Shown piece after piece: positions 1-64,000 of a stretch of 64,000 nt of DNA. The notes beneath the pieces are model-generated. The model did no database searches. It saw nothing but the letters and a program-made list of their open reading frames with translations, and was not told the origin of the DNA. A program made the position numbers and the translations under genes. Positions within the stretch are counted from its first letter, which is position 1; the number at the start of each line of letters is the position of its first letter. This stretch comes from Terriglobales bacterium (GTDB lineage Bacteria > Acidobacteriota > Terriglobia > Terriglobales > Acidobacteriaceae), in assembly GCA_035651655.1 (NCBI GenBank), contig DASRFG010000007.1, positions 1 to 64,000 on the forward strand, in the 5' to 3' direction.

Positions 1-177
1 ATGACGTACATAAAACCCTCCATTTGCAATGACTTGCAGGCCGAGTGAAAACACCCCTTGCAAATGGCGGTGGACGCGCGTAGAAATACGAATGGCGTTT
101 GCTTCTTCGCAAGAGGGGCGACACCTTCCGGGCTTATCGAAGTTCGCGCTTCGGTAGGCCCTTTAACTTTTTGCTAC

Positions 178-750
178 TTACCCTTTCAACGAAATAAACT
201 TTTCTCGGCCCTCCAAACGAATATTGAAAATATCAGCATGTGTCCGAAGCGCTGATTCAATCGCCTGCTTCGTGATCTTACGGACTCCGGCGTGTGCCAA
301 GAATTGCTGAATGTCCGGTACACGGGCTTCGGTAGTCGCCTCGAGATAATAAGCAAGTACTTCCCAAAGGTTCAATTCTTGCCGTAGCTTCATCTCAGCC
401 ACATCACCCCAATCAGCATGATTCTTAAATATGGCATTGAGTGCTTCATCATGCCTTCGATAGTTCGTTAGTAGAGCGCCAATGTTCCTAAACTCCCTGC
501 GGTATCGTTCCACCCGTCGCCGTGCGTCTAGATACTCCAAGTATGCAGTACGATTTGTGTCCAACTGTTTCCGCAATTTCGTTAGCTGTTCGGATCGGTG
601 TTTGGCAACGGATGCAAGACCGTCAACAGCATCGTTAACACTTGGCACGTCTTGAAAAGTAGCACAAGGCGGATTGTGAGTCAAGCAACGTGTTGACTCG
701 TTGTTCGACAATGACGACTTCGTAACGAGGGGGACGCGTCTAGACATCAC
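178..750 (-). CDS. Hypothetical protein, possible winged-helix C-terminus
   Basis: This encodes a 190-residue protein that I do not recognise. Residues about 50-115 are charged and helical, rich in Arg, Lys, Glu and Leu, and probably form a coiled coil. The last 70 residues end in a pattern (ESALRTHADIF...GREKFISL) that resembles a small winged-helix domain. It has no signal peptide or membrane segment. The gene stands alone, divergent from the glycosidase at 871, and its base composition is visibly more AT-rich than the genes that follow, which suggests horizontal acquisition. Start is the first of two adjacent ATG codons. Function is unknown. Confidence 0.5.
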   Translation of the reverse strand: MMSRRVPLVTKSSLSNNESTRCLTHNPPCATFQDVPSVNDAVDGLASVAKHRSEQLTKLRKQLDTNRTAYLEYLDARRRVERYRREFRNIGALLTNYRRHDEALNAIFKNHADWGDVAEMKLRQELNLWEVLAYYLEATTEARVPDIQQFLAHAGVRKITKQAIESALRTHADIFNIRLEGREKFISLKG

Positions 751-870
751 GCACCCCCTTTTCCACAGCCTGTTTTGTGGGATTTGAGATTAGGACAGTA
801 CCGCCGTTCTTGCTCCCTTGCTTTTCTCTTTCCTTCCCTATAAAAGGGTATCCCGACCTCGACTTACGTA

Positions 871-3366
871 ATGAGAAGCTTGCGGCCTCTCCTGTTGCCC
901 ACAGTGTTGATTTTGGTGGCTCTGCCTGCATTTGGGCAGCGCCGGAAATCCGCGCGCCCGCAGCCTCCCGCTCCCATCGCTTCCATTCAAGCCCAGGGAC
1001 TCACGGTCACCGCCTTCCGGGACGGCTCCTATTCGCTTTCCGCCCGCGGAATTGCCAGTCCCGTGTTGCGTGCCCAGTCTGCAGCGCAGATTGATTTTCG
1101 TTGGCTGCCCTCGAGCGCCTATGCCCAGCATCAAGCGGTTGAGTCCGCATTCCAGGACGATCTCGGATCAGGGCGCGCGCTCACAGTTACCCATTCCGGC
1201 CTGCCGGACCAGCCCGATTTGGTCTGCATTTTTCATTTGTATCAGTCGCAAGCGTGGGGCGACCTGGAGGTTCGCCTGCGGAATAACGCAGGCAAGGCGA
1301 TCACCGTGCAAGCCATCCGCAGCCTGGAGACTTCCGCCGAGCCGGTCATAAATCTGGGTGGCCCAGCATCCTCCGACCGCATACTGTCTGATAGCTACAG
1401 CGAAGACCGTCCCGCACTGAAGATCATGGATTTAAGTGAGCCCACAAACGGCATGCATCGTGCCGTAGGCAGCCAGCTCATCTATAACCGCCAGAGTGGG
1501 CAAAGTCTTTTTCTCGGGGCACTGACTTCGAACCGTTTGCTTACAATTCTTCATCTGAAGTTCCAGGCAGGTGAGGCGCGACTCGCTTCCTACGACGTCA
1601 CCGCTACTGGCACCACGGAAATTTTGAAAGGCGAATCACTGAAGGAATCGCCGCCCGAAGATCAGATCGCTCTCAGCGTGCCCGTCAATTCCGGCGAGAG
1701 CCTTTCGGGAGAGCGCCTGATGTTCGCCATTGGTCCTGACTACCACGCCCAGCTCGAGGCCTATGGCCGGGCTATCCGCCAGCTCCATAAAGCCCGTGTT
1801 AGCGCTCCCACTCCTATGGGCTGGTGGAGTTGGACCGCCTATTATTTTGGCCTCAGCCAGGGCACCGCGCTCACGAATGCGGGCTGGCTGGCTGAACATC
1901 TCAAAGAACTCGGCTACGACTACTTCCACATGGATGAGGGCTATCAATACGCGCGCGGTGAATACGCCACGCCCGATGCCAGCCATTTCCCTCGCGGCGT
2001 AGGATATGTCGGCGACCAGGTACGCCGGCTCGGCCTGACCTTCGGGGTTTGGACGGCGCCTTTCGAAGTCTCTGAGCGGTCTTCGGTGTTTCAGAATCAC
2101 AAAGACTGGCTGGTGCACAATGCTGCCGGTCAGCCCATTCATCTGGGGCACGTTAACAAGGATAAAGATCAGCTCTACGCACTCGATCCGACCAACCCAG
2201 CCGCCCAGGACTATCTGCGCCAGACCTACCGCACGTTGGTCCACGATTGGGGCGTCCGTTACATCAAACTCGATTTCATGGACGACTCTACCGTCGAAGG
2301 CTTTTATTCTCGACCGCACACCACTGCCCTCGAAGCCCAGCGCATTGGCCTGCAGGTGATTCGCGATACCGTCGGGGACGAAGTCCTGCTCGATAAAGAC
2401 GGCAGCCCTATGCTCAACCCAGTTGGCCTGGTGGACACCGGCCGCACCTCGGTTGATACCGGCCACACTTTCGCTGCCAGCCGCGAAGCGCTTCCCGGCA
2501 TCGCCGCGCGCTACTACATGAACCGGAACTTTTTCATTGACGACCCTGACGCGTTCACCGTTTCGCGCCAGACCATTCCCGAGCACGGATGGCACAACAG
2601 CGATCAGCCCCTGACGCTTGACGAAGCGAAAGTTTCTATTGCGCTCTCTGCGGTTTCTGGCGGCATGTATGAAATTGGTGACGATCTGCCTACGCTTGGC
2701 CTCGATGCCGATCGCCTGGCGCTGGTGCAGAATAAAGACTTGCTCGATATGGCGCGCCTCGGCCACGCAGCGGTGCCCCTCGATCTGATGACTTACGCCA
2801 CCGAGGACCAGATGCCCAGTATCTTTCTTCTACGCGAAGACAAGCGACAAGCGATCCTCGCAGTGTTCAATTGGACCGAGCAGCCACGCTCCCATACGGT
2901 GTCACTTGCCGATTTGAAACTGCCTTCCAGCGGAAAATACCAGGCATCTGATGCTCTGAATCAGGATTCAGCCATTCCATTAACCAATGGCGCTCTTTCA
3001 CTGGAAAATCAGCCACCACACTCGGTACGTGTGCTCAAACTTATTGACACATCAATTTCCGCGGCTGCCCCAACAATTACTGCCGACGTTCCCTCCAGCG
3101 CGAAAGCCGGCGAAGTGATTACGCTCTCCGCGCACGGCGATCCCGCAGCCGTTCCGGCCTTGCGCTATCGCTGGGATTTCGGCGATGGTACCCACGCGGA
3201 TGGTCCGATTGCGCATCACGCGTATACCATAACCGGCAGCCGCACTGTGAAGCTCACGGTGGATGGAATAGATGGAGTGCCCGCCGAGAAGACTTTTACT
3301 GTGGAAGTCACCGGCGCCATTGACACGATTTTCAAGCCAGCCGAGAAGCGCCGCTGGCAGCCGTAG
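871..3366 (+). CDS. Secreted GH27/GH36-type alpha-galactosidase with C-terminal PKD domain
   Basis: This is a predicted retaining alpha-galactosidase or alpha-N-acetylgalactosaminidase of the melibiase fold (clan GH-D), 831 residues. Residues 1-22 are a signal peptide ending near LPAFG. An N-terminal beta-sandwich is followed by the TIM barrel, which opens with MGWWSW near residue 317. The nucleophile is probably D468 in YIKLDFMDD, and D529 in RTSVDTG is a candidate acid/base; both assignments are by analogy to the clan. A PKD-type Ig-like domain (WDFGDGT near residue 768) forms the last 100 residues and may bind glycan or act as a spacer. A secreted amidohydrolase and a second glycosidase follow on the same strand, suggesting one glycan-degrading locus. 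Substrate specificity cannot be read from sequence. Confidence 0.78.
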   Translation: MRSLRPLLLPTVLILVALPAFGQRRKSARPQPPAPIASIQAQGLTVTAFRDGSYSLSARGIASPVLRAQSAAQIDFRWLPSSAYAQHQAVESAFQDDLGSGRALTVTHSGLPDQPDLVCIFHLYQSQAWGDLEVRLRNNAGKAITVQAIRSLETSAEPVINLGGPASSDRILSDSYSEDRPALKIMDLSEPTNGMHRAVGSQLIYNRQSGQSLFLGALTSNRLLTILHLKFQAGEARLASYDVTATGTTEILKGESLKESPPEDQIALSVPVNSGESLSGERLMFAIGPDYHAQLEAYGRAIRQLHKARVSAPTPMGWWSWTAYYFGLSQGTALTNAGWLAEHLKELGYDYFHMDEGYQYARGEYATPDASHFPRGVGYVGDQVRRLGLTFGVWTAPFEVSERSSVFQNHKDWLVHNAAGQPIHLGHVNKDKDQLYALDPTNPAAQDYLRQTYRTLVHDWGVRYIKLDFMDDSTVEGFYSRPHTTALEAQRIGLQVIRDTVGDEVLLDKDGSPMLNPVGLVDTGRTSVDTGHTFAASREALPGIAARYYMNRNFFIDDPDAFTVSRQTIPEHGWHNSDQPLTLDEAKVSIALSAVSGGMYEIGDDLPTLGLDADRLALVQNKDLLDMARLGHAAVPLDLMTYATEDQMPSIFLLREDKRQAILAVFNWTEQPRSHTVSLADLKLPSSGKYQASDALNQDSAIPLTNGALSLENQPPHSVRVLKLIDTSISAAAPTITADVPSSAKAGEVITLSAHGDPAAVPALRYRWDFGDGTHADGPIAHHAYTITGSRTVKLTVDGIDGVPAEKTFTVEVTGAIDTIFKPAEKRRWQP

Positions 3367-3409
3367 TCGCTCAGCTCGACCGCAGGGCTCCAGCTCTCTG
3401 GCGTGGAAG

Positions 3410-3476
3410 CGGGTGGAGCAGGGCTTTAGCCTGTATAGAAAGGCAAAACATTGCGGGGTTTTTACCCCTGAGGTCA
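3410..3476 (+). repeat. Extragenic double-hairpin element
   Basis: Between the glycosidase and the amidohydrolase are two short stem-loops: one around 3419-3433 (caggGCTTTAGCcctg-like) and one at 3455-3468 (ggggt, tttt loop, acccc). The arrangement resembles REP-like palindromic elements that I associate with acidobacterial intergenic spaces. That family assignment is from memory and not tested. The element ends just before the ribosome binding site of the next gene. Confidence 0.35.
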
Positions 3477-3478
3477 AC

Positions 3479-4660
3479 ATGAAACGTGGCGCCATTTTCT
3501 TTGTGCTTTTTTCATCGTCCTTCGTGCTGTACGCACAAGACCAACAAACTTCTCAGCCTGGCATCACCTACAAGTCCGCGCCCGACGCCGAGCAGCGCAA
3601 AACTCTTCTGCTGCGCGATTTCCATCCCCAATCCATGATGCACGCACGAGTGCACAAGGTTGAGCGCGCTCGTTTTCCGGTGATTGATGTGCACAACCAC
3701 ATCAACGACGCGGAGGGCATTGACGAGCACGTCCCGCCCCAGAAAGTGATCGAGGCTATGGACGCTACTAACGTTCGCACCCTCGTTATCCTCACCGGCC
3801 GTTGGGGGGAGCAATTGCAACGCGTCATTGATGAAATGGTCAAACCTTATCCCGGCCGGTTCATGGTGTTTACGCAGGTTGATTGGAGCAAAATTAACGA
3901 TCCTGACTTCAGTCAGGAGATGGTGCGGCAGCTTGACGACGCCGTTCGCCGCGGAGCACGTGGACTTAAAGTTTTAAAAGACTTCGGGCTGCAGGTGCGG
4001 GACAAATCATCCGGCAAACTGGTCGCGGTTGACGATCCCCGGCTCGATCCGGTGTGGGAAGAGTGTGGCCGCCTGGGCATCCCGGTCGCCATCCACGTAA
4101 CCGACCCCGAAGCATTCTTCCATCCCACGGATGCTACCAACGAGCGTTATGAGGAACTAAGCGAGCACCCCGACTGGAGCTTCTACGATCATGATTTTCC
4201 CAGCAAAGAATCCATCCTCGCAGCGCGCGACCGTATGTTTGCCAAGCATCCGCACACGACGTTTATTGCTCTGCACGTCGCCAACTGGCCAGAGAATCTC
4301 GATTACGTTTCCGCGCTGCTCGACCGACTTCCCAACGTGATGACCGAATTCGGCGCGCGCCAGGCGGAACTCGGACGCCAGCCGCGCCGTGCCCGCGAAT
4401 TTTTCGTCAAGTATCAGGACCGAATCATGTTCGGGACCGACTCCCCGCCCAACGTGGACACCTACCAGAATCATTTCCGCTGGCTGGAAACTGGCGATGA
4501 GTATTTCCACTACGCTGGTTATCCTGGCCAGGGCCGCTGGGAGATCTACGGAATGGAACTGCCGCCAGAGGTTTTAGAGAAGATTTACCATCTCAATGCC
4601 GAGCGCATTTTCGCACAGTTTAAGGGGACCTCGGCCGCCGCAATGGGAGCTCACAGATGA
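3479..4660 (+). CDS. Secreted amidohydrolase (Amidohydro_2 family)
   Basis: This is a metal-dependent hydrolase of the amidohydrolase-2 type, 393 residues. The preferred start is ATG 3479, preceded by a GAGG-type ribosome binding site and opening a clear signal peptide (MKRGAIFFVLFSSSFVLYAQ); longer in-frame starts overlap the previous gene and destroy this signal. Metal-site features are HxH at H72/H74 (DVHNHIN), a later His in ALHVANW, and an Asp in FGTDSPP. The stop overlaps the next start by 4 bases (ATGA), so it is probably translationally coupled to the glycosidase at 4657. The family includes decarboxylases and lactone or amide hydrolases. The substrate is unknown, but the context suggests a sugar-derived compound. 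Confidence 0.72.
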   Translation: MKRGAIFFVLFSSSFVLYAQDQQTSQPGITYKSAPDAEQRKTLLLRDFHPQSMMHARVHKVERARFPVIDVHNHINDAEGIDEHVPPQKVIEAMDATNVRTLVILTGRWGEQLQRVIDEMVKPYPGRFMVFTQVDWSKINDPDFSQEMVRQLDDAVRRGARGLKVLKDFGLQVRDKSSGKLVAVDDPRLDPVWEECGRLGIPVAIHVTDPEAFFHPTDATNERYEELSEHPDWSFYDHDFPSKESILAARDRMFAKHPHTTFIALHVANWPENLDYVSALLDRLPNVMTEFGARQAELGRQPRRAREFFVKYQDRIMFGTDSPPNVDTYQNHFRWLETGDEYFHYAGYPGQGRWEIYGMELPPEVLEKIYHLNAERIFAQFKGTSAAAMGAHR

Positions 4661-6858
4661 TAAAGCGAATGATCTGTTCTGTTCTGTTGATCACGTTGCT
4701 GGGCGTGAACATCGCCTGCTCTCATTCGCCCAACCTACCCAAAGCTGACGCCGCACCCTCTCCCGTTTCTGTGCTGGTGAATCCCAATGGTCCGGTTGTC
4801 ATTCGCACCACCGGCGCCGAGTTCGACATCCTGCCGACCGGCTACCTTCAGGCCTCTCTATTAAAAGAAGGAGGCCAAAAGCTTAGCCTTGATGACCCGC
4901 CCGCTAATACGTCTGCGGATTACGCTATCGTTGCCGGCAAGCCCACACGCTTTACTCTGGATTTTTCGCAGACCCGCATTGTTCCCGCGAGCGGCAAGCT
5001 GGGCCGCGGGAAGCGCGTAGAGATTCCCGCCAGCAGTGCTGTGTCTGGCCTCCAGAGCACCCTGGCCGTCGAGGTTTATGACGATTTTCCTACTCTTGCG
5101 CTTAGCACGGTGAATTACAAGAATTCAGGCAGCGCAGACGTCAGACTTGACGGCGCCGTTGCCCAGCAGCACCGATTCAACGCCGCGCTCGCCGATAGCA
5201 AGGCTGCGCCCTACGATATGTGGTCATTCCAAGGCTCAAGCTATGAGTGGGGCAAGGACGATGTGATTCATCTGCCCAAGAAATTTTCTCAGCCTAATCT
5301 CATGGGCGTGCAACTAAAGAACGGCACGGGTGGCGGTATTCCCGTGGTTGCTTTCTGGACCGCCAACGTCGGCGAAGCCATTGGTCATGTCGAAACTTTG
5401 CCCCTGGTTCTCTCGTTGCCGGTGAAGACAGCGGCCGACGGAGTCTCCACGCAAATGCAATTGCAACCCAACCTCACACTCAAGCCGGGAGACAGCTACT
5501 CCACCCCCCGCAGTTTCGTGGCGGTTTACTCCGGCGACTTTTATGAACCGTTGCACCTTTACTCCACCACTCTTTCGCGCGAGGGCTGGAACCTGCCTAA
5601 GCCTTCCAACGAGTCTTACAACATTTCCTGGTGTGGCTGGGGATACGAATTCAACGTCACGCCCGCACAAATGCTGGGCACCATTCCCAAGCTGAAAGAG
5701 TTCAACATCAAGTGGGCCACCCTCGACGACCGTTGGTTCAACAATTATGGCGACTGGGAGCCCCGCGCGGACACTTTTCCCGGCGACTCCATGAAGAAAA
5801 TGGTGGATGGGTTTCACAAGCAAGGCATCTTCGCGCAAATCTGGTGGCTGCCGCTCGGGGTGGAAGACGGCCAAGGCAAATGGGAGTCGCACCGCTATGC
5901 GGTCTCTAACGTCGTGAAAGAGCATCCTGACTGGCTCATCCTCAACCAGGAAGGAAAGCACGCGCGCATGATCCGCAATCTGGCCACACTCTGCCCGGCA
6001 GTTCCCGAAGTGCAGGCCTACTACAAAAAATTGACGGAGAAATTCATCCGCGATTGGGACTTCGACGGGCACAAGCTCGACAACATCTATACCGTGCCCG
6101 CCTGCTACAACCCCAAGCATCACCACAAGTCGCCGCAGGATTCCATTAACGCCATGGCTGAGGTGTACAAGCAGATTTTCCAGACCACGCGCGCCTTGAA
6201 ACCTGAGAGTGTCACCCAGAGCTGTCCCTGCGGGACCCCGCCCAGCCTGGCTTGGCTGCCATACATGGACCAGGCAGTCACCGCCGATCCGGTCGGCTCA
6301 GTGCAAGTACGCCGCCGCATCAAGATGTACAAAGCATTGCTCGGACCCGAAGCTGCGGTTTATGGCGACCACGTTGAGCTCACCAAGATTAACTTCAAAA
6401 AGAATAACGAAGCAGATATCGGGCGCGATTTCGCTTCCACGGTCGGCACCGGCGGAGTGGTCGGCACGAAGTTCACCTGGGCTGATGCCAATCCACGTTT
6501 CAAGACCGTCGCGCTCACCGCGGACAAAGAGAACTGGTGGAAGAAGTGGATTGATATCTACAACCAGAAAATGCTTTCGCGCGGCCAGTTTCGTAACCTC
6601 TATACCTATGGTTACGACGTCCCTGAAGGCTACGCGATTGAGAAGAACGGGAAGATGTATTACGCCTTCTTCACTCCCGACGGCGAAAAGAAATGGAAGG
6701 GAGAGATCGAACTTCGTGGCCTGACCCCAGGCAAGTACCACGTGTCTGATTACGTGAACAACAAAGATCTGGGCACGGTTGAGGTGACCGCGAACCACGC
6801 TCCCAAGCTGCCAGCCTCATTCGCTGAGCAATTGCTCCTCGAAGTCAGCAAACAATAG
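4657..6858 (+). CDS. GH36-type alpha-galactosidase-like exported protein
   Basis: This 733-residue predicted alpha-galactosidase-type glycosidase has an exported N-terminus with Cys21 after VNIA, a weak lipobox, so it may be a lipoprotein. An N-terminal beta domain precedes a barrel that begins near WCGWGYEF. The likely nucleophile is D475 in FDGHKLDNI and the likely acid/base is D538 or D544 in MDQAVTADPVG; these are assigned by analogy with clan GH-D. A C-terminal beta domain closes the protein. It overlaps the amidohydrolase by 4 bases. Together with the paralogous enzyme at 871 it suggests stepwise removal of alpha-linked galactose-type sugars in the periplasm. Specificity is not determined. 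Confidence 0.72.
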   Translation: MIKRMICSVLLITLLGVNIACSHSPNLPKADAAPSPVSVLVNPNGPVVIRTTGAEFDILPTGYLQASLLKEGGQKLSLDDPPANTSADYAIVAGKPTRFTLDFSQTRIVPASGKLGRGKRVEIPASSAVSGLQSTLAVEVYDDFPTLALSTVNYKNSGSADVRLDGAVAQQHRFNAALADSKAAPYDMWSFQGSSYEWGKDDVIHLPKKFSQPNLMGVQLKNGTGGGIPVVAFWTANVGEAIGHVETLPLVLSLPVKTAADGVSTQMQLQPNLTLKPGDSYSTPRSFVAVYSGDFYEPLHLYSTTLSREGWNLPKPSNESYNISWCGWGYEFNVTPAQMLGTIPKLKEFNIKWATLDDRWFNNYGDWEPRADTFPGDSMKKMVDGFHKQGIFAQIWWLPLGVEDGQGKWESHRYAVSNVVKEHPDWLILNQEGKHARMIRNLATLCPAVPEVQAYYKKLTEKFIRDWDFDGHKLDNIYTVPACYNPKHHHKSPQDSINAMAEVYKQIFQTTRALKPESVTQSCPCGTPPSLAWLPYMDQAVTADPVGSVQVRRRIKMYKALLGPEAAVYGDHVELTKINFKKNNEADIGRDFASTVGTGGVVGTKFTWADANPRFKTVALTADKENWWKKWIDIYNQKMLSRGQFRNLYTYGYDVPEGYAIEKNGKMYYAFFTPDGEKKWKGEIELRGLTPGKYHVSDYVNNKDLGTVEVTANHAPKLPASFAEQLLLEVSKQ

Positions 6859-6870
6859 TGCAGACAGACT

Positions 6871-7123
6871 AACCACAGAGGAACACCACAAAGCACACGA
6901 AGGCACGCAAAGGTTTTTAACCACGGAGAGCACAGAGGACCACAGAGTTAATCGAGAAACCAAAGTGTCGACCTGAATTAGAGCGAATTCTCCCAGCCTT
7001 AAAACCCTTCGTGCGCCTTCGTGTCCTTTGTGGTGAAAGATTTTGCCTTTGCTCTGTGCTCCTCTGTGGTTCATACGGTCAAGCGCGATTACCCCTTCGT
7101 GTCCTTTGTGGTGAAAGCTTTTG
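6871..7123. repeat. Extragenic 'CCACAGAGG / CCTCTGTGG' inverted-repeat cluster
   Basis: The gap between the two convergent gene groups is built from short repeated words. Accacagagg, accacaaag, cacgaagg and ccacggagagcacagagg occur in one orientation at 6871-6950. Their reverse complements (ccttcgtgtcctttgtggtg, tgctcctctgtggttc) occur at 7014-7072. A 20-base word, ccttcgtgtcctttgtggtg, occurs twice, near 7018 and near 7096. The second copy lies inside the 3' end of the PfkB kinase gene. Related units occur at 19732, 40965 and 42623. Confidence 0.7.
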
Positions 7124-8041
7124 ACTTCCGAAGAATTCCTTCATCGCCTTCCCATCCCGGAAAGCCTCCGTCCCCCCCGGTTTGGTGGTTGAAAACGCCC
7201 CCGCCAGGTTTCCGTATCTCAAGCAGGTTTCAATATCCTCCCCTCGCACATACTGATAAATGAACCCGGCATCGAAGCTGTCCCCCGCTCCCACCGGATC
7301 AATGGCGTTCACCGCCACGCCGCGTCTCACAAATTCTTTGCCCGCCTGCCGCGCGATGGCTCCTCGCTTGCCTCGCTTCACTACGAGCGTCGGCACCAGG
7401 TCGGCTAATAGCTTCACCGCCTTTTCAACATCGTCCGTGCGCGTGATCTTGCACGCCTCGCGCTCATTCGGCAGGAAAACATCCACGTACTTCAGCACTT
7501 TGCTCACACCTTTCCAGTGGTCGTCCGGATCATCGTTGGTATCCAGGGACGTGCTTAACCCTGCGGCTTTCATCTCGCGGAATAGCTCTGCGACACGAGG
7601 CCGAAGTCCGCGTTGCAAAAACATCGAGCACAAATGGAAATGCCTGGCTGAGGCAAGATACTCCAGGTCCAAATCCTCAAATCGCAGCTCAAAGATCGTC
7701 CCCGGATATGTGAGGATGTTGCGCCACTTCGCGTGTGGCAGGATTACAGTGAGACCCGAGCTTGCGCCGCGCGACTTTCGCACTCGCGAAACGTCCACCC
7801 CGGCGGCGCGCAGACGCTCTAGCGCGATCTTTCCGAGGGCATCGTCGCCAATGCGCGAGCTGAAGCCTACCTTCGCGCCCAAGGCTGCCAGGTTGTGCGC
7901 GACAATGCCCGATGAACTCCCCAGCGTCAGCATCATGCCCTCGGCCAGCAGTTCGCGTTCGGGCACCAGTTGTTCCGGGAGACCGTAAAGAATTAAGTCG
8001 AGGTTCAATTCCCCGGCAATGCTCACGTCAATGCGCGGCAT
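7079..8041 (-). CDS. PfkB-family carbohydrate kinase
   Basis: This 320-residue ribokinase/PfkB-family kinase phosphorylates a sugar or sugar phosphate using ATP. The C-terminal signature DPVGAGDSFDAGF lies at residues 248-260, with catalytic base D254 in GAGD. An N-terminal substrate-binding motif (GSSSGIVAHNLAALG) is also present. The start overlaps the end of the upstream SIS-domain gene by 14 bases, indicating an operon. The last 15 or so residues (SQKLSPQRTRRGNRA) are encoded by the dispersed extragenic repeat and are probably not part of the native fold. The substrate is unknown; next to a SIS isomerase and alpha-galactosidases, tagatose-6-phosphate or a similar intermediate is possible. 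Confidence 0.78.
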   Translation of the reverse strand: MPRIDVSIAGELNLDLILYGLPEQLVPERELLAEGMMLTLGSSSGIVAHNLAALGAKVGFSSRIGDDALGKIALERLRAAGVDVSRVRKSRGASSGLTVILPHAKWRNILTYPGTIFELRFEDLDLEYLASARHFHLCSMFLQRGLRPRVAELFREMKAAGLSTSLDTNDDPDDHWKGVSKVLKYVDVFLPNEREACKITRTDDVEKAVKLLADLVPTLVVKRGKRGAIARQAGKEFVRRGVAVNAIDPVGAGDSFDAGFIYQYVRGEDIETCLRYGNLAGAFSTTKPGGTEAFRDGKAMKEFFGSQKLSPQRTRRGNRA

Positions 8042-9128
8042 GTTCAGGTTTCTCGCGTTCTTCGCCCAGTACTACTGCTCGAGATAAATATCGCGGTTTA
8101 TCGGGATCCAACCCCTTCTTCAATCCTGTCAAAAGGCCGAGCAAGTGTCCCGTGAACATGTAAGCTGCCAAGCGTGCATATTCCGGGATATCGATTGCCA
8201 ACTCGACCAGCAGATCCGACGCCGCTCGCGCTCGCGCATCCGCAGCATTGGTCACCACCAGCGTCTTCGCGCCCAGCTGTTTGAGCTCCTCCAGGACCTC
8301 GACCTCGGCCTCGTACCCGGCTTCAGAAAGCAGAAACGTCACCAGCACTTCCGGAGTGATAATGGCCTTCGGTCCGTGACGGAATTCCAGTGTGTGAAAC
8401 ACCTGGGCGTAGGAGCACGACATTTCCTTCACCTTCAGCATGCTCTCAGACGCCAAACCATAAAACGGCCCCTGCCCCAGAAACACGTAGTCGGCAAAAG
8501 TATTTGCTGACAGGAACTCGCCGATCCTTCCCTTCAACGGCGCAAGCATCGCTGCCGTCAGGCTGGGAAGTTGGTGCAGCGCCTTGTTGAATGCGTGCTT
8601 GTTGGCGACGCTGGCTGCGAGCAATTGCAACGCGAGCAGCATGGAGCTGAATGATCGCGTCATGACTGTGCTTTTTTCGTCGGCATCGGGCAGACACAGG
8701 CAGCCGCTCGCCACCTTGGCCAAAGGCCGACCGGGCGCGCAGCTCACGGCAAGTGTGCGCAGGTTGCGCGTGTGCTCCAGGTATTCAGCCGCGCGCAAGG
8801 TCTCCGAAGTCTGCCCCGAGCGTGAAATCAAAACCGGAACAGTTGTCGGCCCGGTTGGCACCAGCTCAGGAAACAACAGCACTTCGGAAGCCGGTACGGC
8901 GCTCGCCCGCAAGCCAGCTACTGCTGTCCATGTGGCAGCCGCAGCCATCCCCAGGTAATAACTCGAGCCGCAGCCGATGAACAGCCACTCCGAGCCGTGC
9001 CCAAATTGTTCCCGGATTTTTGTGAGTTGCCCTTTTTCAATGTTCCGTAGGCAGTCGGTCCAGCACTGCGGTTGCGACAGTATCTCCGCCAGTGTGTATT
9101 TCCCCGCCTCCTGCTTGTCCTGGCCCAT
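8028..9128 (-). CDS. SIS-domain sugar-phosphate isomerase/deaminase (AgaS/GlmS-C-like)
   Basis: This 366-residue protein has two tandem SIS domains, approximately residues 30-185 and 195-345, like the isomerase half of GlmS and the AgaS family. Visible motifs are FIGCGSSYYLG and SRSGQTSET in the first domain and EFRHGPKA in the second, all typical of phosphosugar binding. There is no glutaminase domain, so it is not a full GlmS. Its reaction is probably aldose-ketose isomerisation or deamination of an amino-sugar phosphate. It is the first gene of a two-gene operon with the PfkB kinase, which supports a catabolic pair for a galactosamine-type sugar. That pathway is an inference. Confidence 0.75.
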   Translation of the reverse strand: MGQDKQEAGKYTLAEILSQPQCWTDCLRNIEKGQLTKIREQFGHGSEWLFIGCGSSYYLGMAAAATWTAVAGLRASAVPASEVLLFPELVPTGPTTVPVLISRSGQTSETLRAAEYLEHTRNLRTLAVSCAPGRPLAKVASGCLCLPDADEKSTVMTRSFSSMLLALQLLAASVANKHAFNKALHQLPSLTAAMLAPLKGRIGEFLSANTFADYVFLGQGPFYGLASESMLKVKEMSCSYAQVFHTLEFRHGPKAIITPEVLVTFLLSEAGYEAEVEVLEELKQLGAKTLVVTNAADARARAASDLLVELAIDIPEYARLAAYMFTGHLLGLLTGLKKGLDPDKPRYLSRAVVLGEEREKPEHAAH

Positions 9129-9186
9129 GGCCTCTCCAATTGCAAAGATTTAAGGGGTTCATGCTACCAAGAGAAGGGCAAGTACT

Positions 9187-9837
9187 CTAGGAGGACAATT
9201 CCACTGGGCGATCAACACTGCTGCCACGCAGGCCGGCGACAGCTCTCCGCTTTGAGGCCGCTGACGCCCACACCACCAGGCGATACCCCAGCAAGATGGT
9301 GAGTATTGATCCGTAAAACAGGGGATCGCGAATGTCTTTTTTAACCAGCCACAAATAATGAATCACGCCCAGGGTCGCGCTGACGTAAATCAATCGGTGT
9401 AGCATTTGCCAGCGGTGTCCACCCAGACGCCGGATCATGCCCGCGGTCGAAGTTGCCGCCAGTGGGATAAGCAGTACAAGAGCGGTAAAACCGACGGTGA
9501 TGAAAGGCCGTTTGCCAATGTCTTTCACCATCTCGTGCCAATCAAAGAATTTGTCCAGCCAGATGTAGGTCGTAAAGTGCAGGGTCCCATAGAAGAAAGC
9601 GAACAACCCCAGCATTCGCCGAAACCGGATCAGCGAAGGGGCGCGCAAGAGTTTTCGGAGCGGGGTAATGCTGAGCGTGATCAGCAGAAATCTAAGTGTC
9701 CAATCCCCGGTCGCATGAGTGATTACTTCAATGGGGTTCGCGCCCAGCCCGACAGTGAAGCCTTTCCAAGCTAGGCGAGCCAGCGGCGCCAGGCACGCCA
9801 CGAACACCACAACCTTGATGCCGCGAATCCTCTTCAT
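9187..9837 (-). CDS. msrQ: Heme-binding membrane subunit MsrQ
   Basis: This is the inner-membrane b-type cytochrome partner of MsrP (formerly YedZ), which passes electrons from the respiratory chain to periplasmic methionine-sulfoxide repair. The 216-residue protein shows about six hydrophobic segments of the ferric-reductase-like transmembrane family, with His residues in HFTTYIW, GHRWQMLHRLIY and GVIHYLW as candidate heme ligands. Its length fits the family. It starts 3 bases after the msrP stop, so the two genes are an operon. Confidence 0.88.
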   Translation of the reverse strand: MKRIRGIKVVVFVACLAPLARLAWKGFTVGLGANPIEVITHATGDWTLRFLLITLSITPLRKLLRAPSLIRFRRMLGLFAFFYGTLHFTTYIWLDKFFDWHEMVKDIGKRPFITVGFTALVLLIPLAATSTAGMIRRLGGHRWQMLHRLIYVSATLGVIHYLWLVKKDIRDPLFYGSILTILLGYRLVVWASAASKRRAVAGLRGSSVDRPVELSS

Positions 9838-9840
9838 GGG

Positions 9841-10812
9841 CTAGAAATTTTTCCTCAGGTCCATGCCATTGTAGAGGTGCGCCACCTGATCGCCATAGCC
9901 GTTGAACTTCAGCGTCGCACGTTTAGAAAAAAAGTCCTCGCCGATGCGGCGCTCTTTCGCCTGGCTCCAACGCGGGTGGTCAACCTCCGGATTCACGTTT
10001 GAATAGAATCCATATTCATTGGGCGCGGCTTTGGTCCAGGCGCTCACCGGTTGCTCGTCTGTGAAGCGGATCTTCACGATCGCCTTCGCGCTCTTAAAGC
10101 CGTACTTCCAGGGAACGATGATGCGCAGGGGCGCCCCATCCTGATTGGGCAGCACTTCGCCATACAAGCCGAAGCACAAGATGGCCAGCGGGTGCATGGC
10201 TTCGTCCATACGCAGCCCTTCGACATACGGCCAATCCAGTACTCCGCGGCGCTGACCCGGCATCTGCTTGGGATCGAGTAGTGTAGTGAACTCCACGTAT
10301 TTTGCTTTCCCGAGCGGCTCAATCTTGTTGATCAATGTGCTTAGCGAAAATCCCACCCACGGCATCACCATGGACCAGCCTTCAACGCAGCGGTGCCGGT
10401 AAACGCGCTCCTCCGGCGCGCTCATCTTGATGATCGAATCTACGTCATATTCTTTCGGCTTCTTGACCAAGCCTTCCACTTTCACCGTCCACGGCCGCGT
10501 TTTGAAGTCTTTCGACAGACCGGAGGGCTCGTACTTGTCGGTCGAGAACTCATAGTAGTTGTTGTAGTTAGTGATCTTGTCGAGAGCAGTAAGCTTCTCG
10601 CCCGTGGTGCTCAGCGGGCTTTTCTGAATTCCATCAATCTTAGTATTTGCGAAGGCAACTTGTGTCGGAAAAGCCATCTCCCGGCCCACGCCTCCAATGG
10701 CCGCCGCTCCGGCCATCGCCGAGACTCCCATCAGGAACTTCCGACGGTTCAGGTAGACGTCTTTGGGCGTAATCTCGGATGAAGCAATCTTCTTCGCCTT
10801 CTTAATCAACAA
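9841..10812 (-). CDS. msrP: Periplasmic methionine-sulfoxide reductase catalytic subunit MsrP (TTG start)
   Basis: This molybdopterin enzyme reduces methionine sulfoxide in exported proteins. I place the start at TTG 10812, six bases after a GGAGG ribosome binding site (10819-10823). This gives a 323-residue protein beginning LIKKAKKIASSE, as is usual for the family. A longer reading from 11202 would add about 130 residues with no export signal, derived from the antisense of a duplicated regulator region, and is rejected. A twin-arginine signal (NRRKFLMG, R23/R24) directs Tat export. C142 in RHRCVEGW is the expected molybdenum ligand. MsrQ follows after 3 bases. Confidence 0.9.
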   Translation of the reverse strand: MLIKKAKKIASSEITPKDVYLNRRKFLMGVSAMAGAAAIGGVGREMAFPTQVAFANTKIDGIQKSPLSTTGEKLTALDKITNYNNYYEFSTDKYEPSGLSKDFKTRPWTVKVEGLVKKPKEYDVDSIIKMSAPEERVYRHRCVEGWSMVMPWVGFSLSTLINKIEPLGKAKYVEFTTLLDPKQMPGQRRGVLDWPYVEGLRMDEAMHPLAILCFGLYGEVLPNQDGAPLRIIVPWKYGFKSAKAIVKIRFTDEQPVSAWTKAAPNEYGFYSNVNPEVDHPRWSQAKERRIGEDFFSKRATLKFNGYGDQVAHLYNGMDLRKNF

Positions 10813-11191
10813 GTTGGACCTCCGGGCGCGCTCTTCTTGTGAGTTCTTCGAATACAGCGGTCGAGCTTCCACACTGCAGCCTATCTTATGTGACGCGATA
10901 GGCCTGCAAAAGTTTCTAAGTTTAGGAGGACTTTCACGCACGTTCTTCTGGCAAGGGAGCGTGTGGGAGCCTTTGCCCCGTCGGTGTCTAAGTTTGCAAA
11001 AGGCTAAAGGGACGGCAAATCGAATCAATAAATCCCGAAGTTGGCTACAGAGCGTACCCCAGTAACTTATGGCTAAACTCGGCGGCGCAGCGGCAAGCAG
11101 ACCGATGACGGGTGGGCAAGAAGCTTTTCGTGCCAAGAATGTTTCGTGCAAAGATGCGTCCGACGGCGATGCGCTAAGATGAACAGCCTCC
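10813..11191. other. Intergenic region, divergent msrP / regulator remnant
   Basis: No gene is supported here once msrP starts at 10812. From 11054 onward the sequence is the first copy of a direct repeat that also lies upstream of the intact regulator gene at 13285. The msrP promoter should lie in the first 200 bases, but I cannot assign it. Confidence 0.6.
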
Positions 11192-11375
11192 ATGGCGCCC
11201 ACTTCCCCTCAGATACTCTTCCGCTTCGGAGCGTACGAAGCTGACGCCAATACCGGCGAGCTGCGCAAGTCCGGAGTGCGCTTGCGCCTGCAGGAGCAGC
11301 CCTTCCAGGTTCTGCTCATGCTGCTGGAGCGCCCGGGAGATCTGGTCACCCGCGAAGAAATCCGCCAGCGGCTGT
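11054..11375 (+). repeat. Direct repeat copy 1 (upstream region plus 5' end of winged-helix gene)
   Basis: This stretch is nearly identical to 13171-13465. Both run from gtaccccagtaacttat through the upstream region and the first 60 or so codons of a winged-helix gene and stop at cgccagcggctgt. Copy 1 is 27 bases longer, mainly in the non-coding part, and has a 3-base in-frame insertion near codon 8. The scattered substitutions suggest an old duplication followed by loss of the 3' part of copy 1. Confidence 0.85.
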
Positions 11376-11377
11376 AG
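11192..11377 (+). pseudogene. Truncated CadC-like winged-helix regulator (copy 1)
   Basis: This is a 61-codon reading frame equal to the first 60 codons of the regulator at 13285, apart from one inserted residue (QILFRF against QIFRF). It ends at a TAG exactly where similarity to the intact gene is lost. The missing part includes the recognition helix and wing and all of the membrane half, so it cannot form a working DNA-binding domain. I interpret it as a pseudogene produced by duplication and replacement of its 3' part. Confidence 0.75.
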
Positions 11378-11760
11378 CCACAGCCAGCGCGAGTATCGAA
11401 GAGATGTCCTTCCTCATGTTTTTTGCTCACCTCGGGGTACACACCTCAGATTGGCGCGAGGCGTGCCTACCGTTCAAGACTCTCAACGAAATGGTCGAAA
11501 CAACAACTGGCCATGTGTCAATCGCTACGATGCACCTGGCAAAAGGCTTGGAATTTCGCGCCGTAGCTGTAATGGCCTGCGATGACGAGATCGTGCCATT
11601 GCAGAATCGGATCGAAGCCGTAGGAGAGGAAAGCGATCTGAAAGAGATTTATGAGACAGAACGCCACCTGCTTTACGTTGCATGTACACGGGCAAGAGAC
11701 GATTTGCTTATCACAAGCGTTGAACCAGCCTCAGAGCTTCTCAATGATCTGCAGGTATGA
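11377..11760 (+). pseudogene. C-terminal remnant of a UvrD/Rep-type superfamily 1 helicase
   Basis: The frame is open from the repeat breakpoint to the TGA ending at 11760; the first ATG inside it is at 11404. The product carries the last helicase motifs: VSIATMHLAKGLEF matches motif V of UvrD-like helicases, and LLYVACTRARDDL matches motif VI. The ATP-binding Walker motifs and everything else upstream are absent, so no active helicase can be made. The remnant begins directly at the broken regulator copy, so the junction joins two truncated genes. A source in a mobile or defence locus is possible but unproven. Confidence 0.7.
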
Positions 11761-11866
11761 CTTGTCAATGTGCCATGCAACTGGCGAATCGGACTTTTGG
11801 GGGATGCTAACCGCCTCCTGCTTAATCGATCAATCACCTCTAAGCGGAGCCTGGACGCAACCAGAT

Positions 11867-12340
11867 TTACCTTCGGCCCGTCCCCGCATGACGCCTCGCA
11901 ACATTTTCGAATATTGCTGAAGGAAAGTGGTGCGCCAATAATACAAGTTCAAGATGTCCCAGATTAAGCAAAGTGACCAGTCTTTGAGCCGCACTTGCCT
12001 CCCGAGATTCTGAAAGGTGTTCGAAATCTCGCAGGAATCTTTCTCGCAATGCAGGAAAATCCCAATGCACGTGCGAATCAAAGCTCCAGCTGTCTCTCCC
12101 TGTATTAATAGTCACGCATTGGTAAGCGAGGGCAAAGAGCTCGTCAACACCAGACCTGATTGTACCCGTGATATAGTCAATCTCCTTCGCCGAAGGGTTC
12201 TCGCCATACCGTTTGAGAAAATCATAAACATCTCTCGCAATACGTACAGTGACGTGCAGATCCTCTCTCGTATTGGGTTCGTCAAAAAAACCTTCCGAAC
12301 CTCCTAAGATCAGCTCTTCAATGCGGCTAACTGAATCCAC
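11867..12340 (-). CDS. Hypothetical protein in AT-rich insert
   Basis: This encodes a soluble 157-residue protein of unknown function. It is rich in acidic and aromatic residues (SEGFFDEPNTREDLHVTV, SWSFDSHVHWDFPALRERF) and shows no signal peptide, membrane segment or motif I can name. It lies between the helicase remnant and another orphan gene, in a stretch more AT-rich than its surroundings, which suggests acquired DNA. Confidence 0.5.
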   Translation of the reverse strand: MDSVSRIEELILGGSEGFFDEPNTREDLHVTVRIARDVYDFLKRYGENPSAKEIDYITGTIRSGVDELFALAYQCVTINTGRDSWSFDSHVHWDFPALRERFLRDFEHLSESREASAAQRLVTLLNLGHLELVLLAHHFPSAIFENVARRHAGTGRR

Positions 12341-12474
12341 TCTTTTCCCCTCCTGATTGCGATTGCCACATCATGGTACAACGGGCAGCACGGGCGCCGG
12401 TAAAGGGCGGATATTTCGTTTCGAAAAAAAACGTCCCACTCGACTGGGAGGTTGGATTAAGTAGGCAGGTATTC

Positions 12475-12837
12475 TCAGGCGGCTCTCTCCCTCAGCTCAT
12501 CAATCATTCCGTGCAGGTGGGCCGCAGCGCGTTCAACATCAAAGTGCTTGTACTGCCCGGCTCTGCTCTCGGCAGAGAGCACGGCGCAGCGGTGGACCTT
12601 TTCAAAATCGCCGTAGGGAAATTCGTACGTTCTCTTGCTGTCCTCGGGTCGCGAGTCATCCGTGCCCAAATGCCACTTTGCGTACTCGCCAAACCCGTGC
12701 TGGCGGATGAACTCATTCTCCTGCTGGGTGGAGGGCTGATGTTCGCTCCAGGCGTCCCTGTCGTCTATAACAACTTTGCCCTCACGAACTAGTTCTTTGG
12801 CAAATTCGAACGCCCTTCTATTCAGTTTTACCGCCAT
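12475..12837 (-). CDS. Conserved-looking hypothetical protein in AT-rich insert
   Basis: The preferred start is ATG 12837 (MAVKLNRRAFEFAKEL), giving 120 residues; a longer frame begins at 12966, but its extra Cys/Arg/Ser-rich leader looks non-coding. No strong ribosome binding site precedes either start. The product has a basic amphipathic N-terminal helix, then QQENEFIRQHGFGEYAKWHLG, a YEFPYGDFEKVHRCAVLSAESRAGQY stretch and a C-terminal helix. It resembles short conserved hypotheticals I have seen in several phyla, but I cannot assign a function. It sits between the two copies of the regulator repeat. Confidence 0.55.
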   Translation of the reverse strand: MAVKLNRRAFEFAKELVREGKVVIDDRDAWSEHQPSTQQENEFIRQHGFGEYAKWHLGTDDSRPEDSKRTYEFPYGDFEKVHRCAVLSAESRAGQYKHFDVERAAAHLHGMIDELRERAA

Positions 12838-13284
12838 GATGTTTGCACCGTGCTTTCGTTTGCTGTCGCAGTCATCATTGGAGACCAGCCTAACCTTATT
12901 CTCCACGTCATTGGACGCAAACTTGCGACACTGGCAGCCGCTGGTCGAGCCACCTCGCCGTTTCACCCAATCCCGCTTGACAAATACCTTCCATTTCCTT
13001 CACTCTCAGTTTGTGCTCCGATTTCGGAACACTAACGGCACTCTGCTGTCGCTCTTTGATAACCTAAGTCTCACGCCCGCAGGATTTTGCGAGTAACTGC
13101 CGCGGACCCAAAGATTTGCAGTGTCAACCTACTCCAAATCTTTGATTCCACAACGGGGCAGGGGGTGGGGGTACCCCAGTAACTTATTGCCAAACTCGGC
13201 GGCGCAGCGGCAAGCAGGTGGGTGGGCAAGAATCTGTTGTGCGAAGATGCGCCTGACGGCGATGCGCTAAGATGAACATCCTCC
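12838..13284. other. Gene-free stretch before intact winged-helix gene
   Basis: I see no convincing gene here. The second half, from 13171, is direct-repeat copy 2 and should contain the promoter of the regulator at 13285. The first half is the boundary of the AT-rich insert. No inverted terminal repeats or obvious attachment site are visible at that boundary. Confidence 0.5.
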
Positions 13285-13465
13285 ATGGCGCCCACTTCCC
13301 CTCAGATCTTCCGCTTCGGAGCGTACGAAGCCGACGCCAATACCGGCGAGCTGCGCAAGTCCGGAGTGCGCTTGCGCCTGCAGGAGCAGCCCTTCCAGGT
13401 TCTGCTCATGCTGCTGGAGCGCCCGGGAGATCTGGTCACCCGCGAAGAAATCCGCCAGCGGCTGT
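13171..13465 (+). repeat. Direct repeat copy 2 (upstream region plus 5' end of intact winged-helix gene)
   Basis: This is the intact partner of 11054-11375. It shares the upstream block beginning gtaccccagtaacttat, the block gacggcgatgcgctaagatgaac just before the start codon, and the first 60 codons of the gene. The conserved upstream block shows that the duplicated unit included the likely promoter as well as coding sequence. Confidence 0.85.
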
Positions 13466-14214
13466 GGCCGGCCGATACTTTTGTTGACTTCGACCACAGC
13501 CTCAACACCATCGTCAACAAACTGCGCGAGACCCTGGGCGACTCCCCGTCTAATCCGCGTTTTGTCGAGACCCTCGCCCGCCGTGGCTACCGCTTTCTGG
13601 CCCCGGTGGAAAGAATCCCGGCAGGCGCTGTGCCCGCGACAATGCCTGCGGGAAAAGCCCACCCACGAGCGGTCTCCGACTCAGAGATGACGCAAGTCGA
13701 ACCCCGACGCGTCGAAAAGACGACCGCCGCCCCAGCTGCCATTCCGCAAAATACCGCCGCGACTTCGCTTCTGACTCAGGCCGACGAAGTCCCGGCGGTG
13801 GCACGCCGCTACGTTCGCGTGCTGTTTTTTCTGATTCAGCTTATGTATCTGTGCTTTTATATTGCCGCGCTGGCCAGACTTGCCCAGATACAGGATTTAC
13901 TTCAGCGCGCGCTCCAGCACCACGAGTGGATCATTGTGGTCCTGATCGCCTCCGCCGCCATCGGCATTCCCGTCCGCCTGTACCTGATCGCGGCGGTCGC
14001 CTTCGATGTGCGCGGCCTCACCGGAAAATTCAGGACCCTATTCCCGGTGCTGTTCCCATTGGACGAGCTCTGGGCGTTGTCGCCATTTCTGTTAACGCCG
14101 CAGATCGGGTTGGGATTGGCACTCGCCGCCAGCGCGGCGCTGATCTATGTACCGTTTTCAGAGAGAACGCTGCTGCTGATGGGAGAACGCCACGCGACTG
14201 AATCGAGAATGTGA
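13285..14214 (+). CDS. CadC-type winged-helix protein with membrane C-terminal half
   Basis: This 309-residue protein has an OmpR/CadC-type winged-helix DNA-binding domain at residues 8-105, with the usual RLQEQPFQVLLMLLERPGDLVTREEIRQRLW and LRETLGDSPSNPRFVETLARRGYRF pattern. A Pro/Ala-rich linker follows. At least four hydrophobic segments from about residue 175 onward replace the TPR or WD40 sensory domains usual in acidobacterial relatives. It is probably a membrane-tethered transcription regulator with an unknown signal. Its 5' end is duplicated upstream as a truncated copy. Confidence 0.75.
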   Translation: MAPTSPQIFRFGAYEADANTGELRKSGVRLRLQEQPFQVLLMLLERPGDLVTREEIRQRLWPADTFVDFDHSLNTIVNKLRETLGDSPSNPRFVETLARRGYRFLAPVERIPAGAVPATMPAGKAHPRAVSDSEMTQVEPRRVEKTTAAPAAIPQNTAATSLLTQADEVPAVARRYVRVLFFLIQLMYLCFYIAALARLAQIQDLLQRALQHHEWIIVVLIASAAIGIPVRLYLIAAVAFDVRGLTGKFRTLFPVLFPLDELWALSPFLLTPQIGLGLALAASAALIYVPFSERTLLLMGERHATESRM

Positions 14215-14217
14215 ATG

Positions 14218-14688
14218 CTAGGCTTCCACCTGCTCGGCAGCGGCCGCGGTGTCCACGTCTTGCGACCACGACGGCAGAAACACCATGCGATCGCTCACCA
14301 GGAAGTTTGCCAGCGAGCAGCAGGCAATGGTCGCAATATTGCCGACGATAACTGGCAGGCCCGCCAGGCCCACCAGCAAGCCCATGAGCGCCAGGTTTCC
14401 TCCAATAGAAATCGCGCCTGTGGTCAGGTTAAATCGCGCCAGGCGGTTGAAGATGCGCGAAAATCCGCTGGCGCTGCGGTCGCCCCAGGTGAAGTTCTGG
14501 TGCCAAATGAAATTGTGCAGCACCGCCGTCTCCACCGCCAGCGCGGTGGCTACAAGGTAATGAAGGCCAAAAGAGGTCAGCGTGGCCAGCACTCCCAACT
14601 GCACACCCACGCCCATGACACCCACCATGCTGAATTTCAACCAGCGTTTTAAACTGGGACGCCGGGGCGCGGGCAAACGCTCGCTCAT
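14218..14688 (-). CDS. GtrA-family membrane protein
   Basis: This is a 156-residue small membrane protein of the GtrA/DPMS family with four predicted transmembrane helices, beginning with WLKFSMVGVMGVGVQLGVLATL. Members are linked to export or flipping of lipid-linked sugars and polysaccharide assembly. The signature LHNFIWHQNFTWGDR between helices 2 and 3 supports the family. Its start overlaps the stop of the upstream CDP-alcohol phosphatidyltransferase by 4 bases, so the two are coexpressed, perhaps in envelope glycolipid synthesis. Confidence 0.82.
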   Translation of the reverse strand: MSERLPAPRRPSLKRWLKFSMVGVMGVGVQLGVLATLTSFGLHYLVATALAVETAVLHNFIWHQNFTWGDRSASGFSRIFNRLARFNLTTGAISIGGNLALMGLLVGLAGLPVIVGNIATIACCSLANFLVSDRMVFLPSWSQDVDTAAAAEQVEA

Positions 14689-15401
14689 GAAAGCCTCTCC
14701 TCTATATAGAGTTTTTTGGTGTGTAGGATGGATGAGACTACCAGCATCGTCCCCATCCCCGCAATGGCAATCACGCCCCCAATATCAAATAGCCGATACC
14801 TCTCGCCGAAAACCGTTACCACCGGACGATACAGCAGAGCCACGTTGCCGATGGCGAGCAGAATACGTACCTCAGTCGGCCCAAATTTCGCATACGACAG
14901 CCGAAAGCTCTGCAGCGTATAGCTTGCCAGGTACACCTCGACGGACAGCATGAGATACGCCACCAGCATTCCTATGGCGACCGCGGGATGCACATATCCG
15001 GAAAGCGCCAGGCCGCCCATCAGGAAGAGAGCTGAAAACGTATCAATCACGTGGTCCACATAAAAGCCGTAACGCGGCCGCTGCCGATTGCGCACCCGCG
15101 CGAGTGTGCCATCCAGGCTGTCCCCCAACCAATTTATTGCGAGCGCGCCCACCGCAAGCAGCAGCCCATAACGATGCCAACGCGCCCAGGCGTAAGAAAG
15201 CCCACCCAGCAGCATGCCGAGCAAGCCGAGAATTGTGAGGTGATCGGAATTGATCCAGTCTGGTGTACGCTCTGCCAGCCACACCAGTATTTTTCTCTCT
15301 CCGGAGGCGACAAAGCTCTCCTGAATGCGTGTCGCCGGCGCGAAAGACGGCTCTCGGCCCGCGGAAACTGAAGAAATGGGTAAGAGTTGTTGGGTCGTCA
15401 T
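14685..15401 (-). CDS. CDP-alcohol phosphatidyltransferase family protein
   Basis: This integral membrane enzyme transfers a phosphatidyl or related group from a CDP-linked donor to an alcohol. The family motif is complete: DG-x2-AR-x9-G-x3-D-x3-D in LDGTLARVRNRQRPRYGFYV followed by DHVID. The best start is ATG 15401, preceded by GAGGAG, giving 238 residues; an upstream ATG at 15509 would add 36 unlikely residues. Several hydrophobic helices follow the catalytic motif. The acceptor alcohol (glycerol phosphate, inositol phosphate or another) is not determinable. GtrA is translated from the same message with a 4-base overlap. Confidence 0.82.
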   Translation of the reverse strand: MTTQQLLPISSVSAGREPSFAPATRIQESFVASGERKILVWLAERTPDWINSDHLTILGLLGMLLGGLSYAWARWHRYGLLLAVGALAINWLGDSLDGTLARVRNRQRPRYGFYVDHVIDTFSALFLMGGLALSGYVHPAVAIGMLVAYLMLSVEVYLASYTLQSFRLSYAKFGPTEVRILLAIGNVALLYRPVVTVFGERYRLFDIGGVIAIAGMGTMLVVSSILHTKKLYIEERLS

Positions 15402-15607
15402 GTTGTGCTCCTCATGTGGACACTGTGAAGGAGAGATGTTGTACGCGCAATGCAGCGCGGATAAAGACCAGCACAAACGAATGTCAATACGTAAGCGTCT
15501 GCTGGGCAAGGAGTTCGCGCCGGATATAAGTGCAGAGTGTCTCGTTAAATCGATATCATTTAGTCTTTGGCTGGCGTTTCAGGCATCGAATACCGCTCGG
15601 AGGACGC

Positions 15608-15886
15608 ATGGAGCACGAGAATCCGCTGCAGAATTTCCGCTCTTATCCTGGGATTAACGAAGCTTGGGAGCTGCAAAAAACTGGTTTGGTTGTAATGGAC
15701 GAGGTGCTCTACAAACTGGAACTGTGGCACTCCATTTCCAACCCTGATGTGCCCTACTACGTGGCGGTGTACGTTAAAGAGAATGGCGTCTGGCACCAGA
15801 TGCAGGATGCGCCCTTTGCAACCGGCCCGACCGGGGACGACGCGCTCGGCGCGGCTATGGCCTCTTTGTCCGAGCGAGCGGCTTAG
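15608..15886 (+). CDS. Small conserved-looking hypothetical protein
   Basis: The start at ATG 15608 follows a GGAGG ribosome binding site by 4 bases and gives a 92-residue acidic protein with no signal or membrane segment. Its middle (EVLYKLELWHSISNPDVPYYVAVYV) looks like beta strands of a small globular fold. The function is unknown. A longer frame from 15530 lacks a ribosome binding site. Confidence 0.55.
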   Translation: MEHENPLQNFRSYPGINEAWELQKTGLVVMDEVLYKLELWHSISNPDVPYYVAVYVKENGVWHQMQDAPFATGPTGDDALGAAMASLSERAA

Positions 15887-15891
15887 GTCGG

Positions 15892-16296
15892 CTAGCGGCG
15901 CGCGGAGAGCATACCCAGTATCTCGCGTAAGCCCTGCCGGACACGTTTTAATTCGCTGGTCTGGCGGCGAGGAAATGGAAGCGGAGCCTGAACTTTACTG
16001 GTCGCCTTGGCCTCCACACGAATCTGCTGGCGTGCTCCCGAGATGGTGAATCCGTCTTCATAGAGCAGCTTGCGGATTCGCAACACGTTTTCTACGTCGC
16101 GACGGCGGTACATGCGCTGTCCGGTACCGCTCTTGCCAGGTTTGAGCTGAGGGAACTCGGTTTCCCAGAAGCGCAGAACATACGTGGGCAGCTTGCAAAT
16201 GTCTGCCACCTCACCGATCCGGAAATAAAGTTTGTCGGGGATTATGGGGTCGAGGGACTTCACCTTGTCGCTCTTCTTCTTTATGGCAACGCTCAT
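15892..16296 (-). CDS. MerR-family transcriptional regulator
   Basis: This 134-residue regulator has a MerR-type helix-turn-helix and wing at residues about 24-90 ([30 protein letters not shown], then [21 protein letters not shown]). The C-terminal part is short and basic without the metal-binding cysteines of metal sensors. It resembles the short MerR-like proteins often found near translation or envelope genes. It is convergent with the small gene at 15608. Its target and signal are unknown. Confidence 0.82.
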
Positions 16297-16748
16297 GCCG
16301 CTTCTCCGGGCCAGAGACCGCGCACTGCAGGAATTTGGTTACCGCGTTTCTAGCACGACTGGCGGCTGGGAACAACCCCGAATTTGTATTTTCTTTTACT
16401 TAGGCGTCCCGGATTGGATTTGCTCGCCTGGCGAGGGGCAGAAAGAAAGGCCTCCACTTTGTAGTGAAGGCCTTTGGAGGAACTCGTACGGCCCAGGCGA
16501 GGTTGGCCTCGCTCTGGATTAATGCTTCTTTTTCTTCTTGGCCTTTTTCTTCATTGGCATCGAGGCTTCCCTCCCTTGAGCTATTTTCCCTTGCTTCTTT
16601 ACAGGGGCCTGGACCGCAACTGCTCTTCTCAGAGCAGCACAACTCCCGCGATATTGCGGTCGAATGGGTTGAGTGTCAATAGGAATTCTGATTCCGGGTG
16701 CATGCTCGATTCTTTTCGGCCGGAGCTTTAGCGTAAACTTCTGCAGCC
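16297..16748. other. 450-base gap between merR-like and hyuB genes
   Basis: No full gene is convincing here. The gap contains the perfect stem-loop at 16446-16475. On the minus strand it also holds a 35-codon frame running from an in-frame stop near 16627 to TAA 16519-16521, whose end reads MPMKKKAKKKKKH. That Lys-rich stretch could be a tiny basic peptide or the remnant of a longer gene. I do not call it as a gene. Confidence 0.4.
16446..16475. terminator. Candidate intrinsic terminator hairpin
   Basis: An inverted repeat (aaaggcct, imperfect inner pairing, aggccttt) forms a stable stem-loop in a gene-free region. Because each arm ends in AAA/TTT it can act on either strand, but no long U tract follows. 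It may end transcription from a short minus-strand transcript or insulate hyuB. Confidence 0.4.
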
Positions 16749-18389
16749 ATGAAGCGCAGCGATCCAGTCGAGCTCGAAGTTTTCAAAAATATTTTTCACT
16801 CCATCGCCGAGGAAATGGGCGCCGCGTTGCGCCGTACCGCTTTTTCGCCAAATATAAAAGAGCGGCGTGACTACTCCTGCGCAGTATTCGAAGCTGACGG
16901 GCAGGTGGTCGCAATGGGAGATCACATGCCCGTGCATTTGGGATCGATGCCGATGTCAGTACGAGCTGCGATTGATAGCCTGCAGCTCGGGCCAGGCGAT
17001 GTGGCGATGCTCAATGATCCTTTTCGCGGCGGCACACATCTGCCTGACATCACCCTGGTCGCAGCGTTCTACTTCGACCCGAAGCGGCGGGTTCCCGGGC
17101 GCGTCGGCCAAAGCCCTGCAACGGCAAGCAAGCCGTCCTTCTACGTGGCTTCACGCGCGCATCACGCGGATATTGGAGGCGCTTATGCGGGCTCCATGGG
17201 ACTCTGCCGCGAGATTTATCAGGAAGGATTGCGCATTCCGCCGGTGCGGTTGGTGCGCAGCGGGAATGTCGATCCGGACGTGCTTGCGATGGTGCTCAGC
17301 AACGTCCGCACGCCAGGCGAGCGCGAAGGTGACTTGTCGGCGCAGATTGCTGCATGCCATACCGGTCTCGAACGGCTCAAAGAAATCTGCGGGCGTTATG
17401 GACGGGATCGGGTGCGCGACGCAGCAAGTGGTCTGCTGGAGTATTCCGAACGCATGATGCGCGCTTTTCTCGCGGAAGTGCCCAGTGGGACCTACCGTGC
17501 AGAGGACTTTCTCGATGATGATGGGGTGAGCGGCAAGCCGGTGCGCATTGCCGCGACGATAAACGTTCACGGCGGCCGAGGACGCCACTGGGTAACAGTA
17601 GATTTCACCGGAACTGATCAGCAAGTGGAAGGCAGCATCAATGCAGTCGAGGCGATCACCTGGTCAGCGTGCTTTTATGTATTTCGTTGTCTGCTGTCCG
17701 AAGACGTGCCGGCGACCGCCGGTTTGATGCGGCCAATCAAGGTCGTTGCTCCACTCGGCAGCGTGGTGAATGCGAAACCGCCAGCCGCAGTCGCGGGCGG
17801 AAACGTAGAAACTTCTCAGCGCATCGTGGACGTGCTACTCCGAGCGCTGGCGCAGGCCATCCCCGGGCGCATACCAGCCGCCTCGTCAGGAACGATGAAT
17901 AATCTCACTATCGGCGGCATAAACCCGCGCACGAGAACACCATTCGCGTACTACGAAACCATTGCTGGTGGGATGGGCGCGCGACCTACGAAGCCGGGGG
18001 TTTCCGGTGTGCACACCCACATGACCAATTCGCTTAACACGCCCGCGGAAGCGCTGGAGTACGCGTACCCGTTGCGCGTGACCCGCTACAGTTTGAGAAA
18101 GAACTCTGGAGGAAATGGCAAGCAGCGAGGCGGTGATGGCATTGTGCGCGAGATCGAGGTGCTGGGCCAGGCAGACGTAACCTTGCTCGCTGATCGCCGG
18201 AGGTTTTCGCCGTACGGTCTGGACGGAGGCGGCCCAGGAGCCGCTGGAGCGGGAGAAATTATTCGCAAGGATGGCGGGCGCGAGCCACTGCCCGGCAAGG
18301 CCAGTGCTCGACTGCAACCTGGTGACCGCGTTCGCATCGAATCGCCCGGCGGAGGAGGATTCGGTGCGGCCCGAAGAGTGGGTGATTGA
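16749..18389 (+). CDS. Hydantoinase B / oxoprolinase B-type subunit (HyuB family)
   Basis: This 546-residue protein matches the HyuB family, the B subunit of ATP-dependent N-methylhydantoinase, 5-oxoprolinase and acetone-carboxylase-like enzymes. Clear signatures are [41 protein letters not shown]-like text at the N-terminus, [20 protein letters not shown] near residue 80, a central [14 protein letters not shown], and a Gly-rich C-terminus (PGGGGFG). No HyuA partner is present on either side, so the ATP-binding subunit must be elsewhere or this gene is an orphan. Substrate is unknown. Confidence 0.82.
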   Translation: [546 protein letters not shown]

Positions 18390-18545
18390 GTGCGGTTATG
18401 AGGTATCGCCGAGGCGAATCAGTAAACGTCATTGCAGTCTCAAACGGCGGTCTCTAAGCAAGGCACACAAGCATTGACCAATTTTGCGATTGGTACTGCT
18501 TTCTCCACACCACCTTTCAGCAGGGCGTCCCGGTTAGCTTGCCGA

Positions 18546-18554
18546 TGCTAGAAT
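18546..18554 (+). promoter_or_regulatory. Candidate extended -10 promoter of tdh
   Basis: TGC followed by TAGAAT forms an extended -10 element 52 bases before the preferred tdh start. No good -35 is seen, as is allowed for extended -10 promoters. The same ten-base word tgctagaatc occurs before lepA. Confidence 0.4.
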
Positions 18555-18606
18555 CAGGAGTTTCCTGCTGAGATTTCACGCCAGCAGGTAGAAGGTGAGC
18601 CGCCGG

Positions 18607-19659
18607 ATGCCCGAAACCATGCTGGCCGTGGTGAAGCCCGAGCCCAAGCCGGGAGCGGAAATCCGCGATGTTGCAATTCCGAAGATCGGGCCCACGGACG
18701 TGCTGGTCAAAGTAAAGGTTGCGTCGGTATGCGGCACCGACCTTCACATCTACAACTGGGATCCCTGGGCACAACGTCGCATTCACCCTCCGCTCATTCC
18801 CGGGCACGAGTTTTGCGGAGTCGTAGCGGCCGTTGGCAACGAAGTCACTACGGTCAAGGAAGGTGATTTCGTCTCGGCGGAGATGCACGTGGCCTGCGGC
18901 AAGTGCTTGCAGTGCCGCACCGGCGATGCCCACATTTGTCAGTTCGTGAAGATCATCGGCGTGGATGCCGATGGCGCCTTCGCAGAGTATGTGCGCATTC
19001 CGGAGTCGAATATCTGGAAGCTCGATCCGGCGATTCCGCAGGAGTATGCATCAATACTCGACCCGCTCGGCAATGCCGTGCACGCCGTGCTCGCGGGAGA
19101 GATCGCAGCAAAGACGGTCGCCATCACGGGCTGCGGGCCGATCGGACTGTTTTCGATCGCTGTGGCGCGTGCGGTGGGTGCGACCACGATTTTCGCTATT
19201 GAGGTGAACGAGCATCGGCGCCAACTGGCGCGGGCCATGAAGGCCGACTCCGTGCTCGATCCGAACTCCGATGACGTCCGAACATCGGTGATGGACGCCA
19301 CCGGCGGCCTCGGCGTTGACGTGGTGCTGGAGATGGCCGGCCATCCCGACGCCATCCGAACAGCGTTCAACATCGTGCGACGCGGCGGGCGCATCTCCCT
19401 CCTCGGCCTGACCTCTAAGCCCATCTCGCTGAACTTTTCCGAAGACATCATTTTTAAAGGCATCACGGTGCAGGGCATCAATGGCCGCCGCATGTACCAG
19501 ACTTGGTATCAAATGCAGGCGCTGCTCAAGGCCGGCAAATTGGATTTGCATCCCGTGATCACCGACCGCATTTCCATGCGCGATTTCAGCAAAGGCATGG
19601 AGCGGCTGAAAACCGGCGAGGCATCAAAGATTTTGTTGTACCCGAACGGAGTGAAGTGA
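18607..19659 (+). CDS. tdh: L-threonine 3-dehydrogenase
   Basis: This zinc-dependent medium-chain dehydrogenase oxidises L-threonine to 2-amino-3-ketobutyrate with NAD+. It has 350 residues from ATG 18607; a GTG at 18595 is an alternative start. Catalytic-zinc motifs are C42 in SVCGTDLHIYNWD and GHEFCG. The structural zinc lobe is CGKCLQCRTGDAHIC, and the nucleotide fold is GCGPIGLFSIAVARAVGA. The DLHIYNWDPW stretch is typical of Tdh rather than sorbitol or alcohol dehydrogenases. kbl follows after about 100 bases and completes threonine-to-glycine conversion. Confidence 0.93.
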   Translation: MPETMLAVVKPEPKPGAEIRDVAIPKIGPTDVLVKVKVASVCGTDLHIYNWDPWAQRRIHPPLIPGHEFCGVVAAVGNEVTTVKEGDFVSAEMHVACGKCLQCRTGDAHICQFVKIIGVDADGAFAEYVRIPESNIWKLDPAIPQEYASILDPLGNAVHAVLAGEIAAKTVAITGCGPIGLFSIAVARAVGATTIFAIEVNEHRRQLARAMKADSVLDPNSDDVRTSVMDATGGLGVDVVLEMAGHPDAIRTAFNIVRRGGRISLLGLTSKPISLNFSEDIIFKGITVQGINGRRMYQTWYQMQALLKAGKLDLHPVITDRISMRDFSKGMERLKTGEASKILLYPNGVK

Positions 19660-19665
19660 CCGCTC

Positions 19666-19685
19666 CCCAGCGCTTACGCGCTGGG
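19666..19685. terminator. Hairpin after tdh
   Basis: A perfect 8-base-pair stem (CCCAGCGC, loop TTAC, GCGCTGGG) starts 6 bases after the tdh stop and is followed by a second small palindrome, gtccctgcgggac. There is no U tract, so it may be an extragenic palindrome or transcript-stabilising hairpin rather than a true terminator. Confidence 0.4.
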
Positions 19686-19731
19686 CTAACGAATATCGTC
19701 CCTGCGGGACTGACCCGGCTTCGAAGATTTT

Positions 19732-19752
19732 CTCCGTGCCTCTGTGGTGAAA
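19732..19752. repeat. Fragment of CCTCTGTGG-type extragenic repeat
   Basis: The segment ctccgtgcctctgtggtgaaa matches one arm of the repeat family seen at 6871-7123 and 42623-42760. It occupies the tdh-kbl gap just upstream of the kbl start. Confidence 0.55.
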
Positions 19753-19762
19753 TATACGATAT

Positions 19763-20980
19763 ATGCCGACTCAAACTTCGACGCGTCCCCAACTCGCGTA
19801 TCTCACCGATCAGCTCGATGAGCTGAAGCGCAAGGGCACCTACTTCCGCCTGCGCGTCCTCGAAGACGAGCAGGCGCCGGTGTGCACGTTTGATGGCAAG
19901 CGGGTGATCAACCTCGCTTCCAACAACTACCTGGGGCTGACTACCCATCCCAAGTTGCGGGAGGCGGCGCTCGCGGCGACGCGCAAGTACGGCGCAGGCT
20001 CCGGCGCGGTGCGCACGATTGCGGGAACGATGCGTATCCACATGGAGCTCGAGGAGAAGATCGCACGGTTCAAAAACGTGGAAGCTTGTGTGGTGTTCCA
20101 GTCCGGATTCGCGGCGAATGCTGGCACGGTCTCGGCGATTCTGGGAAAAGAAGACTTCATCATCTCCGATGAGCTGAATCATGCAAGCATCATCGACGGC
20201 GCACGGCTCTCACGCGCCACCATCAAGGTATTCCGCCATAAAGATGCGACGCATGCCGAGGAACTACTGAAGGAAGTTGCGCACAAACCCGGCCACAAGC
20301 TGCTGATTACTGACGGCGTGTTCTCCATGGACGGCGATATCGGGCCGCTGCCCGCGTTGTGTGAGCTGGCCGAGAAATACGGTGCCATCATGATGGTGGA
20401 CGACGCTCATGCCTCCGGGGTTCTCGGCCGCAATGGGCGCGGGACTATCGATCACTTCAACGTGCATGGACGCGTGGATGTGCAGGTGGGGACGCTCTCG
20501 AAAGCGATCGGCGCCTTGGGCGGTTACGTTTGCGGATCGCGCGACCTCATTGAATTTCTGTACCATCGGGCGCGGCCGTTTTTGTTCTCGACCTCGCATC
20601 CGCCATCGGTCGCGGCCACGTGCATCGCGGCCTTTGATGTTCTGGAGCAGGAGCCGGAGCGCATCGAGAAACTTTGGGAGAACACTGGCTTCTGGAAAAA
20701 AGAGCTGGGTGGTTTGGGTTTCAACATCGGTGGCGTGAATACGCCTGCCAGTGAAACTCCGATCACCCCCATCATTATTGGCGACGGCAAGCTCACCATG
20801 GATTTCTCGCGCGAGCTGTTCAACGAAGGCGTGCTGGGGACGGGAATCGCGTTCCCTACCGTTCCTGAGGGCAAGTCACGAATTCGTACCATCATGACCG
20901 CAACTCACACCAGAGAGCAGTTAGCGCAAGCTCTGGATGTGTTGAAACGGGTGGGAAAAAAGATGGGAATTATCTCGTGA
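19763..20980 (+). CDS. kbl: Glycine C-acetyltransferase (2-amino-3-ketobutyrate CoA ligase)
   Basis: This PLP enzyme of the alpha-oxoamine synthase family cleaves 2-amino-3-ketobutyrate with CoA to glycine and acetyl-CoA. It has 405 residues. K247 in VGTLSKAIGALGGY is the PLP-binding lysine; VDDAHASGVLGRNGRG and the early NYLGL motif are also present. The family also contains KAS-type enzymes such as BioF, but location directly after tdh makes Kbl the best assignment. The tdh-kbl pair degrades threonine or feeds glycine and one-carbon metabolism. Confidence 0.92.
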   Translation: MPTQTSTRPQLAYLTDQLDELKRKGTYFRLRVLEDEQAPVCTFDGKRVINLASNNYLGLTTHPKLREAALAATRKYGAGSGAVRTIAGTMRIHMELEEKIARFKNVEACVVFQSGFAANAGTVSAILGKEDFIISDELNHASIIDGARLSRATIKVFRHKDATHAEELLKEVAHKPGHKLLITDGVFSMDGDIGPLPALCELAEKYGAIMMVDDAHASGVLGRNGRGTIDHFNVHGRVDVQVGTLSKAIGALGGYVCGSRDLIEFLYHRARPFLFSTSHPPSVAATCIAAFDVLEQEPERIEKLWENTGFWKKELGGLGFNIGGVNTPASETPITPIIIGDGKLTMDFSRELFNEGVLGTGIAFPTVPEGKSRIRTIMTATHTREQLAQALDVLKRVGKKMGIIS

Positions 20981-21063
20981 TGCGCGGTCTTGGTCGAAAA
21001 TAGACCTAGGTCTCTCGTCGAGCCTCTTTGTTAGGTCGGCTCTCCTCGGGATGACAGAATAAA

Positions 21064-22395
21064 TCAATCTGCGCGATAAACAATCTTACCTTCCACGATC
21101 GTCGCCAGCACTTTCCCAGTAAATTGCCGCTGGTTGAATGGCGTGTTGCGAGCCAGCGAGCGCGACTTCGAAACATCGTAGCTCCAGCGTTTCTTCGGAT
21201 CGAGAATAGTGACGTCGGCGGGAAAGCCGCGCTGCAGACTGCCACGGCGCAAGCCCAGCACTCGCGCCGGCCCGGCCGAGAACAGGTCCACTATTCGCGT
21301 GAGTGGCACACCTCGATCCCGGTGCAGGCGGGTGAGGGCCAAGCCGACTGCAGTTTCGAGGCCAATTACCCCGAAGGCGGCGCGCTCGAACTCCACCTCC
21401 TTTTCGTGCGCGGCGTGCGGCGCGTGGTCTGTTGCTATGGCGTCAACCGTGCCATCGGCGAGCGCGACCAGCAATGCTTCGCGATCTGCGGCAGAGCGCA
21501 GCGGGGGATTCATTTTGCAATTCGTGTCGTACTCGCCAACATCTTCATCAATCAACGTAAAGTGGTGCGGCGTGACTTCGCACGTCACCTGCGCCCGGTT
21601 GCGTTTGCCGCGGCGCACCGCCTTCAATGCTTCCGCGGTAGACAGGTGGGCAACGTGATAACGCCCCCCCGTCGCCTGCGCCAGCTGGACGTCACGTTCC
21701 ACGATGCCAGCCTCGGCGTCGGCAGTCATTCCGCGCAGGCCCAAACGGAATGCCGTTGGCCCTTCATGCATTGAGCAACCCGCCGTCAGGCGAGTGTCTT
21801 CGGCATGCTGGATGACTACAGAGTGAATTTCCGCCGAGAGCCGCAGCGCCTCGCGCATGAGAGCGTCATCGAGAATCGGCCTGCCATCGTCGGTGAATGC
21901 GATGGCGCCCGCTTGCTGCAGCGCGCGGAAGTCCGTCAGGCGTTCGCCACGGCTGCCCAGGGTGGCGGCAGCTATGGGAAAAACGTTTACCACGGCGCCA
22001 CGCTCCGGCTGCCTCATCCAAGTAGTGATTTCCGGCGAATCGTTCACCGGAACCGTGTTTGGCATGGCACAAACTGAGGTGAATCCACCGGCAGCCGCGG
22101 CTGCCGTACCGCTGGCGATGGTTTCCTTATACGCCTGGCCGGGTTCGCGCAGGTGCACGTGCAGGTCAATGAACCCCGGCGCGACGATCAGACCGCGAGC
22201 GTCAAACTTTTCCTCGGCAGAGCCGCGCAATTTCTTCGCTGGCGCGATTTCAGCCACGCGACCGTCGCGCAGCAGCAGATCCATTTCGGTGTCCACCCGT
22301 GCGGCGGGATCGACCACCCGACCACCGTAGATCAGCAGCGATGGCTCATTGCGGCGCGAGCTTTCGCGGGACGGTGCTGATTTAGGCTTTGGCAT
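21064..22395 (-). CDS. pyrC: Dihydroorotase
   Basis: This zinc amidohydrolase catalyses the third step of de novo pyrimidine synthesis. The 443-residue protein shows the metal-binding motif DLHVHLREPG (H79 and H81) and the late IATDHAPH motif, placing it with the long type I dihydroorotases that work next to aspartate carbamoyltransferase. It follows pyrB by 15 bases in a pyrR-pyrB-pyrC operon. Catalytic residues appear intact, so it is likely active rather than a structural pseudo-dihydroorotase. Confidence 0.93.
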   Translation of the reverse strand: MPKPKSAPSRESSRRNEPSLLIYGGRVVDPAARVDTEMDLLLRDGRVAEIAPAKKLRGSAEEKFDARGLIVAPGFIDLHVHLREPGQAYKETIASGTAAAAAGGFTSVCAMPNTVPVNDSPEITTWMRQPERGAVVNVFPIAAATLGSRGERLTDFRALQQAGAIAFTDDGRPILDDALMREALRLSAEIHSVVIQHAEDTRLTAGCSMHEGPTAFRLGLRGMTADAEAGIVERDVQLAQATGGRYHVAHLSTAEALKAVRRGKRNRAQVTCEVTPHHFTLIDEDVGEYDTNCKMNPPLRSAADREALLVALADGTVDAIATDHAPHAAHEKEVEFERAAFGVIGLETAVGLALTRLHRDRGVPLTRIVDLFSAGPARVLGLRRGSLQRGFPADVTILDPKKRWSYDVSKSRSLARNTPFNQRQFTGKVLATIVEGKIVYRAD

Positions 22396-22410
22396 TCGAT
22401 TGTTTGTCGC

Positions 22411-23340
22411 CTATTTTGCTTTTCCCATGGCCCGGGCCAGTACCGCCATGCGCACCGCTACCCCGTTGTGGACTTCCTCACGAATGAGCGATTGTGGGGA
22501 GTCTGCCACATCGCTGCTTATTTCCATCCCACGGATGATCGGCCCCGGATGCATCACTACCGCATCGCGTTTGGCCAGTCGCAAGCGTGCAGCATTCAAC
22601 TGGTAGCGCGCAATATATTCGCCAACATCAAACGACATCTCCGCCAAACGTTCTTTCTGCACGCGCAGCAGCATGATCGCATCCGCGCCACGGATGGCTT
22701 CCTCCAGGTGCCGGGTGATGCGCAGCCCGCGCGCGAGCGTGACAGCCACTTCGGGCACAAACTCCGGTGGCCCGCACAGCGTGAGCTGCACTCCAAACTT
22801 GCTCAAGAGATGGATGTTCGAGCGCGCGACGCGGCTGTGGTAGATGTCTCCAATGATGGCTAGGCGCTTGCCGCGCAGGTCTTTCAGGTGGCGCATCAGG
22901 GTGTACGCATCGAGCAACGCCTGCGTAGGATGCTCGTGCATACCATCGCCGGCATTGATCACCGGAATATCAAGGTGAGCAGCAACCAAGTGAGGCGCGC
23001 CGGCGTTAGGGTGCCGAAAAACCAGCAGATCAAGCCCGACAGCGTGCAAGGTATAGCCGGTATCGAGAAGCGATTCGCCCTTTTCGATGCTGGAGCCGCT
23101 TGAGTGCACGACGATCGTCATTGCGCCCAAGGATTTGGCAGCGACTTCGAAGGAAGTTCGGGTGCGGGTGGAAGCCTCATAAAACACCAGCCCCACGCGC
23201 TTGCCGCGCAACAGCGGCCGAGGCTGGCCACGTTGCATGCGTCGTGCCAGGCGGAGTACTTGAAGAATTTCTTCCGCTTGCAGATGTTCGATTCCGAGCA
23301 GCGATCCCCGCGCAAAAGTACTCATGCGTGGCGCCGGCAC
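22411..23340 (-). CDS. pyrB: Aspartate carbamoyltransferase catalytic subunit
   Basis: This enzyme condenses carbamoyl phosphate and aspartate in pyrimidine synthesis. It has 309 residues; an alternative start five codons in (MSTFARG) is equally plausible. Carbamoyl-phosphate-binding motifs STRTRTSFE (S57-E65) and HEHPTQALLD are present. No regulatory subunit gene pyrI is nearby, consistent with control through PyrR and an association with the adjacent dihydroorotase. It lies between pyrR and pyrC. Confidence 0.94.
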   Translation of the reverse strand: MPAPRMSTFARGSLLGIEHLQAEEILQVLRLARRMQRGQPRPLLRGKRVGLVFYEASTRTRTSFEVAAKSLGAMTIVVHSSGSSIEKGESLLDTGYTLHAVGLDLLVFRHPNAGAPHLVAAHLDIPVINAGDGMHEHPTQALLDAYTLMRHLKDLRGKRLAIIGDIYHSRVARSNIHLLSKFGVQLTLCGPPEFVPEVAVTLARGLRITRHLEEAIRGADAIMLLRVQKERLAEMSFDVGEYIARYQLNAARLRLAKRDAVVMHPGPIIRGMEISSDVADSPQSLIREEVHNGVAVRMAVLARAMGKAK

Positions 23341-23368
23341 CTCCGAGACCCGACGAGTGGCAGGCGCA

Positions 23369-23947
23369 TCAGTCAGGCTCTTTTTCCACTAATAAGACTT
23401 TTTCGGCGTTGTCGATTTCGCGCAGCTTTACTTCGATGATTTCGTTGTCCGAAGTCTGGACCATTCGCCCCACGAAACTGGCCTCAACGGGGAGCTCGCG
23501 ATGGCCGCGATCGATGAGCACGCAGAGTTGCACCCGGCGCGGGCGTCCATGCACGAAGAGCGCGTCCATAGCAGCGCGGGTGGTGCGGCCGGTGTAGAGA
23601 ACGTCATCCACCAGTACCACGTCCAAGTCCGTAACTGAAAATTCAAGCTTGGTAGGCTGTACCATCGGTTTCACGTCAACCGTGGAGAGGTCATCGCGAT
23701 AGAAAGTGATGTCCAGTTCGCCGACTGGTATGGATTTTCGCTCAATGCGATGAATCAGCTTACCTAGCCGCTGGGCCAGGGGCACCCCCCGCCGTTTAAT
23801 CCCAATCAACGCTAGCCTGTCTACGCCATTATTCTTCTCCACAATTTCATGGGCGAGGCGGATGAGGGTGCGCTCGATCTCAGAGGACGACATCAGCTGC
23901 GCCTTCTCGCGTAGCTTAGGAGCACGGGGAATGGGGTTGGCAGTCAT
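23369..23947 (-). CDS. pyrR: Bifunctional pyr operon regulator / uracil phosphoribosyltransferase
   Basis: PyrR binds RNA and controls pyr genes in response to UMP, and has uracil phosphoribosyltransferase activity. The preferred start is ATG 23947, giving 192 residues; a start at 23986 would add 13 residues. The PRPP-binding motif VVLVDDVLYTGRTTRAAMDAL is complete, and basic residues expected for RNA contact are present in LIGIKRRGVPLAQRLGK. As first gene of the operon it probably attenuates pyrBC, although I could not recognise a specific PyrR-binding RNA hairpin in the short upstream region. Confidence 0.92.
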   Translation of the reverse strand: MTANPIPRAPKLREKAQLMSSSEIERTLIRLAHEIVEKNNGVDRLALIGIKRRGVPLAQRLGKLIHRIERKSIPVGELDITFYRDDLSTVDVKPMVQPTKLEFSVTDLDVVLVDDVLYTGRTTRAAMDALFVHGRPRRVQLCVLIDRGHRELPVEASFVGRMVQTSDNEIIEVKLREIDNAEKVLLVEKEPD

Positions 23948-24017
23948 CGAACCGGCATCATACGCGGGCGAAGCAATGACGGGCAAGATGCGGTTCGGAG
24001 ATCATTAATGTCCACAT

Positions 24018-24680
24018 CTACCCGAGATCGCGGTCTCCCAGTAGTCCCGCGGTGAGCGCGCCTCCAATGGCAGATACCAACGGGAAGGCAACCAGCAGCA
24101 CTATGAGTGCAATCGAGAGCCCGTGCGGCGTCAGGAACTGTTCGATTACATGTTGAGCATCTGGGGCGCTGCGAGCGACCTGCTTCAATTGCTCTTCAAG
24201 CGCGCTGCGCAGCTCGGCATTGCCGCGCAAGGCAACGTATTCCAGGATGCAAAGGACGCCAGAAATAGCAAAGCCGAACAGCCCGGTTAATGCCCCGAGT
24301 TTGGCGCCAATTCCAGGAGTGACTCGTCCAACGCGCCTTCGGCGATAGAGCGCCACGGTGAGCGGACCGCCGGTCAGCATCCACAGCACGGCGCTGAGTT
24401 GGGGAACTCGCGCGACCACCGCGATGACAATGCTACCCAGGGCTGCCAATACAGTTGCAAACAGCGCAACCCCGACGGCGCGCTGCCAAACAACGTCGGA
24501 AAGATGAGGAATCGCAACTGGCTGCGCCGGAAATGGAAACTCTCCGGGGTCCGCAGGGGTGGGAGAGGCTGGAGTTGGCTGCTGGCTTTCCGAGACACGA
24601 ATCTGCGGAGCGCCGCAGTGACCGCAGAATGGGACGCCATCCTCAACCTTGGCTCCGCAGCGATGGCAGGAATGCTCCAC
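24018..24680 (-). CDS. Zinc-ribbon membrane protein
   Basis: This 220-residue protein starts with a rubredoxin-like zinc ribbon (CHRCGAKVEDGVPFCGHCG, two CxxC pairs), followed by a Pro-rich linker and four hydrophobic segments (about residues 68-90, 95-115, 128-150 and 190-215). This architecture is common among uncharacterised acidobacterial inner-membrane proteins. The function is unknown. It is just upstream of pyrR on the same strand, with about 70 bases between them. Confidence 0.65.
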   Translation of the reverse strand: MEHSCHRCGAKVEDGVPFCGHCGAPQIRVSESQQPTPASPTPADPGEFPFPAQPVAIPHLSDVVWQRAVGVALFATVLAALGSIVIAVVARVPQLSAVLWMLTGGPLTVALYRRRRVGRVTPGIGAKLGALTGLFGFAISGVLCILEYVALRGNAELRSALEEQLKQVARSAPDAQHVIEQFLTPHGLSIALIVLLVAFPLVSAIGGALTAGLLGDRDLG

Positions 24681-24749
24681 TGAAAATGAAGCTAACAGTT
24701 GATCTGCGCACTGCGCAACCAGCTAGTCATCAGCGGATTGCCGCTGTCG

Positions 24750-25352
24750 CTAAATCGGCTGGCGCTCTCCCCGAGTCTGCACGTACACCAGCGCGAACTT
24801 GGTACCTTTTCCCTGGGGCTCGATAGCGACTAGATGTTGATTATCATCGGTCCCGACCTTCAACTCGGTTCCGTGTGCACCATCAGACTTGTCGCAGGTG
24901 AGTTCCTTGGATTTGGAGGAAGACTTGGGATCATGATCAGTTTTTACGGCACCCCCACCGCCTGGGCATTGGAGGACTTTGCCGTATCTTCTCAGTTCCT
25001 TGCTGTAGTACGCCGTGATCTTGTCCGGTGGATCATCGGATTCATACTCGATCGCCACTACTTTTACTCCGAACACAGAAGTGGAAATATCCACGTTGGC
25101 ACGATTCTTGTCTTTTCCATCGTCTTCAATCCTGGGCTTCGCGCCAGGATAAACGGAGAGACCGGTCTGGCTGGGGTCCACCTCGGTATGCACGTGGAGG
25201 CCGCCGAGTGGAGTATTGATGTCAACTTTCTCTTCGCCCTTTTTGTCTTTCACACTCATATTGCAGGCGACAAGCAGGATGAGTAATCCCAGTGCCGAAG
25301 CGGCGAACAATGACGACGCAAATACCTTACCTAAGTTGCCCCTGGATGGCAT
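24750..25352 (-). CDS. Putative lipoprotein, uncharacterised
   Basis: From ATG 25352 this is a 200-residue exported protein with a hydrophobic signal ending LLILLVAC, a probable lipobox with Cys as lipid anchor. The mature part is hydrophilic and Lys/Asp-rich, with beta-type segments (VYPGAKPRIEDDGKD, VVAIEYESDDPPDKITAYYSKEL). The last two resemble surface proteins that monitor or bind small molecules, but I cannot name the family. It overlaps the 3' end of the GH3 gene by 26 bases on the same strand, indicating coexpression. Confidence 0.55.
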   Translation of the reverse strand: MPSRGNLGKVFASSLFAASALGLLILLVACNMSVKDKKGEEKVDINTPLGGLHVHTEVDPSQTGLSVYPGAKPRIEDDGKDKNRANVDISTSVFGVKVVAIEYESDDPPDKITAYYSKELRRYGKVLQCPGGGGAVKTDHDPKSSSKSKELTCDKSDGAHGTELKVGTDDNQHLVAIEPQGKGTKFALVYVQTRGERQPI

Positions 25353-27243
25353 GTTGGCCCTCCCCTGCAGCCCGCACCGGACGGTCAATCCCGGTACCAC
25401 GCTGGGCAATTCCGGGAATGCTTACGGGCAGGCGACCAGAAATTGGTATTTCTCCGAATAGCGCTTTGACGGCGCTGAGCTCTGAAACCGTAGCATTGGA
25501 AAAGGTACACAGATAATTCTCGATTCTAGGGAAGTCTGCCGCGAGATAAGGGTTCCCCATGGCGAGAACGGCTGTTTTCGGCCCAGCATGAGTCAGTATT
25601 CGTGCCAGCAGACTCCCGGTGGAGTCTGGCAACTCTACCGAGTTCTTGACTGCTCCTGCTGCTGATATGGCTTTACCTGCTGTGGGCACAACATAGAGCG
25701 GCAGGACCACGGCATCGGCTTGGTCCACGGCGGTGATGATCTCATCGGTCATAGGTCCAGCTGTGCGCGAATCAACATAGAAGATGTGGGCTTCCGGTAC
25801 GCGCGCGCGGAATTCACGCTCAAACAGCCGCCCCGACTCGCTGCGCATGTCATCCGAAAAGATCACGACCACTACCCGGTTAGTCACCTCTACTGTTGGT
25901 TGATACGGAAGTTTGGCGCCGGTGGTTCCCAGATTCGGCGCAACCGTCGCTTTCATCGGGAGTACTTGCCCGTTGTCCCTGACCAGGGTCACGGCCCGGT
26001 CAGCGATCTGTTGACCCAGGGCCAGGTTTTCAGGTTTTCCAATAACCGTGGTCAGATGGTTGATGTCCACCAGCCGAGCCTTGTCTAAGCCAACTGAGGC
26101 TTTGGCTTGGAGCAGTTTCAATACAGAGGCGTCAATTCGCGCTTCTGGAATTTCGCCACTGCGTACTGCCTTCAGGACGGCGTTGTAAGAGGCATCGAGA
26201 TCAACCGGAATAAGTATCAGGTCGTTACCGGCCTTCAGAGCATCCACCGCGCCTCTCCCGATATCGTTAGCATAAAGCCGGGTGAGAGCGCCCATGTCCA
26301 TGGCATCGGTGACCACGATGCCTTTGAATCCGAGTTGCTTCTGAAGCAAGTCCGATACCACGGCTGGAGAGGTGGTGGCTACGCGGTTGGGGTCTGGCTC
26401 AAGCGCCGGCGCGGATACGTGCGCCACCATAATGGAATCCACTCCCGAGGCAATTGCCCTGCGGAAAGGAGGCAGTTCCACCGACTGCAATCGGTTGAGA
26501 TCTCCGCCTACGCGTGCAAGCCCGAGATGAGAGTCAGTATCCGTATCTCCGTGCCCGGGGAAGTGCTTGGCCGTGGTCATCATGCCGTCTTCTCGCGCGC
26601 CGTGAATGTACGCAGCTAGAAGGTCGCCGACCTGCTTGGGATCTTCGCCGAAAGACCGTGTATTGATGATCGGATTGGCCGGGTTGGAATTAACGTCGGC
26701 GTCGGGGAAAAAATTCCACTGCACTCCGACGGCACGTGCTTCATCGGCCGTGATTCGCCCGAAGGCTTCAGCATCTTCGGGCCGGCGGTCTGCTCCGAAT
26801 GCCATAGCATGAGGGAATACGGTTGTGCCGTACAGGCGCATGGAGAGCCCACGTTCAAAATCTGCGGCGAAGATCAGCGGCAATTTGGAGTCCTGCTGTA
26901 GTTGGTTCAACAGGACGGCAGCTTCGTACGGCTCGTTTTTGTAAACAAAGCCGCCCTCAGCGGGGACGCTCACGGCAAATCCGCCGACGTGGTACTTGTT
27001 TATCTGTTCGCGAAGCTGAAGATAGTCGGGACTGGCAACGTTCATAAAGCGAACGCGTGCCCACACCATAAAGAGCTGCCCGACCTTTTCCTCGAGCGGC
27101 ATTTTCTTCAAGGCTTTTTGCGCCCACTTTTCGCCATCGTGGTCGAGGCGGACCGGCCTTGGTTGCTGGTACTTTTCTTTTGCCGTCGCCGAAGACACGA
27201 ATAGCGACAGAATCAGAATGTTCATGCCGAATATGCGGAACAT
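25327..27243 (-). CDS. Exported GH3 beta-N-acetylhexosaminidase / beta-glucosidase
   Basis: This is a glycoside hydrolase family 3 enzyme. From ATG 27243 it has 638 residues with a short signal sequence (FVSSATA); a start at 27441 would run through the divergent gene's upstream region and is unlikely. The NagZ-type motif KHFPGHGDTDTDSH carries the His used as acid/base by GH3 hexosaminidases, and VVTDAMDMGAL holds the nucleophile Asp. A C-terminal alpha/beta domain follows, longer than in cytosolic NagZ. It probably removes beta-linked GlcNAc or glucose from peptidoglycan or glycans in the periplasm. Confidence 0.8.
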   Translation of the reverse strand: MFRIFGMNILILSLFVSSATAKEKYQQPRPVRLDHDGEKWAQKALKKMPLEEKVGQLFMVWARVRFMNVASPDYLQLREQINKYHVGGFAVSVPAEGGFVYKNEPYEAAVLLNQLQQDSKLPLIFAADFERGLSMRLYGTTVFPHAMAFGADRRPEDAEAFGRITADEARAVGVQWNFFPDADVNSNPANPIINTRSFGEDPKQVGDLLAAYIHGAREDGMMTTAKHFPGHGDTDTDSHLGLARVGGDLNRLQSVELPPFRRAIASGVDSIMVAHVSAPALEPDPNRVATTSPAVVSDLLQKQLGFKGIVVTDAMDMGALTRLYANDIGRGAVDALKAGNDLILIPVDLDASYNAVLKAVRSGEIPEARIDASVLKLLQAKASVGLDKARLVDINHLTTVIGKPENLALGQQIADRAVTLVRDNGQVLPMKATVAPNLGTTGAKLPYQPTVEVTNRVVVVIFSDDMRSESGRLFEREFRARVPEAHIFYVDSRTAGPMTDEIITAVDQADAVVLPLYVVPTAGKAISAAGAVKNSVELPDSTGSLLARILTHAGPKTAVLAMGNPYLAADFPRIENYLCTFSNATVSELSAVKALFGEIPISGRLPVSIPGIAQRGTGIDRPVRAAGEGQHAIQGQLR

Positions 27244-27318
27244 ATGCAGACGATAGCAGATAATGAAATGACCGGCGAAAGTGGATGCTGTGAAAAAAGA
27301 CTCTAGGAGCAGCCAGCC

Positions 27319-27660
27319 GTGCGGATGAAGGTTGTCAACCTGGAACAAGGAATGCCAACCGTAGAGCAAGCTCGCGCTCGCCTCACTGACGAGATGCGCG
27401 CCGCACGCCGCGAGGGCATACGGCTTCTGAAGCTGATTCACGGCTACGGTTCAAGTGGCACAGGCGGGGCGTTGCGCGACGGTATTCTGGGATCTCTGGG
27501 ACGGATGAAAATGCAGCGCGAAATCCAGGATTTCGTCGCTGGCGAAGACTGGCGCATTGCTAATGAAATCACCTGGGCCTTGATCAAAGTTCATCCTGAA
27601 CTCAGGAACGATCCAGACTTGAGCCGTGGAAACAGGGGGATCAGTGTTGTCGTGCTGTGA
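27319..27660 (+). CDS. Smr-domain-like protein
   Basis: This 113-residue protein starts at GTG 27319, nine bases after AGGAG (27305-27309); an ATG two codons later is less well placed. The segment LLKLIHGYGSSGTGGALRDGI matches the conserved HGxG core of Smr (small MutS-related) domains, which act as nucleases or ribosome-rescue factors in other proteins. It is divergent from the GH3 gene, and its 3' end overlaps miaA by 20 bases in convergent orientation. The role is not established. Confidence 0.65.
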   Translation: MRMKVVNLEQGMPTVEQARARLTDEMRAARREGIRLLKLIHGYGSSGTGGALRDGILGSLGRMKMQREIQDFVAGEDWRIANEITWALIKVHPELRNDPDLSRGNRGISVVVL

Positions 27661-28627
27661 GTTCTTGTTGCATTAGTTGGATTGCCTGCTCTTGCAGGGT
27701 TGGGTCGTCTCCAAAGCCTTCCAACCAGTGAACCTCGGGCTCTCGCCGGAACCAGGTCATCTGACGTTTGGCGTAGTTGCGGTGGGCCTGCTGCGTGGCC
27801 GTGATGGCTGCTTCCAAGTTAATTTCGCCGCGAATGAGCTGCACCGCCTGGCGGTATCCGGTGGAGGCGAGCGGCCAGGCAGTATCGCCATACCTTTCCA
27901 GAAGACGCTTGGTTTCTTCCATCAAACCAGCGTCAAACATCCTCTTCGCCCGCCCATTGAGCCGCTCATAAAGCGCAGTTCGCTCGGGATTGAGGCCAAT
28001 CCGCAACACGGCAAAATTCTCTAACGGAGCGCGGCCTTCCTTCCAAAGCTCGGTCATCGGTACCCGCGAGGCGAGGCACACTTCGATGGCACGAATTAAT
28101 TTTGGCGCGTCATTGGGATGGATGTTGGCTGCCGCCGCGGTGTCCAGACGGCTGAGGAGACGATGCAGGTATGCCGAACCTCGTTTCTGAGAGCGAGCTC
28201 GTAGCCGCCGTCGCAACTCTTCTGAGCGCCGAGGGCCAGGAAATAATCCTTGCAGCAACGCGCGCAAATAAAGTCCGGTGCCGCCCACGACAATCGGCAG
28301 CTTGTGTCTTGACTCGATCTCTGCGAGAACGCCGCGTGCCATGCGCGCGTATTCTCCGGCGGTGACTTGCTGGGTGGGAGACGCAACATCGAAGAGATGA
28401 TGTGGGACCCGGATCCGTTCTTCCGGCGCGGGTTTAGCAGTGCCGATATCGAAATCGCGATAAAGAGCCACCGAATCGCAACTAACGATCTCGCCTCCGA
28501 AGCTCTCCGCCACTGCCAGGGAGAGGGCAGTCTTGCCGCTGCCGGTGGGGCCGAGAATGACTACGAGCAGCGGAAGCTTCTTCTCGACCGAGTTCGCGGT
28601 GATTGAAATTGCGCGCTGCGGGCACAC
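27641..28627 (-). CDS. miaA: tRNA dimethylallyltransferase
   Basis: MiaA adds a dimethylallyl group to A37 of tRNAs that read codons beginning with U. The P-loop GPTGSGKT lies at residues 26-33 when GTG 28627 is used as start; an ATG at 28675 is possible but would overlap the upstream small gene by 47 bases. DSVALYRDFDIGTAKP and the AGEYARMARG-like helix are typical of the family, as is LAVGGTGLYLRALLQGLF-type text. The 328-residue length fits. It follows a 58-residue membrane protein on the same strand. Confidence 0.93.
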   Translation of the reverse strand: MCPQRAISITANSVEKKLPLLVVILGPTGSGKTALSLAVAESFGGEIVSCDSVALYRDFDIGTAKPAPEERIRVPHHLFDVASPTQQVTAGEYARMARGVLAEIESRHKLPIVVGGTGLYLRALLQGLFPGPRRSEELRRRLRARSQKRGSAYLHRLLSRLDTAAAANIHPNDAPKLIRAIEVCLASRVPMTELWKEGRAPLENFAVLRIGLNPERTALYERLNGRAKRMFDAGLMEETKRLLERYGDTAWPLASTGYRQAVQLIRGEINLEAAITATQQAHRNYAKRQMTWFRREPEVHWLEGFGDDPTLQEQAIQLMQQELTARQH

Positions 28628-28628
28628 T

Positions 28629-28805
28629 TCAGTGCGCGCCCCAGGGAATGTTGTGGCGATAACGAATGATTGCAACGATAAGAATCACTATGGTTAAGAG
28701 AACGAGTCCGATTGTTTCAGCGCCAAGAGCTCGGCGGCGTTCAGTCGGTAAACGGTCAGGCTGCTGCTCGCGTTTGGAAGAGGGAGGTTGGCGTTCGGTG
28801 GGCAC
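28629..28805 (-). CDS. Small single-pass membrane protein
   Basis: This is a 58-codon gene starting at GTG 28805. The N-terminal half is hydrophilic and Arg/Pro/Gln-rich, followed by one transmembrane segment (IGLVLLTIVILIVAII) and a short tail RYRHNIPWGAH. The stop lies immediately before the preferred miaA start, so the genes are probably coupled. I associate similar small proteins with acidobacterial genomes from memory only. No strong ribosome binding site is visible. Function is unknown. Confidence 0.5.
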   Translation of the reverse strand: MPTERQPPSSKREQQPDRLPTERRRALGAETIGLVLLTIVILIVAIIRYRHNIPWGAH

Positions 28806-28828
28806 AGGCCAATTTTAGATCGCCGAGG

Positions 28829-29917
28829 CTAGCGCAGATCGTTTTTGTCAGGGTTATAGAAAAAATGGAAACGCAGGGCGAGATACGGCCCGGCGAACTC
28901 GCCTGGCAACGGGGGGAAAGGGTTAGAGCCGGTTATACCGCCCAGCGCGGCGCGGTCAAGAGAGATGTCTCCGGAGGGAGCGATTAATTTCAGCCCCTGA
29001 ATACGGCCATCTTTCATGATGGCAAACTCAATGGAGACTTTCCCCTTCTTCATCAGGGGTGCGCGGGCTACCTCGGGGATGAGGTTATACCAGTTGATGC
29101 GAACGTCGTGCAGCACCCGCGACAGGTAAGGGCCGAAGTCAACCCCCATAGTATCGCTGACCACATCAACGTTGCTCGAAATGTTACTGCGAGGATTTCC
29201 CAAGCCCAAGCCATAATCGCCGCCTGAGCCCCCAAATCCAGCCTGGCGGTTGGCGGCCGCCGCACGTGCCGCCTGCTCAATAGCGGAGCCCGCCGACATC
29301 GAGCCTGAGAACGGTTGGGGCGCCTTAGCAACTGGGGGCGGCTCCAGCCTGGCCGTCTGATTGTTATTCACAGGAGGTGGCTGCGGTTGCGCATTCTGCT
29401 GGGCGCTCTCACTGCCTTGCACTGCCGCAGGGCTGGGCGGAGGAGATGCTGGAGTGGGTGCTCCGCTGCGTCCAGGGGCGCCCGCGCGCCCGCTATCCAG
29501 AATTTTCTTCAGTTCCTTTCGATCGAGAGCGGGCTGCCGCGACTTCGCAATGCGATTTTTGTCAGAGATGATATCGGTATTCGGCTTCGCAATATTCTTC
29601 TCCGCGTCGGGAGGCATTTCCAAATAAGTGAGCTCGCGTTGTTTCATCAGGTCGCCGGGAGTGACCAATGCGAAGCTGCGTTGAGGAAACAGGCGCGGAG
29701 CATTCACGACTCCAATCACCAGCAGCAGGTGCACGATCAAGGAAATCCAAAAAGCTTCGCGCAGCCGCGAGCGCGACAAATCATCCTGGAGCTGAATCAG
29801 CAGGACGGGAGCGTCTACGGTTCTGCGCCGGGAGTCGCGGTCATAGGCGCTCCCATTATTCCCTGAGGTGGGAGCTGAGCGGACGGGATTTTTCGGCGGG
29901 ATTTCCGTTATCGGCAT
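28829..29917 (-). CDS. TonB/TolA-like envelope protein
   Basis: This 362-residue protein has the layout of an energy transducer: a basic cytoplasmic N-terminus, one transmembrane helix (WISLIVHLLLVIGVVNA) near residues 57-75, a long Pro/Ala/Gln-rich periplasmic linker, and a C-terminal domain of the TonB_C type (VSIEFAIMKDGRIQGLKLIAPSGDISLDRAALGGI). It probably links inner-membrane energy to an outer-membrane receptor or acts in envelope integrity. ExbB/ExbD partners are not in the window. Confidence 0.75.
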   Translation of the reverse strand: MPITEIPPKNPVRSAPTSGNNGSAYDRDSRRRTVDAPVLLIQLQDDLSRSRLREAFWISLIVHLLLVIGVVNAPRLFPQRSFALVTPGDLMKQRELTYLEMPPDAEKNIAKPNTDIISDKNRIAKSRQPALDRKELKKILDSGRAGAPGRSGAPTPASPPPSPAAVQGSESAQQNAQPQPPPVNNNQTARLEPPPVAKAPQPFSGSMSAGSAIEQAARAAAANRQAGFGGSGGDYGLGLGNPRSNISSNVDVVSDTMGVDFGPYLSRVLHDVRINWYNLIPEVARAPLMKKGKVSIEFAIMKDGRIQGLKLIAPSGDISLDRAALGGITGSNPFPPLPGEFAGPYLALRFHFFYNPDKNDLR

Positions 29918-30114
29918 AACTGCGCTGGGCTCAAGTCGGTTAGACGCCGGCAGCCTTCCTTCGACGCGTAAAGAATCGTAACCCCGCCTCTGAGGCTGAG
30001 TTTCTAGCTATTTTCGCATCATTTACCGCATTGTGCTAAAGCACAAGAGTATGTGGGCGCGGCTCGCATCCAGATAGCTAATGGCCTTTATCATCAAGAG
30101 TTTCGGCGGTTGGC

Positions 30115-31185
30115 TCAGGGACGCATGGCGTGCAGCGCGTCCAGCTTCGTCCGCTGGTTGTGCTCGCGAATGGTGGCGAGAACGTCGAGAGCGGCAGCCA
30201 GAGCACGACGGCCGTCTTCGAGCGGAATCACGGGCTTTGTCCGGCTGCGGACGGCGTGCAGGAAGGAGCGCAATTCTGCTTTCAATGGTTCCTCACCCGT
30301 AATTGGCGGCTTGGTAATCTGGATTTGCGACCCATAAATGGGTGATTGGCCCGAGGGGCCGGTCCCGGGGGTGTCTTGTTGTATTGCCCTCATCGCAGCC
30401 ATCGCGTCGGGCTCCCCTGGAACGGTGAACACCACAACGTCCTGCCGGGTGTAATCAATGGAAATGTATTGCTTCGGCTGGAAGAAACGCAGTTTACGGA
30501 CCCGCTCTGTGCTCACCCGGCTGGCCGTGAAGTTAGCCACGCAACCAGACTCGAATTCCATACGCACGTTGGCGATGTCCACCTTGCCGGAAATAACCGG
30601 GAGGCCGACGGCCCGTATTTCTTTTATGGGCGAATTCGCGAAAGAGAGCACAACATCAAGATCGTGAATCATGAGGTCCAGGACCACATCCACATCCAGG
30701 GACCGCGGGCTGAAGACGCTCAGGCGATGCACTTCGAAAAACATAGGCCGAGTCAGCAAGGGAATCGTGGCCCGAATCGCCGGATTGAAACGCTCAAGGT
30801 GTCCGACCTGGGCAATGCGTCTCGTGCGCTGAGCTACCTGAATGAGTTCGTCTGCTTCACCAAGAGTGGAAGCGAGAGGTTTTTCAATCAAGACGTCAAC
30901 CCCGGCCTCCAGCAAAGCCGTGGCGACTTTGACGTGCTCGACCGTGGGCACAGCCACAGAAGCGGCCTGAAACCCGCCGCGCCGCAACAGTTCCTGCAAG
31001 GAGCTGACCGCCTCCGCTCCGGGATAGAGCTTGGCGAGAGCGGAGCCGCGTGCGGCGTCGGTATCAACAATTGCCGTTAGCCGGACGGGCGCGCCCGATT
31101 GCTGAAGCTCGTGGTACACGCGGGCGTGGTTGCGTCCGAAAGCTCCAGCCCCGATAACGGCGACGTTGATCGAATCAGTGCTCAA
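30115..31185 (-). CDS. Gfo/Idh/MocA-family dehydrogenase, candidate GnnA
   Basis: This 356-residue NAD(P)-dependent sugar dehydrogenase shows the Rossmann motif VAVIGAGAFGRNHARVY at the N-terminus and the catalytic region EKPLAST (Glu-Lys-Pro). Its place at the end of the fabZ-lpxA-lpxI cluster suggests GnnA, which oxidises C3 of UDP-GlcNAc so that GnnB can add an amino group, producing the diamino sugar used in some lipid A. No gnnB aminotransferase is seen here, so the assignment is an inference from position. Confidence 0.72.
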   Translation of the reverse strand: MSTDSINVAVIGAGAFGRNHARVYHELQQSGAPVRLTAIVDTDAARGSALAKLYPGAEAVSSLQELLRRGGFQAASVAVPTVEHVKVATALLEAGVDVLIEKPLASTLGEADELIQVAQRTRRIAQVGHLERFNPAIRATIPLLTRPMFFEVHRLSVFSPRSLDVDVVLDLMIHDLDVVLSFANSPIKEIRAVGLPVISGKVDIANVRMEFESGCVANFTASRVSTERVRKLRFFQPKQYISIDYTRQDVVVFTVPGEPDAMAAMRAIQQDTPGTGPSGQSPIYGSQIQITKPPITGEEPLKAELRSFLHAVRSRTKPVIPLEDGRRALAAALDVLATIREHNQRTKLDALHAMRP

Positions 31186-31212
31186 GTAAGGGAGAACCCA
31201 AAGGTATCATTT

Positions 31213-31935
31213 CTAGGGGCCAGAACTTACAACCAGGGGAGTGGGAGTCTCAAGCCGCGCGCGGCGAATAAGGTTCTTGGGTGCGATCTCGGCGACTGCA
31301 TCCGCGTGCACGATGTATGTTCCCTGCGGGAGGCTGCTGTCAAATGGTATTTCCTGGCCCTTATTTTGCGCCAACGTAAAGTGTTGATAGCCAAGTGCGA
31401 ACGCTTTTCCGATTTCATTCACGGCCAGAATAATCACGGTCAGGTCGTAGACATCCTTGCTGGCATTCGCCACTTTGACGGCGCCTGAAATTGTGTTTCC
31501 CCCCAGTGCGGGCATCCGGACCCACTCAAGCAGAAAAGGTGGAGCGACTTGAACAGAAAAATCACGCGTGTGCGATTGCGCTGGCGTGCCGGAATCGCTC
31601 ACCCGCAACGTAAAACTGAATTCGCCTTGGCTGGTGGGCATTCCGGCGATGACACCGGTATCTGCCTCCAGTTCCAGGCCCGGTGGCAAAGTGCCTTTCG
31701 CTACCTTCCAAGTCAGGGGTGGCGTACCTCCTGCCGCAGAGAATTGGAAGTAGTAGGCCTGCTGAAGAACGGGCTCGGGCAAGGACTCGGAAGTGATTCG
31801 CAACGCCGCAGCAGGCTTGTCGAGTGGTTCGTCCTGGGGGACGGCCTGCCCCATCGCAAAGTTAGAGAGCAAAATTACACCGAAACAAAACAGCCCGATG
31901 CGACCACTGAGCCGCGGAATGAGGGTTTGCGCCAT
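31213..31935 (-). CDS. Exported protein with putative Ig (cadherin-like) domain
   Basis: This 240-residue secreted protein has an N-terminal signal (GLFCFGVILLSNFAMG). Residues about 45-130 form a putative-Ig domain with the typical GTPPLTWKVAKGTLPPGLELEADTGVIAGMPTSQGEFSFTLRVSDS run. The C-terminal 100 residues form a second beta-rich domain with a probable Ig-like fold. It is located inside the lipid A operon, between the dehydrogenase and the DinB-fold gene. A surface or periplasmic role is likely; the specific function is unknown. Confidence 0.7.
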   Translation of the reverse strand: MAQTLIPRLSGRIGLFCFGVILLSNFAMGQAVPQDEPLDKPAAALRITSESLPEPVLQQAYYFQFSAAGGTPPLTWKVAKGTLPPGLELEADTGVIAGMPTSQGEFSFTLRVSDSGTPAQSHTRDFSVQVAPPFLLEWVRMPALGGNTISGAVKVANASKDVYDLTVIILAVNEIGKAFALGYQHFTLAQNKGQEIPFDSSLPQGTYIVHADAVAEIAPKNLIRRARLETPTPLVVSSGP

Positions 31936-31960
31936 TGTTTCAAGAACGGCTGGATACCAA

Positions 31961-32446
31961 CTACTTCCGAATCTTTTTCAGCAGGGCAATTTGTCCAGCG
32001 TGATAAAGCTCATGCTGCACGGTTCCATGCAGCATATGGTAGTAGTCGTGGTCCCGTCCCGGGGCAGCCGCCAATAGCTTGTAATCTGGCAATGCGGCCA
32101 CTGCTTGTACCAATGCATCGTGGCGTTTCCTGAGCGTTTCGACCGTCTTTTTCCACTCCGCAGCACTGCTGTCTTTCACCGGAGGCCAGTCCTGTTCCCC
32201 TTCGAGTTCTTTAGGTTCCCCCAGAACTCTGTGGCGAAGGGCTTCTTCCCATGCACTAACGTGATTCACAATCTCCCAAATGCTGTGTGCGCCGGGAATC
32301 GGTCTTGCCGCAGCGGTCTTGGCATCCACATCGGCCAGAATTTCCATTACTGAGTCTCCGTGCCAGGCTTCGCCGTCAAAGGCGCGTTTGAGTTGGTCTG
32401 TTATTCGGGCGATTTCGTCGAGTTGAGGAAATGGCTGGGCAATCAT
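31961..32446 (-). CDS. DinB-fold protein
   Basis: This 161-residue four-helix protein of the DinB/YfiT superfamily has the family pattern of three metal-binding histidines: HSIWEIVNHVSAWEEALRH early and HGTVQHELYHAGQIALLKK at the C-terminus. Members are thiol-dependent transferases or hydrolases of mostly unknown substrate. Its start overlaps the end of lpxI by 4 bases, so it is translated with the lipid A genes, which is unusual for this family. Confidence 0.75.
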   Translation of the reverse strand: MIAQPFPQLDEIARITDQLKRAFDGEAWHGDSVMEILADVDAKTAAARPIPGAHSIWEIVNHVSAWEEALRHRVLGEPKELEGEQDWPPVKDSSAAEWKKTVETLRKRHDALVQAVAALPDYKLLAAAPGRDHDYYHMLHGTVQHELYHAGQIALLKKIRK

Positions 32447-33309
32447 TCGCTCTTCTCCTCCGGTTGTTCGTCCAAGGTGCTGGCGACGATGCTAATGCCG
32501 GCCTGGTCAGCGGCGGAAATAATCTGATCTCCCTCGAGCAGCAGGCATTTGCCGGCATTAATTCCGAGACAGGTCGCCCCGGCCTCTCGCATCACGTCAA
32601 TAGTCTTGATGCCGACGACGGGGACGTCGAAGCGCATATCCTGATTCGGCTTGGCGACCTTCACAACGGTAAGGTCGCGGCGTAAAGTTGAGCCGCTGCC
32701 GTCAAGCGTGGCCATGATTCGGCCAGCGCGCTCAATCGCCGCATCGGTGCCTTCCATGGCCTCTACTGCCACGCATGCCGCTTCGGCAATGACCACCGTC
32801 TGGCCGATATCAAATTGCGATAGCTGGCGTGCTATCTCGCGGCCGTAATTGATGTCCTGGAGTTCTGCCGGCGTCGGGCTGCGGCGGCTGAGCACTCCGG
32901 GCCGGGCGAGAAGTGGCGCGAGGAACTGAGTGGAATCTTCGAGCGTGATGCCTTCGTCGGCGAGCACTTTGGCTACCGCTCCCAGAAGAGCATCCGTGTT
33001 CCGCGTCCGTAAGGAGAGCAAAAGCTTGGCGAGGCGCCAGTCGGGGCGAATGCTGGAAAAGATTTGACGGTGCTTGACCTGCCCCGCCATGATCGCGCGC
33101 TGTATCCCTTCACGTTTAAAAGTATCAATAAGCCGGGAGAGTTCGCCCAGGGACATCCAATGCACAGCCGAAGCGCCGTGGGATTCAATTTCCGGAAAGG
33201 TCTCTTCTTTGATCGCGGCGACGACTACTTCGGCACCGCGGGCACGGGCCGCGTCGAGCACCAGGAGGGGGAAACGTCCGTTACCCGCGATAAGGCCGAT
33301 TTTTTCCAT
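32443..33309 (-). CDS. lpxI: UDP-2,3-diacylglucosamine pyrophosphatase LpxI
   Basis: LpxI hydrolyses UDP-2,3-diacylglucosamine to lipid X in lipid A synthesis, replacing the unrelated LpxH. The 288-residue protein begins IGLIAGNGRFPLLVLDAAR, as LpxI does, has TLEDSTQFLAPLLARPGVLSRRSPT in the centre, and ends with the catalytic region KVAKPNQDMRFDVPVVGIKTIDVM, where Asp residues coordinate metal. It is 10 bases after lpxA. Confidence 0.88.
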   Translation of the reverse strand: MEKIGLIAGNGRFPLLVLDAARARGAEVVVAAIKEETFPEIESHGASAVHWMSLGELSRLIDTFKREGIQRAIMAGQVKHRQIFSSIRPDWRLAKLLLSLRTRNTDALLGAVAKVLADEGITLEDSTQFLAPLLARPGVLSRRSPTPAELQDINYGREIARQLSQFDIGQTVVIAEAACVAVEAMEGTDAAIERAGRIMATLDGSGSTLRRDLTVVKVAKPNQDMRFDVPVVGIKTIDVMREAGATCLGINAGKCLLLEGDQIISAADQAGISIVASTLDEQPEEKSE

Positions 33310-33319
33310 ACCGTGGCCA

Positions 33320-34156
33320 CTATTTAATAATCCCGCGCTCCGAGCTCTCGATAAAACGAATCAACATGCGAATGTCTTCGTTGGAGTCTTTTTCTGCCTT
33401 AAGTTTTTGCAGTGCTTGTGAGGTATTGAGCTTAGAGGCGAGCAGGAGTTTGAAGGCGTGGTGGATCTTGCGAATACGTTCGCGGCTGAAACCGCGGCGT
33501 TCCAAACCGACGGCATTCACCCCGTAGGCATGGGCGTCGCGCGCGGCGACCGTCTTGGAGAACGGAAGTACGTCTTTGGTCACAATCGTGCCGCCACCTA
33601 TATAAGCATGCGGCCCAACCGAAGTGAACTGATGTACGGCAGAAAAAGCTCCAACCGTGGCCCACTCCGCAATGTTGACATGCCCGGCGAGCGTGGCAGC
33701 GTTTGCCATGATTACATGGTCGCCAACAAAGCAGTCATGCGCCACATGGGCATACGCCATGATCAGGATGTGATTGCCAATGCGCGTTACCCCACCACCC
33801 GCGGCCGTGCCCCGATGCAGAGTGACGAACTCGCGAATCACATTGTGATCCCCGATCTCGAGCCGGGTTCTTTCACCGGCATACTTCAGGTCTTGTGGAG
33901 GCAGTCCGATAGAAGCAAACGGAAAAATTCGATTATTGTCCCCAAGAGTGGTGGGGCCTTCAAGCACGACGTGCGACATCAACTCGCAGTCCTGGCCCAT
34001 CTCTACGTCCGCTCCAATGACGCAGTAGGGGCCAATCCGGCAAGAGGCGGCGATTCTTGCCTCGGGATCAACAATGGCAGTGGAATGAATCTGCGGGCCA
34101 ACAGATAACCGCGCAGGACGAGAGGTTTCTTCAGTAGTAGTCCGGAATCTAGACAC
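33320..34156 (-). CDS. lpxA: UDP-N-acetylglucosamine acyltransferase LpxA
   Basis: LpxA adds the first acyl chain to UDP-GlcNAc (or to the 3-amino analogue). The 278-residue protein has left-handed beta-helix hexapeptide repeats from about residue 25 to 210 (IHSTAIVDPEARIAASCRIGPYCVIG onward), with the catalytic His region in ILIMAYAHVAHDCFVGDHVIM. A C-terminal helical domain follows. It is 5 bases after fabZ and 10 before lpxI, so it is in one operon. If the downstream dehydrogenase is GnnA, its acceptor could be the 3-amino sugar. Confidence 0.92.
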   Translation of the reverse strand: MSRFRTTTEETSRPARLSVGPQIHSTAIVDPEARIAASCRIGPYCVIGADVEMGQDCELMSHVVLEGPTTLGDNNRIFPFASIGLPPQDLKYAGERTRLEIGDHNVIREFVTLHRGTAAGGGVTRIGNHILIMAYAHVAHDCFVGDHVIMANAATLAGHVNIAEWATVGAFSAVHQFTSVGPHAYIGGGTIVTKDVLPFSKTVAARDAHAYGVNAVGLERRGFSRERIRKIHHAFKLLLASKLNTSQALQKLKAEKDSNEDIRMLIRFIESSERGIIK

Positions 34157-34161
34157 GGCTC

Positions 34162-34743
34162 TTATTCATCCTGTTCCGACTCCTGCACGCCGTCGTTCGA
34201 TGGAGAGTTACCCCCGCCAACAGCCTCGGCGCGCGACCGATCCATAAGCTGGCAGCTAATGGTCGCCTCCGCGGCCAGAGTGTCGGCCACGTAAGCTTTG
34301 CCCCCCATGCGCACGGCTGTCCGCCGCCACGCCAGCACTTCCACTTCGATCCGCAACTCGTCGCCGGGCACCACCGGACGTCGAAAGCGGGCACGCTCGA
34401 TCCCAGTAAACACCATGAGCTTCTCCTGGCGATCGGCAACTTCGGTGAGCAGCAATGCTCCGCCAGCCTGGGCCATAGCTTCTACGATGAGCACGCCCGG
34501 CATAATGGGCAGTCCCGGAAAGTGCCCGGCAAAATACGGTTCGTTGGCACTCACGTTCTTAATGGCCACAATGCGCTGCTTGCGTGTGAGGTCCACGACA
34601 CGATCAATCAGCAAAAAGGGATACCGATGCGGCAGAATGCGCTGGATCTCATTAATGTCCAGTGTGGTCTTCTGCTCGAAGCCCTTTGTTGCCGGGGCGA
34701 CCGGATGGCCGGTTTGCATCATGCTCTCTCTGATGGAGGTCAC
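34162..34743 (-). CDS. fabZ: 3-hydroxyacyl-ACP dehydratase FabZ
   Basis: FabZ dehydrates 3-hydroxyacyl-ACP in fatty-acid synthesis and shares its substrate with LpxA. The 193-residue protein contains ILPHRYPFLLIDRVVDL and the hot-dog active site GHFPGLPIMPGVLIVEAMAQAGG, with His and Glu catalytic residues. The first 20 and last 30 residues are longer than usual; a shorter start at the MMQTGHP methionines is possible. As first gene of the lipid A operon it balances fatty-acid and lipid A synthesis. Confidence 0.92.
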   Translation of the reverse strand: MTSIRESMMQTGHPVAPATKGFEQKTTLDINEIQRILPHRYPFLLIDRVVDLTRKQRIVAIKNVSANEPYFAGHFPGLPIMPGVLIVEAMAQAGGALLLTEVADRQEKLMVFTGIERARFRRPVVPGDELRIEVEVLAWRRTAVRMGGKAYVADTLAAEATISCQLMDRSRAEAVGGGNSPSNDGVQESEQDE

Positions 34744-34822
34744 GATTATACTTCACTGTCGGTTCAGGCCCGTAGCCGGCTGAGCCGCCGACCAACTGAT
34801 ACGAAGCAGTTTAGAGAGACCC

Positions 34823-36010
34823 ATGCCACGAAAATCAGCCAGAATCAGCACCGCTCGTGATCCCCAAAATGGTCAGGCTATCGCTCGGCTAGAGCGAATG
34901 ACAGAAGGTCGAGCCGCGATCATTGAGACTACTTGCCGGCTCGTTGAGCACGAATCGCCAAGCGACAATAAGCCCGCCGTTGATCATCTGGGCGAATATC
35001 TGGCCGGTGAATTCGAAGGGCTTGGAGCGCGAGTCATCGTCCACCGGCAGCACGAGTTTGGTAACCATATTCAAGCTGATTTTGCGGGCCGCAGCTCACG
35101 GCAGCCGCTGCTCCTGCTCGGACATTACGACACCGTCTGGCCGCTGGGCACTCTGGCCAAAATGCCGTGCCGCGTGGCTGATGGCCGCATCTGGGGCCCG
35201 GGCTCGCTCGATATGAAAGCCGGTATCGCTCTCATCATGCACTCCATTGCGGCGCTACGGGAGAGCGGCGGCCTGCCACGGCCAGTGTCTGTGTTGGTGA
35301 CCACGGATGAAGAAGTGGGCAGCGAATCATCGCGTGCCATTATCGAGCGCCTGGCGCTCCAGTCTGCGGGGGTGCTGGTATTGGAGCCTGCCCAGGGATT
35401 GAAGGGCGCGGTCAAGACAGCGCGCAAAGGCGTGGGAGATTATCGGCTGAATGTCCGCGGCCGGGCCGCGCACGCGGGTGTGGATTTTGAAAAGGGACAT
35501 AGCGCCATCGTCGAACTTGCCCGGCAAATAGCCGTGATCCACGCCTTAAATGGCCTGAAACCGGGTCTCACGCTGAATGTCGGGGTCGTCCAGGGAGGAA
35601 CCCGCACCAACGTGATCGCGGCCGAAGCTTCTGCTGAAATTGATGTGCGCATTGCCCGCAAGGCGGATGCTGGCTTTGTTGATCGCAAATTGCGTTCCCT
35701 TCGTCCGGTGGATCGAGAATGCAACCTCGAAATCACCGGCGGGATCAATCGTCCGCCCATGGAGCGAACCAAGGGAGTGGCCTCCCTCTACCAGACCGCA
35801 TCTGGCCTGGCCAAGCGGCTTGACTGGAAGTTACAAGAGGCTTCCACCGGCGGCGGCTCTGACGGGAACTTCACCGCAGGCTTGGGAGTGCCTACGCTGG
35901 ATGGCCTGGGAGCGGTGGGCGAAGGCGCGCACGCTGTGAACGAGTCGGTGGTTATTGCCGAACTTCCCCGGCGCGCTGCTCTGCTGGCGATGTTAATTGA
36001 AGCTATTTAA
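34823..36010 (+). CDS. M20-family metallopeptidase (glutamate carboxypeptidase type)
   Basis: This 395-residue zinc exopeptidase matches the M20 family: metal ligands in GHYDTVWPLG, the catalytic GSLDMKAGIAL, the general base in TTDEEVGSESS, and a late His in GEGAHAVNESV. A dimerisation domain occupies roughly residues 200-300 (GRAAHAGVDFEKG). It lacks a signal peptide, so it is cytosolic, and is likely a carboxypeptidase, deacylase or aminoacylase. It is divergent from fabZ. Confidence 0.85.
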   Translation: MPRKSARISTARDPQNGQAIARLERMTEGRAAIIETTCRLVEHESPSDNKPAVDHLGEYLAGEFEGLGARVIVHRQHEFGNHIQADFAGRSSRQPLLLLGHYDTVWPLGTLAKMPCRVADGRIWGPGSLDMKAGIALIMHSIAALRESGGLPRPVSVLVTTDEEVGSESSRAIIERLALQSAGVLVLEPAQGLKGAVKTARKGVGDYRLNVRGRAAHAGVDFEKGHSAIVELARQIAVIHALNGLKPGLTLNVGVVQGGTRTNVIAAEASAEIDVRIARKADAGFVDRKLRSLRPVDRECNLEITGGINRPPMERTKGVASLYQTASGLAKRLDWKLQEASTGGGSDGNFTAGLGVPTLDGLGAVGEGAHAVNESVVIAELPRRAALLAMLIEAI

Positions 36011-36023
36011 GTGGACGCCGTCT

Positions 36024-36052
36024 TTGACTACGCCATGCCGCTGCCCTAGAAT
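36024..36052 (+). promoter_or_regulatory. Sigma-70 promoter of tatA
   Basis: TTGACT (36024-36029) and TAGAAT (36047-36052) are separated by exactly 17 bases and lie about 70 bases before the tatA start. This is the best -35/-10 pair in the window. Confidence 0.65.
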
Positions 36053-36120
36053 CCAGGCAGGACATCAGCTTCATTCGGTCGCGGTTGTAGCGTCCTGGTT
36101 TTGCCGCGGCGGAGGTAAAC

Positions 36121-36288
36121 ATGCCTGGTAAATTAGGTATCCCCGAACTCCTCATCATTGCGGCCATTGCGCTGATCATCTTTGGTCCCAGTAAGCTGGC
36201 CGACCTTGGCAAAGGCCTAGGCGAAGGTATCCGCAATTTCAAGTCTTCGATGAAAGATGGCGAGACGCCGCCTGCAGATAAGAAGTAA
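36121..36288 (+). CDS. tatA: Sec-independent translocase subunit TatA
   Basis: This is a 55-codon gene. The product has the TatA/E layout: short N-terminus, one transmembrane helix (LGIPELLIIAAIALIIF), the FGPSKLADLGKGLGEGIRNFK amphipathic helix with the conserved Phe-Gly, and a short charged tail. TatA forms the pore of the twin-arginine pathway, which is needed for export of folded proteins such as MsrP in this window. GGAGG precedes the ATG. tatB and tatC are not adjacent, so it is a standalone tatA. Confidence 0.9.
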   Translation: MPGKLGIPELLIIAAIALIIFGPSKLADLGKGLGEGIRNFKSSMKDGETPPADKK

Positions 36289-36371
36289 CGCGGGCGACCC
36301 GTCCAGCCTCACCTCCAGACCTAAAGCAGGTCGTTCGCCAAGCAGGTCGTTGGCCGCGCTCAGGATGAAAG

Positions 36372-36950
36372 TTAAGAGCATCCCTGTTCCCGCATCATGC
36401 GATGGACCAGCGGCACCGGCAAACCAACCACATTGAAGTAGCAGCCCTCAATGCGTGAAATCCAGCGCGAGGCGACTCCCTGGATTGCGTAAGCTCCAGC
36501 TTTGTCCATGGGTTCGCCGCTGGCGACGTAATCGCGAATTTCTTCGGCACTCAGCGGATCCATGTGTACGAGGGTGGTCTCGGAGCGCACATCTTCAGCA
36601 ACTTCGCCATTGCGCGAACCTACCAGGCACACGCCGGTGATGACCTTGTGGGTACGGCCGGAAAGAAGTCGCAACATGCGGGCGGCATCAGCCTCGTCGG
36701 CGGGTTTGCCGAGGATTGCGTGATCAACGATTACTACCGTATCTGCGCCCAGCACCCAAGCCGCAGGTCCTCGTTGGCGGCCAAACACCGCGCGTGCCTT
36801 TTCGCGCGCCAGGCGCTCGGCAAACTTGCGAGGTGCCTCTCCCGGCCGGGGCTCCTCCGGCAGGTTGGCGGCTTCCACCGCGAACTCTATGCCAGCAGCG
36901 CGGAGGAGTTCCCGCCGGCGTGGTGAGGCCGATGCCAGGATCAGGGCCAT
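36372..36950 (-). CDS. maf: Maf-family nucleoside triphosphate pyrophosphatase
   Basis: This 192-residue Maf protein hydrolyses modified or non-canonical nucleoside triphosphates, probably dTTP/UTP or m7GTP. The N-terminal [19 protein letters not shown], the central [39 protein letters not shown], and [28 protein letters not shown] are family hallmarks. It is convergent with tatA and divergent from treZ. Confidence 0.9.
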
Positions 36951-37022
36951 ACGCCGATTGTAATGAATCGAACGAATAGCCTATTGCGGGGTGCATCCAA
37001 TACGCTAAACCCTTCGTCTGAG

Positions 37023-38810
37023 ATGAAAATGCCAATTACCGCAGAGAGCGTGAGCTACGGCGCCCAGATCGTCGGCAACTGTGCTGAGTTTCGCGTGTGG
37101 GCTCCGCGAGCACGGACGCTGACGCTTCGGCTCTTGAGCGCGGCTTCTGCCGACCTGCCCATGCGGCGGGCCGAGGACGGGGTGTTTTCGCTGACTGCGC
37201 CCGGTCAGGCGGGCGACCGCTACTTTTACGTCGTGGACGAAAATCGTCCGGTTCCCGATCCAGTTTCCCGGTTGTTACCTGAGGGAGTGCATGGTCCTAC
37301 GGAGATCGTGGCGCCGGATGCTTTCCTCTGGAACGACCGTGACTGGCATGGGCTGGAGCTCCGCGATTACATCATCTACGAGCTGCACGTAGGGACCTTC
37401 ACCCCGCAGGGGACATTTGCCGGAATCATCGAGCGCCTGGACTATCTGAAATCGGCGGGCGTCAGCGTCATCGAGTTGATGCCGGTGGCGGCATTTCCCG
37501 GACGGCGAAACTGGGGATACGACGGCGTCTCCCCGTATGCGGTGCAGGCCAGCTATGGCGGTCCGGAGGGCCTCAAGCGGTTGGTGAACGCCGCTCACGC
37601 GGCCGGGCTGGGCGTGGTGCTCGACGTGGTTTACAACCACTTCGGACCCGAAGGAAATTACTTGCCGCTACTCGGACCATACCTGACGGCCCGCCACCAA
37701 ACCCCCTGGGGAGAAGCGGTCAATTACGACGGGCCGGATTGCGATCATGTACGGCGCTATGTAGTCGAAAACGCGCTCTACTGGATCCGTGAATATCACC
37801 TCGATGGTTTGCGTCTCGATGCCGTGCAGACGATCAAAGACGATTCACCAACCCACATCTTGACCGAAATCCAGGCCAACGTGCAGCGATTAGGGCAGGA
37901 GCTCGAACGCAAAGTCTGCGTGATTGGTGAAACTGATGAAAACGACATTCGTTACGTGCTGCCACAATCACGCTGCGGGCTGGGTCTGAATGCGGTTTGG
38001 AGCGACGACTTTCACCATTCTGTCCACGCGGCGCTTACGGGTGAGCGCCAGGGCTACTACCAGGACTTTGGGCGCAAAGAACAGATTGTCCGCGCGCTCA
38101 ACCAGGGTTTTGTCTTCCAGGGTGAGATCTTTCAATTCTGGAAACGTCCTCGAGGTACTCCAGTTGACAGCGTCCCGCTGCTCGCCCATGTGATTTGTAC
38201 GCAGAATCATGATCAGGTAGGAAATCGGGCCGTGGGCGAGCGGCTGGATGTGCTGGTTCCGCGCGGTGCATCCAAGCTGGCAGCCGCGCTGCTACTGCTA
38301 GCGCCGCACACGCCACTGCTGTTCATGGGACAGGAGTACGGCGAGATCGCGCCGTTCCAATATTTCACAGATTTTAGCGACCCCCAGCTGCAGAAGGCTG
38401 TGAGCGAAGGCCGTCGCAATGAGTTCAAGGAATTCGGCTGGTCCGCGGAGAAGGTCCCCGATCCGCAAGACCCGGCTACGTTCGAGAGCTCGAAGCTGCG
38501 GTGGCCTCTCAGTGGGCAGTTGTCAGTGAGCAGCGATCAGTCTCAGCCAGCAGCCGAGATGCTGGATTGGTATCGCAAGCTCATTCACTTGCGGCGCGAG
38601 TCCGTCATTCAGGGAGAGCGTACCTGCCGCGCCGAACTAATTGATGGCGCCATTGTGATGCAGGTTCCCGCGGAAAAACCGAAAATCATGCTCATTGCCG
38701 AATTTCCCGACAGCCGCCCCCATCCGGTTCCGGAGAACTGGCAACTTACATTGTCATCTGATGAGGATGCGTACCGCGTCCGAGTGTTCTGTAAGCATGC
38801 GGCACAGTAA
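37023..38810 (+). CDS. treZ: Malto-oligosyltrehalose trehalohydrolase
   Basis: TreZ (GH13) releases trehalose from maltooligosyltrehalose. Start ATG 37023 gives 595 residues; an in-frame ATG at 36963 adds 20 weak residues. An N-terminal CBM48-like domain precedes the barrel. GH13 regions are visible as DVVYNHFGPEG, GLRLDAVQTI (nucleophile Asp), CVIGETDEND (acid/base Glu) and CTQNHDQVGNR (third Asp). The partner TreY is not in the window. Trehalose would serve as osmoprotectant or storage. Confidence 0.92.
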   Translation: MKMPITAESVSYGAQIVGNCAEFRVWAPRARTLTLRLLSAASADLPMRRAEDGVFSLTAPGQAGDRYFYVVDENRPVPDPVSRLLPEGVHGPTEIVAPDAFLWNDRDWHGLELRDYIIYELHVGTFTPQGTFAGIIERLDYLKSAGVSVIELMPVAAFPGRRNWGYDGVSPYAVQASYGGPEGLKRLVNAAHAAGLGVVLDVVYNHFGPEGNYLPLLGPYLTARHQTPWGEAVNYDGPDCDHVRRYVVENALYWIREYHLDGLRLDAVQTIKDDSPTHILTEIQANVQRLGQELERKVCVIGETDENDIRYVLPQSRCGLGLNAVWSDDFHHSVHAALTGERQGYYQDFGRKEQIVRALNQGFVFQGEIFQFWKRPRGTPVDSVPLLAHVICTQNHDQVGNRAVGERLDVLVPRGASKLAAALLLLAPHTPLLFMGQEYGEIAPFQYFTDFSDPQLQKAVSEGRRNEFKEFGWSAEKVPDPQDPATFESSKLRWPLSGQLSVSSDQSQPAAEMLDWYRKLIHLRRESVIQGERTCRAELIDGAIVMQVPAEKPKIMLIAEFPDSRPHPVPENWQLTLSSDEDAYRVRVFCKHAAQ

Positions 38811-38814
38811 GCCC

Positions 38815-38841
38815 TTGATCTCTGCCCCCTCCTGCTAGAAT
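38815..38841 (+). promoter_or_regulatory. Candidate promoter of lepA
   Basis: TTGATC (38815-38820) and an extended -10, TGC-TAGAAT (TAGAAT at 38836-38841), spaced by 15 bases, lie 21 bases before the lepA ATG. The ten-base word tgctagaatc is identical to that before tdh. Confidence 0.45.
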
Positions 38842-38862
38842 CGAATTGTCCCGCCCACAGCA

Positions 38863-40665
38863 ATGGATCGCGCTTTCATCCGCAATTTCGCCATCATCGC
38901 GCATATTGATCACGGCAAATCTACGCTGGCTGACCGTCTGCTGGAGCTTACCGGATCGCTCTCGGCGCGAGAGATGCAGGCTCAGGTGCTTGATGCAATG
39001 GATCTGGAGCGCGAGCGTGGCATCACGATCAAGGCCCATGCTGTCCGCATGATGTACCAGGCCAACGACGGCAATACTTATCAACTAAACCTTATAGACA
39101 CACCTGGCCACGTGGATTTTTCTTACGAAGTTTCGCGTTCACTGGCAGCCTGCGAAGGAGCGCTGCTGGTGGTGGACGCCGCCCAGGGCGTCGAGGCACA
39201 AACCTTGGCCAACGCATACCTGGCGATTAATCATCGGCTGGAGATCATTCCGGTCATCAACAAAATTGATCTGCCCAGCGCGGACGTCGCTCGCACCAAA
39301 GAGATGATCGAAGGCGCCGTCGGCCTGGATGCTTCCAACTCGCTGCAGATCAGCGCTAAAACCGGACAGGGTGTGCCCGAGGTGTTGGAAGCGGTGGTTC
39401 ATCGTGTGCCGCCGCCCAAAGGAACGCCTGCAACAGCGCTGCAGGCGCTGCTGTTCGATTCCTGGTTCGATACTTATCGCGGGGTGGTGGTGCTGGCCCG
39501 CGTGTTCCAAGGCACGCTGCGCAAAGGGCAAAAAATCCGCTTGTTTTCGAATGGACGCGTGTTCCAGGTCGAAACTCTGGGCGTGCTGACGCCCAAACCG
39601 GTGGAGATAGAGAGCTTGGAAGCAGGCGAAGTGGGATTCATTGTTGCGAATATCAAGAACGTTGCGGACACCAAAATCGGCGACACCATCACCGACGACG
39701 ATCATCCCGCGATTGAACCGCTGCCCGGCTTCCAAGAGATCAAGCCCATGGTGTTCGCCGGCCTATATACGGTGGACGCGCATGAGCACACGCAACTCCG
39801 GGAAGCTCTGGAGAAACTTCGGCTGAATGACTCGTCATTCTTCTTCGAACCGGAAAGTTCAGCCGCCCTGGGCTTCGGCTTCCGTTGCGGATTTCTCGGT
39901 CTGTTACACATGGATATTATCCAGGAGCGGCTGGAGCGCGAATTCAATCTCGACCTGATTACTACCGCTCCCAGCGTGCGCTATAAGGTGCACCTGACGG
40001 ATGGCGCAATCATCGAGGTTGACAATCCGTCGCGGTGGCCAGGCCAGAGCGAGATCAAGACCGTGGAGGAACCTGTAATTCTTGCCACCATTCTTACCAA
40101 CGAAGAATTTGTGGGCGGGATCCTGAAGCTGGTGGAAGAAAAACGCGGCAAGCAGAAAGGCTTCGAGTACGTGACCGCGACGCGGCTGATGCTGAGTTAC
40201 GAATTACCGCTCAACGAAATCGTCCTCGACTTCTATGACCGGCTTAAGTCCGTATCTCGTGGGTACGCCTCACTCGACTATCACCTGGCGGGCTATTGGG
40301 AGTCGCCGATGGTGAAGCTGGACATCCTGGTCGCTGGCGATCCGGTGGATGCCCTCTCCACAATCGTGCACCGCGACTTCGCCTACGAACGGGGACGTGC
40401 CCTGGCTGCCAAAATGAAAGAGCTGATTCCACGGCAGATGTTTGAGGTGGCAATCCAGGCGGCGATCGGAGGCAAGATCATCGCCCGTGAATCCGTGGCC
40501 GCGATTCGCAAGAACGTGCTCGCCAAATGTTACGGTGGCGATATTACCCGTAAGCGCAAGCTGCTGGAAAAGCAAAAAGAAGGCAAGAAGCGGATGAAGC
40601 GGATCGGGCGAGTAGATATTCCCCAGGAAGCCTTTCTGGCTGTCCTAAAAGTCAACGAGAGTTAG
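38863..40665 (+). CDS. lepA: Elongation factor 4 (LepA)
   Basis: LepA/EF4 is a ribosome-binding translational GTPase. The 600-residue protein carries the G1 motif [17 protein letters not shown]3 [29 protein letters not shown]4 [11 protein letters not shown]-like domains III and V, and the LepA-specific C-terminal domain ([17 protein letters not shown]). Its length fits the family. It is followed by a gene-free gap and the convergent dnaB. Confidence 0.96.
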
Positions 40666-41072
40666 TCGCGTTTTTCGCTCCTTTTGGCGCACTTATGAAG
40701 GCAGAAAAGAGACCGCCGAGCCAAGGGTCCTATACGGGAAAATGTGCAAAACTTTACCGTTGCACAAAAATACGGGCAGGCGAACGATCGGTCCGGCAAC
40801 TCCTACAGTTCCGGCTAAGATATTGCTTCTATACAACTTAAAGCTGCAACAAGAGAGTTGCAGTCAGTGTAAGTGCATGAATTCAGGAACTCTGGTTGGG
40901 CCGTCGCCACCAATTCCACAAGCTTTTCCACAATTCTTTGGAAATCCTGATAACCAGATAGCCTTACCACAAAGGACCACCAAGGGACGCAAAGTCTTGA
41001 CTAGGTTCGATTAGCACTTGTGATAGCGCCGATGTCTGGGGACGACGTTCGTCAAGACGCTACTGGCGAGCA
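40666..41072. other. Gene-free gap lepA-dnaB
   Basis: I see no gene or tRNA here. The gap contains the hairpin at 40844-40863 and a repeat fragment near 40965-40990 (accacaaaggaccaccaagggacgcaaag), a degenerate unit of the family seen at 6871-7123. A frame at 40742-41014 lacks recognisable protein features. Confidence 0.5.
40844..40863. terminator. Hairpin in lepA-dnaB gap
   Basis: A perfect 7-base-pair stem (CTGCAAC, loop AAGAGA, GTTGCAG) lies between the convergent lepA and dnaB genes. No U tract follows on either strand, so it is a weak terminator candidate. Confidence 0.3.
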
Positions 41073-42431
41073 TTACTCCGTTGCCCGAGACTCAAACCGA
41101 GTGGACCGTTTAATAAAGGCCAAATCGACCTTACCGGTGGGGCCATTGCGTTGCTTGGCAATGATGAGTTCGGCTACGCCGTCGAGATCGGGATCGTCGG
41201 GCTTATAGACTTCTTCCCGAAAGATAAAAGCGACCAGATCCGCGTCCTGTTCGATCGAACCCGATTCGCGCAAATGAGAAAGCTGGGGACGATGGTCGGC
41301 GCCGTGACTCTCAGGAGCGCGGCTCAACTGTGAAAGCGCCACCACAGGGACGCGCATTTCTTTGGCCAGACCTTTCAATCCGCGGGAAATCGCAGAAACT
41401 TCCTGAGTACGATTTTCGAATCTTCGTCCGCCGCTTCCGCTTGCAGACATGAGCTGCAGATAGTCCACGACAATCAGGTCGAGCCTTCCTTGAGACTGTT
41501 GCAGGCGCCGCGCTTTAGCCCGCATTTCGGAAAGCGAGATACCGGGAGTGTCGTCGATGAATATTGGCGACTCGCTGAGCGCCCCCAGTGCCGACACCAG
41601 CTTGTTGTAGTCCTCGCGGCCCAGGAACCCGGTGCGCATCTTGTGCGAGTCCACACGTGCGTGCGAACACAAAAGTCGCAAGAGTAACGCTTCGCGAGAC
41701 ATTTCCAGCGAGAAAATGGCGACCACTTTGCTGTCCATCACCGCCGCATTCTCGGCGATGTTCATAGCGAACGCGGTTTTGCCCATGGAAGGCCGCGCCG
41801 CGATGATGATCAAATCTGAGGGCTGGAAGCCACTGGTCATATTGTCGAGATCCGAGTAGTGCGTTTCGAGGCCGGTGATGCGCTGCCCGCGCTCATACAG
41901 CGCATCCAAAGAACCGAAGGACTCTTTGACGATCTCCTTAATGTCGAGGAAGCCACGTCCAATACGGCTTTCCGATAGCTGGAAAATTGCGGACTCAGCC
42001 GCGTCCAGAATTTCTTCTGCCGGATCAGCTTGCTCTGCTGCACGAGCAATTGCGCTATTGGCGGCGTGAATCAGGCCCCGAAGAAGCGCCTTGTCGCGCA
42101 CGATCCTGACGTATTGCTCAATGTTTGGGCGGCGTGGCAATCCATCGGTGAGCGAGGTGAGATAAGCGACACCTCCTACCGCTTCTACTTCGCGGCGGCG
42201 CGCCAGTTCTTCGCTCAGAGTGATGATGTCTATGGGCCGCGAGGATTCGGCCAGGTCCACCATGCGCGTATAAATGCGGCGATGCGCGTCGAGCGCAAAA
42301 TCGTCGGCCCGCAACGATTCCGCCGCCTGGTTGTATGCGAAATTGTCGAGCAGTATGGCGCCTAGAATTGAGCGCTCCGCGTCCACGCTCGCTGGAAGAC
42401 TGCTCTCGATACTGTATTCAGTGGTTGCCAT
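41073..42431 (-). CDS. dnaB: Replicative DNA helicase DnaB
   Basis: DnaB is the hexameric fork helicase. The 452-residue protein has the N-terminal primase-interaction domain (ERSILGAILLDNFAYNQAAESL), then the RecA-like motor with Walker A ARPSMGKTAFAMNIAEN, Walker B LDLIVVDYLQLM, and the arginine-finger-type end LRESGSIEQDADLVAFIFREE. DnaG, its partner, is encoded 3 kb away on the same strand. Confidence 0.96.
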   Translation of the reverse strand: MATTEYSIESSLPASVDAERSILGAILLDNFAYNQAAESLRADDFALDAHRRIYTRMVDLAESSRPIDIITLSEELARRREVEAVGGVAYLTSLTDGLPRRPNIEQYVRIVRDKALLRGLIHAANSAIARAAEQADPAEEILDAAESAIFQLSESRIGRGFLDIKEIVKESFGSLDALYERGQRITGLETHYSDLDNMTSGFQPSDLIIIAARPSMGKTAFAMNIAENAAVMDSKVVAIFSLEMSREALLLRLLCSHARVDSHKMRTGFLGREDYNKLVSALGALSESPIFIDDTPGISLSEMRAKARRLQQSQGRLDLIVVDYLQLMSASGSGGRRFENRTQEVSAISRGLKGLAKEMRVPVVALSQLSRAPESHGADHRPQLSHLRESGSIEQDADLVAFIFREEVYKPDDPDLDGVAELIIAKQRNGPTGKVDLAFIKRSTRFESRATE

Positions 42432-42622
42432 CAGTGGGGATAGATTGTTTTTCTTGAAAGTGTGTCGAGAATGTAGCGCGCAAGTTCAGTTTCGTCATCT
42501 GTGAATCTCGTGTGAGTTTCGGAAATCGCGGATTGAAATCGAAAAAACGCATCTCGATTTTTCGCGCCCGTCTCCTCCGTAAAATTATCGGGCGAACAAA
42601 AAGCGAAGTCAAGAGTTAAAAG

Positions 42623-42760
42623 CTTTTAACCACAGAGGACACAGAGCTCACAGAGGAAGTCTGACTAAATAAGCGAAGCCTGGCCGAGAGGCGCGCGCTT
42701 CTTACGCCGACCCCACGCCGAAATTCTCTGTGACCCTCTGTGCCCTCTGTGGTTAAAAGT
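42623..42760. repeat. CCACAGAGG inverted repeat
   Basis: Arms ttttaaccacagaggacacagag (from 42624) and its near-reverse complement ctctgtgccctctgtggttaaaag (ending 42760) flank an 80-base non-repeated core. This is the clearest full unit of the repeat family in the window; the palindromic ends suggest a non-autonomous mobile unit. Confidence 0.65.
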
Positions 42761-42963
42761 TCTCCGGGAACTCCGCCCCAGTTTTCCGCTGTCTTCCACA
42801 ACAAATCAGAAAATCGCACAGCTTCTGCACAAAGCAGCCGCGCTTTGTTATTGCCTGTGAGTCGGGGCTCGGGCAAAGTGCCAGCAATGCAGACGTGAGA
42901 TGTCCTAGAGTTTGCTGGCGCGTCGCAGATGGGTCAACGGTTCCCGGCAGTTCTCGAGGGTTG
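42761..42963. other. Gene-free stretch between repeat and RNA candidate
   Basis: I see nothing coding here. It may contain the promoter for the structured RNA candidate that begins at about 42964, but no convincing -35/-10 pair stands out. Confidence 0.3.
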
Positions 42964-43261
42964 AAATTGCCGGAGGGTCCACTCGATGGACCCGGGCGTT
43001 GCGGCTCCTGAAAAGTCCTGTTTCACCAGGACTGAACCGTGGGTTCATCGGACCTGTGGGCTGGTACCCCGCAGACAGACTTTGTGCCTTGCGCTCGCGC
43101 GCACCGGTAGAAGGACGTGGCTCCTGATCGCTCACGCAATCAGGAGAAAGCCGGCAAATTTTAAGCAAGCAATCGGCGCGGTGACGGCCCCGCTGAAGCT
43201 GCGAAGGACATCCACCAAAACAATATGGCCCGGGTGGCTGGCCCGGGCCATATTTGTTTTT
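42964..43261 (+). ncRNA. Candidate structured non-coding RNA ending in intrinsic terminator
   Basis: A 10-base-pair outer stem (42964-42973 with 43151-43161, one bulge) closes a domain of about 200 bases. Inside are perfect hairpins at 42975-42993 (7 bp), 43014-43033 (7 bp), 43034-43046 (5 bp) and 43121-43146 (8 bp). The word ggctcctg occurs at 43003 and 43119, so both copies could compete for pairing with caggag at 43141. A terminator follows about 60 bases later. Size is near that of 6S RNA, but I cannot match a known family; RNase P, tmRNA and SRP RNA signatures are absent. Strand is chosen from the terminator U tract. Confidence 0.38.
43222..43261. terminator. Strong bidirectional intrinsic terminator
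   Basis: A 13-base-pair stem (43222-43234 with 43242-43254), GC-rich core gcccggg, 7-base loop, followed on the plus strand by TGTTTTT and on the minus strand by TGTTTT. It ends rpoD transcription on the minus strand about 90 bases after its stop, and probably also the plus-strand RNA candidate. Confidence 0.85.
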
Positions 43262-43348
43262 AAGCAATCGGATAATTAGAGAATCGGGTAAACAGGACCC
43301 AAAGTCGGCCAGTGGGGCATCAGTTCTGGCTTTTAGCTAGGTTAAAAC

Positions 43349-45040
43349 TTAGTCCCGCACTCCATCCATGAACGCCCGCAACTTGCGGGAACGCGATGGA
43401 TGCCGCAGCTTCCTCAGCGCTTTTGCCTCGATTTGCCGGATGCGCTCGCGAGTCACCGCAAACGACTGTCCGACTTCCTCCAGCGTGTGCTCGCTGCCGT
43501 CTTCCAGGCCGAAGCGCATTTTGATGACCTTCTCTTCGCGAGCCGTCAACGTGCGGAGTACCTGTGCGGTCTGCTCTTTGAGGTTGACGTTGATCACCGC
43601 ATCAGAGGGTGAGACTACGGCGCGGTCTTCGATGAAGTCGCCCAGATGGGAATCTTCTTCTTCGCCAATCGGCGTCTCCAAGGAGATCGGTTCCTGTGCG
43701 ATTTTCAAGACTTTGCGGACCTTGGCGACCGGAATATCCATCCGCTTGGCGATTTCTTCGGACGTCGGTTCGCGGCCAAGCTCCTGCACCAGCTGACGTG
43801 AGGTGCGGATCAGCTTGTTGATGGTCTCGATCATGTGCACCGGAATACGGATGGTGCGTGCCTGGTCCGCAATGGCGCGGGTAATGGCCTGCCGGATCCA
43901 CCACGTTGCGTAGGTCGAGAATTTGTATCCGCGGCGGTATTCGAATTTGTCCACTGCCTTCATCAGGCCGATATTGCCTTCCTGAATGAGGTCAAGGAAC
44001 TGCAGGCCGCGGTTGGTGTACTTCTTGGCGATTGAAACCACCAGCCGGAGGTTAGCTTCGATCAGCTCGCGCTTGGCTGCCTCGGCGTCTATGTCGCCCT
44101 GGATGATCTCGCGCTGTGTGCGCTTGAGCTCCTGGAAACTGGCACCCGCTTCGACTTCTAATTTTTCCAGGTCTGACCGGAGCTGCCGGGCCTGGCGGCG
44201 ATATTCCTTTTTCTGCTCATCGCTGCGAGTGGCCTCGGCCTTTCTTTCCAGGTTCTGCACCTGGCGATCGAGCATGCGCAGCGATTCGACGGTCTTGTTG
44301 ACCCGGTCTATGAGCCGCTTGCGTTCCTGGTTGGTGACGCCCAGGTTGCGCATGGCCAAAGACATGCGCACCATTTCGCGCGCCAGATTCCATCGGCAGC
44401 GCCGATAGTCGCGAGGGCGCTTCTTGTTGGAAATGTCCTGCAGCTTTTCCGCCAGCTGGTTGACTTTCTTGTAGTGCTTGGCCACTTCATCAATGCGGCC
44501 AATCATGTCCTTCAGCCGGTTCTGCAATACCTCGTCGGTAATTTCCTCTTCATCGAAGGTGACGATTTCCTTGATCGAGCGCACGCCACGGCGGAGGTCT
44601 TCGCCCAGGCCAAGAATTTCTCGGATAACGATGGGAGAGCGGGAAAGAGCCTTCAACACCCGGTTCTGTCCACGCTCAATGCGCTTGGCGATTTCAACCT
44701 CGCCCTCGCGAGTGAGCAGCGGAACCGTCCCCATCTCGCGCAAGTACATGCGGACGGGGTCGTTGGTTTTTTCGAGAGCGCCCGGGGTGAGGTCGAGTTC
44801 AACGTCCTCACCAGCCTCCAGGTCCTCCGGCTTTTCCAAACCGCCAGAAGGCAGTTTTGCAGGGCCCTCCAGGACGTCAATACCCTGGGTGCCGATGGTG
44901 GTCAGCAGGTCATCAAGGTCCTCAGGCGAATGGACATCGTGAGGAATGAGGTCGTTGACCTCACTGTAAGTGAGGTAACCCTTTTCTTTGCCTGCATCAA
45001 TCAGCTTTTTAATATCGTCGAACTTGTCTTCAAGAGCCAA
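43349..45040 (-). CDS. rpoD: Principal RNA polymerase sigma factor RpoD
   Basis: This 563-residue primary sigma-70 has region 1.1 at the N-terminus, region 1.2 ([29 protein letters not shown]), a non-conserved region of about 150 residues, region 2 with [61 protein letters not shown], region 3, and region 4.2 with [27 protein letters not shown]. It recognises the -35/-10 promoters proposed in this window. It lies 267 bases after dnaG. Confidence 0.97.
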
Positions 45041-45140
45041 ACGGCATACCCCTTCTCGGCGTCCTTAAGGACGGGTGGCGCTACTTCCAACAAAGGTGGG
45101 ATTTTAGTGTCAAGGATTGCACGCCGGCCAAAACCCTCAA

Positions 45141-45169
45141 ATTTTAGCACGACCGGCAGGAGCCAACAA
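45141..45169 (-). promoter_or_regulatory. Candidate promoter of rpoD
   Basis: On the minus strand TTGTTG (45169-45164) and an extended -10, TGC-TAAAAT (45146-45141), are 17 bases apart, about 100 bases before the rpoD start. This would let rpoD be transcribed independently of dnaG. Confidence 0.5.
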
Positions 45170-45307
45170 TCCCAAACCGCCTATCCCGTTATTTTCTCTG
45201 GGGGAAGTCAATAAACTTCAATTAGTTAGATGACTCACCCGCTGATCTGGTTTCTGGCCTCCGAAGCAAATTTCAGCAACCTCCGGCCATGTACTTACTG
45301 CCTGCGT

Positions 45308-47215
45308 TTACTGATCAGACGTACACACGTCAGTTTGGCCACCAGGCGGCGAGGAACCAGCAGCCAGGGCCCGATCCAAGGCTAGCTTCTCCCGGACCAA
45401 GCGGCCGAGTTCATTGCCATCCTGCCGGCGTTCAGCTTCTGCTATCTGCCCTTGAACCTGGCGTTGGCGCCGCTGCAGATGTCGCCGGCGCATCGCCTCG
45501 AGGGCTCCCTCCACCAGTTCCGGGGTCAACTCCTCCTCGTCGCTCATCAGGGTGGCGGCCAGGAGCCGGCGATCGGAATCAGAAAGCGGCAGCGACATAG
45601 GATCTGCTATCTCCATATCGGCAGCTAATAGCGCTTGCAGCAGCGATTCCGCTGCTAGCCCTTCGTGCAGCTGTTCGCTGCCACATGCGAAGCGTGCCTG
45701 ACGCGCGGGATCGAATTCCTCTTCCGCGCCGTCGCGGGCGGAGACGTGCAGGTCAATGCCGGAGTGAACGCGTCCCGCCGAGGCCAAGGCCCGGATCAAT
45801 ATCCGCTCTGCTTCGGTGATCTGGTTTTGGGGTGGCGCCTTCAAGGAAGCTGCAGCCCGATTGCCGGCGGCGTGACGAAGCTCCTGGCGAAGCACGGCGG
45901 AATCGATTGCCAGTTTCTGGGCAATTTCCCGCGCAATTTCATCGCGCACGATTCGGCTTGGCACCCGCTGCACGTGAGGCAAGAGGAAATTCACCGCTTT
46001 CACCTTGGCTTCCGGGCTACGGGGCGGGTGCAACGTCTGCGCGCGCTCAATCAGATAATCAAAATACTTTTGGGAATGTCGCAGCGCCTCTTCATAGGCA
46101 TTCTTTCCCTTCTGGCGGATGAACAGATCAGGATCGAAGCCGCGCTCCAGGCTCAACACTTTCACCTGGAATTCCTCAGCCACCAACAGCGCAAGCGTGC
46201 GCTCCGTCGCTGCGGCGCCGGCGGTGTCAGGGTCGAAGTTCACCACCGCATTTTTGCTGAAACGCGCCAGCAGCTTGGCCTGTAGCTCGGTGAACGCGGT
46301 GCCCGAGCTGGCAATCACATTGTGAAAGCCCGCGGCATAGACGGAAATGCAATCCATCTGGCCTTCCACCAGGATGGCATAGTCGAGCTTGCGGATAGCT
46401 TCCTTCGCATGATCCAGGTTGAACAGCACACGGGATTTCGAGTAGATCGCAGTTTCCGGCGAGTTGAGGTACTTGGGGCCGGCCTTTTCGTCCGCCGCGA
46501 GAGTCCGGCCGGTGAACGCAATCACCCGCCCTGCCTCATTGGCGATGGGAAACATGATCCGGTTGCGAAACTTCGAATAGAGCGCGGCTCGGTTGGGTTG
46601 TGCTTTGGGTGCCGCTTCGCGGCCGGCAGGCAGCGGTTCGCCCTCCTTCCAGGAGAACAGCCCCGACGCTTTCAGTATTTCTTCGTCAAACTGGCCTCGC
46701 AGCTTATCGCGGAGCAGGAAACCGGACTCGGGCGCGTAGCCGATGTGAAAGCTGTTGATGATCTCTTCGCTTAGGCCGCGCCCGGTGAGGTATTCACGAG
46801 CGTGGGCGGCCTCGGAACGTTGTAGCTGCTCCTGGAAGAATGCCGTTGCCAACTCGTGCACCTGCAACAGCGCAGTACGCATCTTGGCTTCCTGCGCCTC
46901 TGCCGGGCTGCTGTAAGAGACTTTGGGAAGCGGCACTCCGACTTTTTGCGCCACGGCGCGAACCGCTTCAGGGAAAGTAATGTTCTCGAGCCTTTGGACG
47001 AAGCTGAAGACGTCACCGGAAACGCCACATCCGAAACAGTGGTAAAACTGCCGCGTGGCGTGCACCGAGAAAGAGGGCGTTTTCTCCTGGTGAAATGGGC
47101 ACAGCCCGGAATAATTCTGCGCTCCCGCCTTTCGTAGCTTCACGTACTCGCCAACAACGCGGACGATGTCCGCCTGTTGCTTGACGGTGTAGGCAAAGTC
47201 GCCGGGATTCGCCAT
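45308..47215 (-). CDS. dnaG: DNA primase DnaG
   Basis: DnaG makes RNA primers at the replication fork. The 635-residue protein has the CHC2 zinc ribbon (C39, H42, C60, C63), the RNAP-like TOPRIM core (ILVEGQMDCISVYAAG, then VVNFDPDTAGAAA), and a C-terminal helicase-binding region. The C-terminal 40 residues (PPGGQTDVCTSDQ) are low-complexity. dnaG-rpoD is the conserved macromolecular synthesis order. Confidence 0.95.
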   Translation of the reverse strand: MANPGDFAYTVKQQADIVRVVGEYVKLRKAGAQNYSGLCPFHQEKTPSFSVHATRQFYHCFGCGVSGDVFSFVQRLENITFPEAVRAVAQKVGVPLPKVSYSSPAEAQEAKMRTALLQVHELATAFFQEQLQRSEAAHAREYLTGRGLSEEIINSFHIGYAPESGFLLRDKLRGQFDEEILKASGLFSWKEGEPLPAGREAAPKAQPNRAALYSKFRNRIMFPIANEAGRVIAFTGRTLAADEKAGPKYLNSPETAIYSKSRVLFNLDHAKEAIRKLDYAILVEGQMDCISVYAAGFHNVIASSGTAFTELQAKLLARFSKNAVVNFDPDTAGAAATERTLALLVAEEFQVKVLSLERGFDPDLFIRQKGKNAYEEALRHSQKYFDYLIERAQTLHPPRSPEAKVKAVNFLLPHVQRVPSRIVRDEIAREIAQKLAIDSAVLRQELRHAAGNRAAASLKAPPQNQITEAERILIRALASAGRVHSGIDLHVSARDGAEEEFDPARQARFACGSEQLHEGLAAESLLQALLAADMEIADPMSLPLSDSDRRLLAATLMSDEEELTPELVEGALEAMRRRHLQRRQRQVQGQIAEAERRQDGNELGRLVREKLALDRALAAGSSPPGGQTDVCTSDQ

Positions 47216-47406
47216 GGGAGCAAATGTTCGCCGCTAAAAGGCTAATCCAAAAGCGAATAAAAGGCGAATCTGTGTGGATAACCTGTGGAGAACGCGCCTT
47301 TCCGTAGGACGGGGGCGCAAAAGCGGTCTCCCCAGATAAGGAGTGCTGTAAATGGAGCTTCTATAGCATTGCCTTCGCCTGATTTTCGTCTTACTATCCG
47401 GCCAGA

Positions 47407-48450
47407 GTGTCCCTTACAGCAAGCAATCCTGAAGTAAGGCAGCGGCTGGTCTCCGCGGTGCCGGTAGAAGACGACGCCTCCTTTGAACTGAAACTTCGTC
47501 CGCGCCGTCTGCAGGAATTCATCGGACAGCCCAAGGTGAAGGAAAACCTCGCGGTCGCCATTGAGGCAGCCCGTTCCCGGGGTGAGGCCCTCGATCATGT
47601 GCTGCTCTACGGTCCTCCCGGATTGGGAAAAACGACACTAGCAAGCATCATTGCGAACGAATTGGGCGCGCAATTCCAGCAGACATCCGGGCCGGCGCTG
47701 CAGATCAAAGGCGACCTGACCGCGGTCCTCACAAACCTGCGTGAAAAACAGGTGCTGTTTATTGACGAAGTTCACCGCCTGCAGCCCCAATTGGAAGAAC
47801 TGCTCTACTCCGCGCTCGAAGATTACAAGCTGGACATCATCATCGGCCAAGGGCCGGCCGCGCGGACCCACACCATGGAGGTGAAGCCGTTCACCTTCGT
47901 GGGAGCGACGACGCGCGCCGGGTTGTTGTCATCGCCATTGCGCTCGCGTTTTGGAATTGTACTGCGGCTGGAATTTTATGCCGATCAGGAACTGATCGTG
48001 ATCGTGAAACGCTCGGCAGAGATTTTGGGTGTAGAGATTGACCACGCCGGCGCCCTGGAAATAGCGAGCCGCGCCCGGGGCACGCCGCGCATTGCCAATC
48101 GCCTATTGCGGCGGGTGCGTGATTACGCCCAGGTTCGTGGAGCCGGCCGCATAGACTTGGCAACCGCACAAGCGGCGTTGCACATGCTGGAAGTGGACAA
48201 GCATGGCTTCGACGAAATTGACCGCAAGCTGCTGCTAACGATCATTGAGAAGTACCAGGGCGGTCCGGTCGGCGTGAATACTTTGGCCGCCGCACTGGCC
48301 GAGGAGCCCGACGCAATCGAGGAAATTTACGAACCGTTCCTAATTCAAATCGGGTTTCTGAATCGCACCCCGCGCGGACGTACTGCCACTCGCCTGGCCT
48401 ACGATCACTTCGGCATTACCCCGAGCCGACGCCAAAGCTCGCTCTTCTAA
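47407..48450 (+). CDS. ruvB: Holliday junction branch migration helicase RuvB
   Basis: RuvB is the AAA+ motor for Holliday junction branch migration. From GTG 47407 the 347-residue protein shows the RuvB N-terminal text [19 protein letters not shown], Walker [15 protein letters not shown], Walker [11 protein letters not shown], sensor 1 [18 protein letters not shown] with arginine finger, and the C-terminal winged helix ([21 protein letters not shown]). ruvA and ruvC are not adjacent. It is divergent from dnaG. Confidence 0.96.
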
Positions 48451-48501
48451 ACAATCTATAGAGTGAGTGCAAGTTTCCTGTTATTAAGCTGCTGTTGAGT
48501 C

Positions 48502-48523
48502 GAGCAGAGTAGAATCTCTGCTC
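48502..48523 (+). promoter_or_regulatory. Stem-loop abutting ispE start, with TAGAAT in loop
   Basis: A perfect 8-base-pair stem (GAGCAGAG, loop TAGAAT, CTCTGCTC) ends one base before the ispE ATG, and no ribosome binding site is visible. Either TAGAAT (48510-48515) is a -10 element, which would give a leaderless message, or the hairpin controls ispE translation in a longer transcript. Confidence 0.4.
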
Positions 48524-48524
48524 C

Positions 48525-49517
48525 ATGCCGACCACCGTCCGCTCATTTGGCAAAATCAATCTGGGTCTATGCATTGGAGTGCGGCGGAAGGACGGCTATC
48601 ACGAGCTGCGCACGATCTACCAAACGGTCGGGCTGCACGACCGCGTCCGCGTGCAAGTTGAACGCGGCAGCGGAATCAGAATTCGCTGCGAAGTTGCAGG
48701 AGTTCCGCAAGACGATTCCAACACCTGCTATCAAGCGGCAGAACGTTTGCTGGCGGCCCTGGGAATCAAGCGACGAGTCACCATTGAGATCGAAAAGCGT
48801 TTGCCGGTACAGGGCGGACTGGGCGGCGCCTCTTCGAATGCGGTGGCTACAATGCAGGCGCTACAGCATGAACTGAAGCGCGAGCTGCCATTGCCCGAAC
48901 GGATGCGAATCGCCGCCGAGATTGGCTCTGACCTGCCGCTGTTTTTGATTGGCGGTACCGTGCTCGGGGTCAGCCGAGGTGAAGAGGTGTATCCCCTCGA
49001 TGATGGCCCGTCATTTCAGTGTGTAATCGCCACACCGCGCATCGGAATTTCGACTCCCAAAGCCTTTGCGGACTGGGACCGCACGCAGAGACAACGGAAA
49101 TTGACCGCTGGGGAAGCCTCCGATAGAATCAATTGGTTCAGTTCTGCGGCTCTATTGTGGCTGAACGGCTATTTACCCCGGCGGTTAGGTTTGACCGGGA
49201 GATCGTCCTCCGGTGTCCCTGTGGATTTTGACGGGGGCCGAGCCGAGAATCCGCTTCTCGAACTCGTCCGTACCGGGATCGCAAACGACTTCGAACAAGT
49301 CGTGTTTCCGCAGCATCCCGAATTACGAGAACTGAAGCGGACCTTGCAGAGGGAAGGCGCGAACTACGCGTCGCTCTCCGGATCTGGCTCTGCTGTATAT
49401 GGATTATTCGGCTCGCGGCCGGCGGCAGTGCGAGCAGCCAGAAGGTTGGCGGCAGAGGGCACATTAGCCGAGGCGACAAGGACGGTTACGCGCCGTGAAT
49501 ATTGGAAGCATTTGTAA
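48525..49517 (+). CDS. ispE: 4-diphosphocytidyl-2-C-methyl-D-erythritol kinase IspE
   Basis: IspE is the fourth enzyme of the MEP isoprenoid pathway. The 330-residue GHMP kinase begins with SFGKINLGLCIGVRRKDGYHEL, has the ATP-binding loop LPVQGGLGGASSNAVATM, and the C-terminal motif YASLSGSGSAVYGLF. It is longer than the usual 280-290 residues because of an insert near residues 185-240. tRNA-Gln follows by 50 bases. Confidence 0.92.
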   Translation: MPTTVRSFGKINLGLCIGVRRKDGYHELRTIYQTVGLHDRVRVQVERGSGIRIRCEVAGVPQDDSNTCYQAAERLLAALGIKRRVTIEIEKRLPVQGGLGGASSNAVATMQALQHELKRELPLPERMRIAAEIGSDLPLFLIGGTVLGVSRGEEVYPLDDGPSFQCVIATPRIGISTPKAFADWDRTQRQRKLTAGEASDRINWFSSAALLWLNGYLPRRLGLTGRSSSGVPVDFDGGRAENPLLELVRTGIANDFEQVVFPQHPELRELKRTLQREGANYASLSGSGSAVYGLFGSRPAAVRAARRLAAEGTLAEATRTVTRREYWKHL

Positions 49518-49566
49518 TTTCCTGACTTGTAATTTGTAATTGAGGCGGTAGGTTCGACGGCAGAGT

Positions 49567-49640
49567 TGGGCGGTCGACTAATGGTAGGTCAAGTGCCTTT
49601 GGAGCACTTTGTCTAGGTTCGAATCCTAGCCGCCCAGCCA
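49567..49640 (+). tRNA. tRNA-Gln (anticodon TTG)
   Basis: A complete 74-base cloverleaf: acceptor TGGGCGG/CCGCCCA, D-stem GAC/GTC with a TGG-type loop, anticodon stem AGTGC/GCACT with loop CTTTGGA (anticodon TTG, reading CAA), T-stem CTAGG/CCTAG with loop TTCGAAT, discriminator G and an encoded CCA. It immediately precedes prs. Confidence 0.97.
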
Positions 49641-49656
49641 GAAATGAATTGAATAA

Positions 49657-50748
49657 ATGCCAGTGCCGCGTAAAAACTGGGACCTGCAGCGCAACTTGAC
49701 TCCGGAGACGAGACAAGCCATGGCCACTATTCTGGCACCCGCAGCGGAGAAAAAACCGCAGCAAACGACAGATAGCAAAACTGAGCGCAAGCCCCAACGG
49801 GGTCGTGTGGACGACAAGTTTAAAGTCTTTTGCGGAACGGCGAATATCAGCTTGTGCGACGAAGTGTGCGCCTTCCTTGGACTCTCGCGAGGCGCGGCTT
49901 TGGTCACTCGTTTCAAAGACGGAGAAGCATATGTGCAGATTCAGGAGAACGTCCGTGGCGCGGACGTTTTTCTGATGCAGCCGACCTGCGATCCGGTGGA
50001 TATGCATTTGATGGAACTGCTGCTGATGATTGACGCGCTCAAACGCGCTTCGGCGCGACGCATCACAGCCGTGATCCCATACTTCGGCTACGCCCGGCAG
50101 GACCGCAAGGACAAACCGCGGGTGCCAATCTCCGCCAAGCTAGTGGCTGATCTGTTGACCACCGCTGGAGCCGATCGCGCCTTAGTGGTGGACCTGCACG
50201 CTCCGCAGATCCAGGGATTTTTCAATATTCCGGTGGACCACCTGTTCGCTTCGCCGGTGCTGGTGGATTACTTCAAGAAGATGAATCTGCCCAACCTCAC
50301 CGTGGTGTCTCCTGACGCCGGCGGTGTAGAGAGGGCCCGGTTCTTCGCGAAGAAGATGGACGTACCTTTGGCCATCGTGGATAAACGGCGAGTCGAAATG
50401 GATGTCACGGAAGTGATGCACGTGATCGGTGATGTGCAGGGCCGCAGCTGCTTGCTCATTGACGATTTGATTGACACAGCCGGGACATTGGTGAAAACGG
50501 CCCGGGCGCTAATCGAGAGTGGCGCGACGCGAGTCTATGCCTGTGCTTCGCACCCCGTGCTCTCCGGCCCGGCATTGGAGAACCTGGCTGATTCGCCCAT
50601 CGAAGAGGTAGTGGTGACTAACACCATTCCGCTGAGCGAAGCTGCCCGTAACCAACCAAAGATCAAAGTGCGCTCAATCGCAGGATTGATTGCGCGAGCG
50701 ATACAGTCGATTCACGAAGAAACTTCGGTCAGCAAATTATTCGTATAG
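49657..50748 (+). CDS. prs: Ribose-phosphate pyrophosphokinase
   Basis: Prs makes PRPP for nucleotide, histidine and tryptophan synthesis; PRPP is the substrate of PyrR and the pyrimidine pathway seen at 21-24 kb. The 363-residue protein has an N-terminal extension of about 45 residues; a start at ATG 49720 would remove 21 of them. Motifs are DGEAYVQIQENVRGADVFLMQ, PYFGYARQDRKDKPRVPI, VVSPDAGGVERA, and the PRPP loop LLIDDLIDTAGTLVKTA. It begins 16 bases after tRNA-Gln. Confidence 0.95.
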   Translation: MPVPRKNWDLQRNLTPETRQAMATILAPAAEKKPQQTTDSKTERKPQRGRVDDKFKVFCGTANISLCDEVCAFLGLSRGAALVTRFKDGEAYVQIQENVRGADVFLMQPTCDPVDMHLMELLLMIDALKRASARRITAVIPYFGYARQDRKDKPRVPISAKLVADLLTTAGADRALVVDLHAPQIQGFFNIPVDHLFASPVLVDYFKKMNLPNLTVVSPDAGGVERARFFAKKMDVPLAIVDKRRVEMDVTEVMHVIGDVQGRSCLLIDDLIDTAGTLVKTARALIESGATRVYACASHPVLSGPALENLADSPIEEVVVTNTIPLSEAARNQPKIKVRSIAGLIARAIQSIHEETSVSKLFV

Positions 50749-50763
50749 GCAGGAACAAAAATT

Positions 50764-51498
50764 ATGGCAGCAGCAAACGACATTCTGGAAGCAAAACCCC
50801 GCGAGTCCAGCGGCAAGAACGTGGCCCGTCGGCTGCGCAAAAGCGGCCAGGTGCCTGGCGTGGTCTATGGCGCGAAACGCGATCCCATGACCGTGAGCGT
50901 GGATCCCAAGCAGGTTTCGCGCATCCTTCATTCGGCCTCTGGGCACAACACGATTTTTGAACTGGCGCTGGACGGCGAGCGCACCAAGGCGATGATTGTT
51001 GATTGGCAGTATGAGCCCATCAAAGGCAGCCTGCTGCACGTTGACCTGAAGCGCATTGCCATGGATGAGAAGCTCCATGTGAATGTGCCGATCGTGCTTC
51101 GCGGCGAAGCCGCGGGCGTGAAGCAGCAGGGCGGCATTCTGGAACAAGTGCTGCGCGAAGTGGAAATTGAGTGTTTGCCTCAAGACATCCCCAGCTCCAT
51201 CGAAGCCGATGTCACCGAGTTGGTTTTCGGCAAGGTTATTCGTGTGGCCGATCTTCCGCACAATGAAAAGCTGAAGTTTCTTACAGATCCCAACCAGCCG
51301 GTGGCGCACGTCATCACGGTGAAGGAGGAAGTGGCTCCGACTCCGGAAGCGGTGGCTGCAGAGGCTGCCGCGGCGCCTGCCGAACCTGAAGTTATCAAGA
51401 AGGGCAAGCAGGAGACTGAGGAAGACGTTGCCGCCGAAGGGGCGACGGAGAAGGCTGAAAAGAAGCCGGAAAAGGCCGAGAAGAAAGAAAAGAAATGA
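50764..51498 (+). CDS. rplY: Ribosomal protein bL25 (CTC form)
   Basis: bL25 binds 5S rRNA. The 244-residue protein is the long TL5/CTC form: N-terminal 5S-binding domain (RESSGKNVARRLRKSGQVPGVVYG) and a second beta domain, then an Ala/Glu/Lys-rich tail of about 50 residues ending in repeated KKPEKAEKKEKK-type units. It lies 15 bases after prs. Confidence 0.94.
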   Translation: MAAANDILEAKPRESSGKNVARRLRKSGQVPGVVYGAKRDPMTVSVDPKQVSRILHSASGHNTIFELALDGERTKAMIVDWQYEPIKGSLLHVDLKRIAMDEKLHVNVPIVLRGEAAGVKQQGGILEQVLREVEIECLPQDIPSSIEADVTELVFGKVIRVADLPHNEKLKFLTDPNQPVAHVITVKEEVAPTPEAVAAEAAAAPAEPEVIKKGKQETEEDVAAEGATEKAEKKPEKAEKKEKK

Positions 51499-51518
51499 CG
51501 CAAGCTGGTGGCTAGGGC

Positions 51519-52103
51519 GTGAAGCTGATCGTCGGGCTCGGCAATCCGGGCATCGAGTACCAGTTCACGCCGCACAACCTGGGTTTTTTGGCGGTGGACC
51601 GTATCGCCGAGCGCTACCAGGTGCAGGTGAACAATCGCCACTGTCGGGCGCTCACTGGCAAAGTTGTAATTGGACCGGAAACGGTGCTGTTGGCCAAGCC
51701 AGAAACTTACATGAACCTGAGTGGCTTGGCGGTCCGGGAGCTGATTGCCGAATATGAGCTTCAGAGCGAGCGCGACCTGATTGTGATTTGGGATGAACTG
51801 GATCTGCCGTTTGGCGCTATTCGCATCCGGCAGCGGGGCAGTTCAGCCGGCCACCAGGGGGTGGAGTCAATCATCGGGGCGTTGGGTACGCAGGAGTTCT
51901 TACGGCTGCGGCTGGGCGTTGCACCCGAGCGCAAGGTGCCCGACGGAGCGCGCTACGTGTTATCGCAGTTTCGTAAGTCACAGTTGGCAGCGGTGGACAA
52001 GTTATTGGATACCGCCGCGGACGCGGTGGAAGTGGTCCTGAAAGAAGGCGCGGCAGCGGCCATGAATCGCTTCAACCGCAAAGACGAGTCGGCCGAAGAT
52101 TAG
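51519..52103 (+). CDS. pth: Peptidyl-tRNA hydrolase
   Basis: Pth releases peptides from peptidyl-tRNA that drops off ribosomes. From GTG 51519 the 194-residue protein begins KLIVGLGNPGIEYQFTPHNLGFLAVD, with the catalytic His in PHNLGF, then KPETYMNLSG and VIWDELDLPFGAIRIRQRGSSAGHQGVESI. Length fits the family. It follows rplY by 20 bases. Confidence 0.95.
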   Translation: MKLIVGLGNPGIEYQFTPHNLGFLAVDRIAERYQVQVNNRHCRALTGKVVIGPETVLLAKPETYMNLSGLAVRELIAEYELQSERDLIVIWDELDLPFGAIRIRQRGSSAGHQGVESIIGALGTQEFLRLRLGVAPERKVPDGARYVLSQFRKSQLAAVDKLLDTAADAVEVVLKEGAAAAMNRFNRKDESAED

Positions 52104-52122
52104 AGATTTGGAGAAAACGTCA

Positions 52123-52506
52123 ATGGATCGCATTTACGAAGTGATGTTTATTATCCGGCCTGATATGGCGGAAGAAGAAGTTGACCGTCTGATTTCAAAC
52201 CTGGAAAGCCAGGTCGCGGCATCGGGCGGGAAGATGAACCACGTGGAGCGTATGGGCAAGCGACGCCTGGCTTACATGGTCGGCCGCTTTCAGGATGGCA
52301 ACTATATCTTGCTGACGGTTGAGGGCGGAGGGCCAGCGATTCACGAACTGGAACGGCGCCTGCGGGTGACTGAGCCGGTGATCAAATTCCTCACCGTGAG
52401 AGTGGACCAGGAACAGGCACGACTGGCCAAAATCAAAGCTAAACGTGCGGCTAAAGCTCCCCCGCCGGCGGAGACCGGCGGCGAGCCCGCCGAAGTCACT
52501 GCATAG
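52123..52506 (+). CDS. rpsF: Ribosomal protein bS6
   Basis: bS6 pairs with bS18 in the 30S platform. The start at ATG 52123 follows GGAG by 9 bases and gives MDRIYEVMFIIRPDM, the usual S6 N-terminus; an upstream TTG is rejected. A C-terminal Ala/Pro/Lys-rich tail extends about 25 residues past the RNA-binding fold. It is part of the rpsF-rpsR-rplI run. Confidence 0.95.
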   Translation: MDRIYEVMFIIRPDMAEEEVDRLISNLESQVAASGGKMNHVERMGKRRLAYMVGRFQDGNYILLTVEGGGPAIHELERRLRVTEPVIKFLTVRVDQEQARLAKIKAKRAAKAPPPAETGGEPAEVTA

Positions 52507-52549
52507 AAGGCAGCGCGATGCGCACCACCGACAATTGTGAAGGAGAATT

Positions 52550-52918
52550 ATGGCTGAAGAAATTAGAACACAGGGTGCGGCAGATGGCGCATCCACCTCT
52601 GCGCCTCCGGCTCCAGTGCCGACATCCAGTGGTCCCAGTGGACATGGCGGGCCACGCTCAGAACGGCGCCCCGGCGGCGGGGGAGGTCGCGAGGGCGGTC
52701 GAAAGTATTTTCGCCGGAAGAAGGTCTGCAAATTCTGCGTGGAGAAGATCCAGTCTATTGACTACAAAGACTATCGCCTTCTCTCCCAGTTTGTGGCAGA
52801 GAGCGGGAAAATTGTGCCGCGCCGCTTGACGGGAGTGTGCACGCCGCACCAGCGCCGGCTGTCGGTCGCCATCAAGCAGGCCCGCAACATCGCCCTGCTG
52901 CCGTTTGGCCGCACCTAG
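52550..52918 (+). CDS. rpsR: Ribosomal protein bS18 with long N-terminal extension
   Basis: The last 75 residues ([28 protein letters not shown] onward) are a standard bS18 core. The first 47 residues form an unusual extension rich in Ala, Pro, Ser and Gly (ending [13 protein letters not shown]). GGAG precedes the ATG. It is 43 bases after rpsF. The Cys pair in VCKFC may be a metal-site remnant, as in some bS18 proteins. Confidence 0.95.
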
Positions 52919-52979
52919 AGGAATTCGGTGCAAGCAGCTCGGTAAGTGGAGCTATAGATTCGAAATGGAGTCATTCAAT

Positions 52980-53435
52980 ATGGAAGTTATTCTCAAGGAA
53001 GATGTAGGGAAGCTGGGCTCACGTGGTGACGTGGTGAAGGTAGCCGAAGGCTACGGACGGAACTACCTCCTGCCCAGAAAATTAGCTATCGAGGCAAGCA
53101 CCGCCAATAAGGCAGTGATCGAACAGATGAAGGCGGCCGCGCTGCGCCGGTCAGCGCGCGAGAAAGGAGAGGCGGAAGCTCTCTCCAAGCAGTTTGACGA
53201 TCTCAGCGTAACCTTCCGCCGCCGCTCGGGTGAACACGAGCAGTTGTTCGGCTCCGTGACCTCGGCCGACATTGCTGCCGAGCTTGAAAAGCGGGGCTTC
53301 AACCTGGATCGCCGCAAAATCCAGCTTCATGAGCCGCTTAAAGCGATAGGGGAGTTTTCCATCCCGGTGAAGCTCCACAAAGAGGTTACGGCTCACTTAA
53401 AAGTTGTCGTGGAAAAGGAAGCGACTCCCGAGTAA
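52980..53435 (+). CDS. rplI: Ribosomal protein bL9
   Basis: bL9 bridges the 50S L1 stalk region. The start at ATG 52980 follows GGAG by 9 bases and gives 151 residues beginning MEVILKEDVGKLGSRGDVVKVAEGYGRNYLLPRKLA, the family signature. A longer frame from 52905 is not supported. The linker helix and C-terminal domain are present. Confidence 0.95.
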   Translation: MEVILKEDVGKLGSRGDVVKVAEGYGRNYLLPRKLAIEASTANKAVIEQMKAAALRRSAREKGEAEALSKQFDDLSVTFRRRSGEHEQLFGSVTSADIAAELEKRGFNLDRRKIQLHEPLKAIGEFSIPVKLHKEVTAHLKVVVEKEATPE

Positions 53436-53444
53436 TTCCGCAAA

Positions 53445-53474
53445 ATGGAGGCGGGCACTCTCGCCCGCGTCCAT
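53445..53474. terminator. Hairpin after rplI
   Basis: A 6-base-pair core GCGGGC/GCCCGC with loop ACTCTC, extended by five further pairs (ATGGA/TCCAT) around one mismatch, starts 10 bases after the rplI stop. No U tract follows, so it may be partially effective. It separates the ribosomal run from the ECF sigma gene. Confidence 0.45.
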
Positions 53475-53527
53475 CCCCCCATTGGCCCTCGCCTATGGCG
53501 GTAAAGCCCTATAATTCTGCTCACGGA

Positions 53528-54313
53528 ATGCCTACTGACCCGTCCAAGTCTATGCAAACCGGCACAAAAGCTTTAAAGCAAGCTGTGCCGGAAACAGGTC
53601 CAGAGGTAACTATGCCGGCCGATGCTCTGGCAGTTCCGTGGACGGTTGGCGAAGGTTCCTACCCCCGCAGTGGGCAGGAACAGGGCGGCGTATCCGAAAA
53701 CCCCTCGGCTCGGGGGAGCATGGGACAGAGTTTCAGCCGCGTCGACGACACCGTCTTAGTCCGTGAGGCCCAGCGTGGCAACCACGCCGCCTTCGAAGAG
53801 TTGGTGCGCCACTACGACCATGCTGTGCTCCGGCTGGCGCTGCACCTGACCGGCTCCGAAGCCGACGCCCAGGATATTTACCAGGACGCGTTTTTGAAGG
53901 CCTACAGAAACGTGGGCAGCTTCCGGTTTGAGTGCTCTTTCTACACTTGGATTTACCGCATCGTCACGAACCTGTGTCTTGACCACCTGCGCAAGCGGCA
54001 GGTGCGCAAAGAAGATCCACCTGTGGCCACTGACGCCAGCGGCGAGCAGTACGATGTGCTGGACCAAGTGCCTGACGGACGTGCGGTCAGCAACCCGGAG
54101 CGTGATCTGATGAGGCGTGAAGTGGGCGGCCGAATCACGCAGGCACTGGAGAAGCTGACACCGCGCGAGCGCATGGTGTTTGAGTTGAAGCACTATCACG
54201 GAATGAAGTTGAGGACCGTGGGAGAGATCCTGAATACCACCGAGGAAACGGCAAAGAACACGCTGTTCCGCGCCACCCAGAAGCTGCGAGTGGTTTTGGC
54301 GGACATACGTTGA
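53528..54313 (+). CDS. ECF-family RNA polymerase sigma factor
   Basis: This alternative sigma factor has a clear region 2 (AFEELVRHYDHAVLRLALHLTGSEADAQDIYQDAFLKAYRNVGSF, then WIYRIVTNLCLDHLRKR) and region 4 (LTPRERMVFELKHYHGMKLRTVGEILNTTEETAKNTLFRATQKLR). The 5' end is uncertain: a perfect TATAAT at 53510-53515 would place the transcript start near 53521, so the first ATG after it (53528) is used here; a start at 53720 also leaves an intact sigma core. The N-terminal 75 residues are low-complexity. It is followed after 28 bases by a zinc-finger membrane anti-sigma. Confidence 0.87.
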   Translation: MPTDPSKSMQTGTKALKQAVPETGPEVTMPADALAVPWTVGEGSYPRSGQEQGGVSENPSARGSMGQSFSRVDDTVLVREAQRGNHAAFEELVRHYDHAVLRLALHLTGSEADAQDIYQDAFLKAYRNVGSFRFECSFYTWIYRIVTNLCLDHLRKRQVRKEDPPVATDASGEQYDVLDQVPDGRAVSNPERDLMRREVGGRITQALEKLTPRERMVFELKHYHGMKLRTVGEILNTTEETAKNTLFRATQKLRVVLADIR

Positions 54314-54341
54314 ATAGGGCCCCGGGAAGGGGAGGCAAGCG

Positions 54342-55280
54342 ATGAAGTGCGAATGGGTAAAGAACAATATTGTTTTGTACATCTACGATGAGCTTCTGGA
54401 CGACGCGCGTTTCGAGCTGGAGCAGCATGTTCGCCGCTGCGCAGGTTGCGCTGCTGAGCTGGACGCCGCGGGAAGCTTTAAGCAAGGACTTTCAGTCCTG
54501 CCGGTGCAGGAACCGAGCCCCAATATGCTGGCCGCCTCCCGAATGCGTCTTCAGGAAGCGTTAGAGACGGTTGAGCGTCCCGGCTGGCTGCATCGCTGGA
54601 CCTTTGATCTCTCCAGTTGGTTCACGCCTGGACGATTTTCACCAGCACTGGCCAGCGTTATTTTCATCGTGGGGTTTGCGGCAGGAATCGGCGCCACGTA
54701 CAAGATGGTTTCTGGTGTCCGTCCCAACAACTCTGCCGTTACCACCAACCAGCAACAACCTGTGGAATCTTCAATCGCGGGCATTCGCGACATCACTCAA
54801 AGGCCGGGCAGCAACAAGATTGACATCAAGTATGACACGGTGACTACACAATCGGCGCAAGGGTCGCTGAATGATTCGCGGATCCAGCAGCTATTGCTCT
54901 ACGCCGCGCGCAACAATTACAACTCCGGCGTGCGCTTGGATTCCGTGGACTTGCTGGCGCAAAATCCGCAGGATCCGCAATCCCGCGAGACCCTCATATA
55001 TGCGCTCCGCTACGATACAAACCCGGGTTGCCGGCTGAAGGCGCTTGGAGCGTTGGGCCCATACGTAAAGGGCGATACGCGGGTGCGCAATGTGGTACTG
55101 GAAGCGCTGCTGAATGATGGCAATCTGGGAGTGCGGGCGCAAGCTATTCACTTCCTGGAGCCGGTGCGGGTTGATAGCAGCGTACGCGCCGCTCTCGTCC
55201 GGCTGGCGCGGCAAGATAAGAATCAGTACATCCGCCAGCAGTCGCGTTCGGTGCTGGCTGAATTACCTGAGGTTGATTAA
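54342..55280 (+). CDS. Membrane anti-sigma factor with zf-HC2 domain and HEAT-like C-terminus
   Basis: This 312-residue protein begins with a zinc-binding anti-sigma domain: H29-x3-C33-x2-C36 (HVRRCAGC), with another Cys at residue 3. A transmembrane helix lies near residues 101-121. The remaining periplasmic part carries about 130 residues of HEAT-like helical repeats (SVDLLAQNPQDPQSRETLIYALR, KALGALGPYV, VVLEALLNDGNLGVRAQAIHFLE). It should hold the upstream ECF sigma at the membrane until a periplasmic signal acts on the HEAT tail. The gene after it starts 3 bases from its stop. Confidence 0.82.
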   Translation: MKCEWVKNNIVLYIYDELLDDARFELEQHVRRCAGCAAELDAAGSFKQGLSVLPVQEPSPNMLAASRMRLQEALETVERPGWLHRWTFDLSSWFTPGRFSPALASVIFIVGFAAGIGATYKMVSGVRPNNSAVTTNQQQPVESSIAGIRDITQRPGSNKIDIKYDTVTTQSAQGSLNDSRIQQLLLYAARNNYNSGVRLDSVDLLAQNPQDPQSRETLIYALRYDTNPGCRLKALGALGPYVKGDTRVRNVVLEALLNDGNLGVRAQAIHFLEPVRVDSSVRAALVRLARQDKNQYIRQQSRSVLAELPEVD

Positions 55281-55283
55281 GCG

Positions 55284-56477
55284 GTGAGAAGAGCGTTGGC
55301 CAAATTCGTGATTTTTGTGGCGCTTGCAGCCTTGCCCGCAGTAGCGCAGCAGTCGCGGGTTTTCCGCCAGGGCGACAGCTGGGTAGAAGAGATTACGGGC
55401 TCGCTTCCTGCGGTTCGTAATCTGCGCCTCAGCACAGATGCAGGCGCGGTTCGGGTCCAGGGCGGCAACCAAAACAGTATCAATTACGTGATCCGTAAAC
55501 GCATCAATGCATCGTCAGAGCAAGCCGCGCGGCGGCGGTTCGAGACATTTAAAGTTTCTGTCGGTACGGAGGGCGATACTGCCTCGATCGAGGGTGAAGC
55601 GCCCGAAGGCGGAGTCCACCGGCTATCAGTTGATTTTTCTTTGGATGTTCCTCGCAATCTGGATTGGGCGAAGCTGGAGACCCAGGGTGGAAGTATGGTT
55701 GTGGCTAGCATCGCTGGCCGGGTGGACGCTTCCACCGGCGGAGGAAGCATGAAGCTGGAGCAAATCGCCGGGAACATCACAGGTGAAACCGGCGGAGGCA
55801 GCATTGCTGTGGACGCGGCGGGCGCAGACCTCAAATTGGAGACCGGCGGTGGGAGCATTCATATAGGCTCGGTCAAAGGCAAGATTGAGGCGCAAACTGG
55901 CGGCGGCAGCGTAGAGGTCGGGGACGGAATGCAAGGCGCATTACTGGAGACCGGCGGTGGCAGCATTGCGGTGAGACGCTGCCTGGGAAAAGTGAAGGCC
56001 TCGACCGGGGGTGGGAGCATTGAACTGGGACAAATTGACGGTCCAGCGGAATTAGAGACGGGTGGCGGCAGTATTCGCGTGGCCGGCGCCAAGAGAGCGG
56101 TGAAAGCGGAAAGCGGTGGTGGCAGCATCGAGCTTTTCAAGCTGGGAAGCGGAGCGCGTGTCGAAACTGGCGGGGGCGCGATCATCGCGGAGTTTATCGC
56201 CAGCCGTGGAAATTTCACCGAGTCGTCACTAGAGACACCCTCCGGCGATATTACGGTTTATTTATTGCCGGAAATCGCACTTACTTTGCACGCGGCTATC
56301 GAAATGGCAAGCGGCCACAATATTCGTTCGGATTTTCCGCAGTTTAAGGTGACCATAGAAGGCGAAGAATATGGACCCAAGCGGGTCATGGCGGATGGCA
56401 GTCTGAACGGCGGGGGGCCAGTGCTCAAGGTCGAAACCAATTCAGGTGATATCTCGCTCTTGCGTGCCGGCCGCTAG
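55284..56477 (+). CDS. Secreted repeat protein with strict 18-residue period (DUF4097-type, predicted beta-helix)
   Basis: A signal peptide (residues 1-21, ending PAVAQ) leads a 397-residue protein. From T133 to T295 ten (T/S)GGGS-type motifs recur exactly every 18 residues without insertion or deletion (TQGGSM, then TGGGSM, SI, SI, SV, SI, SI, SI, SGGGSI, TGGGAI). A fixed 18-residue coil is what a left-handed or similar parallel beta-helix uses. The flanking domains match DUF4097-type text (SGDITVYLLPE, SGDISLL). Start is GTG 55284. It sits between the anti-sigma and a PDZ protein. Adhesion or sensing of envelope state are possible roles. Confidence 0.78.
   Translation: MRRALAKFVIFVALAALPAVAQQSRVFRQGDSWVEEITGSLPAVRNLRLSTDAGAVRVQGGNQNSINYVIRKRINASSEQAARRRFETFKVSVGTEGDTASIEGEAPEGGVHRLSVDFSLDVPRNLDWAKLETQGGSMVVASIAGRVDASTGGGSMKLEQIAGNITGETGGGSIAVDAAGADLKLETGGGSIHIGSVKGKIEAQTGGGSVEVGDGMQGALLETGGGSIAVRRCLGKVKASTGGGSIELGQIDGPAELETGGGSIRVAGAKRAVKAESGGGSIELFKLGSGARVETGGGAIIAEFIASRGNFTESSLETPSGDITVYLLPEIALTLHAAIEMASGHNIRSDFPQFKVTIEGEEYGPKRVMADGSLNGGGPVLKVETNSGDISLLRAGR
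55680..56219 (+). repeat. In-frame 54-bp coding repeats (ten units)
   Basis: Nine complete 54-base units from 55680 to 56165 plus a tenth start at 56166 encode the 18-residue TGGGS coils. The DNA words for the glycine turn (such as accggcggaggcagcatt) differ by synonymous changes between units, so the protein period is under selection while the DNA has diverged. Confidence 0.85.
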
Positions 56478-56509
56478 CTGAGCGCGCACCAAGCGGGCAG
56501 GAGTCGAAT

Positions 56510-57598
56510 ATGCGCAAAGCACAGTTGATAGTTCTGATGATATTGGTGCTGACGGGAGTTCAGTCCGGCTTGGCAGAACCACCGGCAAGAGTTGCTCCCG
56601 GCCCCGGCACGTTTGGAGAAGAGCAAGCCGTTTCCTATCTCGGGGTGGACACTCGCGACGTCAGTTCGGATCGTTTGGCCGAATTGAAGTTGAAGGAAGA
56701 GCGCGGCGTGGAAGTCACCATGGTGGACCAGGACGCTCCCGCAGGCAAGTTCGGCCTGAAAGAGCACGACGTAATTCTGAGCATCAACAACTCACCGGTG
56801 GAGAGCGTGGCGCAATTTCGGCGGATGATCCGGGAAGTACCCCCAGGGCGGACGGCGATCTTGGGCATCAGTCGAGACGGCCAGCCCGTGACTGTGAAGG
56901 TTGAACTAGGAAAACGCCCGCAGAGCTTTCCTTCGGGGCCCGCTTCAGGGGAGTGGGGAATGAATCACTTTCCGGCCATGCCTGCTATGCCTGCCATGCC
57001 AGCCATGCCGGCGATGCCGGCAATGCCGCGTATTGAGATGATGCCGGAGATGGACGTTCCGTCATTCGATGTGGTGGTGCATTCGTCCGTTCGCGGGGGC
57101 CTGATGGTGGAGAATTTGACCCCCCAATTGGGTGAGTATTTTGGTGTAAAGAACGGGCAGGGAGTGCTGGTGCGCTCGGTTGAGAAGGGCAGCGCAGCGG
57201 AGCGGGCTGGGTTTCGTGCAGGGGATGTTGTGATCAAGGTGGGAGGCCAGCCAATCGCTGACAGCAATGACTGGCGACGGGCTTTGCGAGCCAACGGAAG
57301 CAAGACGGTTGCTATCTCAATTGTGCGCGAACGTAAACAGCAGACACTCTCGTTTGCCGCGCCTCGCAAAGCTGGTAAAAATTCGGGGTTGCGCTTTGAC
57401 CCATTGGAGGTCAGCGCCAGCGTGGACCTCCACGGTTTGAATGCCGAACTGGAGCACATTCGGCCACAACTGGAGAAAATGCAACAGAATGCAAAACACA
57501 TGGCCGAAGAAATCCGGCGGCAGGTGAATCCAGACGAGATTCGGAAATCCATTGAAGAGCAGCTGCATCAGCTGCAACAGGAATGGGAGGAAATCTAA
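56510..57598 (+). CDS. Secreted double-PDZ protein without protease domain
   Basis: Residues 1-22 are a signal peptide. PDZ1 spans about residues 42-135 (SYLGVDTRD..., then DAPAGKFGLKEHDVILSINNSPV) and PDZ2 about 190-290 (GGLMVENL..., GSAAERAGFRAGDVVIKVGGQPI). Between them are six Pro-Ala-Met repeats. The C-terminal 60 residues form a coiled coil (LNAELEHIRPQLEKMQQNAKHMAEEIRRQ). No Ser-His-Asp protease is present, unlike DegP or RseP. It is 32 bases after the beta-helix gene, so the four genes from 53528 form one operon. It may present or recognise exposed protein C-termini in the periplasm. Confidence 0.8.
   Translation: MRKAQLIVLMILVLTGVQSGLAEPPARVAPGPGTFGEEQAVSYLGVDTRDVSSDRLAELKLKEERGVEVTMVDQDAPAGKFGLKEHDVILSINNSPVESVAQFRRMIREVPPGRTAILGISRDGQPVTVKVELGKRPQSFPSGPASGEWGMNHFPAMPAMPAMPAMPAMPAMPRIEMMPEMDVPSFDVVVHSSVRGGLMVENLTPQLGEYFGVKNGQGVLVRSVEKGSAAERAGFRAGDVVIKVGGQPIADSNDWRRALRANGSKTVAISIVRERKQQTLSFAAPRKAGKNSGLRFDPLEVSASVDLHGLNAELEHIRPQLEKMQQNAKHMAEEIRRQVNPDEIRKSIEEQLHQLQQEWEEI
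56972..57028 (+). repeat. 9-bp in-frame tandem repeat (PAM codons)
   Basis: Six units of ccngcnatg encode Pro-Ala-Met repeats between the two PDZ domains. Units vary only at third codon positions (cct, cca, ccg; gct, gcc, gcg, gca). Such a short tandem array could change length by slipped-strand mispairing. Confidence 0.75.
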
Positions 57599-57616
57599 CC
57601 TCTAAGGCACGCTCCC

Positions 57617-57644
57617 ATCGCCTTCGCAATGACACGAAGGCGAT
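57617..57644. terminator. Hairpin after PDZ gene
   Basis: A perfect 10-base-pair stem (ATCGCCTTCG, 8-base loop, CGAAGGCGAT) begins 18 bases after the PDZ gene stop. Without a U tract it may be a stabilising 3' hairpin or extragenic palindrome. It marks the end of the sigma operon. Confidence 0.45.
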
Positions 57645-57773
57645 ATGTCTCGGCGCTCGCAGACCACACCTGATACCGCTTTCCTCAGCAGTCATCCCAC
57701 CCTTGCCACTTTCATCAGCATTCTCGCTCTAAGGTACCCGAGAGCTTTCATCTCCTAGGGGAGCGAAGAAATC

Positions 57774-58700
57774 ATGCTGATGCTCAGGTCTAGTCTGTTG
57801 CTGCTCTGCGTGGCATTGTCTGCCGTGGCGGTCCCAAGTTCTGGGGAAGATCAACGCGGGGATGTGGCAGCAGCAGAGTCCGTATATCAGGCGAAAGACT
57901 GGGCAAAGGCGACAAGACTTTACGAGCAGCTCGCAAACTCACATCCGAAAAGCGGCATTTATTGGTATCGCCTGGGCGTCTCTCTTGAAGCCACAGGTAA
58001 ACATCAGGCTGCCCTGGAAGCACTTGCAAAGTCCCAAGCGGCCGGAACGCCATCTTTCATGGTTGGCTTCAGTCGCGCAAGTGTATATGCCTCAATGGGC
58101 GAGTTGGAGAAGGCCATTCAGGAATTATCCGAGGCCGTGAAGCAAGGATTCAATGACCCCGACAAAATGCTTACCGATACCAACTTGCAACCGTTACGGA
58201 GCGATGCGCGTTTCCCCGCATTGCTCGAGCAGGTTAAACGTAACCAGAAGCCGTGTTTCTACAGTGCAGAAAATCGTCAATTCGACTTTTGGGTTGGCGA
58301 CTGGGACGTGGTGGCTACGGCGGACAGCGTGCCTCGAGGTTCCAGTCACATTGCAAGAGAACTGGCAGACTGCGTCATCTGGGAAAATTGGACAAGTTTG
58401 ACTACCGGGTATGCCGGAAAGAGCTACAACGTTTACAACCCGGACCGGAAGCGCTGGGAACAATTCTGGGTAGATAACAATGGGGGCATGATTCATTTCT
58501 ACGGCGGACTAAAGGACGGAAACATGGATTATTGGACCGACGAAATTCCCCAACCTGACGGGACGCGCCTGAAGCGGCATCTCCAATTTTTTAATCTCGG
58601 ACCAGACAGAGTGCGGCAATTCAGTCAGGGATCCACGGATGGCGGAAAGAGCTGGCAAGTGGAGTACGACTTCACCTATCTGCGAAAAAAGGGACCGTAG
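57774..58700 (+). CDS. Exported TPR-containing protein
   Basis: The signal peptide covers residues 1-24. Residues about 28-135 hold three tetratricopeptide-like repeats (AAAESVYQAKDWAKATRLYEQLANSHP; YRLGVSLEATGKHQAALEALAKS; SRASVYASMGELEKAIQELSEAVK). The C-terminal 150 residues are beta-rich and tryptophan-rich (FDFWVGDWDVVATADS, YNPDRKRWEQFWVDNNGG), resembling DUF1579-type domains. Likely a periplasmic scaffold. It is a separate transcription unit after the PDZ hairpin. Confidence 0.65.
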   Translation: MLMLRSSLLLLCVALSAVAVPSSGEDQRGDVAAAESVYQAKDWAKATRLYEQLANSHPKSGIYWYRLGVSLEATGKHQAALEALAKSQAAGTPSFMVGFSRASVYASMGELEKAIQELSEAVKQGFNDPDKMLTDTNLQPLRSDARFPALLEQVKRNQKPCFYSAENRQFDFWVGDWDVVATADSVPRGSSHIARELADCVIWENWTSLTTGYAGKSYNVYNPDRKRWEQFWVDNNGGMIHFYGGLKDGNMDYWTDEIPQPDGTRLKRHLQFFNLGPDRVRQFSQGSTDGGKSWQVEYDFTYLRKKGP

Positions 58701-58713
58701 CCCTTCGTACGGT

Positions 58714-60195
58714 TTAGGCAGTTGCCGGCGCCAGCCCGGCCGCGCGAACACAGTTTCTTCCCGCCTGTTTGGCAGCATAGAGGGCGGCGTCTGCGGCTTT
58801 AACGATGTCGTCCCGGGTCTGACCATGCAGCGGGAAGGCTGCCGTTCCAGCGCTGATGGTTACGGAACGAGGTACGCCGGGGAAATGCCATCCGGCGACT
58901 TCCCGGCGCAACTTCTCAGCCACGCTCAATGCCTGTTCGGCCGTGATCTGCGGCAGCACGATTGCAAATTCCTCGCCTCCATAGCGGCAAACCACATCAC
59001 TTTTGCGTAACTGCAGCGAAAACACGGAAGAAATCTGACGCAGCACTTCATCACCAAGCAAATGGCCGAATTCATCGTTGAGCCGCTTAAAGTGGTCAAT
59101 ATCCATCATGATGACGGCCAAGGTGCCGTTGTGACGCTGGGCTCGCTCCATCTCTTCAGCGATACGGATCTCAAAAAAGCGGCGATTGAACATCCCGGTT
59201 AAACCGTCTATGTAGGCCAGCTGGCGAACGCGCTGAACGTAATGCGTGTTCTGGATTGCAGTCGCGCATATGTCCGCCACCGATTCAAGGGTCTGAGCAT
59301 CGGCCAGCGTGAAGGCGCCCTCCTGGGCGCTGTCCAGCATCAGCACTCCCAAGGTCTGGCCAAAAGAAATCAGGGGGATGCACATCCGGGACCGGGTCTC
59401 CCGGAAAATTGGTAGATAATGCCCCGCCTTGCGAATATCACTTTCAATAATGGTTTTGTTGGTTCCGATAGCGCGCCAGGCGATGCTGTCACCAGCCGGG
59501 ATGCGCTCCTGCTCAGAAATCAACAGCGTCAACTTGCCTTCGTGAGAACGCAATACAAGCGCATTTTCATCCTTTAGAAGCACGCAAACGTGGTCTGCTG
59601 GAAAAGACTGCCGGACCAAAAAGCATAGTTTTGTCAGCAATTCCTCGAGCTCGAGCACTGCGGTGGTCTGCTTGGCTATAGCGTTGATCGCCTCCAGCTG
59701 CGCGGAGCGGCGCTGCTCCAGCGAGTACAGCCGCGCATTCTGCAACGCCATGGATGCTTGCGTGGAAAACAACGTGAGGAGGTCAATGGTTTCAGAATCA
59801 AAGAAGTTGATGCGATCGCTCTGGCAGTCAAGCACGCCCACGACCTCATCGCGGACCATAAGTGGCACAGCGAGCTCGGAACGAGTGCTCTGGGCCGATT
59901 TCAGGTAACGCGCATCCTTGCTCACGTCGGGGACGTAGACGGGTCGCTTGAGGCGGGCGGCAGTGCCGGTAATTCCTTGCCCCACCAGTACTTTTATCTT
60001 GTCCTGGCCTTCGTCCCATCCCACCTGGCTGCGGACACACAACTCCTTGGTGTCAGAATCGAGCAGGAGGATGGCGACGTTGTGCAAGTGAAAATAGTCG
60101 CGCGCGATCCCCAGGATCTGATTCAACACCTCATCCAGGTCGAAGGTGGACAGCACCGCCTGGCTCGCATCGTACAGGACGGCAATTTTTTGCAT
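58714..60195 (-). CDS. Diguanylate cyclase with two GAF domains
   Basis: From ATG 60195 the product is 493 residues. Two GAF domains cover approximately residues 5-155 and 170-320. The C-terminal GGDEF domain has GGEEF at residues 406-410 and the inhibitory I-site RKSD (R397-D400) five residues upstream, so it should make cyclic di-GMP and be product-inhibited. No transmembrane segment is present, indicating a cytosolic sensor. A start at 60321 would add 42 unlikely Pro/Ser-rich residues. Confidence 0.88.
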   Translation of the reverse strand: MQKIAVLYDASQAVLSTFDLDEVLNQILGIARDYFHLHNVAILLLDSDTKELCVRSQVGWDEGQDKIKVLVGQGITGTAARLKRPVYVPDVSKDARYLKSAQSTRSELAVPLMVRDEVVGVLDCQSDRINFFDSETIDLLTLFSTQASMALQNARLYSLEQRRSAQLEAINAIAKQTTAVLELEELLTKLCFLVRQSFPADHVCVLLKDENALVLRSHEGKLTLLISEQERIPAGDSIAWRAIGTNKTIIESDIRKAGHYLPIFRETRSRMCIPLISFGQTLGVLMLDSAQEGAFTLADAQTLESVADICATAIQNTHYVQRVRQLAYIDGLTGMFNRRFFEIRIAEEMERAQRHNGTLAVIMMDIDHFKRLNDEFGHLLGDEVLRQISSVFSLQLRKSDVVCRYGGEEFAIVLPQITAEQALSVAEKLRREVAGWHFPGVPRSVTISAGTAAFPLHGQTRDDIVKAADAALYAAKQAGRNCVRAAGLAPATA

Positions 60196-60245
60196 GTTTG
60201 GGCGAATTGTACCGGGAGGGTGAGGCTCGCGACATGTTACTGAGG

Positions 60246-60461
60246 TTACTTGGGGGTGGGATGGCGGTGACCGGCTCGCCAGCGCTTGGCAATCTCCAGA
60301 AAACCGTAGATGACCAGGCACATCCAGAAGTCCACCACCAGGCCCCAGTCAAGGCGCTTCATGTGGTGCTGGGCGAGCACCGGCAGATGAGGCATAAGGG
60401 CAAAGTACAGCCCATTTCCCACCAGAACCGCGACCAAGGATTGGAGGAAGTTGCCAGGCAC
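60246..60461 (-). CDS. Small membrane protein, uncharacterised
   Basis: This 71-residue protein has two hydrophobic segments (FLQSLVAVLVGNGLYFAL and WGLVVDFWMCLVIYGFLEI) linked by PHLPVLAQHHMKRLD, and a basic C-terminus. It lies just upstream of the diguanylate cyclase on the same strand, with 50 bases to the cyclase start. I recognise no family. Confidence 0.6.
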   Translation of the reverse strand: MPGNFLQSLVAVLVGNGLYFALMPHLPVLAQHHMKRLDWGLVVDFWMCLVIYGFLEIAKRWRAGHRHPTPK

Positions 60462-60555
60462 GCTGTCTTGTTGGACACCGCCGACCGGCTTTTTGCTGCC
60501 TGAAATCGTCCGGTGGGTGTGGTCGACCGAAGCAAGGCGAGGTTTCGCCCTGTCC

Positions 60556-60564
60556 TGCTAACAT
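60556..60564 (+). promoter_or_regulatory. Candidate extended -10 of recG
   Basis: TGC followed by TAACAT lies 17 bases before the recG ATG. It matches the extended -10 pattern proposed for lepA, tdh and rpoD. No -35 is clear. Confidence 0.3.
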
Positions 60565-60580
60565 CAATGCATCCTTCGCC

Positions 60581-62740
60581 ATGCTGGAACTCAACACCCC
60601 GGTTCAGTACGTCAAAGGAATTGGTCCGCGAGTTGCCGAGGTGTTGGCGGCCAAGGGCATTGCCACAGTTGAGGACCTGCTTTATTACCTTCCATTCCGG
60701 TATGAAGACCGCCTGAACCCGCGAACCATCGCCGAGTTGCGGCCGGGTGAGATGGCCACGGTGATTGCCGAGGTACGGACGTCGGGCCTGTTCCGTACAC
60801 GGTCTCGCCTGGATATCTTTCACATGACCGCTGGGCAGGGTCGAACCACATTGAAGTGTCTCTGGTTTCATGGCCGTTATCTGGAGGGCAAGTTTCGTCC
60901 CGGGCAGATGGTGGCGCTGTATGGCAAGGTGGAAGAAGCCACCAAGGGTAGAGGTGGGCTGGAGATCATACAGCCGCAATTCGAGATCCTGAGCGACGGC
61001 GCCGGAAGTAACGGCTCAGAAGATCCCGCTGAATTGGCCGCGCAGTCGCTTGAGACCGGGCGCATTGTTCCCATTTACGAATCCGCAGGGGAGCGCAAGC
61101 TCACCAGTCGCTGGTTTCGGCAGGTCATTCATTCCGTGCTTCAGAACCTGGAAGAAATTCCCGAGACCATCCCGAAAGCCATCCGGGAGCGCATTGGGCT
61201 AATCCCCCGCAAAGAGGCGTTCTGGCGAACCCACTGGCCGGAAGCGGGCGAGAGCTTTACCGACCTGCAATCCGCCCGTACTCCAGCCCAGCGGCGGCTG
61301 ATTTTTGAGGAACTCTTCTTCCTGGAGTTGGGCCTGGAGCTCAAGCGCAAAAAGCAGCGAGCGCAGATCGGAATTTCCTTCAAACTGGACGAGCGTTCGC
61401 GCGAGGCCATTAAGCGGGTACTGCCCTTCCATCCCACAGCCGCCCAGAAGCGGGTCCTGAAGGAGATTGCCGCAGACATGCAGCAACCAGTCCCCATGCG
61501 GCGACTGCTGCAGGGTGATGTTGGGTCGGGCAAGACGATTGTGGCCTTCGAGGCGGCAATCATTGCCATAGAGAACGGGTACCAGGTTGCGCTGATGGCG
61601 CCGACGGAAATTCTGGCTACCCAACATTATCTTTCTGCGCGGCGAATCCTTGAAAAAGCGGGCTACAGGATTGTTTTACTTACGGGTTCGTTGGAACAAG
61701 ACCACAAACGCGATCTGCGGCGGCATATCTCAAGGGGCGACGCCCAATTGGTGATTGGCACACATGCGCTCATTGAAGAAAGTGTGGAATTCGCCAATCT
61801 CGGCTTGGTGATCGTTGACGAGCAGCACCGCTTCGGTGTCATGCAGCGTTTCAAGCTGATGCGAAAAGCAGGGAGCTCGCAGCCCGTGGAGCCAGACACG
61901 CTGGTGATGACTGCAACTCCCATCCCACGAACGCTCGCACTCACACTCTATGGCGAACTCGACAGCAGTGTGCTGGACGAGATGCCGCCAGGACGGACGC
62001 CGATCACCACCAAACGAGTTTCTGACCAAGTCGCTGATGAGGTCTGGGAATTCGTGCGCCGGCAGGCCAAGGCAGGTCACCAGGCATACGTCGTTTATCC
62101 GGTGATTGAAGAAAACGAAGAACGGGAAGTCAAAGCCGCTATCCAGATGTACGAGAAATTACGACGTGAGATCTTGCCAGACCTGAAGATCGGATTGCTG
62201 CACGGACGGCTTGAGGCAGAGGAAAAAGACAGAATTATGCGCCGCTTTCAAAAAGGTGAACTGGATGTCCTGGTTTCAACCACGGTGATTGAGGTCGGCG
62301 TGGATGTCCCGAATGCCAACGTCATGCTGGTGGAGCACGCTGAGCGCTTCGGGCTCGCTCAGTTACACCAACTGCGAGGACGAATTGGCCGGGGCAGCGC
62401 GAAATCTCACTGCATCCTGATGACGGGCGGCAAAGTGTCCGAAGACGCAGATCGCCGCCTCAATGAGTTGGTGCGGACCAGCAATGGCTTTGAAATCGCC
62501 GAACTCGATTTGGAATTGCGAGGCCCCGGAGAATTCTTCGGCACCAGGCAAAAAGGCATGCCCAGCCTCAAAGTAGCCAATCTTGTGCGTGATCGTGAAC
62601 TCCTGGAGATGGCCAAGCGCGAAGCTGCGGCGGTTATGGCGGGCCCGAACAGCGACATTTCTCAGGAGGAGATCACGCGCGCCATCCAGGACTTGCGCAC
62701 ACACTGGAACCGCCACTACGGCCTGGCGGCAGTGGGTTGA
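60581..62740 (+). CDS. recG: ATP-dependent DNA helicase RecG
   Basis: RecG reverses stalled forks and processes recombination intermediates. The 719-residue protein has the wedge/OB domain at the N-terminus (VQYVKGIGPRVAEVLAAKGI), Walker A LQGDVGSGKTIVA, DEQH box VIVDEQHRFGVMQR, motif III TATPIPRTLALTLYGEL, and C-terminal motifs ATTVIEVGVDVPNANVML-type and HQLRGRIGRG. Length is normal. It overlaps the convergent metalloprotease-like gene by 25 bases. Confidence 0.95.
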   Translation: MLELNTPVQYVKGIGPRVAEVLAAKGIATVEDLLYYLPFRYEDRLNPRTIAELRPGEMATVIAEVRTSGLFRTRSRLDIFHMTAGQGRTTLKCLWFHGRYLEGKFRPGQMVALYGKVEEATKGRGGLEIIQPQFEILSDGAGSNGSEDPAELAAQSLETGRIVPIYESAGERKLTSRWFRQVIHSVLQNLEEIPETIPKAIRERIGLIPRKEAFWRTHWPEAGESFTDLQSARTPAQRRLIFEELFFLELGLELKRKKQRAQIGISFKLDERSREAIKRVLPFHPTAAQKRVLKEIAADMQQPVPMRRLLQGDVGSGKTIVAFEAAIIAIENGYQVALMAPTEILATQHYLSARRILEKAGYRIVLLTGSLEQDHKRDLRRHISRGDAQLVIGTHALIEESVEFANLGLVIVDEQHRFGVMQRFKLMRKAGSSQPVEPDTLVMTATPIPRTLALTLYGELDSSVLDEMPPGRTPITTKRVSDQVADEVWEFVRRQAKAGHQAYVVYPVIEENEEREVKAAIQMYEKLRREILPDLKIGLLHGRLEAEEKDRIMRRFQKGELDVLVSTTVIEVGVDVPNANVMLVEHAERFGLAQLHQLRGRIGRGSAKSHCILMTGGKVSEDADRRLNELVRTSNGFEIAELDLELRGPGEFFGTRQKGMPSLKVANLVRDRELLEMAKREAAAVMAGPNSDISQEEITRAIQDLRTHWNRHYGLAAVG

Positions 62741-64000
62741 ACATCGTGCAGTGCCCGAAAAATTTCTGCGTCCAGGGCCTGCCGTAGTGCGCCAAACTCG
62801 GGCGAGGCGGCGAAGCGCAAAGTCAGATCAGGAGTGCTGGCTGCAACTGCGGTCACGGTGGAGTTTGCGCTCAGCAAAGTGGTGCGCAACTTCTGAGCCG
62901 TATCCTGATCAAAGCCCTCCGTCGCCAGAACCAGATTCTTCCAGCGCTCCACCACGACCGGTCCTTCTTCGGTATTGAACTGCAATGATGCGCAAGCACC
63001 CGAGCAGGAAGAAGACAAGTTGCTGACCGTGGCATAACGGTGCGCTACTGACGCAGCATACAAGTTGGCAAACCTTTGCGCCGCTTGTGCGGACTTCCAT
63101 TTGGAGACGTAAACCAGCGCCACATCTTTGGTGGTAAGTGGTCCGGAGCCTGCCGACTTTCGTTTCATGGCAACGTACGAACCGCCGTCCCATGATGGTG
63201 AAAGCTGGGTTGCTGTCAGCTTTCCCTCGAATTGCTGTATGAGCGTGCGGAGATCCATTTCGCCGATGGTGCCGGAGTCGAGTGGCTCGTAAGAATTACC
63301 GGTTAGAGCTTGCAGGCTCGGAATTGCGGGATTGCTCGTCTTCTCTCCCGCTAAATAAGCCTCTGGGTGTAACACTTCATGTGTGCTTACAGGCGGGCGC
63401 GCGAAAGGCCGGGTAAAGGCCGATTCCTTGCCGCCATGTACCAGCAGCTCGGCTTCAAAAGCGAACCCTTCACGGTATGGAAAAATCAGGCCGTTGCGCA
63501 GGACCAGGGGCGCCTGATGAAGGCTCGGGGTCTCGGCCAGGGATTCCATTCGGTTTTTCATGGACTCGATCAATTGCGGCATACGTTGCAAGCTGGCGCC
63601 GTACTCAGAGAGGTTGTAGTCAACCAACACAATCATGGCCTGGCCCTCTATCACTGCCATGCGCCCGGAACTCTGCTCCCCAGGATCCATCTCGGTTGCG
63701 ACGTTGTCTCGTGGATCATCATTGGGCTTTCGGTCAGTTTCGCTCAGCCCTGGAGTCCACTTCAGCAAGTTGAAATTTTGGTCCTGCAACGCGTGCGTCA
63801 GTTCATGGGCCAGCACCGGGCGCTGCTGCTCGGCGGGCATCCAGTTCATCAGATAGATTGTCTTGGTCTTAGGATCATAGAACGCAGCAATGTTTTCGCC
63901 CGCGATAGAAGCGGCGACGGCACGCATCTGGAAGTCGCGAGGAAGCAGGCCAAACTTCTTCAGCGTTAGTTCCGTCCGTTCCAAGCGCTGGGCTGATTTG
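62716..64000 (-). CDS. HEXXH metalloprotease-like protein, 5' end outside the window
   Basis: At least 428 residues are encoded, and the frame stays open through the last base, so the N-terminus is missing. A zinc-protease motif HELTH lies in RPVLAHELTHALQDQNF, preceded by FYDPKTKTIYLMNW, which together resemble M48-like or similar zincins that act on envelope proteins. The C-terminal 200 residues are of unknown fold. Whether it has a signal peptide cannot be seen. Confidence 0.65.
   Translation of the reverse strand, partial: KSAQRLERTELTLKKFGLLPRDFQMRAVAASIAGENIAAFYDPKTKTIYLMNWMPAEQQRPVLAHELTHALQDQNFNLLKWTPGLSETDRKPNDDPRDNVATEMDPGEQSSGRMAVIEGQAMIVLVDYNLSEYGASLQRMPQLIESMKNRMESLAETPSLHQAPLVLRNGLIFPYREGFAFEAELLVHGGKESAFTRPFARPPVSTHEVLHPEAYLAGEKTSNPAIPSLQALTGNSYEPLDSGTIGEMDLRTLIQQFEGKLTATQLSPSWDGGSYVAMKRKSAGSGPLTTKDVALVYVSKWKSAQAAQRFANLYAASVAHRYATVSNLSSSCSGACASLQFNTEEGPVVVERWKNLVLATEGFDQDTAQKLRTTLLSANSTVTAVAASTPDLTLRFAASPEFGALRQALDAEIFRALHDVQPTAARP

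Follow-up and report, generated by a model that had tools for sequence, protein, structure and literature searches.

An acidobacterial sigma factor operon with a HEAT-tailed anti-sigma factor and exported toastrack and PDZ proteins: a candidate envelope homeostat

What is the role of a sigma/anti-sigma pair that is followed by two genes for apparently exported proteins, one of them carrying PDZ domains and no protease? The question is raised by a locus in the window, that is, the whole stretch of 64,000 nucleotides from a Terriglobales bacterium (contig DASRFG010000007.1) that was analysed, in which four open reading frames lie on the + strand at 53528-54313, 54342-55280, 55284-56477 and 56510-57598. 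The intergenic gaps are 28, 3 and 32 bases, as given in a first-pass annotation, and together with the shared strand they bear out that annotation's claim of one operon. The architectures that it had read there, an ECF sigma factor, a HEAT anti-sigma factor, a protein with 18-residue coils and a PDZ pair without a protease, are likewise real, as judged from Pfam and NCBIfam matches, repeat analysis and an AlphaFold model; the four genes and their order at 53528-57598 are established at the level of sequence.

The first gene encodes an ECF sigma factor that matches the ECF superfamily model TIGR02937 at 128.8 bits (E 1.5e-37, cut-off 42.9), with regions 2 and 4 both present (Sigma70_r2 and Sigma70_r4_2). 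Its start had been placed at 53528. Since this position falls between the -35 and -10 elements of a conserved promoter, the start should be moved to the ATG at 53612, which opens a protein beginning with MPAD, is conserved among orthologues and has AGAGG five bases upstream; the corrected gene (53612..54313, + strand) encodes 233 amino acids. A sigma paralogue (C1) has no HEAT anti-sigma match within the fetched 13 kb.

The promoter ahead of the sigma gene is of the ECF type (TGCTCAC-N16-CGTCCA, 53518..53546, + strand) and presumably autoregulatory. Its core motif with the CGTC-bearing -10, GCTYAC-N16/17-CGTCYA, precedes the sigma factor's own gene in 54 of the 64 loci within the order Terriglobales and is absent in the other 10, as compared to 3 of 5474 control windows, and it would be recognized by the operon's own sigma factor. 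In other families, where 336-390 bases upstream were scanned, it was found at none of 26 loci. Just 5' of the ECF -35 element lies TATAAT, a housekeeping-type -10 box read directly from the sequence (53510..53515, + strand), which suggests basal transcription as well; a sigma-70 scan requiring both hexamers gave no match. Among motif-bearing loci, TATAAT is found no more than 20 bases 5' of that -35 element in 18 of 27 with a toastrack gene (the third gene of the operon) and in 0 of 27 without.

A wide regulon under this motif was looked for and not seen: exact matches to GCTYAC-N16/17-CGTCYA in the window's genome (G000) number three, below the eight of a reversed-pattern control. The two matches besides the operon's own sit inside long frames that by eye resemble aspartokinase and argininosuccinate lyase genes, which suggests that the module controls mostly its own expression. 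With one mismatch allowed, TGCTYAC-N16-CGTCYA gives 10 matches in the same genome against 16 in the reversed control. The nine outside the operon fall within mechanically called frames of 251-590 amino acids; because the operon's own match is also inside such a frame, of 319 amino acids, the frame criterion alone cannot separate real targets. In 60 genomes of the family there are 102 motif matches versus 80 in the control. As the motif is genome-wide no commoner than its reversal, a small set of true extra targets would be neither visible nor excludable, and these counts are also compatible with a regulon that uses a looser motif, or with a handful of real targets among the matches.

The second gene (54342..55280, + strand) encodes a membrane anti-sigma factor in which a zf-HC2 domain (23.3 bits, cut-off 22.2), one TM segment (about residues 98-121), a HEAT solenoid (about 179-306; HEAT_2, 1.1e-14) and a conserved C-terminus follow each other, as indicated by Pfam, alignment, model and hydropathy. 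These matches and the single predicted TM segment agree with the earlier proposal of an ECF/anti-sigma pair with a non-cytoplasmic tail. The zinc-binding pattern C...HxxxCxxC (C3, H29, C33, C36) is invariant across 33 aligned rows, in which the HEAT tail is alignable and the whole protein has 22 invariant columns, and a crude hydropathy rule finds a single TM segment in 67 of 70 anti-sigma factors. AlphaFold models the tail as eight helices (179-306), with a block pLDDT of 84-93 over 211-310. From its position beyond the TM segment, the HEAT tail should lie outside the cytoplasm, and the adjacency and co-conservation of the two genes suggest that the zf-HC2 domain may hold and inhibit the cognate sigma factor. 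Zinc anti-sigma factors of the RsiW/RskA type share the zf-HC2 domain, the one TM segment and an exported tail, and a profile search against the PDB matches the N-terminus to RsiW (5wuq, E 0.002); those proteins carry their usual tails, instead of which a HEAT solenoid is found here. In parts of PMC3174227, 'HEAT repeat' and 'anti-sigma' stand in separate table rows and references, and a text search of PMC8999054 found neither 'HEAT' nor 'PDZ'.

The third gene (55284..56477, + strand) encodes an apparently exported protein with a hydrophobic N-terminus, in which A21-Q22 are near-invariant. Its sole Pfam match up to E 1 is PF13349, DUF4097 'Toastrack' (27.3 bits, cut-off 22.9), so that an RseB/MucB homologue was not found in this position; a profile search of PDB sequences gave no solved structure at E 0.01. 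It had been described as a predicted beta-helix: the 18-residue coils are exact, with nine GGG-type motifs at residues 151-295, eight of eight intervals of exactly 18 and an autocorrelation peak at lag 18, but the named family had gone unrecognized. According to parts of PMC11237479 (mSystems 2024), toastrack genes occur in membrane-stress operons, where one context includes a sigma factor linked in the operon and others include ABC transporters; most of the toastracks described there follow TM domains on the C-terminal side and are predicted to be intracellular. The present gene resembles these Lia/PSP contexts, as far as they are described in those parts, in lying in a putative membrane-stress operon with a sigma factor. 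It differs from them in its export-like N-terminus, in the HEAT domain on the anti-sigma factor and in lacking a PspC/LiaF partner: the TM-anchored toastrack with PspC or LiaI-LiaF that marks Lia/PSP systems is not found, and neither PspC nor LiaI-LiaF domains are among the Pfam matches up to E 1 for the four proteins and the genes directly before and after. A second toastrack locus in the same genome (C30) fits the published B-box/LiaF type.

The fourth gene (56510..57598, + strand) encodes a tandem PDZ protein with a predicted helical or coiled tail ending in -EEI. It has two PDZ stretches (PDZ_2, 2.3e-26), and the best-matched stretches in the PDB are the PDZ regions of DegP, DegQ and MucD. 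Its PDZ domains belong to the same subfamily as those of these HtrA proteins; unlike them, it has no trypsin-like or other protease domain among its Pfam matches, and a Met-Pro-Ala linker and the coiled tail are added. Like the toastrack protein it has an export-like N-terminus, in line with the two secreted cargo proteins proposed earlier. At a mean pLDDT of 52.6, its structure model is unusable. The tail is very variable in length and tends to end in isoleucine, often preceded by D, E or S. It could be imagined, though it is improbable, that this tail is the protein's own PDZ ligand and plugs the groove until exposed C-termini on damaged envelope proteins push it out, thereby switching toastrack/HEAT binding and freeing the sigma factor, with the HEAT domain as toastrack scaffold, in a widespread and so far undescribed acidobacterial pathway. 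Tails of at least 60 amino acids occur in 32 of 33 rows with toastrack and in 9 of 34 without. A coupled loss of toastrack and tail was nevertheless discarded: toastrack changes only once on the tree, so that the coupling amounts to one independent pair and no test. Loci L172 (toastrack, no tail) and L085 count against a strict coupling.

Are the four genes functionally linked or merely neighbours? Around 29 of the 30 strong toastrack matches in Terriglobales, the window's own genome included, the order sigma, anti-sigma, toastrack, PDZ is found, the 30th locus being cut by a contig end. The HEAT anti-sigma factor occurs in every sampled genome of the window's family and at loci in eleven other Acidobacteriota families; beyond the order, all 26 loci carry genes for sigma and the HEAT anti-sigma factor, 25 have toastrack and 8 have PDZ. 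The first-pass annotation had named a failure to cluster in other genomes as the outcome that would speak against it, and clustering this strong does not refute it. Many four-gene loci adjoin rplY-pth-rpsF-rpsR-rplI, a position that is probably slow to change, and there an unremarkable ECF/anti-sigma pair might have been kept beside genes that have nothing to do with it. However, the three-gene clade keeps sigma, anti-sigma and PDZ genes together with none of these ribosomal-cluster genes matched in the fetched stretches, and the first three genes stay together in 25 of the 26 loci beyond the order. This co-conservation within and beyond the order largely refutes slow gene-order change, which is very unlikely to be the explanation.

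The exported partners are not equally constant. In the set from the order, PDZ is present at 71 of 73 loci and toastrack at 37, and at least one of them is kept at 72; one large clade without toastrack keeps the HEAT anti-sigma and PDZ genes in 34 of 35 rows. Outside the order, 17 of the 26 loci, in nine families, have HEAT anti-sigma and toastrack genes without a visible PDZ gene (one is cut by a contig end), and for this reason toastrack, rather than PDZ, looks like the older partner. At locus L187 the anti-sigma match and toastrack share one open frame. Locus L078 keeps sigma and HEAT anti-sigma and lacks both exported proteins; with toastrack, PDZ or both absent at some loci, neither is indispensable. 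The HEAT anti-sigma factor is retained in each of these cases.

These distributions bear on the initial proposal that the PDZ protein may read exposed C-termini and target the HEAT tail, with toastrack as client, sensor or surface structure. PDZ domains of DegP, DegQ and MucD bind C-termini, the PDZ gene is more constant than toastrack within the order, and the anti-sigma factor has a conserved C-terminal end, PEID or PEIQ in the majority of rows and PEVD in the window. The last residue is mostly D or Q, however, whereas HtrA-type PDZ domains prefer a hydrophobic one. The proposal is supported in part: the 17 loci without a visible PDZ gene speak against PDZ action on HEAT as the core, and this version appears unlikely.

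The algU operon of Pseudomonas can extend to mucD. The arrangement of sigma factor, membrane anti-sigma factor and exported protein(s) is shared with algU-mucA-mucB-mucC plus mucD and with rpoE-rseA-rseB-rseC of E. coli, as are DegP-type PDZ domains and a likely autoregulation. The differences are the zf-HC2 anti-sigma factor with its HEAT tail, toastrack in the position of RseB/MucB, the PDZ protein without a protease domain and the few exact promoter matches in the genome. The likeness is one of layout, the third and fourth genes being compared by position only. Parts of PMC6737893 describe algU-mucABC as a homologue of rpoE-rseABC, and state that inhibition by RseA becomes stronger when RseB is bound to it and that the PDZ domain of DegS senses OMP C-termini.

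The sequence itself shows deep co-conservation, one TM segment, export-like N-termini and an ECF-type promoter that is conserved and has few exact matches in the genome; beyond this we infer sigma binding, recognition of the promoter by this sigma factor, HEAT docking, proteolytic release and a stress signal. Together these would make a self-regulating envelope homeostat along the lines of sigma-E/RseA or AlgU/MucA, the reading that we favour, though we consider it about evenly poised between right and wrong. In the resting state, the zf-HC2 domain would keep the ECF sigma factor at the inner face of the membrane, while the HEAT solenoid outside would offer docking sites to the exported toastrack, positioned like RseB/MucB, and in this lineage also to the exported PDZ protein, positioned like MucD but lacking the protease. 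When the envelope is damaged, or when misfolded proteins expose their C-termini, toastrack and/or PDZ would be drawn off the solenoid. The undocked anti-sigma factor would then be cleaved by housekeeping site-1 and site-2 proteases, and the sigma factor, once free, would drive transcription mostly of the operon that encodes it, up to the point at which the exported proteins are replenished. Elsewhere in the genome, an in-frame match to RseP (TIGR00054) reaches 310 bits, and two Do/HtrA proteases score above the cut-off. Speaking against the homeostat, toastrack is absent from the 35-row clade though the HEAT tail stays, PDZ was not seen at 17 of the 26 loci outside the order, L078 has neither, and the promoter motif is missing at the 26 loci outside the order and at 10 of the 64 within it.

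Possibly, though rather less than probably, toastrack and PDZ are output only, as a periplasmic scaffold or holdase and a quality-control adaptor without feedback, with HEAT alone sensing another signal, for example a peptidoglycan or membrane ligand. The HEAT tail indeed persists without toastrack, without PDZ and, at L078, without both, and a promoter with few matches suits a simple effector module. On the other hand, the close adjacency to the anti-sigma gene and the near-constant presence of at least one exported protein (72 of 73 loci) are as in the rse/muc operons, which do have feedback.

Much is known about envelope-stress control in Proteobacteria and Firmicutes, but the Acidobacteria, a phylum dominant in soil, have to our knowledge received little such study. 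For this purpose the module offers a defined promoter. It may also locate toastrack, a family without an assigned function, on the outer side of the cytoplasmic membrane; the published model, in the parts of PMC11237479 consulted, has it inside. As a whole, the module resembles the known sigma-E scheme, is built from different parts and is kept as one cluster by many related bacteria.

Profile matches identify the four products of the operon as an ECF sigma factor, an anti-sigma factor with zf-HC2 and HEAT_2 domains, a Toastrack (DUF4097) protein and a tandem PDZ protein. The Pfam hits of the last include no protease family, and the PDZ domains most similar to its own are those of DegP/DegQ/MucD. 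Re-reading of the sequence confirmed the four ORFs, strands and spacings of the first-pass annotation, and the 18-residue coil period it claimed for the third protein is exact. The quoted start of the sigma ORF (53528), by contrast, needs correction, as it falls within a promoter. Sigma orthologues mostly start with MPAD/MPAE or a similar motif, which in the window corresponds to ATG 53612, the corrected start, with AGAGG five bases upstream. An rplY-pth-rpsF-rpsR-rplI cluster (50764-53435) precedes the operon, and many four-gene loci share this position. Often the PDZ gene is followed by an oppositely oriented GGDEF gene; in the window a TPR protein gene (57774-58700), with no match in the other loci scanned, comes after the operon.

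In the anti-sigma alignment (33 rows), the zinc motif C3, H29, C33, C36 and 18 further columns are invariant. By sequence, the N-terminus resembles RsiW (E 0.002) and the tail resembles alphaReps. Hydropathy places a single TM region of the window protein at about 98-124, which argues that the HEAT part should be positioned outside the cytoplasm. The eight helices of this part (179-306) are the sole confident region of an AlphaFold model built from three sequences (mean pLDDT 58.5), to which artificial alphaRep HEAT proteins and the CpcE/CpcF lyase are the nearest structures in Foldseek (E 4.3e-4 and 5.5e-4). Each group largely keeps its own final residue, D in 23/31 rows from loci with a toastrack gene (toastrack-plus) and Q in 30/35 toastrack-minus rows, a tally that leaves out the four rows of the sister family f2, whose ends differ.

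Within the order, a toastrack match of any strength occurs in 116 of 120 genomes and a strong match, of at least 247 bits, in 30, own genome included. The complete four-gene set lies within 1.5 kb at 28 of these 30; L104 is complete as well, its sigma gene being recovered in a wider stretch, and at L115, the last of the 30, a contig end cuts the cluster. The HEAT anti-sigma is matched in 115/120 genomes, all five misses belonging to f2. Among the 73 loci fetched, which do not represent every genome, 37 have the toastrack and 71 the PDZ gene; L078 has neither, and L111 has the toastrack without PDZ. A tree of sigma and anti-sigma (69 rows) contains one change of toastrack state, for which gain and loss are indistinguishable from the tree alone. 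Because f2 has all four genes in 4/4 fetched loci, toastrack loss in the 35-row toastrack-minus clade is the simpler reading.

Across the phylum, the anti-sigma profile is matched in 311/347 genomes, many of the matches listed spanning the zinc-finger part only. Outside the order, the 26 best-scoring genomes among the matches listed contributed one locus each. All 26 have the sigma and a HEAT anti-sigma match, 25 the toastrack (absent from L170) and 8 the PDZ gene, so that sigma, HEAT anti-sigma and toastrack look like the older core and PDZ like a lineage-specific partner. In this same best-scoring set, the PDZ gene occurs only in families f3 (2/2) and f19 (6/7), the seventh f19 locus, without PDZ seen, ending at a contig end; none was seen in the 17 loci of nine other families, one of them incomplete. 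In L187 (G258:C131), one 721-residue open frame spans both the anti-sigma and toastrack matches, by fusion or sequence error. By eye, an ABC transporter ATPase gene follows the PDZ gene in the f19 loci L163, L167, L168 and L187, and in L168 also a permease-like gene.

Crude rules, whose counts misassigned starts may lower, find a signal-peptide-like N-terminus in 26/36 toastracks and 60/70 PDZ proteins. Many out-of-order toastracks start, by eye, with export-like hydrophobic stretches. In the defining paper (PMC11237479), most toastracks are described as following TM domains in the chain, with a predicted location inside the cell, and one of the contexts includes an operonically linked sigma factor. 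The published Lia-like context is matched by a second cluster of the same genome (C30, L117:5744-9501, minus strand), with an ECF sigma (30% identical match) and, by Pfam, a zf-HC2 protein, a B-box/LiaF-TM protein and a TM-anchored toastrack. A close paralogue of the window sigma (68% identical; contig C1, L116:6218-6889) has no HEAT anti-sigma match in the 13-kb stretch fetched; by eye, it adjoins a PP2C-type phosphatase-like gene and a response regulator/kinase pair.

The tail of the PDZ protein in toastrack-plus loci measures 79 to 163 residues, L085 (10) excepted. Its C-terminal residue is I in 16 of 35 toastrack-plus proteins and L/F/M in 7 more, while among 35 toastrack-minus proteins I occurs in none, L in 8 and V in 5; f19 has I in 5/6 and L in 1/6, and f3 E in both proteins. 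These rows are related by descent, so the counts do not amount to a statistical test. PDZ ligands are usually recognizable by a hydrophobic residue at the C-terminus, which suggests that the protein's own tail may be its ligand, the boldest inference of the analysis.

The motif GCT[CTA]AC-N16/17-[CG]GTC[TC][AT] occurs upstream of the sigma gene in 54/64 usable regions (spacer 16 in 46, 17 in 8), in four-gene and three-gene groups alike, and its strict form GCTYAC-N16/17-CGTCYA in 41/64. Shuffled controls (200 single-base shuffles) give a mean of 0.16 and a maximum of 1 region out of 64, and windows elsewhere in the same loci 3/5474, with one of the strict form. TATAAT lies just upstream in 18/27 toastrack-plus loci versus 0/27 toastrack-minus. 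In the window's genome the strict form matches three times, two of these within long frames resembling enzyme genes, which suggests that the module regulates mainly itself, a looser-motif regulon or a few further targets being possible.

Among openly accessible main texts, a set that does not contain the main ECF classification, no paper joins three of anti-sigma, DUF4097, PDZ domain and Acidobacteri; 'acidobacteri' is absent from the main text of PMC11237479. Judged by listing, none of the papers pairing DUF4097 with a sigma factor, or anti-sigma with HEAT repeat, appears to describe this operon, which is thus undescribed within the literature so searched.

For comparison, the layout of rpoE-rseA-rseB and algU-mucA-mucB, as outlined in PMC6737893, is the same as in this operon, with different parts. 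RseP-type and HtrA-type proteases are encoded elsewhere in the genome, and together with this layout they favour a proteolytically released sigma, held back via a HEAT scaffold with putative toastrack and PDZ docking. The scaffold would restrain the sigma, the toastrack would dock onto it, as would, in the window's lineage, the PDZ protein, and proteolysis would release the sigma.
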